From an uncultured Marinomonas sp. (lineage in GTDB: Bacteria; Pseudomonadota; Gammaproteobacteria; Pseudomonadales; Marinomonadaceae): 52,503 nt of DNA. Below the pieces are notes generated by a model. The model worked only from the letters and a program-made list of their open reading frames with translations. It was not told the DNA's origin and did not search any database. Below, piece by piece: positions 1 to 52,503 of the stretch. Numbering within the stretch: the first letter of the stretch is position 1; the number at the start of each line of letters is the position of its first letter. The DNA lies in NCBI GenBank assembly GCA_938009755.1, contig CALLIL010000025.1:1-52503 (forward strand), in the 5' to 3' direction. The position numbers were made by a program, and so were the translations under genes.

Positions 1-6
1 GCTCAA

Positions 7-44
7 AAAAAAGCGCCTAATATGAAGATATTAGGCGCTTTTTT
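7..44 (-). terminator. Rho-independent terminator after sthA
   Basis: A perfect 17-bp inverted repeat with a 4-nt loop (gaag). Its GC-rich core is flanked by an A run on one side and a T run on the other, so it could work in both directions. It lies about 28 bp past the sthA stop codon and probably ends the whole nqr-apbE-nqrM-sthA transcript. Confidence 0.9.
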
Positions 45-71
45 ATTCCTTAAGTCATTTCAACTTACACA

Positions 72-1469
72 TTAAAACACTCGGTTAAAGCCGTTCAAGG
101 CTGCGACACGATATGCTTCCGCCATTGTTGGGTAATTGAATGTGGTATTAATAAAATACTTCAAGGTATTCTGCTCACCAGGCTGCTTCATTATCGCCTG
201 ACCAATGTGAATGATCTCAGACGCTTGGTCGCCGAAGCAGTGAATCCCCAACAACTCCAAAGATTCGCGGTGGAATAAAATTTTCAACATCCCCACCGCT
301 TCACCTGTAATTTGAGCCCGCGCGGTATTCTTAAAGAACGCTCGACCCACTTCATACGGCACTTTCTCCGCAGTCAACTCCGCCTCTGTTTTACCAACCG
401 AACTGATTTCTGGGATAGTATAAATACCAGTTGGCACTTCACTAATGAACTCACCGCCTTCTAAACCAAACATATTGGCTGCAATAGCACGACCTTGGTC
501 ATAGGCAGCACTTGCTAAACTCGGCCAACCTATCACATCACCAGCCGCATAAACACTCTCAACTTGAGTTTGGTAAGCATCATTCACAGCAAGCTGGCCT
601 CGACCATTTGCTTCTAGACCAATTTTCTCTAAACCAAGATTCAAAGTATTACCTGAACGACCATTACAGAATAACAAGGCATCAGCACGTATTCTCTTAC
701 CTGACACCATATTCATAATGACACCACGGTCACTGGTTTCAACCGAGCTGTAGGTTTCATTGTGACGAATATGGACGCCATTATCACGTAAGTGATAGCT
801 TAATGCGTCTGTAATTTCATCATCAAGGAAGCTTAATAATTTCTTAGCTGGATTAATCAGCTCAACACGAACACCTAAACCACGAAAGATAGACGCATAT
901 TCACAACCGATAACACCAGCACCATAAATAATCAAAGAACGTGGCGTATGACTTAGGCTCAAAATTGTATCAGAGCAATAAACACGAGGATGCGAGAAGT
1001 CTATGTTTTCAGGACGGTATGGGCGAGACCCCGTCGCAATAACAATTTTATCAGCGACTAATAACTCAGGGCCTTGCTCATAAGTATTAACTTCGACCGT
1101 ATTTGCATCCTTAAATTTACCTTTACCAAAGTAAATATCAATTCTATTACGTGCGTAATATTCAGTACGGCCCATCACTTGCTTATCAATAACCTTGTTC
1201 GCACGATCCATCACCTTTGGAAAAGAAAACCAACGAGGCTCACCAATATCACGGAACATTTGATTAGTATTAAAAACAATAATCTCTTTTACAGCGTGAC
1301 GTAAAGCTTTAGACGGAATGGTTCCCAAATGTGTACAACTACCGCCAACCTGTGAACTCGCTTCAACCACAGCCACTCTTTTTCCTGCTTTCGCCGCACT
1401 CATCGCAGCACCTTCACCCGCAGGACCTGTTCCTAACACTACAACATCATAACGTCTTGTTGTTGTCAT
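72..1469 (-). CDS. sthA: Soluble pyridine nucleotide transhydrogenase (Si-specific)
   Basis: FAD-dependent cytosolic enzyme that moves hydride between NADPH and NAD+. The 465-residue length fits the family. Residues 13-18 (GTGPAG) form the FAD-binding dinucleotide fold; a second fold ([15 protein letters not shown]) binds the nicotinamide nucleotide; TIYAAGDV-type and [15 protein letters not shown] segments follow. The usual redox disulfide of this flavoprotein superfamily is missing: Cys45 is present but the partner position is Thr50 (SCTHLGT), which is the SthA hallmark. The ATG is preceded by a purine-rich GGAAGAGAG. It starts 20 bp after the nqrM stop, so it is probably cotranscribed with the nqr block. 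Identification is firm; the operon link is inferred. Confidence 0.96.
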
Positions 1470-1489
1470 AATACTCTCTTCCAGCTGAA

Positions 1490-1726
1490 TTATTTGGACG
1501 CGTCGTAAAACGTATTATCTACTACTTCTTTGACCACTGAGCTTTTTTGGTTTTCTTCATCACACTTGCCTTTATCACCACCGCAAATATCACAAGCGAC
1601 TTCCATACCTAAAGAGCTCATACCACCACAAGAACCTGAAATAGGTTTACGGCCCATTAAAACACCAACAGCCATAGCGGCAACCAACAAAAGCATCAAG
1701 GCAAATGCCAAAACAATCGTCAACAT
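1490..1726 (-). CDS. nqrM: Na+-NQR maturation protein NqrM
   Basis: Small 78-residue membrane protein of the NqrM (DUF539) family, known to be needed for assembly of the Na+-translocating NADH:quinone reductase, probably by delivering iron to the cysteine-ligated site between NqrD and NqrE. One N-terminal hydrophobic helix (about residues 2-24) is followed by four cysteines, SCGG near 32-35 and CDICGG near 45-50, then a charged tail. ATG with GGAGAAAC upstream. It sits between apbE and sthA, the position expected for this accessory gene. Confidence 0.94.
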
Positions 1727-1754
1727 ACTGTTTCTCCTAAAAGCGAATAAAATA

Positions 1755-2768
1755 TTATTTCAAGTAAGGTTGAAAAGCATCAGAGTGCTGCTCTTCATAC
1801 CCAAAATCTGTTTTTATCAATAAATATGCAGCGATATTATGCTGCTGAGCAAACGCCAAGCCTTTTTCAGGGCCTAATACCGTAATCGCGGTTGCTAAAC
1901 CATCGGCCATCGTTGTGCTTGGATCCACAACAGACACAGACACCAAACGATGTGTAACAGGCCTACCTGTTACTGGATTAATTGTATGAGAATAACGCTG
2001 CCCATTTTTTTCGAAATAGTTTCTATAATCCCCCGAGGTTGCGACTGCAACATCATTTAATGCGATGACCATATTTGCCACTTCATGACCGCCAGCTGGA
2101 CTTTCAATAGCCACTTTCCAAAATGTACCATCAGGCTTCACACCTTTAGAAAGGATCTCACCACCGACTTCGACTAGGTAGCTTTCAACACCACGTTTTT
2201 CCAAAGCACGACCGATTTTATCTATGCCATAGCCTTTCGCAATAGAGGACAAATCAACATAAACATTTTTTGCTTTAGACAAATGAGTATCATCAAGCAT
2301 CAAATACTTATAACCAACGCGGGACTTAGCTTGCTCAATCTCTTCATCGCTTGGCACTCTATCTTCACGCTTACCAGGACCAAACCCCCACAGGTTCACC
2401 AAAGGCCCTACAGTGACATCATACTCACCATTCGTCATTTGGCTAATTAACAAGGCTTTTTCAACAACATAAGCCATATCACGACTGATATCCGCCTCGC
2501 CACCTGCACTCAATTTATTAAATTCAGATAATTCAGATGTCGGATCATAAGTTGACATCAATTTATTTACTTTTACTAATACAGAGTCTATTTCACTCTT
2601 TAAATTACGTGCATCTTCAACATCAGGTGTTGTATAAAATTTTACAGTGTAAGTGGTTCCCATTGTAGGGCCAGAGAAGCTAACCAATTCAGGAGTAAAA
2701 GAGGAAACGCGGTACACCACCGCAACAACAATCAACACAAAAACAGAAAACAGTATTTTTTTACGCAT
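1755..2768 (-). CDS. apbE: FAD:protein FMN transferase (flavin transferase)
   Basis: Transfers FMN from FAD onto a threonine of target proteins; here the obvious targets are NqrB and NqrC. With the start chosen at the ATG before RKKILFSV the protein has 337 residues. An N-terminal hydrophobic helix (about residues 5-20) anchors it facing the periplasm. Family motifs follow in order: GPTMGTTYTVKFY, MSTYDPTSELSEFN, DLSSIAKGYGID, EVGGEILSKG, HTINPVTGRPV and TTMADGLATA. An upstream start at 2810 was rejected because it falls inside the nqrF terminator hairpin. Many ApbE proteins are lipoproteins, but no lipobox cysteine is visible here, so it seems to be held by an uncleaved helix. Confidence 0.95.
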   Translation of the reverse strand: MRKKILFSVFVLIVVAVVYRVSSFTPELVSFSGPTMGTTYTVKFYTTPDVEDARNLKSEIDSVLVKVNKLMSTYDPTSELSEFNKLSAGGEADISRDMAYVVEKALLISQMTNGEYDVTVGPLVNLWGFGPGKREDRVPSDEEIEQAKSRVGYKYLMLDDTHLSKAKNVYVDLSSIAKGYGIDKIGRALEKRGVESYLVEVGGEILSKGVKPDGTFWKVAIESPAGGHEVANMVIALNDVAVATSGDYRNYFEKNGQRYSHTINPVTGRPVTHRLVSVSVVDPSTTMADGLATAITVLGPEKGLAFAQQHNIAAYLLIKTDFGYEEQHSDAFQPYLK

Positions 2769-2794
2769 AAAGAATCTTTTTTCATCATCAATAA

Positions 2795-2826
2795 AATAAA
2801 GACCCACCAAAAGGTGGGTCTTTATT
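2795..2826 (-). terminator. Terminator between nqrF and apbE
   Basis: A perfect 14-bp inverted repeat around a 4-nt loop (core GACCCACC / GGTGGGTC) lies 7 bp past the nqrF stop and 27 bp before the apbE start. On the minus strand it is followed by a short T-rich stretch. It should stop or weaken transcription between the enzyme subunits and the maturation genes. Confidence 0.85.
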
Positions 2827-2832
2827 TAGGCT

Positions 2833-4059
2833 CTAGCCACCGAAATCATCGAGTAAGATGTTTTCTTTTTCTACGCCCAGATCTTCTAACATTTTAATCA
2901 CAGAAGCATTCATCATTGGAGGCCCACACATGTAGAACTCACAATCTTCTGGTGCTGGATGATCTTTAAGATAGCTTTCATAAAGCACATTATGAATAAA
3001 GCCTGTTTTACCTTCCCAGTTATCTTCTGGTTGCGGATCAGACAATGCCAAATGCCATTCAAAGTTATCATTCTCTTCTTGTAGCTTATCGTACTCATCC
3101 ATATAGAAGGATTCACGCATACTACGAGCGCCATACCAGAACGTAATCTTACGTTTTGAACCCAAGCGCTTAAGTTGGTCAAAGATATGAGAGCGCATTG
3201 GCGCCATACCTGCACCACCACCAACAAAGACCATTTCAGCATCAGTATCTTTGGCAAAGAACTCACCAAAAGGACCATAGACTTTAATCTTGTCGCCTGG
3301 TTTCAAGCTAAAGACATAAGAAGACATTTGACCCGGTGGTAAATCATCTTTTCCAGGAGGTGGAGAAGCGATACGAATATTGAATTTAACAATACCCTTC
3401 TCTTCTGGGTAGTTTGCCATCGAGTACGCACGAATAACGGTTTCATCTACCTTAGAAGTAAACTTCCAAAGGTTAAACTTATCCCAATCACCGCGATATT
3501 CTTCTTCAATATCAAAGTCTTTGTAGTGAACTGTATGAGCCGGAGCTTCTAATTGAACATAACCACCAGCACGGAAATCAACGTTCTCACCTTCAGGCAA
3601 TTTCAGCGTTAACTCTTTAATGAAGGTTGCTAAATTCGGGTTAGATTCAACCGTACAATCCCAAGCTTTAACACCAAACACTTCTTCAGGCACCTCTACA
3701 TCCATGTCTTGTTTCACTGAAACCTGACAAGATAAACGGTAACCTTCCTTTTCATCACGACGCGTAAAGTGTGATTGCTCAGTAGACAGCATTGAACCGC
3801 CGCCACTTGTTACTTTACATTTACACTGTGCACAAGTACCACCGCCACCACAAGCAGACGATAAAAAGACGCCGCTGTTAGCCAGTGTTTGCAACAGTTT
3901 ACCGCCCGCAGGAGCAGTAATTTCTTTCTCACCATTGATGCGAATTGTAACGTCACCAGTACTTACCAAACGAGCACGAGCAGCAAGGATGATTGCTACC
4001 AATGCCAGCACGATAGCTGTGAACATCACCACACCCAGAATAATCTCTAAGTCGACCAT
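2833..4059 (-). CDS. nqrF: Na+-translocating NADH:quinone reductase subunit F
   Basis: Entry point for electrons: oxidises NADH with FAD and passes electrons to a 2Fe-2S centre. 408 residues. N-terminal membrane helix (about residues 3-28); ferredoxin-like domain with cluster ligands Cys70, Cys76, Cys79 and Cys111 ([11 protein letters not shown] and LSCQV); FAD-binding [12 protein letters not shown]-binding [18 protein letters not shown]-terminal YMCGPPMM and the closing LLDDFGG. All are typical of NqrF. It lies 43 bp after nqrE and is the last structural gene of the cluster, followed by a strong hairpin. Confidence 0.98.
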
Positions 4060-4102
4060 GTTAGTTAAACCTTATTCTTGGTTTGTCCCACTGTGCAGCG
4101 AA

Positions 4103-4711
4103 TTACAGCTGCACACCAGAAAATGACATGAAACCCAAACTCATCAATCCAACAGTAATGAACGTGATACCTAAACCACGCAAACCTGCAGGAACATCTG
4201 AATATTTAAGTTTCTCCCGAATACCAGCAAGCGCAGCAATCGCAAGCGCCCAACCAACACCAGCACCTACACCGTACACAAGACTTTCACTGAAATTATA
4301 GTCACGCTCAACCATGAACAAAGACGCACCCATGATTGCACAGTTAACAGTGATAAGAGGCAGGAACACGCCCAATGCGTTATAAAGCGCTGGGACATAT
4401 TTATCCAATGTCATTTCCAGTATCTGAACCACAGCAGCGATAACACCAATGTAGCTCAACAAGCCTAGGAAGCTCAGATCAACGCCTGGTAGACCTGCCC
4501 ACTCAAGTGCACCATCTACTAATAGATTTTGATAAAGCAAATTATTCAGAGGGACAGTAATAGCCAATACGACAACAACCGCAATACCTAGACCAATCGC
4601 TGTTTCTACTTTTTTGGACAAAGCCAAGAAAGTACACATACCAAGGAAAAAGGCTAACGCCATGTTCTCAACGAAAACAGCCTTAATAAATAGACTTATG
4701 TAATGTTCCAT
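4103..4711 (-). CDS. nqrE: Na+-translocating NADH:quinone reductase subunit E
   Basis: Integral inner-membrane subunit of 202 residues with about six hydrophobic helices. Together with NqrD it forms the inverted-repeat half-channel pair that holds a cysteine-ligated iron centre; the conserved cysteines lie in the segments [11 protein letters not shown] (about residue 26) and [12 protein letters not shown]. The ATG follows the nqrD stop codon directly, with no gap, so translation is probably coupled. Confidence 0.97.
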
Positions 4712-5374
4712 TTAAAGCGCCTCCTGAGCACGTGAGTTGGCAGCAATCTTGTATTCTGGCGCTTCTACTTGATCTGTTTTATAAGCACGTAATGCCCAAA
4801 TAACCAAACCGATAACGAAAAAAGCACTTGGCGGTAATAACATCAAACCATTTGGCTGATACCAACCGCCATTCTGAATCGTGGTGAAGATTTCAACGCC
4901 AAACAATTTACCAGCACCCAATAATTCACGGAAAATAGCCACAATGATCAACATTACGCTATAACCTAAACCATTACCGATACCATCAAGGAAACTCATC
5001 ACTGGACCGTTTTTCATGGCGAAGGCTTCAGCACGACCCATAACGATACAGTTTGTAATGATCAAACCAACAAACACAGAAAGCTGCTTACTGATTTCAA
5101 AAGCGAAGGCTTTTAACACTTGATCAACCACAATTACCAAAGAGGCAATAATGATCATTTGAACAATGATACGAATGCTGTTTGGAATATGGTTACGAAT
5201 AATAGCAATGAAAAAGCTAGAAAAAGCCGTTACCAAGGTAAGAGCAATCGCCATTACCAAACTAACGCTTAAGCTACTTGTTACAGCCAAAGCCGAACAA
5301 ATACCCAAAATTTGCAAAGCAATTGGATTGTTCGCAAGAATCGGCCCGAAAAGAACTTCTTTTACATTAGACAT
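4712..5374 (-). CDS. nqrD: Na+-translocating NADH:quinone reductase subunit D
   Basis: Integral membrane subunit, 220 residues, about six helices, homologous to NqrE in inverted topology. Recognisable segments are [39 protein letters not shown] and [13 protein letters not shown]. The cysteines in LGICS and TNCIV correspond to the iron-site pair. Its start codon overlaps the nqrC stop by one base (TAATG), and its stop abuts nqrE. Confidence 0.97.
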
Positions 5375-6168
5375 TATTGATCTCCTTCGCTACGTAGCAC
5401 TGACAAGAAAGGGCCGAACCCTTCTTCGCCTAACCAGTATTGAACAAGGTTGGTTACACCACGACTTGTTAATGTGGCACCAGATAACCCGTCTACTTTA
5501 TGGATCGCTTGAGGATCAGCACTATCTACACCACCTTTAGCAAGTTGAATAACCGCTTCGCCTTGGTCATTGTAAATCTTCTTACCTTCCCATAAAGCTT
5601 TCCAGTTTGGATTATCTACTTCACCACCCAACCCTGGCGTCTCACCTTGATCATAGAAACCAAAACCGATCACAGTATCAAAGTCATTCTCTAGCGCAAT
5701 AAAGCCATACATAGTTGACCATAATCCGTAACCATGAACAGGCAAAATAACACGATCAATACCAGCATCAGATTTCACCAAGTAAACAGTAGCAAATTTA
5801 GCACGACGCTTAATACTCGCTGGATCATTTACCAGAACTTCTGACAAAGCAGGATCTTTTGCAGCCGCTTGTTGGTCGTATGTTGCAACATCAATACCCG
5901 CTTGATTAATTTCAGCGTCAGTTGCAAATCTACCTGTTTTCAAGCTTACAAGGCGTGTTTCAATGCTTTCAAACACTTCATCTACTGAAGTAGAGGTATC
6001 CAGCATATTTGCTGCAGATAAGATGTTTCTCTTACGGTCTAAATCTTTATTTGCGTTCTGAATTGGTTTCAAGCCAACTGCTGCCGCAGCAACAAAAACA
6101 GAACATACCAAACATAAAGACAAGGCAACAATAATGGTTTTTTTAATACTATCGTTATTACTAGCCAT
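5374..6168 (-). CDS. nqrC: Na+-translocating NADH:quinone reductase subunit C
   Basis: Membrane-anchored, mainly periplasmic subunit carrying covalently bound FMN. With the start at the ATG before ASNNDSIKK it has 264 residues. One N-terminal helix (about 11-33) precedes the flavin domain. The ApbE target motif SGATLTS is present with the acceptor Thr near residue 232. A longer reading starting 24 codons upstream was rejected because it would run deep into nqrB; the chosen ATG overlaps the nqrB stop by 8 bp, as expected for a coupled operon. Confidence 0.96.
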
Positions 6169-7357
6169 TGCGTGCAACCCTCCGTTTAATGTTCGCCTGT
6201 ACGATAAAGTGATCAATGAACGGCGCAAACAAGTTAGCAAACAATATAGCCAACATCATACCTTCTGGGTATGCAGGGTTTACAACACGGATTAACACAA
6301 CCATTAGACCGATCAAAGCACCATAAAACCACTTGCCGCGGTTTGTCATAGAAGCAGACACAGGGTCCGTTGCCATGTACATCATACCGAAAGCAAAACC
6401 ACCTAAAACTAGATGCCAATACCAAGGCGTTGCGAACATAGGGTTAGTATCTGAGCCAATTACGTTAAATAAAGAAGACGTAGCAACCATACCTAACATA
6501 ACACCAGCGACAATACGCCAAGCCGCAATACGCATAATCAATAACGCAGAACCACCAATTAGGATCGCTAACGTAGACGTTTCACCCATTGAACCTTGAA
6601 TGAAGCCGAAGAAAGCATCTTGCCAAACAACTGTTAAACCAGCGACGCCATCAGCAGCTAATTGACTTAATGCTGTTGCGCCAGAGAAGCCGTCGATTGC
6701 AGTCCAAACCGCATCACCCGACATAGAAGCTGGGTAAGCGAAGAACAAGAAAGCACGGCCAGCCAATGCAGGATTCAAGAAGTTTTTACCGGTACCACCA
6801 AAGACTTCTTTAGCAAGCACAACACCAAAACTAATACCCAAAGCAACTTGCCATAATGGCACAGTGGCAGGCAACGACAATGCAAACAAGATAGAAGTAA
6901 CAAAGAAACCTTCATTCACTTCGTGCTTACGAACTGAAGCAAATAAAACTTCCCAAAAACCACCTACAGCAAAAGTAACAAGGTAAACAGGCAAGAAATA
7001 CATTGCGCCATATACCATATTGTCCCAGATACTGGAGGCATCATAGTTTGTTAAACCGCCGATAATGGCATGACGCCAAGAATCCGCTGCGACAATCCCC
7101 ATGGAATCCATTGCAGTGTTTGCTTGGTAGCCAATGTTATACATACCAAAAAACATAGCTGGAAAGGTACACATCCAAACCAAAATCATAATACGCTTCA
7201 TATCAACCGCATCACGAACGTGGGAGCCATTTTTCGTCACAGAGCTTGGACGATAAAAAATAGTATCTACGGCTTCAAAAAGCGCATACCATTTTTCATA
7301 TTTTCCACCTGAATGAAATTCAGGTTCTATTTTATCGAGTACTTTTCTAAGCCCCAT
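6161..7357 (-). CDS. nqrB: Na+-translocating NADH:quinone reductase subunit B
   Basis: Largest membrane subunit, 398 residues, about ten helices. It carries covalent FMN and takes part in ubiquinone reduction and Na+ translocation. The flavin attachment motif is SGATALSQ with the acceptor at about Thr228. Other family segments include [16 protein letters not shown] and [16 protein letters not shown]. It starts 3 bp after nqrA and overlaps nqrC. Confidence 0.98.
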
Positions 7358-7360
7358 GAA

Positions 7361-8698
7361 TTAACCCTCTTTCTCTATTAGAGTTAGGCAATCACGAAGG
7401 ATCGGACCATATTCGAACTTACCTGAACAACTGTAAGTACATAAAGCCAAATCTTCATCATCTAATTCTAGCGCACCAAGTTTTTGAGCTTGCTCTGTAT
7501 CATTAACTACTAATGAACGTAGTAATTGAGTAGGCAGAATATCCATTGGAATCAAGCGTTCAAAATTACCCAGCGGCAACATAGTACGATCACTACCGTT
7601 TGTTGTCGTTGACATATCAAACGACTTCTTACCAGTTAACTTGGATAAGAACACATTCATAATGGAATGTTTTTCTACACCAGCACGCAAGTAATGCATC
7701 ATTTGACGCTCACGACCTTCAAGCAATACAGATACTTGAGAGTGGTAACGACCTAAGAAGGCAAAAGGACCAAATGCGTTACGACCAGAAAGAACCGAAC
7801 CTGAAATAACACGGTTCTCACCTTCCGCCAATTCGTTAGCAACCAAATCAGCCAAACTCGCGCCAACTTGAGTACGAACCAAGCGAGGATTCTTAACCTG
7901 AGGACCTGCAAGAGCGATAACACGCTCAGAGCTTAATTCACCTGTAACAAATAATTTACCAATAGCAACAACGTCTTGGTAATTTACAGACCATACGGTT
8001 TTCTTGTCGCTGACTGGGTCAAGAAAATGAATATGCGTTCCAACAAGACCTGCAGGGTGAACACCAGCAAACTCTTCAACCGTCACATCTGAGGTAGTAG
8101 GAATTTTTGCTCCCGGTGCTTTACAAACAAACACCTTACCTTCTGTTAAACGCGTCAAGACAGTAAGGCCGTCAGCAAATGCTTCCGCCTGATCTGCAAG
8201 AACCACTTCAGGAGAAGCAGCCAATGGATTGGTATCCATTGCCGTCACAAAAATAGAGTTAGGTACTGAGGCGACCTCAGGCACTTTTGAAAATGGACGT
8301 GTGCGAAAAGCAGTCCATAATCCAGAATCAACCAGATTAGTCACCACTTTTTCACGTTCTAGAGATTTTAATTCAGTGCCAGAATACGCAGTAAATGTCT
8401 CCGACTCATCGCCTTCAACATTAATAACAATCGATTGAAAAACACGCCTTTCACCACGATTGATTGCAGATACAGTTCCTGAAGCGGGCGCGGTATATTT
8501 TACACCTTCCGTTTTTTTATCTGTAAAGATAACTTGCCCTTTCTTGACCTTGTCTCCTTCCTTAACCAGCATAGTAGGTTTCATACCATGGTAGTCAGGA
8601 CCGATAACAGCCACTGCGGTTGCAGTAACCGTACTCTCAATCGCTTGATTAGGAGCACCAGAAATCGGTAGATTTAGGCCTTTTGAGATTTTAAACAT
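7361..8698 (-). CDS. nqrA: Na+-translocating NADH:quinone reductase subunit A
   Basis: Peripheral cytoplasmic subunit that binds quinone; first gene of the cluster. 445 residues when started at the ATG before [13 protein letters not shown], which is the conserved NqrA N-terminus. Typical segments are [49 protein letters not shown] and the C-terminal [15 protein letters not shown] 29-codon in-frame upstream extension contains five cysteines and is not a NqrA feature, so it is treated as leader. No strong Shine-Dalgarno sequence is visible before the chosen ATG. Confidence 0.97.
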
Positions 8699-9342
8699 AT
8701 GTTCTGCCCAACAATAAATTGAACACAAAAAGCGTAATGTGCAGTGCTTACACCCCCCTCCGGGAAAACATGTATAAGCGAACAATTAACGTAAAGATAA
8801 TTGTAAAGCACAAACTCACTTCACCAAAAAACCGAAGTATTATAAAGATCATTACTCGCCTTGACCAGCACACGACACCGTCTTTGATCCCCAACTTTTA
8901 CTTAAAAATGAAACTTTTTTGTTATTCCCAACATTTTTGAACAAAAAAAGAACAACTCATTTCCACAATACACCTTCACTATAAAAAGCTTAAATAAAAA
9001 ATAAGCCATTCCAATCAATTAAGTTATAAGCCTACACATATACAAGTCATGCTGAGTTGCGATAATGCTAGGAAAAACGCACAATATCGGTCGACTTAAT
9101 AAGCGCAGCATAGAGCAAAATAGTCACAGTTAAAAAGAGCCTCGCAACGCTGCTGGATATTTATCATTACGGACAATATAAAGAATGCGATCACTCACGA
9201 AGTTGCTTATCATAAAAATAATAGCTCACACTCAAGATAAGTGCTTATTTTTGCTGACAACACGACGATTTAAATCGCCAGCCACACAAAAACATGCCAC
9301 ACCATCAACACTCTCCGCCACAAGAGAACGATAAAAAACACT
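8699..9342. other. 640-bp intergenic region between nqrA and mfd
   Basis: Divergent gap that must hold the nqr and mfd promoters. The nqr leader carries a GGAGGGGGG tract (minus strand, 8753-8761) about 55 nt before the nqrA ATG that is not followed by a usable start codon. A 12-bp palindrome (cgatttaaatcg, 9266-9277) lies about 65 bp before mfd. No convincing gene, RNA or terminator was seen in the middle, and the sequence is AT-rich with stops in all frames. Confidence 0.6.
8839..8867 (-). promoter_or_regulatory. Candidate sigma70 promoter of the nqr operon
   Basis: On the minus strand TGGTCA and TATAAT are separated by 17 bp. The -10 is perfect and the -35 matches four of six consensus bases. 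Transcription would start about 135 nt before nqrA, leaving a long leader. This is a pattern match by eye. Confidence 0.45.
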
Positions 9343-12300
9343 ATGACTGACTCTGTATCCATCACACTTAAACCAGGCTTTAAAAATATCATTTCAGGCC
9401 TAGACGGCAGCCGAAAAGCGCTACAATTGCTTGAGATTGCAGCACAACAAAAGAAACCTATTCTTTTTATGGCAAACACGGTGGCTGAGCTCAATGAATT
9501 AGAAGATGAAATTCAGTTCCTTAATCAAAACAAAAATACCTTATTACGCTTCAGTGACTGGGAAACTCTTCCTTACGATGCATTCTCACCACATCAAGAC
9601 ATTATTTCTCAACGACTCGAAACACTGGCCAACATCTCAGAAGCAAAAAAGCCAATAATACTAACCACCGTTGCTTCTTGCCTAACCAGACTGTGCCCGA
9701 AACAACACATTGACGCTCAGCGTTTTCACTTAAAAGAAGGCCAAGAACTACCTTTAGAACAACTATCAAGAAAGCTCACCAATGCCGGCTACCTAAATGT
9801 AGAAAACGTTCATGCCCATGGTGAATATTCTGTTCGTGGCGCATTAATGGATGTTTTTCCAATGGGCGCAGAGAATCCAATCCGTATAGATTGGTTTGAT
9901 AACGACATAGACACCATTCGCTGGTTTGATCCTGAAACCCAACGCAGTATTAATAAAGTATCTGAAATCAAAATGCTGCCAGCCAAAGAGTTTCCAACCA
10001 CACCTCAGGGCATTCAACAATTTCGCCAAGCCTTTAGAGAGCGTTTTGAAACGGCGCCATTGACCAGCCCGATTTACCAAGACATTTCCAGCGGTCTCAT
10101 TCCTGCTGGCATCGAATATTATTTGCCTTTATTTTTCGAACAAACTGCCTGCGTGTTTGATTACCTTCAAAAAGACACCCTCATCGTTCGCTCCGATACC
10201 TTTAACGAACAATTAGGCAGCATTCAATTAGACTTCAAGAGTCGCCATGAATCGTTAAATTACAATATTGAACACCCTATTCTTGAACCAAGTGAAATTT
10301 GCCTCAGGGAAGACGAGCTATTTGCTCGTCTAAATGACTTCACTAGCGTCATTTTTTCTTCAGAAGGCCAGCATCCAAACTATCAAGCACTCGATAATGT
10401 CAAAATTGACTCAAAATCCCCTGAACCATTAAACCTACTGCAACACTTTTTAAGCAACACCAGCGCTCGTGTCTTGATTGTTGCAGAATCCGCTGGCCGC
10501 CGAGAAGCACTATTAGAGTTACTAAAAAAACACAAAATCGCGCCAAAGCAAGTAAACGACTGGCAAGCCTTCACTAAATCCACCCAGTCTCTGGCGATTA
10601 CGGAAGGCAATATTGGCCGTGGTTTTGTGATTAGCGACAAAATGGCTTTGATTGCTGAAAGTGAGATTTTAGGCGAACGCGCCTCTCAGCATCGTAGACG
10701 CAACAAGCAAAACAACATCAGCGAAGACGCCATTATTCGCAACCTAACTGAACTTAGAATGAACGCACCAGTAGTGCATATTGATCATGGCGTTGGTCGT
10801 TATTTGGGTTTAACCAACTTACAAATCGATGGACAGGAAACCGAATTGCTCACACTCGGGTACGCCAACGACGCCAAGCTTTACGTTCCCGTGTCTTCTC
10901 TGCAATTAATATCACGCTACACAGGCGCAGACGAAGACACAGCTCCTCTTCATAAACTGGGCACGGACAAATGGAGCGTAGCAAAACAAAAAGCCGCTGA
11001 AAAAGCTCGTGACACCGCCGCTGAATTATTGGAAATTTACGCGAAGCGTGAAGCGCGTGTGGGTTATGCATTCGCCAAACCAGACGATCAGTACGAACTC
11101 TTTTCAGCAGGTTTTCCATTTGAAGAAACGCCGGATCAACAAATGGCTATTGATGCAGTCATGAATGACATGTCAGCGAAAAAACCAATGGACCGATTGG
11201 TGTGTGGTGACGTAGGCTTTGGTAAAACAGAAGTCGCTATGCGTGCCGCCTTTCTAGCTGTACAAGACGGCAAACAAGTCGCTGTGCTTGTGCCAACGAC
11301 CCTGCTCGCTCAACAACATTATGAAAACTTTTGTGACCGTTTCGCAGATTGGCCGGTAGAAATTGAGCTTTTATCTCGTTTCCGCTCAGGCAAACAATCG
11401 AACGCCGCGATTGATCGCCTTCAAGATGGCAAAGCCGATATTGTTGTAGGCACGCACAAGCTCATTCAAAGCGATATTAAATTCGCCAATCTGGGCTTGG
11501 TGATCATAGATGAAGAACATCGCTTTGGGGTGAAACAAAAAGAACAATTTAAGGCGTTACGCGCCGAAGTGGATATTCTCACACTGACCGCAACGCCGAT
11601 CCCTAGAACATTGAACATGTCTCTTTCAGGCATTCGAGATTTGTCGATTATCGCCACTCCGCCAGCAAAACGCTTATCGGTTAAAACCTTTGTTAAACAA
11701 AGAGACGACCACCAAATTAAAGAAGCCGTTTTACGAGAACTGCACCGTGGCGGACAGGTTTACTTCCTACATAATGAAGTACAAACCATTCAAAAAGCCG
11801 CTGAAGAGCTCGAAGAACTTATTCCAGAAGCTCGTGTTATCGTCGGTCATGGACAAATGCGCGAAAGAGAATTAGAGCAAGTCATGTCGGACTTCTACCA
11901 TAAACGCGCCAATGTATTGGTCTGCTCTACGATTATAGAAACCGGCATCGACATTCCGAACGCAAATACTATTATTATTGAGCGCGCAGACAAATTTGGT
12001 CTCGCACAATTGCACCAATTACGAGGCCGCGTAGGTCGTTCTCACCAACAAGCTTACGCCTACCTCTTAACGCCAAGCGACCGAAAGGTTACAAGCGACG
12101 CAGAAAAACGCCTCGAAGCCATTTCTCTTGCTGATACATTAGGCGCAGGCTTCACCTTGGCCACTCACGATTTAGAGATTCGCGGCACAGGTGAATTATT
12201 AGGAGACGGTCAAAGCGGACACATAGAACACGTCGGATTCTCACTCTTTATGGAAATGTTGGATCGTGCTGTAAACTCTTTGAAAAATGGCGAATCTCCT

Positions 12301-12756
12301 GACGTCGATATCTTTTCTCCAGAACAAACAGACGTTAACCTTAGAGTGCCTGCGCTTATTCCCGAAGACTATTTAGGGGATGTGCACTCTCGTTTAATCT
12401 TATACAAACGCATTGCCAGTGCAAAATCGAGTGAAGAACTAAAAGATCTGCAAGTGGAAATGATCGACCGTTTTGGTTTATTGCCTGACGCAACCAAGAA
12501 CCTTTTCCGCCAGACTGAGTTAAAACTCAAAGCAGAAACATTAGGTATTAATAAAATTGAAGCGAACGCAAAAGAAGGTAAAATATTCTTTAACAGTAAA
12601 ACACCTGTTGATCCGATGAAATTAATCAAGCTTATTCAGACTAAGCCTGACACATACAAACTCATGGGATCGGATACTTTGAAGTTCTTAGCAACAATGA
12701 ACACTGCTGATGAGCGCTTCCAACAAACAACCAAAACTTTGGAATTATTACATTGA
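9343..12756 (+). CDS. mfd: Transcription-repair coupling factor
   Basis: ATP-driven translocase that removes RNA polymerase stalled at DNA lesions and recruits UvrA. 1137 residues, the normal length. In order: N-terminal UvrB-like module (ETLPYDAFSPHQDI, RSINKVSEIKMLPAKEF); the RNA-polymerase-interacting module starting near residue 472 (APVVHIDHGVGRYLGL); helicase domains with Walker A GDVGFGKTEVA near 622-632, DEEH box, LTATPIPRTLNMSLSGIRDLS, ETGIDIPNANTIII and the LRGRVGRSHQQAYAYLL motif; and the C-terminal regulatory domain. Its TGA overlaps the TTG start of csiV. Confidence 0.98.
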   Translation: MTDSVSITLKPGFKNIISGLDGSRKALQLLEIAAQQKKPILFMANTVAELNELEDEIQFLNQNKNTLLRFSDWETLPYDAFSPHQDIISQRLETLANISEAKKPIILTTVASCLTRLCPKQHIDAQRFHLKEGQELPLEQLSRKLTNAGYLNVENVHAHGEYSVRGALMDVFPMGAENPIRIDWFDNDIDTIRWFDPETQRSINKVSEIKMLPAKEFPTTPQGIQQFRQAFRERFETAPLTSPIYQDISSGLIPAGIEYYLPLFFEQTACVFDYLQKDTLIVRSDTFNEQLGSIQLDFKSRHESLNYNIEHPILEPSEICLREDELFARLNDFTSVIFSSEGQHPNYQALDNVKIDSKSPEPLNLLQHFLSNTSARVLIVAESAGRREALLELLKKHKIAPKQVNDWQAFTKSTQSLAITEGNIGRGFVISDKMALIAESEILGERASQHRRRNKQNNISEDAIIRNLTELRMNAPVVHIDHGVGRYLGLTNLQIDGQETELLTLGYANDAKLYVPVSSLQLISRYTGADEDTAPLHKLGTDKWSVAKQKAAEKARDTAAELLEIYAKREARVGYAFAKPDDQYELFSAGFPFEETPDQQMAIDAVMNDMSAKKPMDRLVCGDVGFGKTEVAMRAAFLAVQDGKQVAVLVPTTLLAQQHYENFCDRFADWPVEIELLSRFRSGKQSNAAIDRLQDGKADIVVGTHKLIQSDIKFANLGLVIIDEEHRFGVKQKEQFKALRAEVDILTLTATPIPRTLNMSLSGIRDLSIIATPPAKRLSVKTFVKQRDDHQIKEAVLRELHRGGQVYFLHNEVQTIQKAAEELEELIPEARVIVGHGQMRERELEQVMSDFYHKRANVLVCSTIIETGIDIPNANTIIIERADKFGLAQLHQLRGRVGRSHQQAYAYLLTPSDRKVTSDAEKRLEAISLADTLGAGFTLATHDLEIRGTGELLGDGQSGHIEHVGFSLFMEMLDRAVNSLKNGESPDVDIFSPEQTDVNLRVPALIPEDYLGDVHSRLILYKRIASAKSSEELKDLQVEMIDRFGLLPDATKNLFRQTELKLKAETLGINKIEANAKEGKIFFNSKTPVDPMKLIKLIQTKPDTYKLMGSDTLKFLATMNTADERFQQTTKTLELLH

Positions 12757-13652
12757 AAGCCCTGACTCTTATCGCCTTATCATTAAGCTTACTTAACACA
12801 CGCGCTTTTGCAGACATCGGGCAAATCAATCCAGATACAGCAAGAGCATACGAAGGCTATATTCTGACCTTCTTGTGGCCAGCTGACCAATCAACAGAAC
12901 ACGTTGATTACGACAGTATCTTTTCTACGTTTGATATCAAACGGTTAACCGAAGACGAAACCGCTAACCTTGCATCTGAAGAACCAACGTCAGAAGGCAG
13001 CGACATTGAGCAGACGTCAGTACAAATTGAAAACACGCCATTTGATTCTTTTCAGGATAAATTAAGCAGACACGTCACCGTCCTAGCCAATAAAAAATGG
13101 ACCCTGATTTTCAAAGAGCCAGGAGATGTCATCACCAAAGACTTCTATAGTAACGAAATTAAAGACGGTTACCCAGAATTGACCGCAGACATTAGCATTA
13201 AGCTTGGTCGCTATTTAGAGTCTGACATTCATTACCAACACTACATCTTTGACAGCTTTACTCAACCGGAAGCAACAGAAGATGAGACAGAAGAAAGCAA
13301 CTCGTTTTTTTCACCTTTCGTTCCCACAGAAAACAATGAAAGTGTCGATTTTAAAGCTTATGAGCCAGCCCTTGTTCTAAATCTTGAGTTAAGCAATAAA
13401 ACCGCCAGTAAAAAAATTAACTACTTAGACCACCCAACCATCGGCACCTTATTGTATTTCAAACCCATTGATCTGGAAGATGCTCTAGAAGCGATTGCCA
13501 TGCGATCCATCACGCCAGAAACGGGACAAAGTCTGAATTACGACGACCTACAAAGCACCAATGAACTGCAGCCGACTTCAGCAAAAGTAGACACTACAAC
13601 AGACACAAACTCGACAACACAACCTTTTGCCACACCGATTCTTTTTGAGTAA
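12753..13652 (+). CDS. csiV: CsiV-family periplasmic peptidoglycan-binding protein
   Basis: 299 residues with a signal peptide (MKALTLIALSLSLLNTRAFA, cleavage about residue 20). The central part is acidic and low in conservation; the C-terminal half contains KKINYLDHPTIGTLLYFKP, matching the YLDHP..G.L signature of the CsiV family (formerly DUF2803). In Vibrio cholerae CsiV supports PBP1A-dependent cell wall synthesis and, as I recall, its gene also follows mfd. The start is TTG, overlapping the mfd stop by four bases (TTGA), so translation is probably coupled. Function is by family membership only. Confidence 0.75.
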   Translation: MKALTLIALSLSLLNTRAFADIGQINPDTARAYEGYILTFLWPADQSTEHVDYDSIFSTFDIKRLTEDETANLASEEPTSEGSDIEQTSVQIENTPFDSFQDKLSRHVTVLANKKWTLIFKEPGDVITKDFYSNEIKDGYPELTADISIKLGRYLESDIHYQHYIFDSFTQPEATEDETEESNSFFSPFVPTENNESVDFKAYEPALVLNLELSNKTASKKINYLDHPTIGTLLYFKPIDLEDALEAIAMRSITPETGQSLNYDDLQSTNELQPTSAKVDTTTDTNSTTQPFATPILFE

Positions 13653-13687
13653 CCCTTAAAAAACCTTCCGTGCGCCATAAACATACG

Positions 13688-13735
13688 ACAATAAAAAAAG
13701 GGTGATACGTTTCCATATCACCCTTTTTTTATTGT
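13688..13735. terminator. Bidirectional terminator between csiV and sohB
   Basis: Long inverted repeat of about 20 bp with GGGTGATA / TATCACCC core, 8-nt loop, and A7 / T7 flanks. It can end the rightward mfd-csiV transcript and the leftward sohB transcript. Confidence 0.92.
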
Positions 13736-13797
13736 GTCGCTTTCAATTAGCCGTCACTGAACAGGTACGCATTCAATATAATGCGTACCCCAATCAA

Positions 13798-14850
13798 TTA
13801 ATAGCCACGAGTCTGAGTCAGTTTACTCACCCATGAAACCGCTTTTTGCTCTAGTGCGGAAAAAACCGACAACCCCAAACGCTCGGCCATGCCTTTCGGT
13901 TGTTTGTATGTCACTTGAACCACATCCGCTTCTGCGTATTGGGCAACTAAGTAAGCATCACTTGTCATCACAAGGTCGATTAGTTTGTTCTCTACAGCTT
14001 CAGAACCGTACCAAGTATCGCCTGTTGCAATGGCTTCAATGTCCAACTGTGGACGCTGACCAGACACAAAACGCTTAAACAATCCATGAGTGTCTTCCAA
14101 ATCTTGCTTAAACTTCTCACGACCTTCGTCTGTATTTTTACCCAACATGGTTAAAGTACGCTTGTAACGACCCGCAGTGTGAAGCTCCACATCAACAAGA
14201 CTTTTGTCCAATAGACGATGCACGTTAGGCACTTGAGCCACAACACCAATAGAACCCAAAATAGCAAAAGGAGCCGCAATGATTTTATCCGCCACACACG
14301 CCATCATGTAACCGCCACTGGCTGCGACTTTGTCCACACAAACCGTCAATGGAATATTCGCTTCTCGAACACGTTGTAGCTGAGATGCCGCTAGACCGTA
14401 ACCATGAACCACACCGCCACCACTTTCTAAACGTACAACCACTTCATCTTGAGGCTTTGCCACGCTCAATATAGCAGTAATTTCTTCACGCATGGATTCC
14501 ACAGCAGACGCTTTTATATCGCCATCAAAATCCAATACATACAAACGCTTCTTTTCTTCTACTATCTCTTCCGTTTTGTCGTCTTTTAACGATTTCTTTT
14601 GCGCTTTTTTCTCTAGCTTTTCCTGTTTCTTTTTTTCTTTCTCTCTGTTTTTTAGCTCTTTTTTATCCAGTAACTGTCCGTCTAAATCCGCTTTCATTTT
14701 GTCATAATTTTCGTTCAACTTCGTCACTGACAAACTGCCTGGCTGAGACTTTTTCTTACCACTTGCGGCCATTGCTAATACAAAAACAATCGCCAACACA
14801 ATGCTAACCAACTTCAGCAAAAAACCAGCGTAATCTGTTAAAAATTCCAA
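13798..14850 (-). CDS. sohB: SohB-type inner-membrane serine protease (S49 family)
   Basis: 350 residues. N-terminal helix (about 8-28), then a very charged Lys/Glu-rich linker (about 55-100) likely to be a coiled coil, then the SppA-like protease domain. The catalytic Ser178 lies in DKVAASGGYMMAC and the general-base Lys230 in TAGRYKRT; the oxyanion-region GGGVVHGYG is present. Start codon is TTG, supported by AGAGGA eight bases upstream; no nearby ATG fits. The enzyme is thought to degrade membrane or signal peptides. Single gene, ended by the shared terminator. Confidence 0.93.
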   Translation of the reverse strand: MEFLTDYAGFLLKLVSIVLAIVFVLAMAASGKKKSQPGSLSVTKLNENYDKMKADLDGQLLDKKELKNREKEKKKQEKLEKKAQKKSLKDDKTEEIVEEKKRLYVLDFDGDIKASAVESMREEITAILSVAKPQDEVVVRLESGGGVVHGYGLAASQLQRVREANIPLTVCVDKVAASGGYMMACVADKIIAAPFAILGSIGVVAQVPNVHRLLDKSLVDVELHTAGRYKRTLTMLGKNTDEGREKFKQDLEDTHGLFKRFVSGQRPQLDIEAIATGDTWYGSEAVENKLIDLVMTSDAYLVAQYAEADVVQVTYKQPKGMAERLGLSVFSALEQKAVSWVSKLTQTRGY

Positions 14851-15007
14851 TCGATTTTCCTCTATCTAATTCATATAAATTTATACGTTCCTGCAATAGT
14901 GGGGCTTTTTACGCAAATAACAACAGCTATTACGTATTTATCCTCATAGGTACTTATTTCATTTATCCTTAAAATTTTAGTACTCAAGCACATGATAAAA
15001 AAACGCC

Positions 15008-15044
15008 AAAAAAAGACCTTCAATAAAGATTGAAAGCCTTTTTT
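15008..15044 (-). terminator. Terminator after dnaQ
   Basis: On the minus strand a 10-bp stem (GGCUUUCAAU with AUUGAAGGUC, two G-U pairs) with loop CUUU is followed by seven T residues. It lies about 30 bp past the dnaQ stop. On the plus strand the same stem is broken, so it works in the dnaQ direction only. Confidence 0.75.
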
Positions 15045-15074
15045 AGATCATTTACTTTTTTTAAAAATGAGCGA

Positions 15075-15788
15075 CTAATGCACCGTTCGCCATAACGATT
15101 GTCCAGATTTTTTATCCAAAAGATCCAAACGTTCCTCATGAGCTTTTAATTCTTCATCACTGGCTCTGATGATTTTAATCGCTGGACGATCAGCGGATAA
15201 TCGACGAATCGCTCCTACCTCTTCCCCTTCTTTAGAGTCAGAATCTGAGCCGGTCGCCAAACCTAAACTGGTTTGCCCGCCTGTCATTAACAAATAAACA
15301 TCGGCAAGAATTTCGGCGTCTAATAATGCGCCGTGTAGTTCTCGGTGAGAGTTATCAATGCCGTAACGTCGACATAAAATATCAAGATTGTTTTTCTGCC
15401 CCGGATGTTTCTTGCGAGCATAAACCAAACTATCAAAGACACCACACACTTCGGCAGTTTTCGGAAAGCCACCTAGAAGAGAGAATTCATGATCCATGAA
15501 ACCAATATCAAACGGCGCGTTATGAATGATTAATTCCGCCCCTTTAATAAAGTCAAAAAATTCTTGTGCGACATCATGAAAGCGAGGCTTATCTGCTAAA
15601 AATTCATTGCTAATACCGTGCACTCGAAACGCTTCTTCTTCCACTTCACGGTCAGGATTGATGTAGACATGAAAGTGATTTTTAGTGAGTTTACGGTCAA
15701 TCATTTCAACACAACCGATCTCGATAATTCGATGGCCTTGTTTCGGGTCAATACCGGTGGTTTCTGTATCTAGAATCACTTTTCTCAT
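15075..15788 (-). CDS. dnaQ: DNA polymerase III epsilon subunit (3'-5' proofreading exonuclease)
   Basis: 237 residues, the usual size. Exonuclease motifs: Exo I LDTETTG with Asp7 and Glu9, Exo [16 protein letters not shown], Exo [18 protein letters not shown] with its His and Asp. The C-terminal tail (about 185-237) carries the part that binds the polymerase alpha subunit. Its ATG overlaps the rnhA stop by four bases (ATGA). The rnhA-dnaQ pair is widespread in gammaproteobacteria; here both run in the same direction. Confidence 0.97.
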
Positions 15789-16228
15789 GATTTGGCTCTC
15801 AATTTATCAATGCCTTCATTGGCTAAATCATCGGCAATTTCATTGCCTTCGATGCCTGCATGTCCTTTCACCCACTTCCATGTCACTTTATGCTTTTGAC
15901 ACTGTTCATCGAGCGCTTGCCATAAATCTTTATTTTTAACGGGTTGTTTAGAAGCGGTTACCCAACCTTTACGTTTCCAACCCGCTAACCATTCTGTGAT
16001 GCCTTTTTGTACGTAGGAAGAATCGGTATATAAAGTAACAGAACATTTTTCTTTTAAGGCTTTCAAGCCTTCGATCGCGCCCATCAATTCCATTCGGTTA
16101 TTGGTCGTATCATGTTCACCGCCACACAGGCGCTTTTCATGTTCACCAAACGTGAGCCAAGCTCCCCAACCACCGATACCAGGGTTGCCTTTGCAGGCAC
16201 CATCTGTGTACATAATTACATCTTTCAC
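15785..16228 (-). CDS. rnhA: Ribonuclease HI
   Basis: Cuts RNA in RNA-DNA hybrids. From the GTG start it has 147 residues, close to the family norm. Active-site acidic residues are in [11 protein letters not shown] (Asp9), [13 protein letters not shown] (Glu), YTDSSYV (Asp) and [15 protein letters not shown] (His, Asp); the basic-handle segment GWKRKGW is also present. The GTG was chosen because it forms a GTGA overlap with the stop of the upstream methyltransferase gene; a longer reading would run 43 codons into that gene. Confidence 0.96.
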
Positions 16229-16965
16229 TTTATGATCTCTTTTACTGTAGGCTTTGTTAATGGTGGTACGCGAACGCGTGTTCGTGTCCAACGAGGCTTT
16301 AAAGGTGTATAGCGTTTTACTTGTTTCGTCGCTGTCATCATATACACACCACTGCACGGTAATTTTAAAGGCCTTAAAACCTTTTCAAGCCAAGCAAAGC
16401 GGGCGCGCCAACGAGTATTTTGAAACGGTGGCTCATAATAAATAAAGCGTTTTGAGTCTAATGTTAGGCCTGCTACTTTCAACCAATCTTCCAAGCGTTG
16501 ATGGGAAATAAACCGTCCACACCAAGGCGCTTTTGTACGCTTTGAAAATAAACGAAGAAAACCCCAAAAACTCCAAGGATTGAATCCAATAACTATTAAT
16601 TTACCACAAGGCTGTAAAGTTCTTGTTGCTTCTCGCAAGTCATCATGAGGCGTCTCTGAAATATCGAGACTATGGTGAAAAACATGAACATCTATACCAT
16701 CTGACTCTAGTGGCAACTCATTTGCTCTTGCAACAATAGTGCGATCCGAAGCACCAAGCTCCAGCTTTGGCGCAACCAAAAAACTCTCACGTACTCTATG
16801 ATTATTGAACGAGATATTTTTCAATGGCGATTGCGTTATCAAATAATAACCAACCGCTGAATCCAGTTCCGACTCAATCGCCAACAATTCACTTTTCAGT
16901 AAGCTAGCGCCTAAGTTTGTTTGGTACCACGTTTGAAAAAATTGTCTTGATTGACCGTTCGGCAT
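16225..16965 (-). CDS. Class I SAM-dependent methyltransferase (YafS-like)
   Basis: 246 residues. The segment [34 protein letters not shown] followed by [15 protein letters not shown] is typical of the YafS branch of Methyltransf_11 proteins, which is encoded beside rnhA, dnaQ and gloB in many gammaproteobacteria. The usual glycine-rich SAM motif I is poorly conserved near residues 60-75. The substrate is unknown. First gene of a three-gene operon with four-base overlaps, divergent from gloB. Confidence 0.85.
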
Positions 16966-17067
16966 AACATAACTTCTCTATTGAAAACGGCATAGCGCAT
17001 TATTATAGCTGTTATAAACAACACGCTCTATGCATACAATTTTATCCCTATTTTTAGTAGGTAAACT

Positions 17068-17853
17068 ATGACTCCATATCCGCTTCCTGCCTTCCAAGAC
17101 AATTATATCTGGATAATCGAAGATAAAGATAGTTCAGACATTTGGGCCGTCGATCCAGGTTCCGCAAAAGCCGTGTTAGACTATTGTCAGACACATCAAA
17201 AAACCTTAGTAGGCATACTGATAACCCATCATCATCATGATCATACGGGTGGTGTAAAAAAACTAAAAGAGAGATGGAAATGCGATGTGTACGGCCCTTC
17301 TCATTTAACACAGCTCATTACGCACCCAGTCAAAGAGAATGACACCATTCAAGTTTTCTCTCGCCTTTTCTCAGTGTTAGAAACGCCAGGACACACACTC
17401 GATCACCTGTGCTACTTTTCAGAACAGCCCAAACAAGGTGAGCCGCCAATGCTATTTAGTGGCGACACACTATTTAAAGGCGGTTGCGGAAGAATCATGG
17501 AAGGCACTCCAGAGCTCATGTTGGCAGCAATGTTAAAGATCGCTGCACTGCCAGACGATACCATTATTTACTGCACTCACGAATACACGTTAGCGAACTA
17601 TCGATTTGCACTGTCTTTAGAGCCAGACAATGAGGCTTTGATAAAGAGCAATTTATCTGATCAAGACAAAAGAGCAAAAAATCTACCCACACTTCCCTCT
17701 GTATTGCATTTAGAGAAAAAAACTAACCCTTTTTTACGTTCTCATGAAACTTCTCTGAAAACTCAAGCAGCACAACAACTTAAAGAAACGCCAGCCGTAA
17801 ATTCTGTCGATATCTTCAGCCAAGTGCGACGAGCGAAGGACAGTTTTAGTTGA
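17068..17853 (+). CDS. gloB: Hydroxyacylglutathione hydrolase (glyoxalase II)
   Basis: Hydrolyses S-lactoylglutathione in methylglyoxal detoxification. 261 residues. The metallo-beta-lactamase THxHxDH motif is at residues 53-59 (THHHHDH). Further metal ligands are in ETPGHTLDH, SGDTLFKGGCGR and CTHEYTLANYRFA, and the C-terminal glutathione-binding part (KKTNPFLR) is present. Divergent from the methyltransferase gene with a 102-bp gap, and followed after 54 bp by mltD. Confidence 0.96.
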   Translation: MTPYPLPAFQDNYIWIIEDKDSSDIWAVDPGSAKAVLDYCQTHQKTLVGILITHHHHDHTGGVKKLKERWKCDVYGPSHLTQLITHPVKENDTIQVFSRLFSVLETPGHTLDHLCYFSEQPKQGEPPMLFSGDTLFKGGCGRIMEGTPELMLAAMLKIAALPDDTIIYCTHEYTLANYRFALSLEPDNEALIKSNLSDQDKRAKNLPTLPSVLHLEKKTNPFLRSHETSLKTQAAQQLKETPAVNSVDIFSQVRRAKDSFS

Positions 17854-17907
17854 CCTTCATCACCACACCCTTAAAATGCACAAACATTATTCAATTTTGT
17901 GAGTTTC

Positions 17908-19590
17908 ATGATAAATAAATTTATTTGGGTTTGCTTAGCAAGCCTACTTTTGACGGCCTGCCAGACAGCGTCAAAAGCAGAACGAAATAACGCCTCAGTC
18001 GATTTATTAGAGCCTATTGATGCCGAAGAAGCTGACTTGGTTGATGCAGATCCTGAGCGTTTAGGGGTAATCGATACCGTTCCAGCTATTCATCCGACAA
18101 CCGAGTTAGCAGAGGAAAGTGACGAAGTAGTGGCACAGGATGAGCCTGTTGCTGAGCCTGTTATCGCGACCAGCAAGCCACGAGACCCAGATGATATATG
18201 GGACAGAATTCGCGCTGGCTTCACGCTAGATTTAGACATTGAACATCCTCGCTTGTCTTCTCAATTACGCTGGTACAGTACTCACCCTTCCTATTTAGAT
18301 CGTGTATCAAAACGCGGTGAGCGCTACTTACATTACATTGTCAGTGAGCTAGAAAAAGCAGGCCTTCCAGCTGAAATAGCGCTTTTACCTATCGTAGAAA
18401 GTGGTTTTGATCCTTTCGGTTACAGCCATGCGAGAGCATCTGGTCCTTGGCAATTTGTGCCGTCTACAGGTCGCATGTATGGATTGGAACAGACTTGGTG
18501 GTACGACGGTCGTCGTGACATTATCGGCTCAACACAAGCGGCTATTTCGTATCTTACTCGCCTACATAAGATGTTTGATGGTAACTGGGCACACGCACTT
18601 GCCTCATACAATTCAGGTGAAGGCACTGTAATGCGTGCTATTCGAAAAAACAGAAAAGCCGGTAAACCAACAGACTTTTGGTCTCTTGATTTGCCTCGTG
18701 AAACTCGCGCCTATGTACCAAAGCTGATTGCATTAGCAAAAATCATTAAGAACCCTGAAGCGTACAATTACTCAACCTACTTCATTCCAAACAAACCGTA
18801 TTTTGATGTTGTTAACATTGGTGGACAACTTGACTTAGCACAAGCTGCTGACATGGCTGGCATCAGCATTGATGAAGTTTATTTATTGAACCCAGGTTTT
18901 AACCAGTGGGCGACATCGCCAGACGGCCCTCATCGCCTGTTAATGCCAGTAAGTAAGTCGAAGCAATTCCGTACTAAATTGGCCCAAATTCCTAGTAAAG
19001 ACCGTGTTACTTGGGTTCGTTACACAGTAGAAGCAGGTGACAGCTTATTATTGGTTGCCAAAGAACATAATACGACCGTGAGCGTACTACAAGACGTCAA
19101 CAAGATTTCCTCTTCCTTGATACGTGTTGGACAAGAATTAATGATTCCAGTGGCGGGCAATGACATTGAAAGCTACACATTAAGCTCTCATCAGCGTTTG
19201 CTTGCGAAACAATCTCGCACACCATCTCAAAACCGTATCAAGGTAAATTATACGGTGAAGCGAGGCGACAGTTTATGGTTGATTGCTAACAAATATAAAA
19301 CCACCAGCAAAACCTTGGCTCGCTGGAACAGCATGGGGTTATCTGATCCGCTGATCCCTGGAAAAAAATTGGTTGTTTGGTTACAACCTAAAAAGTCAGA
19401 AAGCACCTCTCGTAGTGTGATGAAAAAAGTGGTCTACACGATTCGCTCTGGTGAATCCTTGGCCATCGTCGCCAATAAATTCAAAGTATCGGTGAGCGAC
19501 ATTCAAGGCTGGAACCCAAAAGTCAGCAGTCAAAAATACGTTCAACCTGGAGACAGAGTAACCCTACTAGTCAATGTTGTTGGCGGCTAA
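17908..19590 (+). CDS. mltD: Membrane-bound lytic murein transglycosylase D
   Basis: Outer-membrane lipoprotein that cleaves peptidoglycan glycan strands. Started at the ATG before INKFIW it has 560 residues; a GTG three codons earlier is possible. Lipobox LLTAC near residue 16-20; an acidic linker (about 30-90); the SLT domain with catalytic Glu near 164 (LPIVESGFDPFGYSHARASG) and GPWQFVPSTGRMYGL, ALASYNSGEG; then three LysM repeats, each opening with a YTV/YTI-x-x-G-[DE]-S-L pattern. Its position after gloB is conserved in many gammaproteobacteria. Confidence 0.96.
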   Translation: MINKFIWVCLASLLLTACQTASKAERNNASVDLLEPIDAEEADLVDADPERLGVIDTVPAIHPTTELAEESDEVVAQDEPVAEPVIATSKPRDPDDIWDRIRAGFTLDLDIEHPRLSSQLRWYSTHPSYLDRVSKRGERYLHYIVSELEKAGLPAEIALLPIVESGFDPFGYSHARASGPWQFVPSTGRMYGLEQTWWYDGRRDIIGSTQAAISYLTRLHKMFDGNWAHALASYNSGEGTVMRAIRKNRKAGKPTDFWSLDLPRETRAYVPKLIALAKIIKNPEAYNYSTYFIPNKPYFDVVNIGGQLDLAQAADMAGISIDEVYLLNPGFNQWATSPDGPHRLLMPVSKSKQFRTKLAQIPSKDRVTWVRYTVEAGDSLLLVAKEHNTTVSVLQDVNKISSSLIRVGQELMIPVAGNDIESYTLSSHQRLLAKQSRTPSQNRIKVNYTVKRGDSLWLIANKYKTTSKTLARWNSMGLSDPLIPGKKLVVWLQPKKSESTSRSVMKKVVYTIRSGESLAIVANKFKVSVSDIQGWNPKVSSQKYVQPGDRVTLLVNVVGG

Positions 19591-19642
19591 TTCAGCATCA
19601 TGATTTAGGTGTTTTCCTTACAATCGGGCAAACGCCTCTAAT

Positions 19643-19681
19643 AAAAAAGGGTTGATGAATTCTATTCATCAACCCTTTTTT
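19643..19681. terminator. Bidirectional terminator between mltD and ppnP
   Basis: A 12-bp stem (GGGTTGATGAAT / ATTCATCAACCC) with a 3-nt loop, flanked by A6 and T7 tracts. It can end gloB-mltD from the left and the LysR-ppnP transcript from the right. Confidence 0.92.
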
Positions 19682-19696
19682 TATATCAAAATACGC

Positions 19697-19987
19697 TTAC
19701 TCGTAACGACAAAGATACGCTGTGGTTTCAGCCACTTTTACTTGGAAACTTAAGTTAGCTTCAACAATAAAAGTCTCACCTTTGACGAACGTTTTCCATT
19801 CACTTTCATTTGGCAACAATACAGTCAACGCACCAGACACAATCGACATATACTCTCTTTGACTGGTACCAAACTCGTATTCGCCGACAGCCATTACTCC
19901 AACCGTTAGATTTCCTTCAGAATTACCTAACCCAATGGATTTTACTTGATCATTAAAATAGCTGTTTACGGTTAACTCTGTGCTCAT
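19697..19987 (-). CDS. ppnP: Pyrimidine/purine nucleoside phosphorylase PpnP
   Basis: 96-residue small cupin of the PpnP (YaiE, DUF1255) family. It splits several nucleosides with phosphate into base and ribose 1-phosphate. Strong family segments: [43 protein letters not shown] and the C-terminal AYLCRYE. An AGGTAGG sequence precedes the ATG. It lies 25 bp after the LysR gene and is probably cotranscribed with it. Confidence 0.93.
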
Positions 19988-20012
19988 AAAACCTACCTAT
20001 CGTTATTAAATA

Positions 20013-20900
20013 TTAATTGCCTTTATTTCCAACCATTTCTTCAATTAGCCACTCTTTAAAAGCCATCATGGCAGACGTCACAGAACGGCGTTTTTCATAC
20101 ACCAAATAGAAAGAGCGATTGGTAATCAAACGTTGATCAAACAACACTTTCAAGCTGCCACTTTCAATTTCTGGCGCAACAAATTCCGGGTCTGATAACG
20201 CAATTCCTAAGCCTTGTGCGGCCGCACCTGCGGTCAGGGAGCCACTGGAAAACATCAAACCACGACGAAATAGCATCGGGTCTAAATCATTCTGCTGCAA
20301 CCAATCTTGCCATTCGTCTTTGCGTTTGGTCACATGCAGTAATGGATACGAATGCATATCTGCTGGCGTATTAATAAGATGATCAGCTTTGATTAGTCTT
20401 GGATTGCAAACTGGCGCCAAACGCACAGGACGTAAATAATGTGTTTCGACACCTTCCCATTCACCATTACCAAAGTACACAGCCATATCTATGTCATTGG
20501 CAGCAAAATCAACAAGCCCCATGGAAGAACTTAATTCAATTTGAATGTCGGGATAGCGTTCTTGGAAGCCTTCCATTCTTGGCATCAACCAACGCGTCAG
20601 AAACGCTGGTGCGACAGCAAGTCTTAAAGAGCCTGATTTTTGATTACTCTTCAACTGCGATGTGGCACTTTCTAATTGCTCAAAAATGCTTCGAATTGGC
20701 TTTAAATACGCCTCACCGGACTCGGTTAAAATGACCTTACGTTTGGTACGGCGAAACAGCTCTATGCCAAGAAAGCTTTCTAAACCTTTTATCTGATGAC
20801 TAATCGCCGAAGGCGTCACCGAAAGCTCTTTGGCTGCTTTATTGAAACTGCCATGTCGGGCGGCAGATTCAAAGCATTTTAATGAGTTCAATGGGGGCAA
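20013..20900 (-). CDS. LysR-family transcriptional regulator, GcvA-like
   Basis: Winged-helix DNA-binding domain at the N-terminus (LKCFESAARHGSFNKAAKELSVTPSAISHQIKGLE), then a periplasmic-binding-like effector domain with the GcvA/AmpR-type segments RLAVAPAFLTRWLMPRM and VDFAANDIDMAVYFG. About 295 residues. The start is uncertain: TTG at 20900 has no well-spaced Shine-Dalgarno sequence, while GGAG lies eight bases before an in-frame ATT two codons further upstream, and close GcvA relatives often begin with a short extension before RLPPLN. Target unknown; ppnP directly downstream is a candidate. Confidence 0.88.
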   Translation of the reverse strand: MPPLNSLKCFESAARHGSFNKAAKELSVTPSAISHQIKGLESFLGIELFRRTKRKVILTESGEAYLKPIRSIFEQLESATSQLKSNQKSGSLRLAVAPAFLTRWLMPRMEGFQERYPDIQIELSSSMGLVDFAANDIDMAVYFGNGEWEGVETHYLRPVRLAPVCNPRLIKADHLINTPADMHSYPLLHVTKRKDEWQDWLQQNDLDPMLFRRGLMFSSGSLTAGAAAQGLGIALSDPEFVAPEIESGSLKVLFDQRLITNRSFYLVYEKRRSVTSAMMAFKEWLIEEMVGNKGN

Positions 20901-20980
20901 ACGATTAATAAGCTCAACTCCGATACATTAGAAAGATTAATCAATCACCTGAATGTAACTCACCTTTAAATGAATAGCAT

Positions 20981-21022
20981 CAAAAATCACGCTTCACTTA
21001 CCAATCAAAACAAAGTGTGATT
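20981..21022 (-). terminator. Probable terminator after the DEAD-box helicase gene
   Basis: On the minus strand AATCAC-A-CTT can pair with AAG-C-GTGATT (one mismatch) across an 18-nt loop, followed by TTTT. It begins 8 bp past the helicase stop codon. Confidence 0.5.
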
Positions 21023-21029
21023 ACCGTGT

Positions 21030-22376
21030 TTAATCTTCACCATCATCCGTATTCGCTTGTCTCTCAAAACGCTTCGGTGGCAATTTAAAAGCCTCAAAAC
21101 CGTCTTGCTGATTATCATGGAAGCGCGCTTTTGATGTCGACTTCTTAGACGCCTTGCGCGGTGCGGCTTTTTGAGTTTTTACCGGCGCTTTTTTATGGGC
21201 TGCACGTTTTGGTTTCGCAGGTTGCAAACCTTTGAATTTCGGCTCTAACCCTTCAACCACTTCCGTTGGCAAGACTTTCTGCAAGAAGGTTTCTATTGCT
21301 TTAAAGTTTAGCCAATCTTTTGGCCCAACAAGAGAATAAGCATCACCCTTAAAACCAGCACGTCCAGTTCTTCCTGTTCGGTGAACAAACTCTTCGGCTT
21401 GTTTAGGAAGGTCAAAATTAATTACATGAGAGACACTGGCAATGTCTAAACCACGAGACGCCACATCCGTACTCACCAAGACATTAAACTGCCCTTTCGC
21501 AAAACTTTCCATGGCTTTGTTACGCGCGCTTTGAGACAAGTTTCCGTTCAAGGCTTGAGTGGTCAATCCCCAACTCGAAATGATATCAGCTAGGCGCACT
21601 GTATCGTTTTTTGTCGCCGTAAAGACAATCGCTTGCTTGATCGTTTGACTGGTTAACACATGTTTCAACAACGCTTCTTTGTGATCTAAATGATCACATA
21701 ATAAAACATGCTGAGAGATATCAGTGTGTTCATCAAAACCTTGCCCTACCGCCACACGCGATGGCTCTTTTAGCAATTCATTGGCAATGTCACTCACATC
21801 AGTGTTATCCAATGTGGCAGAGAAAAACAATGTTTGGCGCTGACGGTGATTCGCAGCATCGTTAATGGCTCGCATCGCATCCGCAAAACCAAGATCTAGC
21901 ATGCGATCTGCTTCATCCAGAATGAGCAATTCAAGCCCTTCTAAAAACACATTACGTTGTTTCAAGTGATCAACTAAACGCCCTGGCGTGGCGATAATAA
22001 AATGCGGATCTTTTTGCAGCTGCTTATGTTGATCATTGAAGTTTTCACCACCCTGAATCAGGATCGAAGTGAAACGGCTGCCAGCTAAAAGAAGACGCAA
22101 TTGCCCATAAACCTGTTTGGCAAGCTCTCGTGTCGGCACTAAAACAACGACTCTAGGATCACGCTTAGATAACGCTTTCTTCTTATAAACACGATGCAAG
22201 GCAGGCAAAAGGTACGCTAGGGTTTTTCCTGAACCTGTTTTTGACGACGCTAATAAATCGCGCCCAGCCATCGCTTCTGGAATAGCACGAGACTGAATTT
22301 CCGTTGCTTGATCAAACCCCAAATGACCAATGGAATTTAAAATGCGATTATCAAAACCAAATTCTTCGAATAACAA
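21030..22376 (-). CDS. DEAD-box ATP-dependent RNA helicase (SrmB/RhlE group)
   Basis: 448 residues. Motifs in order: Q motif region (GFDQATEIQSRAIP), Walker A SSKTGSGKT, PTRELA, TPGRL, DEAD in LDEADRMLDLGF, SAT, then the C-terminal helicase lobe with STDVASRGLD and HRTGRTGRAG. A Lys/Arg/Ala-rich tail of about 80 residues would bind RNA. Proteins of this shape act in large ribosomal subunit assembly (SrmB) or RNA decay (RhlE); which one cannot be decided here. Start TTG with AAGGGG eight bases upstream. Confidence 0.92.
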   Translation of the reverse strand: MLFEEFGFDNRILNSIGHLGFDQATEIQSRAIPEAMAGRDLLASSKTGSGKTLAYLLPALHRVYKKKALSKRDPRVVVLVPTRELAKQVYGQLRLLLAGSRFTSILIQGGENFNDQHKQLQKDPHFIIATPGRLVDHLKQRNVFLEGLELLILDEADRMLDLGFADAMRAINDAANHRQRQTLFFSATLDNTDVSDIANELLKEPSRVAVGQGFDEHTDISQHVLLCDHLDHKEALLKHVLTSQTIKQAIVFTATKNDTVRLADIISSWGLTTQALNGNLSQSARNKAMESFAKGQFNVLVSTDVASRGLDIASVSHVINFDLPKQAEEFVHRTGRTGRAGFKGDAYSLVGPKDWLNFKAIETFLQKVLPTEVVEGLEPKFKGLQPAKPKRAAHKKAPVKTQKAAPRKASKKSTSKARFHDNQQDGFEAFKLPPKRFERQANTDDGED

Positions 22377-22707
22377 AAAAACACCCCTTAAAAACGACTA
22401 AAATCACGCAAACTCATCACTCACGCTTAATACGAGCATTATAACCCAGACGCACTAAAATTCGTTATTCATCTTGCATTAAAAGATAAGATTTTCACGC
22501 ACTGATCATTCCTATACCAAAAAGCCTTGGCGGATTAGCCAGCCTCACTTCGTCTTTAATATTATTCAACTTAAAAATAACATCTTGAATTCATTTCACT
22601 GTTAGAATAGCACCATTATCTTCACTCATACTCAAGAATAAAGCGGCAGCCCTTTTCTATTCCTATTGCCCGTTTTGTTTAAAGTACACATATTAGAGAC
22701 AAACATA
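22377..22707. other. 331-bp gap between the helicase gene and the MetF-like gene
   Basis: Divergent intergenic region. No gene, RNA or clear terminator was found. It should hold promoters for both neighbours, but no -35/-10 pair stood out. A reading that starts the plus-strand gene 14 codons earlier in this gap has no ribosome-binding site. Confidence 0.5.
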
Positions 22708-23664
22708 ATGAAATCTGAATTAGCAAATAAGTTCCAAGACCCAAGCCGCGGTGTTTACTTTATTGGCACAACACCACCAAAATCAACGCTTGAAGAAGAG
22801 CAGTTGCATGAGGTTAGCCAAAAGTTATTAAATCGATTAGATAACATCGAAGTAGACGGCTTGATTGTGTATGACATTCAAGACGAAACAAGCCGTATCG
22901 ACAAACCTCGTCCCTTCCCATTTATGGAAACACATGATCCACGAGCTTGGTCAAAGCGTTTATATCAAGCTTCAAACAAGCCTGTCATTACATACAAATC
23001 TGTGTCTTCTCGCACACCAGAAGCATTTTCTGGCTGGTTATCAGAAGCCTGGGAAGACTTTGGTATTCGAGATTTGGTTTTAGTTGGTTCACCTTCTTCC
23101 GATGGTGACATTAAGCTGCCACTGCCACACGCTTACGAAACATTAAAAGCGTCTTCTCATCCATTCAATTTGGGCGGTGTCACCATTGCGGAACGCCACG
23201 CTAAAAAAGGTGATGAGCATTTACGTCTAATGAAAAAGTCAGACTCTGGTTGTGAGTTTTTTATATCTCAAGCCGTGTACAATCATCAAGCAACAGCGGA
23301 TCTCGTAAGCCGTTATGCAAGAGCTTGCAAAGACAAAGGCGAAGCACCAAAACGCATCATTCTCACTTTCACACCTTGCGGCAGCGCCAAAACATTAGAA
23401 TTTATGGAATGGTTAGGCATATCCGTTCCAGACGCAACCAAACACCGTATTTTAGATTCTGAAACACCATTAAATGAGTCCATTAAAATTTGTCGTAACG
23501 CTCTTGAACAAATCATCGACGTGGCGTTACCACTTGGTATTCCACTTGGTTTGAACATCGAAAGTTTAACCAATCGAAAAGAAGAGATTGACGCTTCGAT
23601 ACAACTTTATAAGTTGCTCAAAGCGACATTAGATTTAAAACTTGCAGAACAAGGAATTAAATAA
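22708..23664 (+). CDS. Methylenetetrahydrofolate reductase-like protein (MetF superfamily)
   Basis: 318 residues when started at the ATG before KSELANKF, which has AGAGA upstream. It reads as a TIM-barrel FAD-linked reductase of the MetF type: GVYFIGTTPPK near the start, DGLIVYDIQDETSR, DLVLVGSPSSDG, GGVTIAERHAKKGDEHLRLMKKSDSGCEFFISQAVYN and a C-terminal GLNIESLTNRKEEI. Catalytic identity was not proved, and it is more divergent than a housekeeping MetF. No methionine or folate genes are next to it. Its 3' end overlaps the opposing glycosyltransferase gene by 8 bp. Confidence 0.72.
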   Translation: MKSELANKFQDPSRGVYFIGTTPPKSTLEEEQLHEVSQKLLNRLDNIEVDGLIVYDIQDETSRIDKPRPFPFMETHDPRAWSKRLYQASNKPVITYKSVSSRTPEAFSGWLSEAWEDFGIRDLVLVGSPSSDGDIKLPLPHAYETLKASSHPFNLGGVTIAERHAKKGDEHLRLMKKSDSGCEFFISQAVYNHQATADLVSRYARACKDKGEAPKRIILTFTPCGSAKTLEFMEWLGISVPDATKHRILDSETPLNESIKICRNALEQIIDVALPLGIPLGLNIESLTNRKEEIDASIQLYKLLKATLDLKLAEQGIK

Positions 23665-24685
23665 GCCCTTTTAATATCGCCAATACTTGGTCGATACGAA
23701 TATGTTGCATGGCTTGCTCATCATGCACTCGTGTTGACCAAGGCAACTCGGAAAGCGTTTTTCCGTATTCCTTCTCGACCAATTCGTCATACACACTCGC
23801 CACATTATCTAAATCACAATAAGGCCCAGTGCGACGCGGATTAGAATGGGCATACAGACCCAACACCTTAGTGCCAACTAATGTTGCCATGTGCGCTGGC
23901 CCTGTGTCGGGGCTGACCACCAATTTCGCGCCTTTCAATACAGACAACATCACATCCAGTGGCGTTTTGCCAACTAAATTCATTATCTTATCTTGATGTT
24001 TCGCCATGACTTGCGCGGCAAAGTCTTTTTCTTCTTGTGAAGGCCCACCTGTTAGCACTGGCGCAATACCTTTTTCAAGCAAATAACCAATCACCGATTG
24101 ATAGCCTTCTACCGTCCAATTACGCTCAGCTTTAGAGGCAGATGGATTTATCACCACATAGCCACTCGGCAATTCAAGCTCTTTCCACTCAGGACCTGTT
24201 AATTCAGGCAAGGTTAAATCACAAGGTAAACTTGGCTTATCAACACCTAAGACACTGGCAATAGACAAAAAAGAATCAAGAACATGCTCACCTTTTGGCT
24301 CTGGTGCATGTTCGTTGACAAACCAATGCTGTTTTTCTCTCGAGTGAGATAAGGCAAAACCGATGCGTCGTTTTGCCTTTAACATTCGAGAAACCATACT
24401 GGCCCTTAAAGACCACTGTAAATGCAGTAAGACATCAAACGTTCGCGTTTTTAGTTGAGCTCGCAATGCCAACAGACCAGAAAAACCTGTTTTTTTGTCG
24501 TATACAACAACCTCTACATCATCCAACAATCTGACTAAATTCGCCTCTAAAGGTGATGTTACCCAAGTCACCTTCATATTCGGGTAGCGTTTCATGATAG
24601 CTTGAACCACAGCCATAGCGTGACAAACGTCACCTAATGCAGATAACCGAATCACGGCCAGATGCTGAATATTATCTTGTTTCAT
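23657..24685 (-). CDS. Glycosyltransferase family 9 (heptosyltransferase-like)
   Basis: 342 residues, GT-B fold. N-terminal IRLSALGDVCHAMAVVQAI is the classic heptosyltransferase opening; the C-terminal lobe has INPSASKAERNW, PVLTGGPSQEEKDFA, LVGKTPLDVMLSVLKGAKLVVSPDTGPAHMA and LYAHSNPRRTGPY, typical of the donor-binding half. It probably adds a heptose or similar sugar to the lipopolysaccharide inner core. It is divergent from kdkA, which also acts on the core. WaaC-like is likely but not certain. Confidence 0.88.
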   Translation of the reverse strand: MKQDNIQHLAVIRLSALGDVCHAMAVVQAIMKRYPNMKVTWVTSPLEANLVRLLDDVEVVVYDKKTGFSGLLALRAQLKTRTFDVLLHLQWSLRASMVSRMLKAKRRIGFALSHSREKQHWFVNEHAPEPKGEHVLDSFLSIASVLGVDKPSLPCDLTLPELTGPEWKELELPSGYVVINPSASKAERNWTVEGYQSVIGYLLEKGIAPVLTGGPSQEEKDFAAQVMAKHQDKIMNLVGKTPLDVMLSVLKGAKLVVSPDTGPAHMATLVGTKVLGLYAHSNPRRTGPYCDLDNVASVYDELVEKEYGKTLSELPWSTRVHDEQAMQHIRIDQVLAILKGLI

Positions 24686-24780
24686 CGCGTCCTCTAGGGC
24701 TGTTTAAATATGGCAAGTATTATAGAATAGTCGTCATTGAATGTGTCTAATTAATAGAAACCTTTAACAAAGCGAACACT

Positions 24781-25512
24781 ATGCCACAAGCCATCAAACT
24801 ATCGCCAACCATCACGGTATTAAAAAGCGATACAAGCAAACCATTGGATGCGTCTTGGTTCGAGGCGACATTTTGGGAAGCCCAGCCAGCGCCAGACAAA
24901 CAAAACAAAGCATTAATCGGCACTGGCAACGGCCGTGGTAAAGTCTGGTTTATCGACAGTCAATTCGGTTCATTCGTATTACGGAAATACCGCCGCGGTG
25001 GGTTAATTTCTAAATTTAATAAAAGTGCCTTCCTATTTTCTGGACAAGAAAACACACGACCTTGGCAAGAGCTCACTCTATTAGAAACAATGCGTGAGCT
25101 ACAGCTTCCTGTCCCTAAACCAATCGGTGGAAGGTATCAGATAAAACATGGTATGTATCAGGCAGAACTATTAACAGAAACCATTAAGGATGCCAAAGAT
25201 TTATTCGATATCATAAAAAGCGAGCAAAAAGACAACATTCCATGGCAAGAAATCGGCAAGGTCATCAAGCGCTTCCATGACAACGGAATTTATCATTCCG
25301 ATCTAAACTGTCACAACATCATGATCGACCAGCAAAATACAATATGGGTTATCGATTTCGATAAATGCGAACAACGATCACTCAATAATACATGGATGCA
25401 ATCCAACATCGATCGCTTAAAACGCTCACTCGACAAAGAGTCCAGCAAACATCAACAATTTTACGTATCAAATGAGCAATGGCAGGCTTTTTTGGAGGGG
25501 TACCGTGGCTAA
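24781..25512 (+). CDS. kdkA: 3-deoxy-D-manno-octulosonic acid (Kdo) kinase
   Basis: 243-residue kinase-like protein that phosphorylates Kdo in the lipopolysaccharide inner core at the inner membrane. Family features: GRGKVWFID, FVLRKYRRGGLISKFNKSAFLF, the catalytic loop GIYHSDLNCHNIM with Asp174, and the metal-binding VIDFDKC. A Kdo kinase suggests a core with a single phosphorylated Kdo, as in Haemophilus and Vibrio. Its end overlaps the acyltransferase gene by 8 bp, so they form an operon. Confidence 0.95.
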   Translation: MPQAIKLSPTITVLKSDTSKPLDASWFEATFWEAQPAPDKQNKALIGTGNGRGKVWFIDSQFGSFVLRKYRRGGLISKFNKSAFLFSGQENTRPWQELTLLETMRELQLPVPKPIGGRYQIKHGMYQAELLTETIKDAKDLFDIIKSEQKDNIPWQEIGKVIKRFHDNGIYHSDLNCHNIMIDQQNTIWVIDFDKCEQRSLNNTWMQSNIDRLKRSLDKESSKHQQFYVSNEQWQAFLEGYRG

Positions 25513-26431
25513 GAAAAGTACATTAGATAAAAGTTTTACATCTTTTATAGGGCCAAAGTATTGGTTATCGTGGGCAGGAATGGGCATCGCTTACCTGTTA
25601 AGCTTTCTCCCTTGGCCAGTTTTGCAAGCTTTCGGTGGTTTTGTTGGGCGTATTTTGTATCTACTGGCACCAAGACGTCGTTATATTTGTGACGTAAACT
25701 TTCAAATTTGCTTCCCAGAAATGTCCGCCGCCGAACGAAAACAACTGACCAAAGAACACTTTGACAGCATGGGCAAAGGCTTACTAGAAACCTTCGCTTC
25801 CTGGTTCCAAAACAAAGAAAAGTTTGCCTCTCGCATCACGTTTGAAGGCGAAGACGTTATTGAGCGAGTCATTGAAAAAGGCCGAGGCTGCGTGCTGATT
25901 AGCGGTCATTTTTCGTCTCTTGATATTTGTGGCAGCCAAGTACCACGTATTTTGGACGTTCATCCAATTTATAAGCTACAACGCAATCCTGTCATGAATT
26001 GGGTAATGGAGCGCCAGCGTAAAGCATTATTCAGTAAAACCATTGAGCGTAGAAACATGCGTGAAGTCCTCAAATCATTGAAGAAAAACAAAGCCGTTTG
26101 GTATGCTGTCGATCAAGATTACGGTCGAAAAGACTCAGTTTTCGCGCCTTTTTATGGCCGTGAATGTGCAACCATTGCTCACATTGGACGTATCGCTAAA
26201 ATGACCAATGCCCCTGTCGTTCTTTATGATTACGGTCGCACAAAAAACGGTTATAAACTGATTTTCACTGAAGTGGAAAACTACCCAACCGAAGATGACA
26301 TCGTCAATGCGACAAGAATAAATGAACTCATGGAACAAGCCATCGAACCTAAAAAAGCCCAATACTTTTGGGCTCACCGTCGCTTCAAAACCCAACCTAT
26401 TGCGGGCGACCCATCTCCTTACAAGAAGTAA
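25505..26431 (+). CDS. lpxL: Lipid A acyltransferase, LpxL/HtrB type
   Basis: Adds a secondary acyl chain to Kdo-lipid A at the inner membrane. From the GTG start it has 308 residues; GGAGGGG lies four bases upstream. An N-terminal hydrophobic segment (about 20-50) precedes the catalytic HX4D motif, His135 to Asp140 in SGHFSSLDICG. Further family motifs are YKLQRNPVMNW, ERRNMREVLKSLKKNKAVWYAVDQDYG (RX7-type and DQD motifs) and WAHRRFKTQP at the C-terminus. A longer reading inside kdkA was rejected. Confidence 0.9.
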   Translation: MAKKSTLDKSFTSFIGPKYWLSWAGMGIAYLLSFLPWPVLQAFGGFVGRILYLLAPRRRYICDVNFQICFPEMSAAERKQLTKEHFDSMGKGLLETFASWFQNKEKFASRITFEGEDVIERVIEKGRGCVLISGHFSSLDICGSQVPRILDVHPIYKLQRNPVMNWVMERQRKALFSKTIERRNMREVLKSLKKNKAVWYAVDQDYGRKDSVFAPFYGRECATIAHIGRIAKMTNAPVVLYDYGRTKNGYKLIFTEVENYPTEDDIVNATRINELMEQAIEPKKAQYFWAHRRFKTQPIAGDPSPYKK

Positions 26432-26437
26432 ATACGC

Positions 26438-26470
26438 AAGAGGTAACCTTACTTAGATAGGTTATCTCTT
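26438..26470. terminator. Hairpin between convergent lpxL and the LLM oxidoreductase gene
   Basis: A 12-bp stem (AAGAGGTAACCT / AGGTTATCTCTT, one G-T pair) with a 9-nt loop sits 6 bp past the lpxL stop and covers the end of the opposing gene. It lacks a good T tract, so its strength as a terminator is doubtful. Confidence 0.4.
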
Positions 26471-27438
26471 ACTTCTGCCATCAAACTCAAAGCGTTCAAT
26501 CTTGCCAATGAATCATGTATCGGCATAGACACAATCAGCTCGTCTATTTCTGTACGTTCAATAAAGCGAGACAACTTAAACTCAACCGACTTCTTGGACC
26601 CTACAACAGCGTATTGCAGCATATGCTCAACCATGTGCTGCTCACTTGGAGACCAAACGCTGTCCATTGAATCCACAGGTCTTGGAAAAGGCACATTACG
26701 ATTTCGGCGTAAATTGACAAACTGTTGTTGGACAGAGGTAAAAAGGTATTTCGCTTCATCATCTGTATCAGCAACCACCGCCATAATGCCAGCCATTGTA
26801 TGAGGTTTTTCACACTGCTTTGATGGCTTAAATTTATGGCGATAGAGCGCTAAAGCGTCCATTAATTGATCCGGTGCAAAGTGCGATGCAAACGAATAAG
26901 GCAAACCGAACTCCGCAGCCACTTGCGCACTATAAAGACTAGAACCCAACATCCACAAAGGCACTTTTGTGTTATGTCCTGGCACTGCAATAACACCATT
27001 TGCTCCATTAGCAAGAAAAGCTTGCAGCTCAAGTACATCATCAGGGTAACGATCAACAGACGCTTCAATATGTCGACGCAAAGCTCGTGCGGTTTGCATG
27101 TCCGTTCCGGGCGCTCTGCCCAATCCAAGATCAATCCGATTCGGATACAATTCAGCCAAGGTGCCAAATTGCTCTGCAATAACTAAAGGCGAATGATTAG
27201 GCAACATGATGCCACCAGAGCCAAGGCGAATCGTCGATGTTGCGCCAGCAAGATAAGACAAAACCACAGACGTCGCTGAGCTTGCCACCCCCGCCATACC
27301 ATGATGCTCTGCCAACCAAAATCGATGGTAATTGTGTTGTTCAGCCGCTATCGCCATTTCTCGACTCATCACCAACGAGTCAGAAACAGAACGCCCTTCC
27401 ACTACTGGTGCTAAGTCTAAAATTGAAAAAGGAATCAT
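26449..27438 (-). CDS. LLM-class flavin-dependent oxidoreductase
   Basis: 329-residue TIM-barrel protein of the bacterial luciferase-like family, close to the YhbW-type subfamily (MsnO8-like). Segments: [75 protein letters not shown] and [29 protein letters not shown]. These bind FMN and FMNH2. The substrate is unknown. It starts 3 bp after cti and is therefore its operon partner. Confidence 0.9.
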
Positions 27439-27441
27439 AGA

Positions 27442-29790
27442 TTATCTATTCTCCAAGCGGTTGTAGTCTAAAATGCCGCTTTCTCTTGGACGATTTAACG
27501 TATTTAAATTCGCTATGGAGTCACTCACAAACCAGAAATCAGGATCCGTACGACGAACACCAAAGCGATTGAGCAGTTCCGTGTAATCTTGCGAGTTTTG
27601 CAAAGCTTGAATCGTTTCAGCCCAATCGGTTAGCTCGCTCATTTCCACTTTCATTAAGACATTAGGGTAATCACCCAGCACGCCTTTCACCAAAGTGATA
27701 CTGTCTTCTTTAGGTCGTAAATAAGCATTTTCATTCAATAAACTGGAAATATTCGCATGGGCTTTATTATGAATAACGCTTAACACTTCCATCGGCACAC
27801 CGTCACCCGTTACCAGCACGGTCATCACGTTCGGTAAATATCTCAGACCGTTGCCACGTAAGGCGTGCAATTTTTCCAACGCATTTATCTTTGATGGCGA
27901 AAGCTTAGCTTGTTCCAAATCATAACCAAGGTCCAACACGTTCGATAACTTACTGCGCAATTTTTCATACAGCTCAAACTGATGATCTTGGGTTTGATAG
28001 GCGACGTTTGAATCAATATCTGCATTAATGTAATCATCAAAAATATAATTCTTAATGGTTTGACTTGTATCTCGATACCAGAATGTTCGAATGGCTTCTC
28101 GGTCCTCTTTTGGTAACAGCAACAAGAAATTCATCTCGCCTTCCATTCGCAAAAAATCCATGTATAAACGAGTGACAAGCTGATGCCCAAGGTTGCCATA
28201 CACATCAAAACCGGCCACCAATAAATAATGAATACGCTCTAATAATGGATAATCAATCACCCACGCAGTTTTTGGATGCTGGCCAACCATACCTTTTACA
28301 ACAGAAGCATTATCAAAATGACGAAAAACGGTTAACGCCGCATTAGGGTTTGTCTTATCACCATCCCAAATGACCCTTAAATCCAATATAACACCGCTGT
28401 CCACAGCGGCTTTCATGAACGACGCTTTCGCTGACAAATAAGATTTTTGTTGTTCAGAAAAAAGCACCCAAGAAGTTAACGGCAAGACATTACTTAGCCC
28501 TTGCGCAGGAAGCTCTAACGCCGCCATTTTTTCTTCCAAGAAATCAGCAGACTGTTCATGGTATTCCAAATCTGGATCAACAAAATACACCCAAAACTGC
28601 TCGTTGATGACATTAACAGCCACCTGACCACGACACACAGGCCCTTTGATAAAAGACATAATGGTGTTTTGAGAATGATCCAATAAAAAGCGATAACGAG
28701 CATGCGATGGAATTTCACGAAATGCTTTAAAAGGGTTCGTTGCTACTTCAGGCGCATAACCTGGGTCTTTGGTGACTTGATATTCTTGCCCATAAAAGTA
28801 CGACTGCCAGCGAGCATAACGGGCTTCGTCTAATTGCATAGGAATATGGTTCTTTTGAACTTTCACTTCTGGGTCAGACCACAAACGATAATAAACACGC
28901 TCCACACCTGGTGCGTCATAAGGTCGACGTGTAGCAATACGCTCTATCGGTTCTCCTGGCGGTGTCTTCGAACGCACCAACTTAAAACGAAACGCTTCGC
29001 CCTCGTCGAGATACAAACTGTAAAGGTACAAATGCTCATAAATATAACGAGAAACTAAGCGATCTTTTAAGCTCTCACCGTTAAGCCGAGATTCCCACAA
29101 ATCAACTTGTGCTTGTAACTCAGCAGGTACCGTCGCCGCTTTCGGCATTTTTCCGCCTTTGGCCAGCCAACGAGTGAGAATATCGTATTCTGTGTCACTT
29201 AATGCTGGTAATCCGTATGGCATTCCCCACTTAGCATGATTCGCCTCGTAATCACGATATTCTTCAATACTGGAACATTGTTGATCTCTGGCTAATGAGA
29301 AATCGTATTCATCAGATAACACTGCTTGCTTGAAAGCGCCCTGCTGTTTGCGTAGGGCAATGGATCGATATAAGACACTGCCTTGCAAATTCGCCGCAGG
29401 CGTTTGCTCTCGTTCATTTAAAACGGGATGAAAGCCTTTTTTACGCCACTCGTCTGTCGTTTCAGCATCAATAAACAATCGTGTGGGAGCAGCCGTTAAT
29501 AAGCGTGTGCCATCGTACACCAAGTCTTTCGAACCACCTCGTTCAATACCTGCTGGCGTCGTTAACTTCAACTGGCAAGGCGCATCGTAACAGGCATGAC
29601 AAGACACGCAGCGATTATCTAAAATTGGTTTAACTTGTTCATTATAAAAGGCCGTGTCTTCAGCGCTAACATCACTGACTCGATTGTCAGTGTCTTCAAC
29701 ACCAAACACAGAATCAAACTGATGTGTTGCATAAGCGGTACAACCTGAAATCACCAAAAAAATAAAAAGAAGCCCTAACCAACGAGTCAT
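27442..29790 (-). CDS. cti: Fatty acid cis/trans isomerase (Cti)
   Basis: 782 residues. Periplasmic cytochrome c-type haem enzyme that turns cis-unsaturated membrane fatty acids into trans forms, stiffening the membrane during solvent, heat or salt stress. The N-terminus is a lipoprotein signal (FLVISGC, Cys17), and the haem attachment site is CVSCH at residues 61-65 (known in Pseudomonas and Vibrio Cti). Later segments KWGMPYGLPALSDTEYDILTRWLAKGG and GPVCRGQVAVNVINEQFWVYFVDPD are typical of the family. Likely cotranscribed with the downstream flavin oxidoreductase gene. Confidence 0.95.
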   Translation of the reverse strand: MTRWLGLLFIFLVISGCTAYATHQFDSVFGVEDTDNRVSDVSAEDTAFYNEQVKPILDNRCVSCHACYDAPCQLKLTTPAGIERGGSKDLVYDGTRLLTAAPTRLFIDAETTDEWRKKGFHPVLNEREQTPAANLQGSVLYRSIALRKQQGAFKQAVLSDEYDFSLARDQQCSSIEEYRDYEANHAKWGMPYGLPALSDTEYDILTRWLAKGGKMPKAATVPAELQAQVDLWESRLNGESLKDRLVSRYIYEHLYLYSLYLDEGEAFRFKLVRSKTPPGEPIERIATRRPYDAPGVERVYYRLWSDPEVKVQKNHIPMQLDEARYARWQSYFYGQEYQVTKDPGYAPEVATNPFKAFREIPSHARYRFLLDHSQNTIMSFIKGPVCRGQVAVNVINEQFWVYFVDPDLEYHEQSADFLEEKMAALELPAQGLSNVLPLTSWVLFSEQQKSYLSAKASFMKAAVDSGVILDLRVIWDGDKTNPNAALTVFRHFDNASVVKGMVGQHPKTAWVIDYPLLERIHYLLVAGFDVYGNLGHQLVTRLYMDFLRMEGEMNFLLLLPKEDREAIRTFWYRDTSQTIKNYIFDDYINADIDSNVAYQTQDHQFELYEKLRSKLSNVLDLGYDLEQAKLSPSKINALEKLHALRGNGLRYLPNVMTVLVTGDGVPMEVLSVIHNKAHANISSLLNENAYLRPKEDSITLVKGVLGDYPNVLMKVEMSELTDWAETIQALQNSQDYTELLNRFGVRRTDPDFWFVSDSIANLNTLNRPRESGILDYNRLENR

Positions 29791-29857
29791 AAGAAATCTC
29801 TAATCGTGTGTATTATTTTCGTCGTGTACATACCATGAAAGGCATGTGTAGAAAGCA

Positions 29858-29881
29858 AAAAACGCCAATTAAGGCGTTTTT
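29858..29881 (-). terminator. Terminator after the duplicated-domain acidic protein gene
   Basis: A 9-bp stem (AAAAACGCC / GGCGTTTTT) with a 6-nt loop; the minus strand reads out into T residues. It lies 24 bp past the stop codon of the upstream minus-strand gene and before cti. Confidence 0.7.
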
Positions 29882-29904
29882 CTTATGGTATGTCAGATCA
29901 TGTG

Positions 29905-30537
29905 TTATTTTTGATTATCTGGCTCATCTTCAATATCCAGATCATTCACCACATCAAATTTGTCTTCGTATTGATTTGCAAGCTCATAAGCGTCTTCGCC
30001 CATCGCCTCATTAGCAATTAACAAAGCGTCTTCATAATCGCCACCAAATTCAATGCGCGTGATATCGTAAAGGTCATATTCAGATGTGTCATCAAACCAA
30101 CGAGCATCCGAGCCAATTTCTTCTAACTCATAAGTCACAGCATCCGCACGAAGCACACGTCCAATTTCACAACTGTCTGCTTCGACTTCTTCACGATGCA
30201 ACGTAATTAGGCCAAACTCTTCGCTGATATCTAATAACAACACCGCCAAGTCATCCAAATCCACTTCGGGATCAGACACCTCTTCACCACGAATGGCGAG
30301 CACTTGCTTCTGGAAATTATTAAAAGGAGCCGGATGAGCAAAATCACTAATGTCTTCCAAAAACAGTATCTGGTAGCCATTAAGGTGGACATTTTCATCT
30401 ACTAATTGGAGTAGAACCATTTCTTCGTTGGCGCTTACCACAAAGCCGTCTGTCCAGTTATCTGGTCCATCTAGTTCTTCACGAAAAATGCGAACCACAT
30501 TATTTCGAGTACGGGCTTTTTCCAATTCGATGAGCAT
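29905..30537 (-). CDS. Acidic protein with two copies of a small beta-barrel-like domain
   Basis: 210 residues, very acidic, no signal peptide or membrane helix. The two halves look alike: residues 17-66 and 113-164 share REE, then about ten residues, G-[FR]-V, a run of hydrophobic alternating residues, a Y, and D-I-[ST] at the end (REELDGPD..GFVV..YQILFLEDIS against REEVEADS..GRVL..YDLYDIT). This spacing resembles Sm/SH3-like small barrels in uncharacterised bacterial proteins; the fold is an inference. ATG preceded by AGGGAG. It follows yacL and ylqF on the same strand. I do not recognise a function. Confidence 0.7.
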   Translation of the reverse strand: MLIELEKARTRNNVVRIFREELDGPDNWTDGFVVSANEEMVLLQLVDENVHLNGYQILFLEDISDFAHPAPFNNFQKQVLAIRGEEVSDPEVDLDDLAVLLLDISEEFGLITLHREEVEADSCEIGRVLRADAVTYELEEIGSDARWFDDTSEYDLYDITRIEFGGDYEDALLIANEAMGEDAYELANQYEDKFDVVNDLDIEDEPDNQK

Positions 30538-30604
30538 ATCGGCTCCCTAAAAAAACATAAAAAATAAACACGACTAGTGTAAACCTAGCCAGCGCAAGGA
30601 ACAA

Positions 30605-30985
30605 CTACTGGAGCACGTCATACCAGTTTTCTACCATATTAATCAGATCTTCCAAGCCACATTCTGCTTGAACACCATCCGTCGACGTTTGATAAAAGCT
30701 GTCTTGTGAATCAAACATGGCTTTAATTTCCTCTTCTGCGGAATCCATATCCACTTGTCGAGTCACCAAAACCCCTTCTTCACTTAAAATTACATGAAAA
30801 GGGCCGTGTTTAAATTCGGTTGTCTCTTTTTCTGACTCCGCTAAACGCGCCGCCATTAACACTCGCTGAACGCTTTCTCGCTCTCGCACATATTCCGTCA
30901 CCCATTCGCCAATTGCAGCGAACTCATAACCGGTATTAATGCGATATGTATTGTCGTCCTGATCAAAGGCAATGTCATAATCCAT
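30605..30985 (-). CDS. yacL: YacL family protein (UPF0231)
   Basis: 126-residue cytoplasmic protein. It begins MDYDIAFDQD, has GYEFAAIGEWVTEYV, a central GPFHVILSEEGVLVTRQ and the C-terminal CGLEDLINMVENWYDVL, matching Escherichia coli YacL along its length (MDYE.., GHEVVGHW, CGVEDFLQVV). The family has no established biochemical function. It lies 67 bp before the acidic duplicated-domain gene and 72 bp after ylqF, all minus strand. Confidence 0.82.
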   Translation of the reverse strand: MDYDIAFDQDDNTYRINTGYEFAAIGEWVTEYVRERESVQRVLMAARLAESEKETTEFKHGPFHVILSEEGVLVTRQVDMDSAEEEIKAMFDSQDSFYQTSTDGVQAECGLEDLINMVENWYDVLQ

Positions 30986-31057
30986 GATCCTGAACCTCTC
31001 TAATATTTATCGATATTGTCGTTTTTTTGTGACATTCATAAAGGCCTTACAGATAGC

Positions 31058-32044
31058 CTAGTCACTGTCTTTTTCATTATTTCTGTGTCTGTCTGCATAT
31101 TGTCGATTGCTCGCTTGCTGACGTTGAGGCACCGCCGCCGCTATTTTCGCTAAGCGCTTCGCTTCTTTTGCGGCTTTTGCTTCTTCCACCAGCTGTTCTT
31201 CGTAAGCAATCATGGCAGGGGTTTCCATGATGTAAGGGCCAATTGCACCAGTTCTCACATCATTTAAAAAGACTTCAGCGGATTTATGCATGTCCACTTT
31301 ACCGCCAGATCGTAATGCACCGCGTTTCGATCCGATGACTTTTAATACATCATAAGGCTCTGAATCGGCCGTAACATCTTTCAACTTATAACGAGTTATT
31401 AGTGCTTCTAAATAATCCGATAAGAAAAATTTCAGCCCTACCAAAGCTACGTCTTCATAATCAATCGCCGTGTCACGGACCGCGCCTGTGACAGCCAAAC
31501 GATAACTGGCGTCTGGATTTTCAATTTTAGGCCACAAAATACCTGGCGTATCTAATATCTGAAAACCATTGGTGACTTTTAACTTTTGCTGAGCTTTGGT
31601 TACCGCAGGTTCATCGCCGACTTTCGCCACTCGACGACCTAACAAGGCGTTCATTAAACTGGATTTACCTACATTGGGAATACCGGCAATCATCGCGCGA
31701 ATCGGCTTTTCTGCCGTACCTCGATGAGGCACCATTTGGCTCACCCATTGGCTTATTTTGGCGACATCCGCTTTATCAACTGTCGAGAACGGATGCGCAA
31801 GCACGCGTTCATTGCCACGCCAATGCTCAAGCCACAAATCCAAACGACTTCTGTCGGCCAAGTCTTTTTTATTCAACAAACGCAGCACTGGCACATCGCC
31901 ACGCAATGTCGTCAACATAGGGTTTTGGCTGGAATCAGGAATACGCGCATCTAATACTTCGATGACAATATCCACTTGCGTCATGACTTCTTCAATCTCA
32001 CGACGCGCTTTGTTCATGTGTCCCGGATACCACTGAACGGCCAC
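31058..32044 (-). CDS. ylqF: Ribosome biogenesis GTPase YlqF (RbgA)
   Basis: 328 residues, circularly permuted GTPase that acts in late assembly of the large ribosomal subunit. The G4 motif NKKD (58-61) precedes the G1 motif GIPNVGKSS (121-129), then G3 DTPG. The N-terminal WYPGHMNKARREI is the family signature. Start codon GTG with AGGGG seven bases upstream. The C-terminal 40 residues are Ala/Lys/Arg-rich. Confidence 0.95.
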   Translation of the reverse strand: MAVQWYPGHMNKARREIEEVMTQVDIVIEVLDARIPDSSQNPMLTTLRGDVPVLRLLNKKDLADRSRLDLWLEHWRGNERVLAHPFSTVDKADVAKISQWVSQMVPHRGTAEKPIRAMIAGIPNVGKSSLMNALLGRRVAKVGDEPAVTKAQQKLKVTNGFQILDTPGILWPKIENPDASYRLAVTGAVRDTAIDYEDVALVGLKFFLSDYLEALITRYKLKDVTADSEPYDVLKVIGSKRGALRSGGKVDMHKSAEVFLNDVRTGAIGPYIMETPAMIAYEEQLVEEAKAAKEAKRLAKIAAAVPQRQQASNRQYADRHRNNEKDSD

Positions 32045-32210
32045 CTGACTTCCCCTATTTCGATTACAATTATAGACGGTTACTTTTTTCGGTGGCGGAT
32101 TCTACCACACATAGAAAGAATAAAGAGAGAATACTCAAACAGTTTAACGTAACCCTACTGAAAAATAAGGCTTACTTGGGAAAATATAAGAATCTTTACT
32201 CTACGCTTAA

Positions 32211-32251
32211 CTGATGTAAATCAAAGCGCCTTATGGTGAAATCGCTATACT
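32211..32251 (+). promoter_or_regulatory. FNR/Anr-like box and -10 element, class II spacing
   Basis: CTGAT-GTAA-ATCAA at 32211-32224 matches the FNR/Anr consensus TTGAT-N4-ATCAA in nine of ten bases. A TATACT -10 lies at 32246-32251 with no usable -35. With a start near 32258 the box is centred at about -40.5, next to the -41.5 position known for FNR-activated class II promoters, which need no -35 element. Confidence 0.6.
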
Positions 32252-32257
32252 CACTTT

Positions 32258-32370
32258 TCCTTATGAGCGTCCGTATGGAATCTGCACCATACTGCGTTTG
32301 TTGGGTTGTTCTCTCGATCGGATCCTATGGATCCACTTAGCCGAGGCTGTGTGTGGCCTCGGCTTTCTTT
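32258..32370 (+). ncRNA. Candidate oxygen-regulated small RNA
   Basis: About 113 nt from the inferred start to the end of the T-rich tract. It contains hairpin 1 (GTATGG / CCATAC, 32273-32292, 8-nt loop), a U/G-rich single-stranded stretch (32293-32315), hairpin 2 (GGATCC-TAT-GGATCC, near 32320-32334) and a terminator hairpin. No open reading frame with a ribosome-binding site is present and no plus-strand gene lies upstream, so the terminator has no coding gene to serve. The arrangement recalls FNR-activated regulators such as FnrS or PhrS, but I see no sequence similarity to either. Confidence 0.55.
32339..32370 (+). terminator. Orphan plus-strand Rho-independent terminator
   Basis: Perfect 9-bp GC-rich stem AGCCGAGGC / GCCTCGGCT with an 8-nt loop, followed by TTCTTT. 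On the minus strand the hairpin is not followed by T residues. The nearest genes on both sides lie on the minus strand. Confidence 0.8.
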
Positions 32371-32412
32371 ACATTTGCTTGCCTCAAAAATTTAATCCGT
32401 AGTGGCTTGCTA

Positions 32413-32799
32413 TCATGACGATCTTTTTAACAGCTGATTAAAAGACTCTGTGGAATAAAACTTAGTACTACTCAATGATGATGAATTACCTGTGGCAAAT
32501 TTTTTGTCAAAAAATATCGCTGGACCGTACACATAACCACGCACAGAACCAAAACTGGATAAACTTTTTATAACCGTTAAGTTGTACTTATTGCCTAAAT
32601 AAAAAACAGTTCCGCCATCTGCAGGCAAGGGCGCGTCAAGGTCCAATTTCGCATGGATCGGCTTCCGCCCTTCTAATACCGCGTTAAAATCCTCAGTCGC
32701 CTCAATAAAAACATCCGCATCTTCTTTTGGTATCGAGGATAAATCAGCGCCCACAAAAAGGTCATGTTGCATTTTTTCTACACTCATAAAGTCTCGCAT
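32413..32799 (-). CDS. Hypothetical protein of the immunity island
   Basis: 128 residues (124 if started at the second Met, which has GAG five bases upstream; the first ATG has AAGGA only three bases upstream). No signal peptide or membrane helix. A central DGGTVFYLGNKYNLTV and a C-terminal SSTKFYSTESFNQLLKR are the only distinctive stretches. I do not recognise it. It follows the Imm11-type gene by 37 bp and is probably cotranscribed with it, so a role in the same toxin-immunity context is an inference from position. Confidence 0.6.
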   Translation of the reverse strand: MRDFMSVEKMQHDLFVGADLSSIPKEDADVFIEATEDFNAVLEGRKPIHAKLDLDAPLPADGGTVFYLGNKYNLTVIKSLSSFGSVRGYVYGPAIFFDKKFATGNSSSLSSTKFYSTESFNQLLKRSS

Positions 32800-32836
32800 T
32801 ATTCCTTGTTAAACATTTTCAACCCAGCGTGCTCAA

Positions 32837-33418
32837 TTACAGCATACCGGGTTCATATTCATCGTCCGTTAAGAACATAAAACCTGTTAAGCCAGCGCTT
32901 TCTATGGCTTCTTTAATACTTTTATGAACCACTATATGCATAACACTCTCTTGCAAACGGACGATTTTATGACCTAATAACTTACTTTCGTCGAAACACA
33001 TTTCTTCAATTTCCAGAACATTCCCTTGTCGACTCAATATGACCGAGGATTTGTCCATATCTAATCCACTAATAGCCCCAACAATATTAGCGACTTTATA
33101 CGGTACTTTTTCACCCATAGGCGCATAAGTTACTTCTGTGTTCAAATATTGAACATTGTCTACCTCAAGTGTCGTGAGTAAATCTATAAACTGTTCTGAG
33201 AATATCAACGTGCTGGAAGGACCATGTATATCGCATGGTAAAAACGCATCAACGTCTTTAGCTTGCTTATCCACTGAAAGCGTTATTTCATATGTTTCCG
33301 TCACATCATGAATAAAAACACCTTCATTTACGAACATGTCGGGGCCTTTAATCACATTTGCTGTGGGGCCACCCCACGGCGTATCGATAAGCATTAAATA
33401 AAAATTTTTGTCATCCAT
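32837..33418 (-). CDS. Imm11-type (DUF1629) immunity protein
   Basis: 193 residues from the ATG before DDKNFYLM, which has AAGG seven bases upstream; the longer reading is unsupported. The order of a Y/F-rich start, LLTTLEVDNVQYLNTEV, VPYKVANIVGAISGLDMDKS, a FDESKLLGHKIVRLQES segment and an ending HKSIKEAIESAGLTGFMF is the Imm11 pattern, a family of immunity proteins found beside polymorphic toxins. Its order of segments parallels that of the gene at 47352-47897. No toxin gene is next to it, so it appears to be an orphan. Confidence 0.72.
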   Translation of the reverse strand: MDDKNFYLMLIDTPWGGPTANVIKGPDMFVNEGVFIHDVTETYEITLSVDKQAKDVDAFLPCDIHGPSSTLIFSEQFIDLLTTLEVDNVQYLNTEVTYAPMGEKVPYKVANIVGAISGLDMDKSSVILSRQGNVLEIEEMCFDESKLLGHKIVRLQESVMHIVVHKSIKEAIESAGLTGFMFLTDDEYEPGML

Positions 33419-33481
33419 AAACAAACCTTTTGCATTTTTCTTGTTTGGTGGAACCAATAAATAGACTTGCGAGATAATGTT

Positions 33482-33766
33482 TTATTTTTGGTTTTCCTGA
33501 GCGGCTCGCCAGTCAGCATCGGCTTTTTTCACAGCGGGATCATCATGAAAATCAACAATCTGTCTAGGCTGATACACACTTGGCTCATTAGCAATTCGTT
33601 TGGCTATTTCATGGATGCCGTGCTGCAAGTATTCTGCTTTTTCATCAGCGTTCAACATAACGTCCCTGCCATACATAGCAACCGTTCCACAGAGAACAGA
33701 CAGAATGTATTCATCATTACATTGGTACAAGGTCCAACTCCATGATTTTTGATCAATTACCTTCAT
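33482..33766 (-). CDS. Small hypothetical protein, immunity-like
   Basis: 94 residues with QKSWSWTLYQCNDEYILSV followed by CGTVAMYGRDVMLNADEKAEYLQHGIHEIAKRIA and a PSVYQPRQI tail. Proteins of this small, Trp-rich, CGxxxxY type are common in immunity gene clusters, but I cannot assign a family with certainty. It precedes the Imm11-type gene by 63 bp on the same strand. The ATG has no clear Shine-Dalgarno sequence. Confidence 0.65.
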   Translation of the reverse strand: MKVIDQKSWSWTLYQCNDEYILSVLCGTVAMYGRDVMLNADEKAEYLQHGIHEIAKRIANEPSVYQPRQIVDFHDDPAVKKADADWRAAQENQK

Positions 33767-34127
33767 ACAAATACCGAGTTAACAACGCTCTCAAAAATAA
33801 GAAGCGATGGAATGAAACAAAATGGAAGTAAGCAAACAGCGTTGACTGTGCTTCATTGTTATATGCCAACTTCCACTCAATAAATTTACGTGCTTAATGC
33901 GTCAGTGTAAGTGGAAAAATGTTCTCCATACTGAAAGCCAGGCTCATGAAGATCACTGACAGTTTTAGCCAGTCTGCGATATACAATGGACAATATCAAA
34001 TTTTCAAAACGTAGGGGATGTGAAATAGGAAGTTGTTGATCTAAAGGCGAATTTGAAAATGAGAATGAAACGGCAGATCACGCTTTGCTCATCGCGCCCT
34101 ACAAGAGCCAAACATCATTCAGCTTGG
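33767..34127. other. 361-bp gap upstream of the immunity genes
   Basis: Apart from the decayed minus-strand frame nothing coding was found. No attC-like site, inverted-repeat end or transposase fragment was recognised. The part nearest the immunity genes (33767-33885) should carry their promoter, but no clear one is visible. Confidence 0.45.
33886..34077 (-). pseudogene. Decayed reading frame upstream of the immunity genes
   Basis: Sixty-three codons open on the minus strand between TGA and TAA with no ATG or GTG, yet the translation looks protein-like (segments HPLRFENLILSIVYRRLAKT and HEPGFQYGEHFSTYTDAL). It ends 120 bp before the first small immunity gene. It could be the tail of a lost upstream gene such as a toxin. 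Chance is not excluded because the stretch is short. Confidence 0.35.
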
Positions 34128-34697
34128 CTAAAACTCGCGTTCAACAAACGCCAACAGTTCTGGATAGAGTTGTAAAAAAGGGTCTTCTGCTTGCTGAATG
34201 ATTTCGGGGAGTTCGTCGACGAAGTCTTGCAAATGATGTCCATGTTTCCAGCGTCGCATAATAGAGAGAATGGCGTTTTCGACGCCTTGAATCGTACCGA
34301 GGTGCGATAACCAATTATGACTTTCGAGTGAAGTGATCATGCTTTCTAATCGCTCTGGGCAACGGTGCTTATCTTTGACTAAGCCGATAAGCGCTTCATC
34401 ACAAAAGTCAGACAATGGCGTTTCGCTGAATCTATCCCAATATTGAATAAGCCAATAATCCATGGCGATGTCTTGAACAATGCCTGCGAAACGTCGTCGC
34501 CCTTTTCTTGGAGTGGCGCGAAAAGCTAAGCTAATTTCATGACTGTCGACCATAATGTCGACTTGTTGATGCAGCCGCCAACCTTGATGTAAATCGGGTT
34601 CAAGCGATTTTACATCCACAGGGAAATCGCCAAGCAAGTTACCAGCCCAAGAAGTATTAGTAATTGAAGCTATGTGTAAATGCGCAAAATAATTCAT
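34128..34697 (-). CDS. acpH: Acyl carrier protein phosphodiesterase
   Basis: Removes the 4'-phosphopantetheine arm from holo-acyl carrier protein. 189 residues of the AcpH (DUF479) family: MNYFAHLHIAS, GNLLGDFPVD, LHQQVDIMVDSHE, GRRRFAGIVQDIAMDYWLIQYW, in which the His and Asp residues resemble HD-domain metal ligands. Complete at both ends. It is divergent from the ABC transporter operon, with a 269-bp gap. Confidence 0.9.
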   Translation of the reverse strand: MNYFAHLHIASITNTSWAGNLLGDFPVDVKSLEPDLHQGWRLHQQVDIMVDSHEISLAFRATPRKGRRRFAGIVQDIAMDYWLIQYWDRFSETPLSDFCDEALIGLVKDKHRCPERLESMITSLESHNWLSHLGTIQGVENAILSIMRRWKHGHHLQDFVDELPEIIQQAEDPFLQLYPELLAFVEREF

Positions 34698-34966
34698 AGC
34701 GTTCTATAGAGTCCCTTTCAATAATGGCTGACATTGCTCTTTCAATAAATCATAGTTCCTTGAATAAAACATAATTTTAGACATAAGTGTGTACTTTCTG
34801 ACGCTCTCGCTGTCTTTTCTGACGTTTTTTTGTAAAACTTACGCCCATTCATTTTAGTCAATAAATCAAAGTTAGTTTTTACGGCCTTGTAATTGCATCA
34901 ACAAAAAAACATTTTCATCCATCCTTGATGATGCACTTATCCAGCTAAGAAGTAGGTTCAAAACCC

Positions 34967-36499
34967 ATGAAAATAAAACGCATTTTACTCTGTTGTATCA
35001 CGCTGATGTTATCTCATAACTTGTCTGCGACGACATTGCGAATGGCATTTGACTCTGACCCTATTTCCCTTGATCCTCATGAGCAGTTGTCTGAAGGCAC
35101 ATTGCAGTTTTCCCATTTGGTTTTCGACCCACTTTTGCGTTGGGATCAAAATGACAATTTTGAACCTCGTTTGGCAAAACGATGGGAACGAGTTGATGAA
35201 CGCACCGTTCGTTTCTTCTTGCATCAAAATGTGGCGTTTCATTCAGGCAACCCTTTTACTGCACAAGATGTGGTTTACACCATTCAACGATTAAAAACCT
35301 CGCCGGATTTTCGCGCCATGTTCGATACCATCGAGTCGGCTTCTGTGGTGGATGATCATACCGTGGATGTTCACACATTTGATCCAAGCCCGTTATTGCT
35401 CAATATCATGGCGTACGTTTTCCCTATCGATAAGCGCTTCTATCAAGGCCGAGATCAAATCATCAAATATGGCAATTCATTTGCCTCTCACAATGTTTCT
35501 GGCACAGGGCCTTTCATTCTAAAAAGCAGAGAGCTTGGCACAAGAATGGAACTCGATCGTAACCCACAATATTGGGACACAAATTCACGGGGCAATGTAG
35601 ATAAAATCATCATGACGCCAATACGCACGGACTCAACAAGGTTAGCCGCGCTGCTATCAGACGATGTGGATTTTATTTCGCCTGTCTCGCCTATCGATAT
35701 AAAGCGTGCGGAACGCTCGACAAACATTCAATTAGTGACCATTCCAAGCACAAGTATTTTGTTGCTACACATGAACCAAGCAAGGCGCATCGAATTTCAA
35801 GACGTGCGCGTCAGAAAAGCCATTAATCTTGCGATCAATCAAACGTTAATCGTGGACAAAATCCTGAAGAATTTCGCCACGCCAGCTGGACAATTAAGCC
35901 ACGCCCGTTTTCTTGGTCATCGAGAAGAGTTGCTACCGAAATACGATTTAAAGGAAGCTCGACAATTGATGAAAGAAGCGGGCTACGAAAAAGGCTTTCG
36001 AGTCAGTATGATGGCACCAAACAATCGTTACGTCAGTGATGAAAAAGTCGCTCAAGCCATCGCCGCTATGTTGGCAAAAATCAACATTCAAGTGGACTTA
36101 AAAACCTTACCCAAAGCACAATACTTTAAAGAGTTCTCCCATAAAAGCGCCGACATTATGACGCTTGGCTGGCAATCCGACACCATGGATTCAAACAACT
36201 TATTTGAATTCATCGTGGCGTGTGAAGATGAAAACACCGGACTGGGCGCTTATAATGCGAGCAAATATTGCCAACCAGAAATCGACAAACGCATTAAACA
36301 AGCCAACCGAGAAATGGACATTGATCAGCGCCAGCGCTTGTTGCAAGAAATCGAAAGCATCCTTTATGACGATGCCGCGGTGGTTCCGCTTTATTGGCAG
36401 TCTGTTATTTGGGCCGCGAAAAACGACGTCAAAATACGCGACATTATCAATGATCAAAACAACCCTTACTTAGGAGATTTGGTCGTTGAAACAAAGTAG
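34967..36499 (+). CDS. Peptide-type ABC transporter substrate-binding protein
   Basis: 510 residues, signal peptide of about 21 residues ending SLSA/NLSA before TTLRMAF. SBP_bac_5 family: DSDPISLDPHEQLSEGTLQ, LAKRWERVDERTVRFFLHQNVAFHSGNPFTAQDVVYTIQRL, VSGTGPFILKS, RVRKAINLAINQ and DIMTLGWQSD. It captures a peptide or other small ligand in the periplasm for the permeases encoded next. The ligand cannot be told from the sequence. First gene of a five-gene operon. Confidence 0.93.
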   Translation: MKIKRILLCCITLMLSHNLSATTLRMAFDSDPISLDPHEQLSEGTLQFSHLVFDPLLRWDQNDNFEPRLAKRWERVDERTVRFFLHQNVAFHSGNPFTAQDVVYTIQRLKTSPDFRAMFDTIESASVVDDHTVDVHTFDPSPLLLNIMAYVFPIDKRFYQGRDQIIKYGNSFASHNVSGTGPFILKSRELGTRMELDRNPQYWDTNSRGNVDKIIMTPIRTDSTRLAALLSDDVDFISPVSPIDIKRAERSTNIQLVTIPSTSILLLHMNQARRIEFQDVRVRKAINLAINQTLIVDKILKNFATPAGQLSHARFLGHREELLPKYDLKEARQLMKEAGYEKGFRVSMMAPNNRYVSDEKVAQAIAAMLAKINIQVDLKTLPKAQYFKEFSHKSADIMTLGWQSDTMDSNNLFEFIVACEDENTGLGAYNASKYCQPEIDKRIKQANREMDIDQRQRLLQEIESILYDDAAVVPLYWQSVIWAAKNDVKIRDIINDQNNPYLGDLVVETK

Positions 36500-36571
36500 A
36501 CACACACTTCTTTTAGGTTATTTTTGTTATATGACGCTTTCCACCATTATCAGTAGGAACCACACCACTCA

Positions 36572-37552
36572 ATGTTAATTTTTCTACTTCGGCGATTTAT
36601 TCAAGCCTGTTTCGTGATGGTCATCATCAGCGTGATTAGCTTCGCCATCCAAGACAAATTAGGCGACCCTGTGCAGCAAATGGTCGGCATGACAGTGTCG
36701 GTTGAAGAGCGCCAGCAATTACGTGAACAATTAGGACTTAACGACAGTTTTCTCACGCAATATTGGCGCTTCACTAAAAACGCCTTGCAAGGCGATCTCG
36801 GCACCTCCTTCTATTATAAAAAACCCGTGCTAGAGGTTATTTTCCAAAAAGTGCCAGCCACATTGGAGCTGGCATTTTGCGCCATCGTTTTAGTCGTCTT
36901 AATCGCCACGCCATTTGGCGTATTAGCGGCAATCAAGCCGAAACACGCGATCTCACGTATTGTGATGATCGTCACTTCGATTGGTCTATCGGTTCCTATT
37001 TTCATTGTCGCCATTTTAATGATGTATTTGTTTTCCATTGAATGGAATTTGGCGCCAAGCTTCGGCCGAGGTGAAACCACCCAAGTGCTTGGATTTTGGG
37101 AAAGTGGATTATTCAACAAAGACGGATTAAACCATTTATTGTTGCCAAGTTTGTCCCTTGCCTTTGCGCTGATGCCGATTTTTACGCGTTTGATCCGAGC
37201 AGAGATGATGGAAGTTTTGCAGTCTGAATATATCCGCTTTGCTTGGTCAAAAGGCTTGTCTTCCAATCGTATTTACTTCATTCACGCGTTGAAAAACACC
37301 ATGCTGCCAATCATCACTATTGGCGGGATTCAAGCTGGAACCTTAGTGGCTTATACCATTTTAACGGAAACCATTTTCCAGTGGCCCGGCATGGGGTTTC
37401 TCTTTATGGACGCAGTAAGCCGAGTCGATACACCCTTAATTTCTGCGTACCTAATTGTCGTTGGCGGCATGTTTGTTATTACCAATACAGTGGTGGATTT
37501 AATTTATGGATTGGTTAACCCAACCGTACGTCTGGCGAGTCACGGCTTATGA
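36572..37552 (+). CDS. Peptide-type ABC transporter permease (DppB-like)
   Basis: 326 residues, six membrane helices. N-terminal LRRFIQACFVMVIISVISFAI, then GLNDSFLTQYWRF, GTSFYYKKPVLEVI, and the EAA loop region EYIRFAWSKGLSSNRIYFIHALKNTMLPIITIGG that docks with the ATPase. The last helices read ILTETIFQWPGMG. Its TGA overlaps the ATG of the next permease by four bases. Confidence 0.94.
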   Translation: MLIFLLRRFIQACFVMVIISVISFAIQDKLGDPVQQMVGMTVSVEERQQLREQLGLNDSFLTQYWRFTKNALQGDLGTSFYYKKPVLEVIFQKVPATLELAFCAIVLVVLIATPFGVLAAIKPKHAISRIVMIVTSIGLSVPIFIVAILMMYLFSIEWNLAPSFGRGETTQVLGFWESGLFNKDGLNHLLLPSLSLAFALMPIFTRLIRAEMMEVLQSEYIRFAWSKGLSSNRIYFIHALKNTMLPIITIGGIQAGTLVAYTILTETIFQWPGMGFLFMDAVSRVDTPLISAYLIVVGGMFVITNTVVDLIYGLVNPTVRLASHGL

Positions 37553-38487
37553 AATACACTAGAAAAGACCTTATGCATCCGCTCTCAGACAGCCGCTTTA
37601 GCCACATGTGGTCAGGTTTTATTGGCGATAAACTGGCGATTCTCGCATTAATCATCTTTGCCTTTTATTGTCTTGTGGCGCTTTTAGCCCCGTTATTGAC
37701 TCCGTACGATGTCAACGACGTGAACTTCATGGATTTGATGAACGCTGAAATCGCCCCAAGCTGGATCACTCAGGATTACCACTTTTTATTGGGTACAGAC
37801 GCACAAGGGCGTGACCTTTTAACGGTTATTTTATATGGCACAAGATTGTCTCTCACCATTGGAATCTGTGCGGTTCTCATTCAAGCCACGCTAGGGATTT
37901 GCATTGGTTTGGTCGCTGGTTATTTGGGCGGCCGAATTGATAACTTTTTGATGCGTTGTGCCGACATCCAATTGTCCTTTTCCAATATGATGGTGGCGAT
38001 TATCTTTCTTGCCATTGTGCAATCCCTGTTTGGCCTCGCTGTGTATCAGCAACTTGCCATGGTGATTTTGATTTTGGTGATCGGGTTAAGCGAATGGCCT
38101 TTGTTTGCTCGAACCATTCGTGCCTCAGTGTTGGCTGAGAAACAGCAAGAATATGTGGATGCCGCTCGCGTCATGGGGTTTGGCTCAAAGCGCATTATGT
38201 TCCGTCATATTTTGCCAAACACCTTGTCCCCTATTCTGGTGATTTTTACCATTCAAATCGCTAACGCTATTATTGCGGAAGCGGCGTTGTCTTTTCTAGG
38301 ATTGGGCATGCCATCCACAGAACCGTCCCTTGGCGCGCTCATTTCAGAAGGCTTTTCTTATATGTTTTCTGGCTCTTGGTGGATTTGTGTGATTCCAAGC
38401 GTGACGCTGATTATTCTTATTCTGGCCATGAACTTATTAGGCGATTGGTTACGAGATCACCTCAACCCAAAGGTGTATAAAGACTAA
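37549..38487 (+). CDS. Peptide-type ABC transporter permease (DppC-like)
   Basis: 312 residues, six helices, second half of the transmembrane channel. LGTDAQGRDLLTVILYGTRLSL is the DppC/OppC signature; the EAA loop is YVDAARVMGFGSKRIMFRHILPN; FLGLGMPSTEPSLGALISEG follows. Separated from the next gene by a single base. Confidence 0.95.
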   Translation: MKYTRKDLMHPLSDSRFSHMWSGFIGDKLAILALIIFAFYCLVALLAPLLTPYDVNDVNFMDLMNAEIAPSWITQDYHFLLGTDAQGRDLLTVILYGTRLSLTIGICAVLIQATLGICIGLVAGYLGGRIDNFLMRCADIQLSFSNMMVAIIFLAIVQSLFGLAVYQQLAMVILILVIGLSEWPLFARTIRASVLAEKQQEYVDAARVMGFGSKRIMFRHILPNTLSPILVIFTIQIANAIIAEAALSFLGLGMPSTEPSLGALISEGFSYMFSGSWWICVIPSVTLIILILAMNLLGDWLRDHLNPKVYKD

Positions 38488-38488
38488 T

Positions 38489-39487
38489 ATGAATTTATTA
38501 AGCGTCAGTAATTTACATGTTAACTTTCATATTAAAAAGCACGAGCTCGCGGCACTGATCGACGTGAGTTTCACCTTGAATCGTGGCGAGCGCATTGCCA
38601 TTGTTGGGGAATCTGGTGCGGGGAAATCTGTCTTAGGTTTTTCCATTGTGAACTTAATCAGCAAGCCGGGTTATATTCATTCAGGCTCAATCAAATTGGA
38701 AAACAAAGACATTTCCAAGATGAACTTACGCCAACTACAAGAAATTCGCGGCAAACGCATTGCGATGATTTTCCAAGACCCAATGATGACGCTGAATCCA
38801 GTTCTCACCATTGGCGATCAACTGGTGGAAACCATTCGCAGCCACACCAGAATCGCCTACAAAGACGCGAAAAACATCGCGATTCAGAAACTGCAACACG
38901 TGCAAATTTCGTCTCCCGAAACCCGCTTCAATCAATATCCTCATGAGTTATCGGGCGGCATGAGACAGCGAGTAATCATCGCCTCCGTCTTATTACTCAA
39001 CCCAGATATTATCATTGCAGATGAACCCACTACGGCGCTGGACGTCACCATTCAAGCTGAAATACTGCAACTGTTGTTGAGTATTTGTGAAGACAACGGA
39101 GTAGCCTTGGTGTTGATCAGTCACGATCTTGGCGTTGTCTCTAAAGTGGCCGAACGCACACTCGTTATGTACGCAGGTCGGATTGTTGAAGAAGGCCCAA
39201 CATTGGAAATCATCAACGACCCTCAACACCCTTACACACAAGGCTTGTTAAATGCATTGCCACAAATGGCGTTACCAGGACAAAGATTGAACCAAATTCA
39301 AGGCAGCATGCCTTCGTTAAGCGAACGCCCTTCTGGTTGCGCCTTTCACCCTCGCTGCCCTTACGCCACAGAAAAATGCCAGCAAGAACAGCCAAGCTTT
39401 ATTAACAGCGGCGTTTCGAGCGTTGCCTGTTTTATTGTGGAAGACATGTTAAACGAGTTTGCAGATGAAGAAGAGGCGTATTTATGA
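38489..39487 (+). CDS. Peptide-type ABC transporter ATPase (DppD-like)
   Basis: 332 residues. Walker A GESGAGKS, Q-loop FQDPMMTLNP, signature LSGGMRQR, Walker B IIADEPTTALD, switch His in SHDLG. The C-terminal oligopeptide-transporter extension has cysteines (CAFHPRCPYATEKC and VACF) expected to bind an iron-sulfur cluster or metal in relatives. Overlaps the next ATPase gene by four bases. Confidence 0.95.
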   Translation: MNLLSVSNLHVNFHIKKHELAALIDVSFTLNRGERIAIVGESGAGKSVLGFSIVNLISKPGYIHSGSIKLENKDISKMNLRQLQEIRGKRIAMIFQDPMMTLNPVLTIGDQLVETIRSHTRIAYKDAKNIAIQKLQHVQISSPETRFNQYPHELSGGMRQRVIIASVLLLNPDIIIADEPTTALDVTIQAEILQLLLSICEDNGVALVLISHDLGVVSKVAERTLVMYAGRIVEEGPTLEIINDPQHPYTQGLLNALPQMALPGQRLNQIQGSMPSLSERPSGCAFHPRCPYATEKCQQEQPSFINSGVSSVACFIVEDMLNEFADEEEAYL

Positions 39488-40494
39488 GCACGCCTCTTAT
39501 TCAAATCAGCGGTTTGGAAAAAGCCTTTGCCACAAAAGAAAGTTGGCTGGGACAATGGCGCTTTCACCGTGGAAAATTCAAAAAACATCAAGACAGCATT
39601 CATGCTCTCAATGGCGTTAATTTGACCATTAATCAAGGGGAAACCTTGTGCGTGGTTGGTGAAACAGGTTGTGGAAAATCCACATTAGCGCGTGCCATTA
39701 TGGGGTTAATCAACCCAAGCGCAGGAGAAATACATTACCTTGATCAACGCATTGATCACTTGAGTGATCAACAACGCATGTTGTTTCGCCGTCGAATGCA
39801 GATGGTTTTTCAAAACCCTTATGCGTCGTTGAATCCAAGAATGACGGTTTACCAGACACTAAAAGAACCGATTATATTTCATAACCCTGAATTATCTTTG
39901 GCTCAAGTAGATCAACAAATCGACGATTTACTAGAATCCGTCGGGATTTCTGCGTCGAGCTCAGATCGTTATCCTCATGAATTTTCAGGTGGTCAGCGTC
40001 AACGTATTAGCTTGGCGCGCGCTTTATCGGTCGAACCAGATTTTATTGTCGCCGATGAGCCTTTGTCTGCGCTGGACGTGTCCGTTCAAGCTCAAGTTTT
40101 GAATTTGATGATGGACAAACAAGAAGAACGTAATCTAAGTTACCTTTTCATTACTCATGATTTGGCCGTGGTTGAGCATTTTGCCACCCGCGTCGCGGTC
40201 ATGTACTTAGGAAGAATATGTGAACTAGCACCAACCAACACTCTATTCAATCAACCAAAGCACCCTTATACGCGAGCATTATTGTCAGCGATTCCTCGCT
40301 TAGACAGCAATACGGCCGAACCGATTCGATTGATTGGCGAAGTGCCAGTACCAACAGAGCAACCGATTGGCTGTGTCTTTCAAGCTCGTTGTCCTTATGC
40401 GAATCAACGTTGTTACGACGAATCGCCAGCCATGATAGCGCAAGAAGACACCAGCAGTGTTGCCTGCCACGCCATTGAGGAGAAGCGACTATGA
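39484..40494 (+). CDS. Peptide-type ABC transporter ATPase (DppF-like)
   Basis: 336 residues. Walker A GETGCGKST, Q-loop FQNPYASLNPRM, signature FSGGQRQR, Walker B IVADEPLSALD, switch THD. The C-terminal domain again has the CVFQARCPYANQRC cysteine motif. Last structural gene of the importer. Its stop codon overlaps the ATG of a 26-codon ORF. Confidence 0.95.
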   Translation: MSTPLIQISGLEKAFATKESWLGQWRFHRGKFKKHQDSIHALNGVNLTINQGETLCVVGETGCGKSTLARAIMGLINPSAGEIHYLDQRIDHLSDQQRMLFRRRMQMVFQNPYASLNPRMTVYQTLKEPIIFHNPELSLAQVDQQIDDLLESVGISASSSDRYPHEFSGGQRQRISLARALSVEPDFIVADEPLSALDVSVQAQVLNLMMDKQEERNLSYLFITHDLAVVEHFATRVAVMYLGRICELAPTNTLFNQPKHPYTRALLSAIPRLDSNTAEPIRLIGEVPVPTEQPIGCVFQARCPYANQRCYDESPAMIAQEDTSSVACHAIEEKRL

Positions 40495-40571
40495 TCCATT
40501 TTCCTCTTTCTGCTTACCGTGACCTTGTTTTGTCTGCCTGTGGCAATAAGGAGTCAAGCTCATGGAAATAA
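40491..40571 (+). CDS. Candidate 26-residue small ORF bridging transporter and regulator
   Basis: ATG preceded by GAGGAG at eight bases, overlapping the DppF-like stop (ATGA) and ending ten bases inside the LysR gene. The product begins MIHFPLSAYRDLVLSA and ends in a polar Cys/Ser/Lys stretch. It fills the whole apparent gap, which suggests either a real small protein or a ribosome relay that couples translation of the importer to the regulator. Family unknown; coding status unproved. Confidence 0.45.
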   Translation: MIHFPLSAYRDLVLSACGNKESSSWK

Positions 40572-41497
40572 GATGGCTTGAAGACTTTATCGCGCTGGCA
40601 AAAACACGTCACTTTTCCCGAGCGGCCGACGACCAAAACGTAACGCAACCTACTTTCAGTCGACGCATCAAACTGCTCGAAGAAGAAATGCGTGTCACCT
40701 TGATCGACCGAAACACATTGCCACTGTCTTTGACTCCAGCAGGCGAAGTGTTTCTACAAAGCGCCGAGCTTATCACTCGACAATTGCGTGATACCAAAGA
40801 GCGTTGCCAAGAAATCCGCAAAGAAGAAGAGTCACAAGTGCGCTTTGTGACCACTCAAACCCTGTTCTTGAGCTTTTATAAAGAAGTCATTGAGCCGTTT
40901 TGTCAGGATAACGAAGTGGAATTGGACATCAACATGAAGTCCAGCTCTTGGTTAGGGATCGACTTTATTAACTCCTTAATGGACCAAAAGTGCGACATCA
41001 TGTTGTGTTATTGGCATCCTGCCATTAATTTCATTCGTGCCTTAGACGAAGATCAATATGAGCACATTGTCGTCGCCAAAGAGACATTGATTCCTTGTAG
41101 CGCAACGGATGCGAATGGCGAGCCTAAGTTCACTCTTCCTGGCATGAAGCGTAAGCCTTTGCCTTATATTGGTTATTATGAAAACTCTTTTTTACAGCCT
41201 GTGATTCATCATCATTTGCAGCGTCAACGTGATATTCCTCAGCTGCAAACCTTGTCGGAGAACTATCACTCTGTCAGCATCAAAGCCATGGTAAAAGAAG
41301 GTTATGGCATTGGCTGGATTCCAAAACGACTCATGCTCGACACATTAAATTATGGCAAAGTCGCTTTGGCTGGAGAAGAGAACTGGCACATTCCATTAGA
41401 GATTCGCCTGTATCGCTCTAAGCTGAATCAGAACCCGAAACTCAACCAATTCTGGGAATCATTAAAAACACACGTGCAAAAAAATGGCCCTCTTTAA
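40562..41497 (+). CDS. LysR-family regulator, HypT-like
   Basis: 311 residues. N-terminal helix-turn-helix (WLEDFIALAKTRHFSRAADDQNVTQPTFSRRIKLLE) resembles E. coli HypT (YjiE), as do the central LIPCSATDANGEPKF and C-terminal GYGIGWIPKRLML and IRLYRSKLNQNPKLNQFWE. HypT responds to hypochlorite; whether this one does is unknown. AAGGAG is eight bases before the ATG. Position after the importer genes suggests it regulates them. Confidence 0.87.
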   Translation: MEIRWLEDFIALAKTRHFSRAADDQNVTQPTFSRRIKLLEEEMRVTLIDRNTLPLSLTPAGEVFLQSAELITRQLRDTKERCQEIRKEEESQVRFVTTQTLFLSFYKEVIEPFCQDNEVELDINMKSSSWLGIDFINSLMDQKCDIMLCYWHPAINFIRALDEDQYEHIVVAKETLIPCSATDANGEPKFTLPGMKRKPLPYIGYYENSFLQPVIHHHLQRQRDIPQLQTLSENYHSVSIKAMVKEGYGIGWIPKRLMLDTLNYGKVALAGEENWHIPLEIRLYRSKLNQNPKLNQFWESLKTHVQKNGPL

Positions 41498-41509
41498 GGG
41501 CCATTTTTT
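41479..41509. terminator. Bidirectional terminator overlapping the LysR stop
   Basis: A 12-bp stem with core TGGCCC / GGGCCA, 7-nt loop, flanked by A6 and T6. The loop contains the last codons and the stop of the LysR gene. On the other strand it serves the CHASE/GGDEF/EAL gene, which ends at 41549. Confidence 0.88.
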
Positions 41510-41541
41510 ATCTTCTACTTTACTTTTTATCTTCCACTTTA
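41505..41541. repeat. Imperfect 18-bp tandem repeat
   Basis: TTTTTATCTTCTACTTTA is followed after one base by a copy differing at one position. It lies between the LysR terminator and the opposing gene. Probably a small local duplication. Confidence 0.7.
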
Positions 41542-41548
41542 AAGAAAC

Positions 41549-43861
41549 CTACAAGCCTTCCTGCTTATTCAAAGCGACAATCATGGGATCACTGGCCATG
41601 GAATTCGCACCAAACGCTTTACTGAATAAATAGCCTTGCCCAATATCGCAATCGTATTCTCTTAACAGCGCCAATTGCTCAACATTCGTAATGCCTTCTG
41701 CAATCACTTTTAAATCCAGATCGTGGCTCAAACTAATGATGGCTTTCGTTAAAGCGGCGTTATTTTTGTTCTCAATAATGTCCCGTACAAACACCTGATC
41801 AATTTTCACGTAATGGAAAGGGAGATCCTTCAAGTAACTCAAGCTTGAATAACCTGTACCAAAATCGTCCAGCGCCAATTTAATGCCAAGGCGACTAATT
41901 TGACGTAATAACTCCGCGCAGCGCTCAGGGTCCTCAATCAGGATAGACTCCGTCACTTCAACTTCCAGCAAGCTAGGATCAATTTTGTATTTGTCTAACA
42001 AAGCTAACAAGTTCGGCAGAAAATCCACTCGCTTTAACTGAGCCGCAGAACAATTAATCGCGATAGGCGGTACGGAAATGCCTTGCTCCTGCCACTCCAA
42101 AAGGTGTCGGAAAGCTTGCTCAAACACCCATTCGCCCAAAGGTAGAATAATGCCAGTCTGCTCAGCCAATGGAATAAATTCAGCAGGAGAAACATCGCCG
42201 AGTTCATCATCGTGCCAACGAAGCAAAGCTTCCATACCGACGCAACGTTCGGTTTCTATGCAAACTTTAGGTTGAAAGTGCAGCTCCAGACTTTCATTTT
42301 TGATGGCTTCTCGCAAGCGCGCTTCGATACGAACATTTCGAGCAAAACGCTTACCCATTTCGCCGTCATAAAAATGATAGGTGGCTCGGCCCAGTGTTTT
42401 TGCATGATACACCGCCATGTCCGCATTTTTAATTAACGTTACACTGTCTGTACCAAACCTTGGCGCCAACGCCACGCCAATAGAACACCCAATATTCAAA
42501 GTACGGCCATCAATAAAGTAGCTTTGACTAAGTTGATGGATCGTTTCTTTCACCAAATTATCCAATTGGGGTAAATCATAGGTTTCATTTTGAGGCAACA
42601 ACACTAAAAACCCGTCACCGCCAAGATAGCCCACAACAGCCTCCTCAGGCAGCATCGATTTTAGTCGCTGAGCAACTCTAGAGAGAACTTTATCGCCGAC
42701 TTCATGACCAAATGCATCGTTAATGGTTTTGAAGTGATCAAGGTCCAATACCAATGTCGCTAACCACTTCCCTTTCCTTTGGCAAACAAGCAGTTGTTCA
42801 TCAAGCACTTTTTGCACGCGATAACGACTTAATAAACCGGTTAATTCATCGGTATCAAATCGTTGATTGGCAGCGTTCAAAGCCGATCGATAAATGGATG
42901 AAAATTTACGTGCATAAGCGGCAAGGAAAAATGCCAATAACGTTAAAAAAGTGAAAGGGATAAAAATGGACGTCCAGTTGATGTAATAAAACACGCCATC
43001 AAAATGTGCCGTATCAATTCGCCATTGTCGGTCGCCTGTTAATAAGTATTGTGTGTTGTATTGGTGTTTATCCCATTCCGAACTTGGTTTGGAATCGGCA
43101 AACCAAATGATGTTGTCTGTAGAAGTTACATCAGCGACTCGGTAAGACAAATCAGGATGTACTTGCTCTCTAATATTCTCTAATAATTCGTCAACCTTGA
43201 AAAAAATCCCTGCCATGCCATAAAAACCTGATCTATCTGTTGTCTTAAAAACACGGCTCTCAGGAGGCAAATAAACGGACTTTCTTAACAGGAAGGAATC
43301 CGCTTCGTTACCTGCATTCCAATCTGGCACAGTAATAGAGATAGGCTGAGAGAGCGTTGTTTTAATGGCGTTACGAGAAGCAATAACACTTTCTAATTGT
43401 TCATAATCAGGTGCCAATAAATCGTAACCGAATACTATTTTATGAGGATAACCAAGGGTTAAAGGTAGAAACTCTTCTCTATCACCTTCTGGAAATATCT
43501 TAAACTGAGGACGGTTTAAGTTCTCTTGCATACCTCGCTCATATTCTAATTTATGGCTAGCAGGCACATATTTGGCGAAATACACACCGAGATCATTATC
43601 AAGAGATAAGCTTTGAACAAAACGAGAAAAATTTTCAGACGACACATCTTGCTCATTGGATTTAATCAGAGCAGTAATAGCAGAAAGCGTCTCTGCATAT
43701 TGATTTATGCTGACTTCTAAACGCTGAGAGAAGTTACGATTTTGTAACGTCTGAGAGGTTTCTACGTATCTTAATTCTTCCATGAACATTGAGATGCTCG
43801 TCGCGATAGCAGACAAAAAAACAATCGCAAAGATGACGTAATGTGATTTTTTATTTTTCAT
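41549..43861 (-). CDS. Membrane CHASE-GGDEF-EAL protein, degenerate cyclase site
   Basis: 770 residues from the ATG before KNKKSHYV, which has AGGGA at six bases. One helix near 8-26, a periplasmic CHASE-type sensor domain of about 280 residues, a second helix near 315-335, then GGDEF and EAL domains. The cyclase motif reads GGDGF (residues 414-418), so cyclic-di-GMP synthesis is unlikely. The EAL domain is intact: EALLRW with Glu544, EVTESIL, DDFGTGYSSLSYLKDLP and KVIAEGI. It probably acts as a phosphodiesterase controlled by an external signal. Confidence 0.92.
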   Translation of the reverse strand: MKNKKSHYVIFAIVFLSAIATSISMFMEELRYVETSQTLQNRNFSQRLEVSINQYAETLSAITALIKSNEQDVSSENFSRFVQSLSLDNDLGVYFAKYVPASHKLEYERGMQENLNRPQFKIFPEGDREEFLPLTLGYPHKIVFGYDLLAPDYEQLESVIASRNAIKTTLSQPISITVPDWNAGNEADSFLLRKSVYLPPESRVFKTTDRSGFYGMAGIFFKVDELLENIREQVHPDLSYRVADVTSTDNIIWFADSKPSSEWDKHQYNTQYLLTGDRQWRIDTAHFDGVFYYINWTSIFIPFTFLTLLAFFLAAYARKFSSIYRSALNAANQRFDTDELTGLLSRYRVQKVLDEQLLVCQRKGKWLATLVLDLDHFKTINDAFGHEVGDKVLSRVAQRLKSMLPEEAVVGYLGGDGFLVLLPQNETYDLPQLDNLVKETIHQLSQSYFIDGRTLNIGCSIGVALAPRFGTDSVTLIKNADMAVYHAKTLGRATYHFYDGEMGKRFARNVRIEARLREAIKNESLELHFQPKVCIETERCVGMEALLRWHDDELGDVSPAEFIPLAEQTGIILPLGEWVFEQAFRHLLEWQEQGISVPPIAINCSAAQLKRVDFLPNLLALLDKYKIDPSLLEVEVTESILIEDPERCAELLRQISRLGIKLALDDFGTGYSSLSYLKDLPFHYVKIDQVFVRDIIENKNNAALTKAIISLSHDLDLKVIAEGITNVEQLALLREYDCDIGQGYLFSKAFGANSMASDPMIVALNKQEGL

Positions 43862-44054
43862 TAATTTCCCTGAAAACCTAAGTACGCGAACCTCTTGATA
43901 GAGAAAGCGCCCAACGGACAAATTAAAATTCTATTAAGGACACAACTTTACCTAAAAAGTACTCAACCGACACGGAATAAATAGTGAAGAAAGGTATTTA
44001 TTGTCATTTTCTGTTATCCTTCACCCATTATTTACTCTACTAGACAGGCCTTTC

Positions 44055-45437
44055 GTGACCCAATTTAATCACCCTTTAACTCCTTTGCTTCCAACCAAAC
44101 TGACCGCCTTACTATCAGATATGGGATTCACTTCTTTTACGCCTGTTCAGGAACAAAGCTTACCGCCTATTATTGATGGCAAAGACATCCTTGCCCAAGC
44201 ACAAACAGGCAGCGGTAAAACCCTTGCTTTTGCCATTGGCTTATTATTGAAAATCAATCCGCGCTTTTTCGGCGTACAAGCGTTGGTAATGTGCCCAACC
44301 CGTGAACTAGCAGACCAAGTTTCAAAAGAAATTCGTAAGGTGGCGCGCTTTCAAGACAATATCAAAGTATTGAGTTTGTGTGGCGGCATGCCTTTTGGCC
44401 CGCAGATCGGTTCTTTGGAGCACGGTGCACACATTGTTGTTGGCACACCAGGACGCTTGATGGAGCATCTTCGTAAAGGCACGTTGCGATTGAATGCGCT
44501 AAACACATTAGTGCTGGATGAAGCAGATCGCATGTTAGACATGGGGTTTGTCGACAGCATTCGTGAAGTGGTTGAACTGACTCCAAATAACCGCCAAACA
44601 CTGTTATTTTCTGCCACGTACGGTGACACGATTGAAGCCATCAGCGCCGAGTTCCAAAACAAACCTGTCAGCATCAAGGTGGAAGCACAAGAAGACTTGA
44701 AGCCGAACATTGAGCAGTTTTTCGTACGCAGTGAAAACAAAGACAAATGCGACACTTTACTTGCCACACTTGAGCATTTTGAACCTCGCCAAGCGATCGT
44801 GTTCTGCAACACAAAAGCAGAATGCCAGAACGTTGCGGATTGGTTAATTGATCAAAAAGTCGCAGCGCAAGCCATTCACGGAGACCTTGATCAAAGAGAT
44901 CGTGATCAAGTTTTGGTGCGCTTTAGTAACCAAAGTAGCTGTGTATTAGTCGCAACCGATGTAGCGGCACGCGGTATCGATGTAAAAGAAATTGACCTTG
45001 TGGTGAATTACGACACAACACGCGACACCGATGTTCATACTCACCGAATTGGCCGAACTGGTCGTGCTGGCGCGGCCGGTGTTGCCGTGAACTTGGTCAC
45101 ATCAAAAGACGATTACAAAGTTCGTGACATTGAAGAGCGTTTTGATACAAAAGCACATTACATTGAGCTTGAACAAGCGAGCGATCATTATCGTTTAGTG
45201 CCACAGAAAACCACCATTTCATTTGACGCTGGCCGAAAAAACAAGCTTCGTCCAGGCGATATTTTAGGCGCATTGACCGCTGGTATTGGTTTGGACAAAT
45301 CTCAAGTAGGAAAAATCGATATTTTCGACTTTAGAGCTTATGTGTCTGTAGACAATGACGTCGCTAAAAAAGTCGTCAAAGAGCTGGAGAATAAGAAAAT
45401 CAAAGGTCGCAACATTCGCGCACGTATTTTACGTTAA
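44055..45437 (+). CDS. dbpA: ATP-dependent RNA helicase DbpA
   Basis: Rearranges 23S rRNA during large-subunit assembly. From the GTG start it has 460 residues: Q motif (SFTPVQEQSLPPI), Walker A AQTGSGKT, CPTRELADQV, LCGGMPFG, TPGRL, DEAD in LDEADRMLDMGF, SAT, TDVAARGID, HRIGRTGRAG, and the C-terminal RNA-binding domain ending KLRPGDILGALTAGIGL ... KIKGRNIRARILR, which binds hairpin 92 in relatives. The GTG has AGG six bases upstream; a longer reading from 44001 has no support. Confidence 0.95.
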   Translation: MTQFNHPLTPLLPTKLTALLSDMGFTSFTPVQEQSLPPIIDGKDILAQAQTGSGKTLAFAIGLLLKINPRFFGVQALVMCPTRELADQVSKEIRKVARFQDNIKVLSLCGGMPFGPQIGSLEHGAHIVVGTPGRLMEHLRKGTLRLNALNTLVLDEADRMLDMGFVDSIREVVELTPNNRQTLLFSATYGDTIEAISAEFQNKPVSIKVEAQEDLKPNIEQFFVRSENKDKCDTLLATLEHFEPRQAIVFCNTKAECQNVADWLIDQKVAAQAIHGDLDQRDRDQVLVRFSNQSSCVLVATDVAARGIDVKEIDLVVNYDTTRDTDVHTHRIGRTGRAGAAGVAVNLVTSKDDYKVRDIEERFDTKAHYIELEQASDHYRLVPQKTTISFDAGRKNKLRPGDILGALTAGIGLDKSQVGKIDIFDFRAYVSVDNDVAKKVVKELENKKIKGRNIRARILR

Positions 45438-45441
45438 TACC

Positions 45442-45822
45442 ATGATGATCAATAAAACACTTCTTTATAAATGGCTGTATTCTGCAAGACTGCAAATTCT
45501 TGCTTTTGTTCTTGGCTCCATTGCAATTAGTTTTGCGACTTTGACCCCCGCAGAACACCTTCCTTCTGCACCGGGCTCAGACAAGTTTCACCATATTATT
45601 GGCTTCGGTGGTTTGGCTCTTATGTGTGCGTTTGGACCTTTCAAACGTTTTATTGCTATGGCCTTTCTTATTATTTTACTCGGCGGAGCGATTGAAATCA
45701 TTCAACCCATGGTGAATCGCAATGGCGAATGGGCGGACTTTTATGCTAACGCAATTGGCGTTTTTATTGTTCTTATTCCAAGAATTGGGTTCCAGCTGTC
45801 TTTCATCACAGAGCGAAAATAA
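45442..45822 (+). CDS. VanZ-like membrane protein
   Basis: 126 residues, three to four membrane helices. SFATLTPAEHLPSAPGSDKFHHIIGFGGLALMCAFG and IEIIQPMVNRNGEWADFYANAIGVFIVLIP are the VanZ-like family signature. It begins four bases after dbpA, so it is cotranscribed. The family function outside teicoplanin resistance is unknown. Confidence 0.85.
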   Translation: MMINKTLLYKWLYSARLQILAFVLGSIAISFATLTPAEHLPSAPGSDKFHHIIGFGGLALMCAFGPFKRFIAMAFLIILLGGAIEIIQPMVNRNGEWADFYANAIGVFIVLIPRIGFQLSFITERK

Positions 45823-45920
45823 ACCTACTCAACGAATAGGCTAATGAAAACCGAATAAAGTCCTGTTAAAATATAACCATTCGGTCAAATATTTATTTAA
45901 CGTCAAAAAAGAGAGACATC

Positions 45921-47222
45921 ATGAGCCCATTAAAAGCTTGGCGCGCCGCCATTGTACATTGCATCGCAGATCCAAAAGACGTCGGCATCCAAGCGGCTTA
46001 TGAGTATTTCGAAGACGGTTTATTAGTCGTTGAAGGCGATAAAATCCACGCCCTTGGCGATGCCAACACCTTGTTAGCCGATTTGCCAAACGACCTTGTA
46101 GTTGAGCATTATCCAGACGCCATCATCACACCGGGGTTTATTGATACGCACATTCATTATCCTCAAACCGATATGATCGGTTCTTACGGCGAACAATTAC
46201 TCACTTGGCTGAACACTTATACTTTCCCTGAAGAAAGTAAATTCAGCGACAAAGCCCATGCTCGCGATGTGGCAGACCGTTTTCTAAAAGAGTTACTTCG
46301 CAACGGCACAACCACCGCATTGGTTTTCGGCACAGTTCATAAAGTTTCTGTAGACGCCTTCTTTGAAGCCAGTGAAGTGCATAACCTTCGCATGATTTGT
46401 GGCAAAGTCATGATGGATCGCAACGCGCCAGATTACTTAACAGACACGCCAGAAAGCAGCTACCAAGAAAGCAAAGAGCTCATCGATACTTGGCACAACA
46501 AGGGCCGTTTGCACTACGCCATTACACCGCGTTTCGCGCCCACCAGCTCAGACGAACAACTCAAGCTGGCAGGCAAATTACTAAGCGAATACGACGACGT
46601 TTACCTTCACACGCATCTTTCTGAAAACAAAGACGAATGCGCTTGGGTACAAGAGCTGTTTCCTGACAGCAAAAACTACCTAGACGTTTATGATCAGCAC
46701 AAGCTTTTAAGCGAACGCTCAGTCTTTGCTCATGGCATTCACCTTTGTGACAGCGAATACCACAGATTGCACGAAACAGGCTCGGCCATTTCTTTCTGCC
46801 CAACATCCAACTTATTCATCGGCAGCGGATTGTTTAAGCTAAATAAAGCAGAAGAACATAAGGTTAACGTAGGATTAGGCACAGACGTGGGTGGCGGAAC
46901 CAGTTTCTCCTTGCTGCAAACCATGAATGAAGCTTACAAGGTGATTCAATTACAAAACGAAAACCTCAGCCCAATAAAATCCCTTTACCTTGCCACATTA
47001 GGCGGTGCGAAAGCCCTTCGCTTAGAAGATAAAATTGGTAACCTTGCGGTGGGAACAGAAGCGGATTTTCTTATTTTAGACACCAAAGGCACGCCATTAT
47101 TGGAATCACGTTTGGCACTTTCGAAAGGAATTGAAGAATCTTTGTTTGTCCTCATGACCATTGGCGATGACAGAGCCATACAAGCCACCTACTCTGCAGG
47201 ACAATGCGTACATAAGCGCTAA
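45921..47222 (+). CDS. guaD: Guanine deaminase
   Basis: Zinc enzyme that turns guanine into xanthine for purine salvage or catabolism. 433 residues, amidohydrolase barrel. Metal ligands in PGFIDTHIHYPQTDMIG (HxH), HTHLSENKDE, FAHGIHLCD and LGTDVGGGTSFSLLQTM; SFCPTSNLFIGSG is also family-typical. Start ATG with AGAGAG six bases upstream. No other purine genes are adjacent. Confidence 0.95.
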   Translation: MSPLKAWRAAIVHCIADPKDVGIQAAYEYFEDGLLVVEGDKIHALGDANTLLADLPNDLVVEHYPDAIITPGFIDTHIHYPQTDMIGSYGEQLLTWLNTYTFPEESKFSDKAHARDVADRFLKELLRNGTTTALVFGTVHKVSVDAFFEASEVHNLRMICGKVMMDRNAPDYLTDTPESSYQESKELIDTWHNKGRLHYAITPRFAPTSSDEQLKLAGKLLSEYDDVYLHTHLSENKDECAWVQELFPDSKNYLDVYDQHKLLSERSVFAHGIHLCDSEYHRLHETGSAISFCPTSNLFIGSGLFKLNKAEEHKVNVGLGTDVGGGTSFSLLQTMNEAYKVIQLQNENLSPIKSLYLATLGGAKALRLEDKIGNLAVGTEADFLILDTKGTPLLESRLALSKGIEESLFVLMTIGDDRAIQATYSAGQCVHKR

Positions 47223-47227
47223 GAATT

Positions 47228-47293
47228 ATTACGTAATATAAGGCTGACCGAAATATCATCATTCGGACAGCCTTAATTTCAGTTACGTAATAT
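47228..47293. other. Hairpin flanked by two ttacgtaatat repeats after guaD
   Basis: A 13-bp stem with one A-A mismatch (AAGGCTGACCGAA / TTCGGACAGCCTT, 47240-47274) starts 18 bp past guaD and is flanked by two copies of TTACGTAATAT (47229-47239 and 47283-47293), the first inside the palindrome ATTACGTAAT. It may end guaD transcription, though there is no T tract. Confidence 0.45.
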
Positions 47294-47351
47294 GTATTAT
47301 CCGCTTCGCTTCAGCTTGCTCAGTACGATTAAATTCAGGTAATACCTACAA

Positions 47352-47897
47352 CTAAATAACGTCCAATTCCTCAAAGTAGATATCATCGTATCCTTGACGT
47401 TTAAGGTATAAATAAACCGACTCATTTATAATAATACAATCTGTGTCTTCTTTAATAAGAAACATATTTAGATCTGGTATGTTACTTTTTTTGAGCACTA
47501 ATTTATCAGTAATATTCATGCTCTCAGTCAATGCACCACCATCAGGTTTCTCTACCTTTGCACACGATACCAGCCCAAGTATGTTGAACAGAAGATAGTC
47601 CGTATATTCTTGATTAGTAACAGTATTTTTAATAACAACAGGTTGCACTTCAATATTACCGACTCCACAATCAAGCAAGTCTTGATAAAACCCTTTTTTT
47701 CCAATGATTGCTGGTGACATATAAAAGGTCGGCATAACACCGTTTGAGTGCTCATCATCAAGTATACAATTCAGTGGTGGTTTAAAATTATCTAAAAGCA
47801 ACTCGCCTGTTTTTAGTGGGGTTAATATATTATTTTTTTTATAAATAATCGTTCCATCAGTTAATGATTTTTCTGCCATTAAATAAAATTTATTCAT
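47352..47897 (-). CDS. Imm11-like (DUF1629-type) protein, second copy in the window
   Basis: 181 residues from the ATG before NKFYLM. The order of features parallels the protein at 32837-33418: NKFYLM start, DLLDCGVGNIEVQPVVI, YTDYLLFNILGLVSCAKVE, and an ending IIINESVYLYLKRQGYDDIYFEELD. This is the Imm11 layout, with low identity. By eye it is more AT-rich than its neighbours, consistent with transfer. A truncated frame lies 28 bp upstream on the same strand. Confidence 0.65.
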   Translation of the reverse strand: MNKFYLMAEKSLTDGTIIYKKNNILTPLKTGELLLDNFKPPLNCILDDEHSNGVMPTFYMSPAIIGKKGFYQDLLDCGVGNIEVQPVVIKNTVTNQEYTDYLLFNILGLVSCAKVEKPDGGALTESMNITDKLVLKKSNIPDLNMFLIKEDTDCIIINESVYLYLKRQGYDDIYFEELDVI

Positions 47898-47925
47898 TAT
47901 CAAATCTACCTATCATTTCACCGCT

Positions 47926-48030
47926 TTAAGCATCAGACACCTTCAACTTTGAACCAACATCGGTGTAATCTTCATAAGCAATGACTGACTCCTGAAATAT
48001 TGAGCTTATAACACTCTTTATTTTGAGAAT
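47926..48030 (-). pseudogene. Possible toxin tail upstream of the Imm11-like gene
   Basis: Thirty-four codons open between TGA and TAA with no usable start; the end reads ESVIAYEDYTDVGSKLKVSD, which looks like a real protein C-terminus. It stops 28 bp before the Imm11-like ATG, the position of a toxin gene end in toxin-immunity pairs. The stretch is short, so chance remains possible. Confidence 0.3.
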
Positions 48031-48063
48031 TCAAACCGTTCAGATCTCTGCATGATGACCTGA

Positions 48064-48270
48064 TCAAAGCGCTTCTTTATGATAAAAATGCTTATGCTCG
48101 TCATCATACAGATAACCTTCTTTTTCTAGTCTTGTAATAAGCCGTTGCTGGTCTATTTCAAAGCTGGAACACAAGGTTTCTAAAGAACGGTAGTCATTGC
48201 GCAGTTTCATATTTACGACGCTGATTAAAATGTTGATGTCTATGGTGTCGATGTTGTTTTTAGACAGCAT
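48064..48270 (-). CDS. DUF4250 family protein
   Basis: 68 residues from the ATG before LSKNNID. The pattern DINILISVVNMKLRNDYRSLETLCSSFEIDQQRLITRLEKEGYLYDDEHKHF follows DUF4250 (N-I-L-x-S-x-V-N-x-K-L-R, then L-x-x-L-C, then G-Y-x-Y-D). It looks like a small helical, winged-helix-like protein; function unknown. AGAGG lies ten bases upstream. Confidence 0.78.
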   Translation of the reverse strand: MLSKNNIDTIDINILISVVNMKLRNDYRSLETLCSSFEIDQQRLITRLEKEGYLYDDEHKHFYHKEAL

Positions 48271-48328
48271 ACTCCGAAAACCTCTATAACCCATTGGAGT
48301 GTTTGCAATAATACCCTAGTCAAGCAAG

Positions 48329-48832
48329 CTAAGGGTAAATACGAACAATGCCGCTTTTTCCCTCTATGTCACCGAGTATCCATACTTTCTCAAAGGCATG
48401 AGGTTCAGGAATCGTAATCAGGTGTTCTAGTGCTTTTACATCCGATTGTTTCCAAGCTGGATGCGTATTGCGAATAACGAGCCAAACACGTTCTGTTTTA
48501 TAACGTTTGCTCGATTTGTTTTCTAAAATACGATTTAGGGATTTAAGCAGTCGTTCATCGGCAGGTTCTTCTTTGAGCTGAGCTAATACTTGCTTGGTTT
48601 TCTCACTGAGATCTCGCCCTAACACTTCCATGGCTTCCTCTTCTGAGCCATAGAGATGAGCAATTTCAATATCCAAACGCTCACCTTCAAATAGGCAAGA
48701 AACATCTGGACGCATAGGATCATTATGCCAAATATGGCGAATAGGTTTACCGGTATTACGTTCATAGCAACGCATGAACAATTTGGCCGCTTGATGCTCT
48801 AATTCAATTTTTTCTTGTTCGCTGTTATGCAT
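48329..48832 (-). CDS. Hypothetical protein with a PD-(D/E)XK-like motif
   Basis: 167 residues, soluble. RPDVSCLFEGERLDIEIAHLYG has the spacing of a PD-(D/E)XK nuclease core: Pro42-Asp43, then Asp54-x-Glu56-x-Ala58, with the usual Lys replaced by Ala and a His next to it. The C-terminal RVWLVIRNTHPAW and AFEKVWILGD could be core strands. Activity is uncertain. ATG preceded by AAGGTG. It lies 58 bp upstream of the DUF4250 gene on the same strand. Confidence 0.6.
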   Translation of the reverse strand: MHNSEQEKIELEHQAAKLFMRCYERNTGKPIRHIWHNDPMRPDVSCLFEGERLDIEIAHLYGSEEEAMEVLGRDLSEKTKQVLAQLKEEPADERLLKSLNRILENKSSKRYKTERVWLVIRNTHPAWKQSDVKALEHLITIPEPHAFEKVWILGDIEGKSGIVRIYP

Positions 48833-49065
48833 AACAACACCTTAAATAACATTGAAACGTTTGACCCTGTGATGACGGCCATAAAAACCAAATAGCGTAT
48901 GCTTACTTCCTCATTTTGTGCACATAGAAACAATTTCATACAGAGAAAGCCTAAGTACAATAGCGGGCAACAAAACCCAGATAAACGATTTGGGTTCACA
49001 ATGTTTATTCACCTTCTGGTTTTACTCATTGTCTTTCACAACACTTGCCCTACTTTGGATATCAT

Positions 49066-50283
49066 ATGGAAAACGCTCATAACGACACAAGCTCTTCAGG
49101 CATTGGTGCCAAGGAATTCACTGTATTGGTGGCATTGCTTATGTCGATTGTTGCCATTTCAATCGACGCACTCTTACCTGCACTTGGCCTTATTGGACAG
49201 GAATTAGGTGCCATTAACGAAAACCAACCGCAATTGCTTATTAGCATGTTATTTCTCGGTATGGCAATCGGTCAGTTAATTTGTGGCCCGCTGTCTGACG
49301 CATTAGGCCGTCGCCCTATTTTATTTGCTGGCTTTGCTCTGTATCTGGTTGGCACACTGATTTGCTATCAAGCCAGTACTTTAGAAGAGCTAATGGTAGG
49401 TCGTTTTGTACAAGGGCTTGGCGTTGCAGGTCCTTATATTTCAGCCATTTCATTAGTGCGCGATTTGTATCATGGTTCTCAGATGGCGCGCGTTATGTCT
49501 TTGGTAATGATGATCTTTGTCTTAGTACCAGCGCTTGCACCGTCATTAGGTCAGGCGATTTTATTCATTGCTGATTGGCGCAGTATTTTCGGGTTTTATT
49601 TATTTTACGCAGTTGTACTCATTATTTGGATTTCCTTTCGATTAAAAGAAACCTTGCCTAAATCCAACCGAATCCCTTTTACAAAAAAAGGCTTTTATGA
49701 CGGGTTTAAAGAGGTCATTACCAACCGAATTACCGCCAGTTATACCGTGTATATGGGGTTATTTTTTGGTAGCTTTATTGGTTATTTAAACTCGGCACAA
49801 CAGATTTTTCAGGTGCAGTTTGAAACGGGTGAAATGTTTTCTTTGTATTTCGGTTTACTGGCTTTAGTACTTGGCGCTTCGTCTTTGATTAACTCTCGAA
49901 TGGTAGAAAAGTTTGGCGCGAAGAACATTGCGTTTCGAGCCATTTGTGCTGTTGTCATTGCTTCTGTCATTTTCTTGGCGTTACACGCATTCATAGAGAT
50001 TCGCATGTGGATGTTTTTACTTTATGCCGCGGTCTTTTTTGGTAGTTTTGGCTTGTTATTTGGCAATGTAAACTCATTGGCCATGGAACCTATGGGACAC
50101 GTTGCTGGCATCGCTTCCGCTGTGATTGGTTCTGTTTCGTCTATTATGTCGATGGTAATAGGCACTATCATTGGTCAGATGTACGACAATACATTAATCC
50201 CACTTTCCTCAGGCTTTATGATCATGGGAACGCTTGCCTTATGCATTATGTATTGGGCAGAAAAAGCGCGTGTTGAAAATTAG
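49066..50283 (+). CDS. Bcr/CflA-family drug-type MFS exporter
   Basis: 405 residues from the ATG before ENAHND, twelve membrane helices. IDALLPALGLIGQELG, the motif A GPLSDALGRRPILFAGFALYLVG, and FVQGLGVAGPYISAISLVRDL are typical of drug:H+ antiporters of the DHA1 (Bcr/CflA) group. The real substrate is unknown. A TTG start seven codons earlier is possible but lacks a ribosome-binding site. Confidence 0.9.
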   Translation: MENAHNDTSSSGIGAKEFTVLVALLMSIVAISIDALLPALGLIGQELGAINENQPQLLISMLFLGMAIGQLICGPLSDALGRRPILFAGFALYLVGTLICYQASTLEELMVGRFVQGLGVAGPYISAISLVRDLYHGSQMARVMSLVMMIFVLVPALAPSLGQAILFIADWRSIFGFYLFYAVVLIIWISFRLKETLPKSNRIPFTKKGFYDGFKEVITNRITASYTVYMGLFFGSFIGYLNSAQQIFQVQFETGEMFSLYFGLLALVLGASSLINSRMVEKFGAKNIAFRAICAVVIASVIFLALHAFIEIRMWMFLLYAAVFFGSFGLLFGNVNSLAMEPMGHVAGIASAVIGSVSSIMSMVIGTIIGQMYDNTLIPLSSGFMIMGTLALCIMYWAEKARVEN

Positions 50284-50289
50284 ACTCGT

Positions 50290-50322
50290 AATAAAGCAGG
50301 AAAATTATTCTTCCTGCTTTAT

Positions 50323-50323
<1 letters not shown>
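50290..50323. terminator. Bidirectional terminator after the exporter
   Basis: A 13-bp stem (AATAAAGCAGGAA / TTCCTGCTTTATT) with an 8-nt loop. It lies 7 bp past the exporter stop and reaches the end of the opposing PAS/GGDEF/EAL gene. Confidence 0.85.

Positions 50324-52503
<2,180 letters not shown>

Follow-up and report, generated by a model that had tools for sequence, protein, structure and literature searches.

A predicted oxygen-responsive small RNA of the genus Marinomonas, very probably activated by FNR, and the putA ribosome-binding site as its candidate target

The small RNA (sRNA) FnrS of E. coli and other Enterobacteriaceae, which we take to be Rfam family RF01796, is similar in length to the sRNA predicted here in Marinomonas, and its neighbours and seed differ from those of the latter. 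FnrS stands alone and carries a class II FNR site, both of which are predicted for the Marinomonas RNA too, and it shuts off functions that are dispensable without oxygen; the Marinomonas RNA, however, gives no match to the FnrS covariance model. Among the targets of FnrS is sodB, whereas putA, to our knowledge, is not one of them. The FNR site of FnrS is centred at -41.5 in the cited passages (PMC3032703; PMC8139620), one of which also places the sRNA under the control of ArcA and CRP (PMC8139620). An FNR-activated sRNA of N. gonorrhoeae, also called fnrS, is described in the cited passages as a likely functional equivalent of FnrS; like the Marinomonas RNA it has a class II site, a stem-loop at its 5' end, a part without structure and a terminator, but its gene sits inside a coding region, on the other strand (PMC3032703), and its host is unrelated.

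Two sRNAs of P. aeruginosa are also relevant. SicX, as far as the cited passages describe it, has an Anr motif upstream, is induced at low oxygen and controls a ribosome-binding site by 5'UTR seed pairing (PMC10247376). The likeness to the Marinomonas RNA, drawn from this description, consists of the FNR/Anr-type box upstream and of two features that are predicted in Marinomonas, induction at low oxygen and seed pairing at a ribosome-binding site; SicX, however, activates translation of ubiUVT through a pairing proposed to be Hfq-independent (PMC10247376), whereas repression of putA is predicted in Marinomonas. Repression of putA by sRNA pairing, as predicted here, is described for LapS with a GFP reporter (PMC12131859). 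LapS, however, is phosphate-related and derives from the lapA 5'UTR, with no oxygen control stated in the cited passages, and it pairs with putA at -75 to -41 (PMC12131859), whereas the Marinomonas RNA is predicted to pair at the ribosome-binding site.

The DNA analysed here (the window) is a stretch of 52,503 nucleotides from an uncultured Marinomonas sp. The features of interest are the following.

32211-32224, plus strand: FNR/Anr box CTGATGTAAATCAA, carrying 9/10 bases of TTGAT-N4-ATCAA, with its centre at about -40.5
32246-32251, plus strand: -10 element TATACT, 21 bp 3' of the box and without a -35 element
32258-32370, plus strand: predicted sRNA of about 113 nt, with a predicted start (+/-1-2 nt)
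32259-32305, plus strand: hairpin 1, with loop UCUGCACC at 32281-32288
32306-32319, plus strand: unpaired linker UUGUUCUCUCGAUC, the proposed seed, containing UCUCU-N-GA at 32310-32317
32320-32334, plus strand: hairpin 2, GGATCC-TAT-GGATCC in the window, variable in sequence but with the stem kept
32339-32370, plus strand: intrinsic terminator, with a hairpin of 10-11 bp at 32339-32364 and the tail TTCTTT
31058-32044, minus strand: rbgA/ylqF ribosome biogenesis GTPase (TIGR03596), the divergent neighbour of the sRNA in the genus
32413-33766, minus strand: three inserted genes, the middle one Imm11 (PF07791), between the sRNA and acpH and not part of the sRNA
34128-34697, minus strand: acpH-like ACP phosphodiesterase (PF04336), convergent with the sRNA

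Across the genus acpH was identified at 37 of 44 loci and is convergent with, and just downstream of, the sRNA core at all 37. The three-gene insertion bearing Imm11 is found at one of the 44 loci, that of the window genome, in which acpH lies 1.8 kb from the sRNA beyond the insertion, and the sRNA unit is intact. The nearest plus-strand open reading frame (ORF) downstream encodes 92 aa (33467-33745) and is antisense to a minus-strand ORF at 33482-33766, and the first gene-sized one begins at 34967, in agreement with an earlier note on this DNA, which had seen no plus-strand gene nearby. Since no plus-strand gene follows closely, the sRNA region is not a leader. Elsewhere in the window are found an nqrA-Marinomonas RNA (RF03035, an sRNA family of Rfam; 8716-8849, minus strand, 143 bits) and a gene for a fatty acid cis/trans isomerase (PF06934; 27442-29790, minus strand).

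The near-consensus box described in the earlier note is indeed present at 32211-32224, and, taking +1 as 32258, the placement of TATACT with the box centred near -40.5 is confirmed, as is the missing -35, a promoter scan having returned no sigma-70 promoter with such an element. By itself the box is unremarkable, the window containing eight matches with one mismatch against 4.35 expected. The combination of box, spacing and TATACT, a pattern composed after the relatives had been seen, occurs once in the window and in none of 100 shuffles. Among 48 genomes of the genus, 37 have a perfect (10/10) CTGAY-N4-RTCAA box 21-23 bp 5' of TATACT or TATAAT; counted from the sRNA side, either hexamer stands 21-23 bp 3' of the box in 38 of the 43 genomes that carry the sRNA core. 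The script behind these counts chose the best box match 60-150 bp 5' of the core and then, 17-26 bp 3' of that box, the best hexamer. G056 has a 9/10 box at the same spacing as the perfect ones; three genomes (G001, G007 and G050) have weaker boxes followed 21 bp downstream by TACAAT or TACACT; and in G005 and G012 the spacing between box and -10 element is lost.

When 38 distinct promoters are anchored on the box, 7 of its 14 positions are invariant (2-4 and 11-14), and 37 of the promoters have C at position 1. The sequence drifts over the 30 bp on its 5' side, where no base exceeds 0.72 bit, and the spacer mostly stays below 0.6 bit, except for box-anchored bases 16, 17 and 23 (1.26, 0.84 and 0.81 bit) and the two bases 5' of the -10 element (0.86 and 1.27 bit), which are also above the rest of the spacer. 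Conservation of the -10 element itself is there by construction, because the set was chosen by the TATACT/TATAAT hexamer. An FNR-type box thus appears to stand at the class II position, as reckoned from the -10 element, before a predicted RNA gene.

The RNA (32258-32370) is predicted to fold at -45.2 kcal/mol (z -4.2) into three hairpins, at 32259-32305, 32320-32334 and 32339-32364, as had been proposed from the window alone. The GC-rich terminator, earlier called perfect, is present on the plus strand, though its tail is broken by a C in the window genome. The proposal of an exposed seed holds in part: a conserved unpaired stretch exists, at 32306-32319, but a few bases downstream of the proposed one (32293-32315), the 5' half of which falls within predicted hairpin 1.

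Over 42 distinct sequences of the genus, predicted to be 106-138 nt long, UCUCU-N-GA forms the only invariant columns outside the terminator; this invariance is partly by construction, because 12 copies were recognized by the motif itself. The covariance model, for which the motif was not used, found 31 copies, and each of these carries it too; the decayed copy of G020 is without it. G001 was left out of the alignment, the script having found no terminator there. The motif has a mean unpaired probability of 0.79 in these 42 sequences, against 0.40 for the whole RNA, and is mostly paired in two genomes, G005 and G012. A stem of at least 4 bp begins directly 3' of UCUCUCGAUC in 42 of 43 genomes, against 31% in shuffles. 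The loop of hairpin 1, UCUGCACC (32281-32288), is conserved in only one part of the genus, while the arms of hairpin 2 differ by genome (GGGC/GCCC, GGATCC/GGATCC, GAGCC/GGCTC, AGACATA/TATGTCT). Of the 9 consensus pairs of the terminator, 8 are altered on both sides in some genome with pairing retained, so that, in the sequences compared, both the terminator and hairpin 2 preserve their predicted structure through altered pairs. A helix proposed by RNAalifold (72-75/84-87) has no both-side change and overlaps the seed; it was not relied on.

A conserved ORF was sought in the 42 sequences and none was found; 18 of them have no ORF of at least 10 aa, which argues against a conserved small protein, and the 25-aa ORF of the window RNA is not retained among relatives. 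The features of Hfq-dependent trans-acting sRNAs, namely a U-tailed terminator, an unpaired conserved seed and an hfq gene, can all be recognized in the predicted gene and its hosts (Hfq, NF001602, in 48/48 genomes), and Hfq probably aids the sRNA.

As to distribution, a blastn query of 191 bp matched 9 of 37 other genomes, every one a member of this genus and with the locus adjoining rbgA. A covariance model built from eight sequences, that of the window included, found the RNA in 31 of 48 genomes of the genus, and in the rbgA-divergent region of the remaining 17 a box-like element and core were found in 12 more. The core is thus at the same locus in 43 of 48 genomes, most of them with the box, and hairpin 2 and the terminator keep their stems, so that the conservation in relatives that the earlier note had wished to see checked is there for these parts; it is this conservation that decides in favour of the gene. 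The genus comparison also supports its reading of an FNR-type class II promoter driving an sRNA of about 113 nt.

The core is absent from G017, G023, G040, G052 and G020. G020 (3.1 Mb) has a decayed sRNA copy without a box, and it is also the one genome of the 48 with no match to the N-domain of iron/manganese superoxide dismutase. In G052 the gap between rbgA and acpH is shortened and a terminator-like hairpin alone remains at the position of the sRNA. An rbgA tree was made from 46 genomes, G010 and G021 being left aside as their loci did not reach rbgA. Parsimony on this tree puts the absence of the sRNA at three changes, of which well-supported branches force at least two, and genomes in the intact state are found on either side of the midpoint root. 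From this pattern, the gene is probably ancestral to the genus and was lost more than once.

A pattern scan matched 22 stretches, and the same kind of locus occurs in 18 from Marinomonas and in one from Maribrevibacterium harenarium, the sequence of which was read; the other three are likely chance matches. In a wider search under strict filters, covariance models R1/R2 gave eight matches in 244 genomes, all in the same genus, and in 369 genomes only the window's own; R1 also missed 12 of the 43 genus copies, so that a diverged relative may exist elsewhere. No known RNA family matches the sRNA at the Rfam gathering score. Up to E = 10 there are three matches, of which the FnrS model is not one, and the best, Esr41, lies over the terminator region and scores 18.8 bits, the threshold being 102. 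A search of the open-licence literature on Marinomonas small RNAs, FNR and related sRNAs showed no paper on this sRNA among those listed. Judged from its sequence, the gene would therefore belong to a known kind, the FNR-activated sRNAs, but to a new sequence family without an Rfam match.

That the gene encodes an sRNA under FNR, with transcription and FNR dependence taken from box, promoter and conservation, is very probable, and two other explanations have to be set against this one. Fnr (NF008365) scores above cut-off in 48/48 genomes, and the copy of the window genome, the one that was read, has CX2CX5C with a distal Cys and the helix ETVSR, which are the iron-sulphur cysteines and a DNA-binding helix matching the box. 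It is improbable, though less so than the absence of any sRNA considered below, that the box instead serves a different regulator of the CRP/FNR family (CRP, or a Dnr/NnrR-type NO sensor) and thereby another signal. Dnr-type proteins recognize nearly the same motif as FNR, and in 33 of the 48 genomes the Fnr model finds one or more additional matches, most of them weak. However, 13 of the genomes with a perfect box have, at E <= 0.001, one match to that model only, the Fnr equivalog itself, so that a second regulator of the FNR type is not needed there. The box motif also differs from the CRP consensus, a TGTGA-type palindrome. Furthermore hemN, an FNR/Anr target in other bacteria, bears a box of this kind. 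Within the 20 kb around fnr-hemN, compared in three genomes, the sole match to YTGAY-N4-RTCAR lies 58-72 bp 5' of hemN, between it and a divergent gene.

Very improbable is the view that there is no sRNA, the conserved hairpin being the terminator of convergent acpH and the promoter serving otherwise or arising by chance. In relatives the end of acpH does lie close to the terminator hairpin, which may well serve both genes; yet the T-run stands 3' of the stem on the sRNA strand, box and seed are separate conserved islands that a shared terminator leaves unexplained, and in the window the unit is intact even with acpH 1.8 kb away. An sRNA gene activated by FNR is thus the preferred reading, and the question becomes what its seed pairs with.

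The best candidate target, a new proposal, is probably the ribosome-binding site of putA, although some genomes show weaker pairing or none. Through most of the larger clade of the genus, the putA leader CGGGAGAA-nn-CAACC-AUG is complementary to the linker UGGUUG-UUCUCUCG with a 2-nt bulge. The gene was traced through 47 of 48 genomes, the exception being the window's own, in the incomplete assembly of which (77.9% complete) putA was not found. With their own sRNA, the putA start regions of 42 genomes have a mean duplex energy of -16.4 kcal/mol, 31 of them at -15 or lower; the start regions used for comparison average -9.2 for rbgA (41 genomes) and -6.7 for sodB (24 genomes). Part of the putA pairing comes free, because the seed is anti-Shine-Dalgarno-like. 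putA first came to notice through G039, which supplied a perfect match among the 78 pattern matches of 14 genomes; this is a selection effect for that genome. The identity of the gene as putA was checked. A perfect seed match at putA occurs in that one genome only, and it was the comparison of energies that spoke for putA.

In two genomes rival start regions were sampled (about 9-10% of each genome, start codons being set by a simple rule). In G018 putA, at -18.6, pairs more strongly than every one of the 306 predicted start regions in the sample, the energies of which average -7.6 (sd 2.9) and at best reach -17.1. In G013, with linker UGACUG and leader CAGUCA, it reaches -19.5 and is stronger than all 328 sampled regions, but falls to -13.6 with the linker of G018, an energy as low as which is found at 10 of the 328. 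G002 likewise differs from the common form on both sides, with linker UGAUUG and leader CAAUCA. Among 30 larger-clade genomes, both pairing blocks are conserved, the bulged bases at -7 and -6 being more variable than these, and the proximal 6 bp are complete in 19, including G002 and G013. When seeds were swapped among genomes, in a permutation test that treats genomes as independent of descent, the cognate mean was reached in none of 5000 permutations for all 42 genomes and in one of 5000 for the larger clade; in the smaller clade, where pairing is weaker, the result was not significant (1224/5000).

A number of genomes do not follow this pattern. G004 and G009 have a changed linker without a matching leader (4/6 proximal pairs), and proximal pairing is poor in G059 (2/6) and in G001, G005, G007, G012 and G050 (3-4/6). 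Against start regions sampled from G013, pairing as good as that of putA is found at 11% for G010, 17% for G021 and 7% for G050. Two genomes without the sRNA, G052 and G020, keep a putA that can pair (-17.4 and -16.8 with the G018 seed), while in the three other sRNA-less genomes it cannot (-6.2 to -10.7). In the light of the poorly pairing, unremarkable and sRNA-less genomes, confidence in putA is held at a level only somewhat better than even; that it is a direct target of the sRNA is, on the complementarity described, favoured to that degree.

It is also possible, if rather unlikely, that the sRNA is FNR-activated and putA is not its target, or not the main one, UCUCU-N-GA pairing with other ribosome-binding sites. 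A scan for GAGAGAACA..ATG in 14 genomes gave 78 matches against 59 for the reversed control; one for TCGAGAGA..ATG in 10 genomes showed no recurrent gene among the matches listed and read (for each of these two scans, contexts were read at 30 loci and 20 stretches). A third scan, for ATCGAGAGAAC in 32 genomes, gave 44 matches, 26 of which are the sRNA gene itself, and contexts were read for 17 of the 18 others (all but that in G059). A perfect seed complement occurs at the start region of pdxJ (PF03740), and others at what we take to be thrC, a TAXI binding protein, fliL, hmuT and further genes, but among the contexts read no gene recurs in more than three genomes, whereas putA pairs strongly in 31 of 42. 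The start region of fnr pairs at -10.7 to -16.5 in eight genomes, in which GGGAGA or a similar sequence before the start codon pairs moderately with the sRNA linker; such pairing may form a feedback loop on FNR. In G019 and G045 a perfect 11-nt seed complement, which would be a match in a 5'UTR, lies about 115 nt 5' of a glutamine-synthetase-family gene that is below the cut-offs of all named families.

The start region of sodB, with only the linker compared, pairs no better than shuffled sequence (mean -6.7, 24 genomes), and sodB was set aside as a target. The 60 nt 5' of it are strongly conserved in the genus (CACCATTAACTGCTTGATAACAAGC..., with the start located at 27 of 30 loci), beyond what a ribosome-binding site requires, and perhaps form a regulated leader or the site of an sRNA of their own.

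With putA as the favoured target, the following course of events is proposed. At low oxygen FNR, in its 4Fe-4S form, would occupy the box near -41 and recruit RNA polymerase, in the manner of a class II activator, to the TATACT promoter, from which an RNA of about 106-138 nt, depending on the species, would be transcribed up to the intrinsic terminator. Its unpaired linker, (U)GGUUG-UUCUCUCG, probably assisted by Hfq, would pair with the putA mRNA over the stretch CGGGAGAA-nn-CAACCA(UG), which spans Shine-Dalgarno to start codon, and keep PutA (proline dehydrogenase / glutamate-semialdehyde dehydrogenase) from being translated; proline would thus be spared from burning while respiration is limited. 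We infer transcription, FNR dependence, Hfq binding and the direction of the effect on putA from what the sequences present, namely the anatomy of the gene, its conservation, structure and seed, the presence of fnr and hfq, and complementarity to putA in most of the genomes tested. The whole chain, a trans-acting oxygen-responsive sRNA that is activated by FNR and blocks putA translation, is judged rather more probable than improbable. The wider statement, that a genus-wide sRNA switched on by FNR couples oxygen to amino-acid catabolism by silencing the putA ribosome-binding site, with seed and leader having co-evolved, is evenly poised between true and false.

FNR-activated sRNAs seem to have had separate origins in several groups, and Marinomonas, a common marine genus outside the usual models, adds a well-delimited case. 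The losses of the sRNA and the decays of its promoter within the genus constitute a built-in natural experiment, and the paired changes of seed and target between species make the pairing of the sRNA with putA directly testable. If true, the link between oxygen and proline would be of consequence to bacteria that live on algae and animals.
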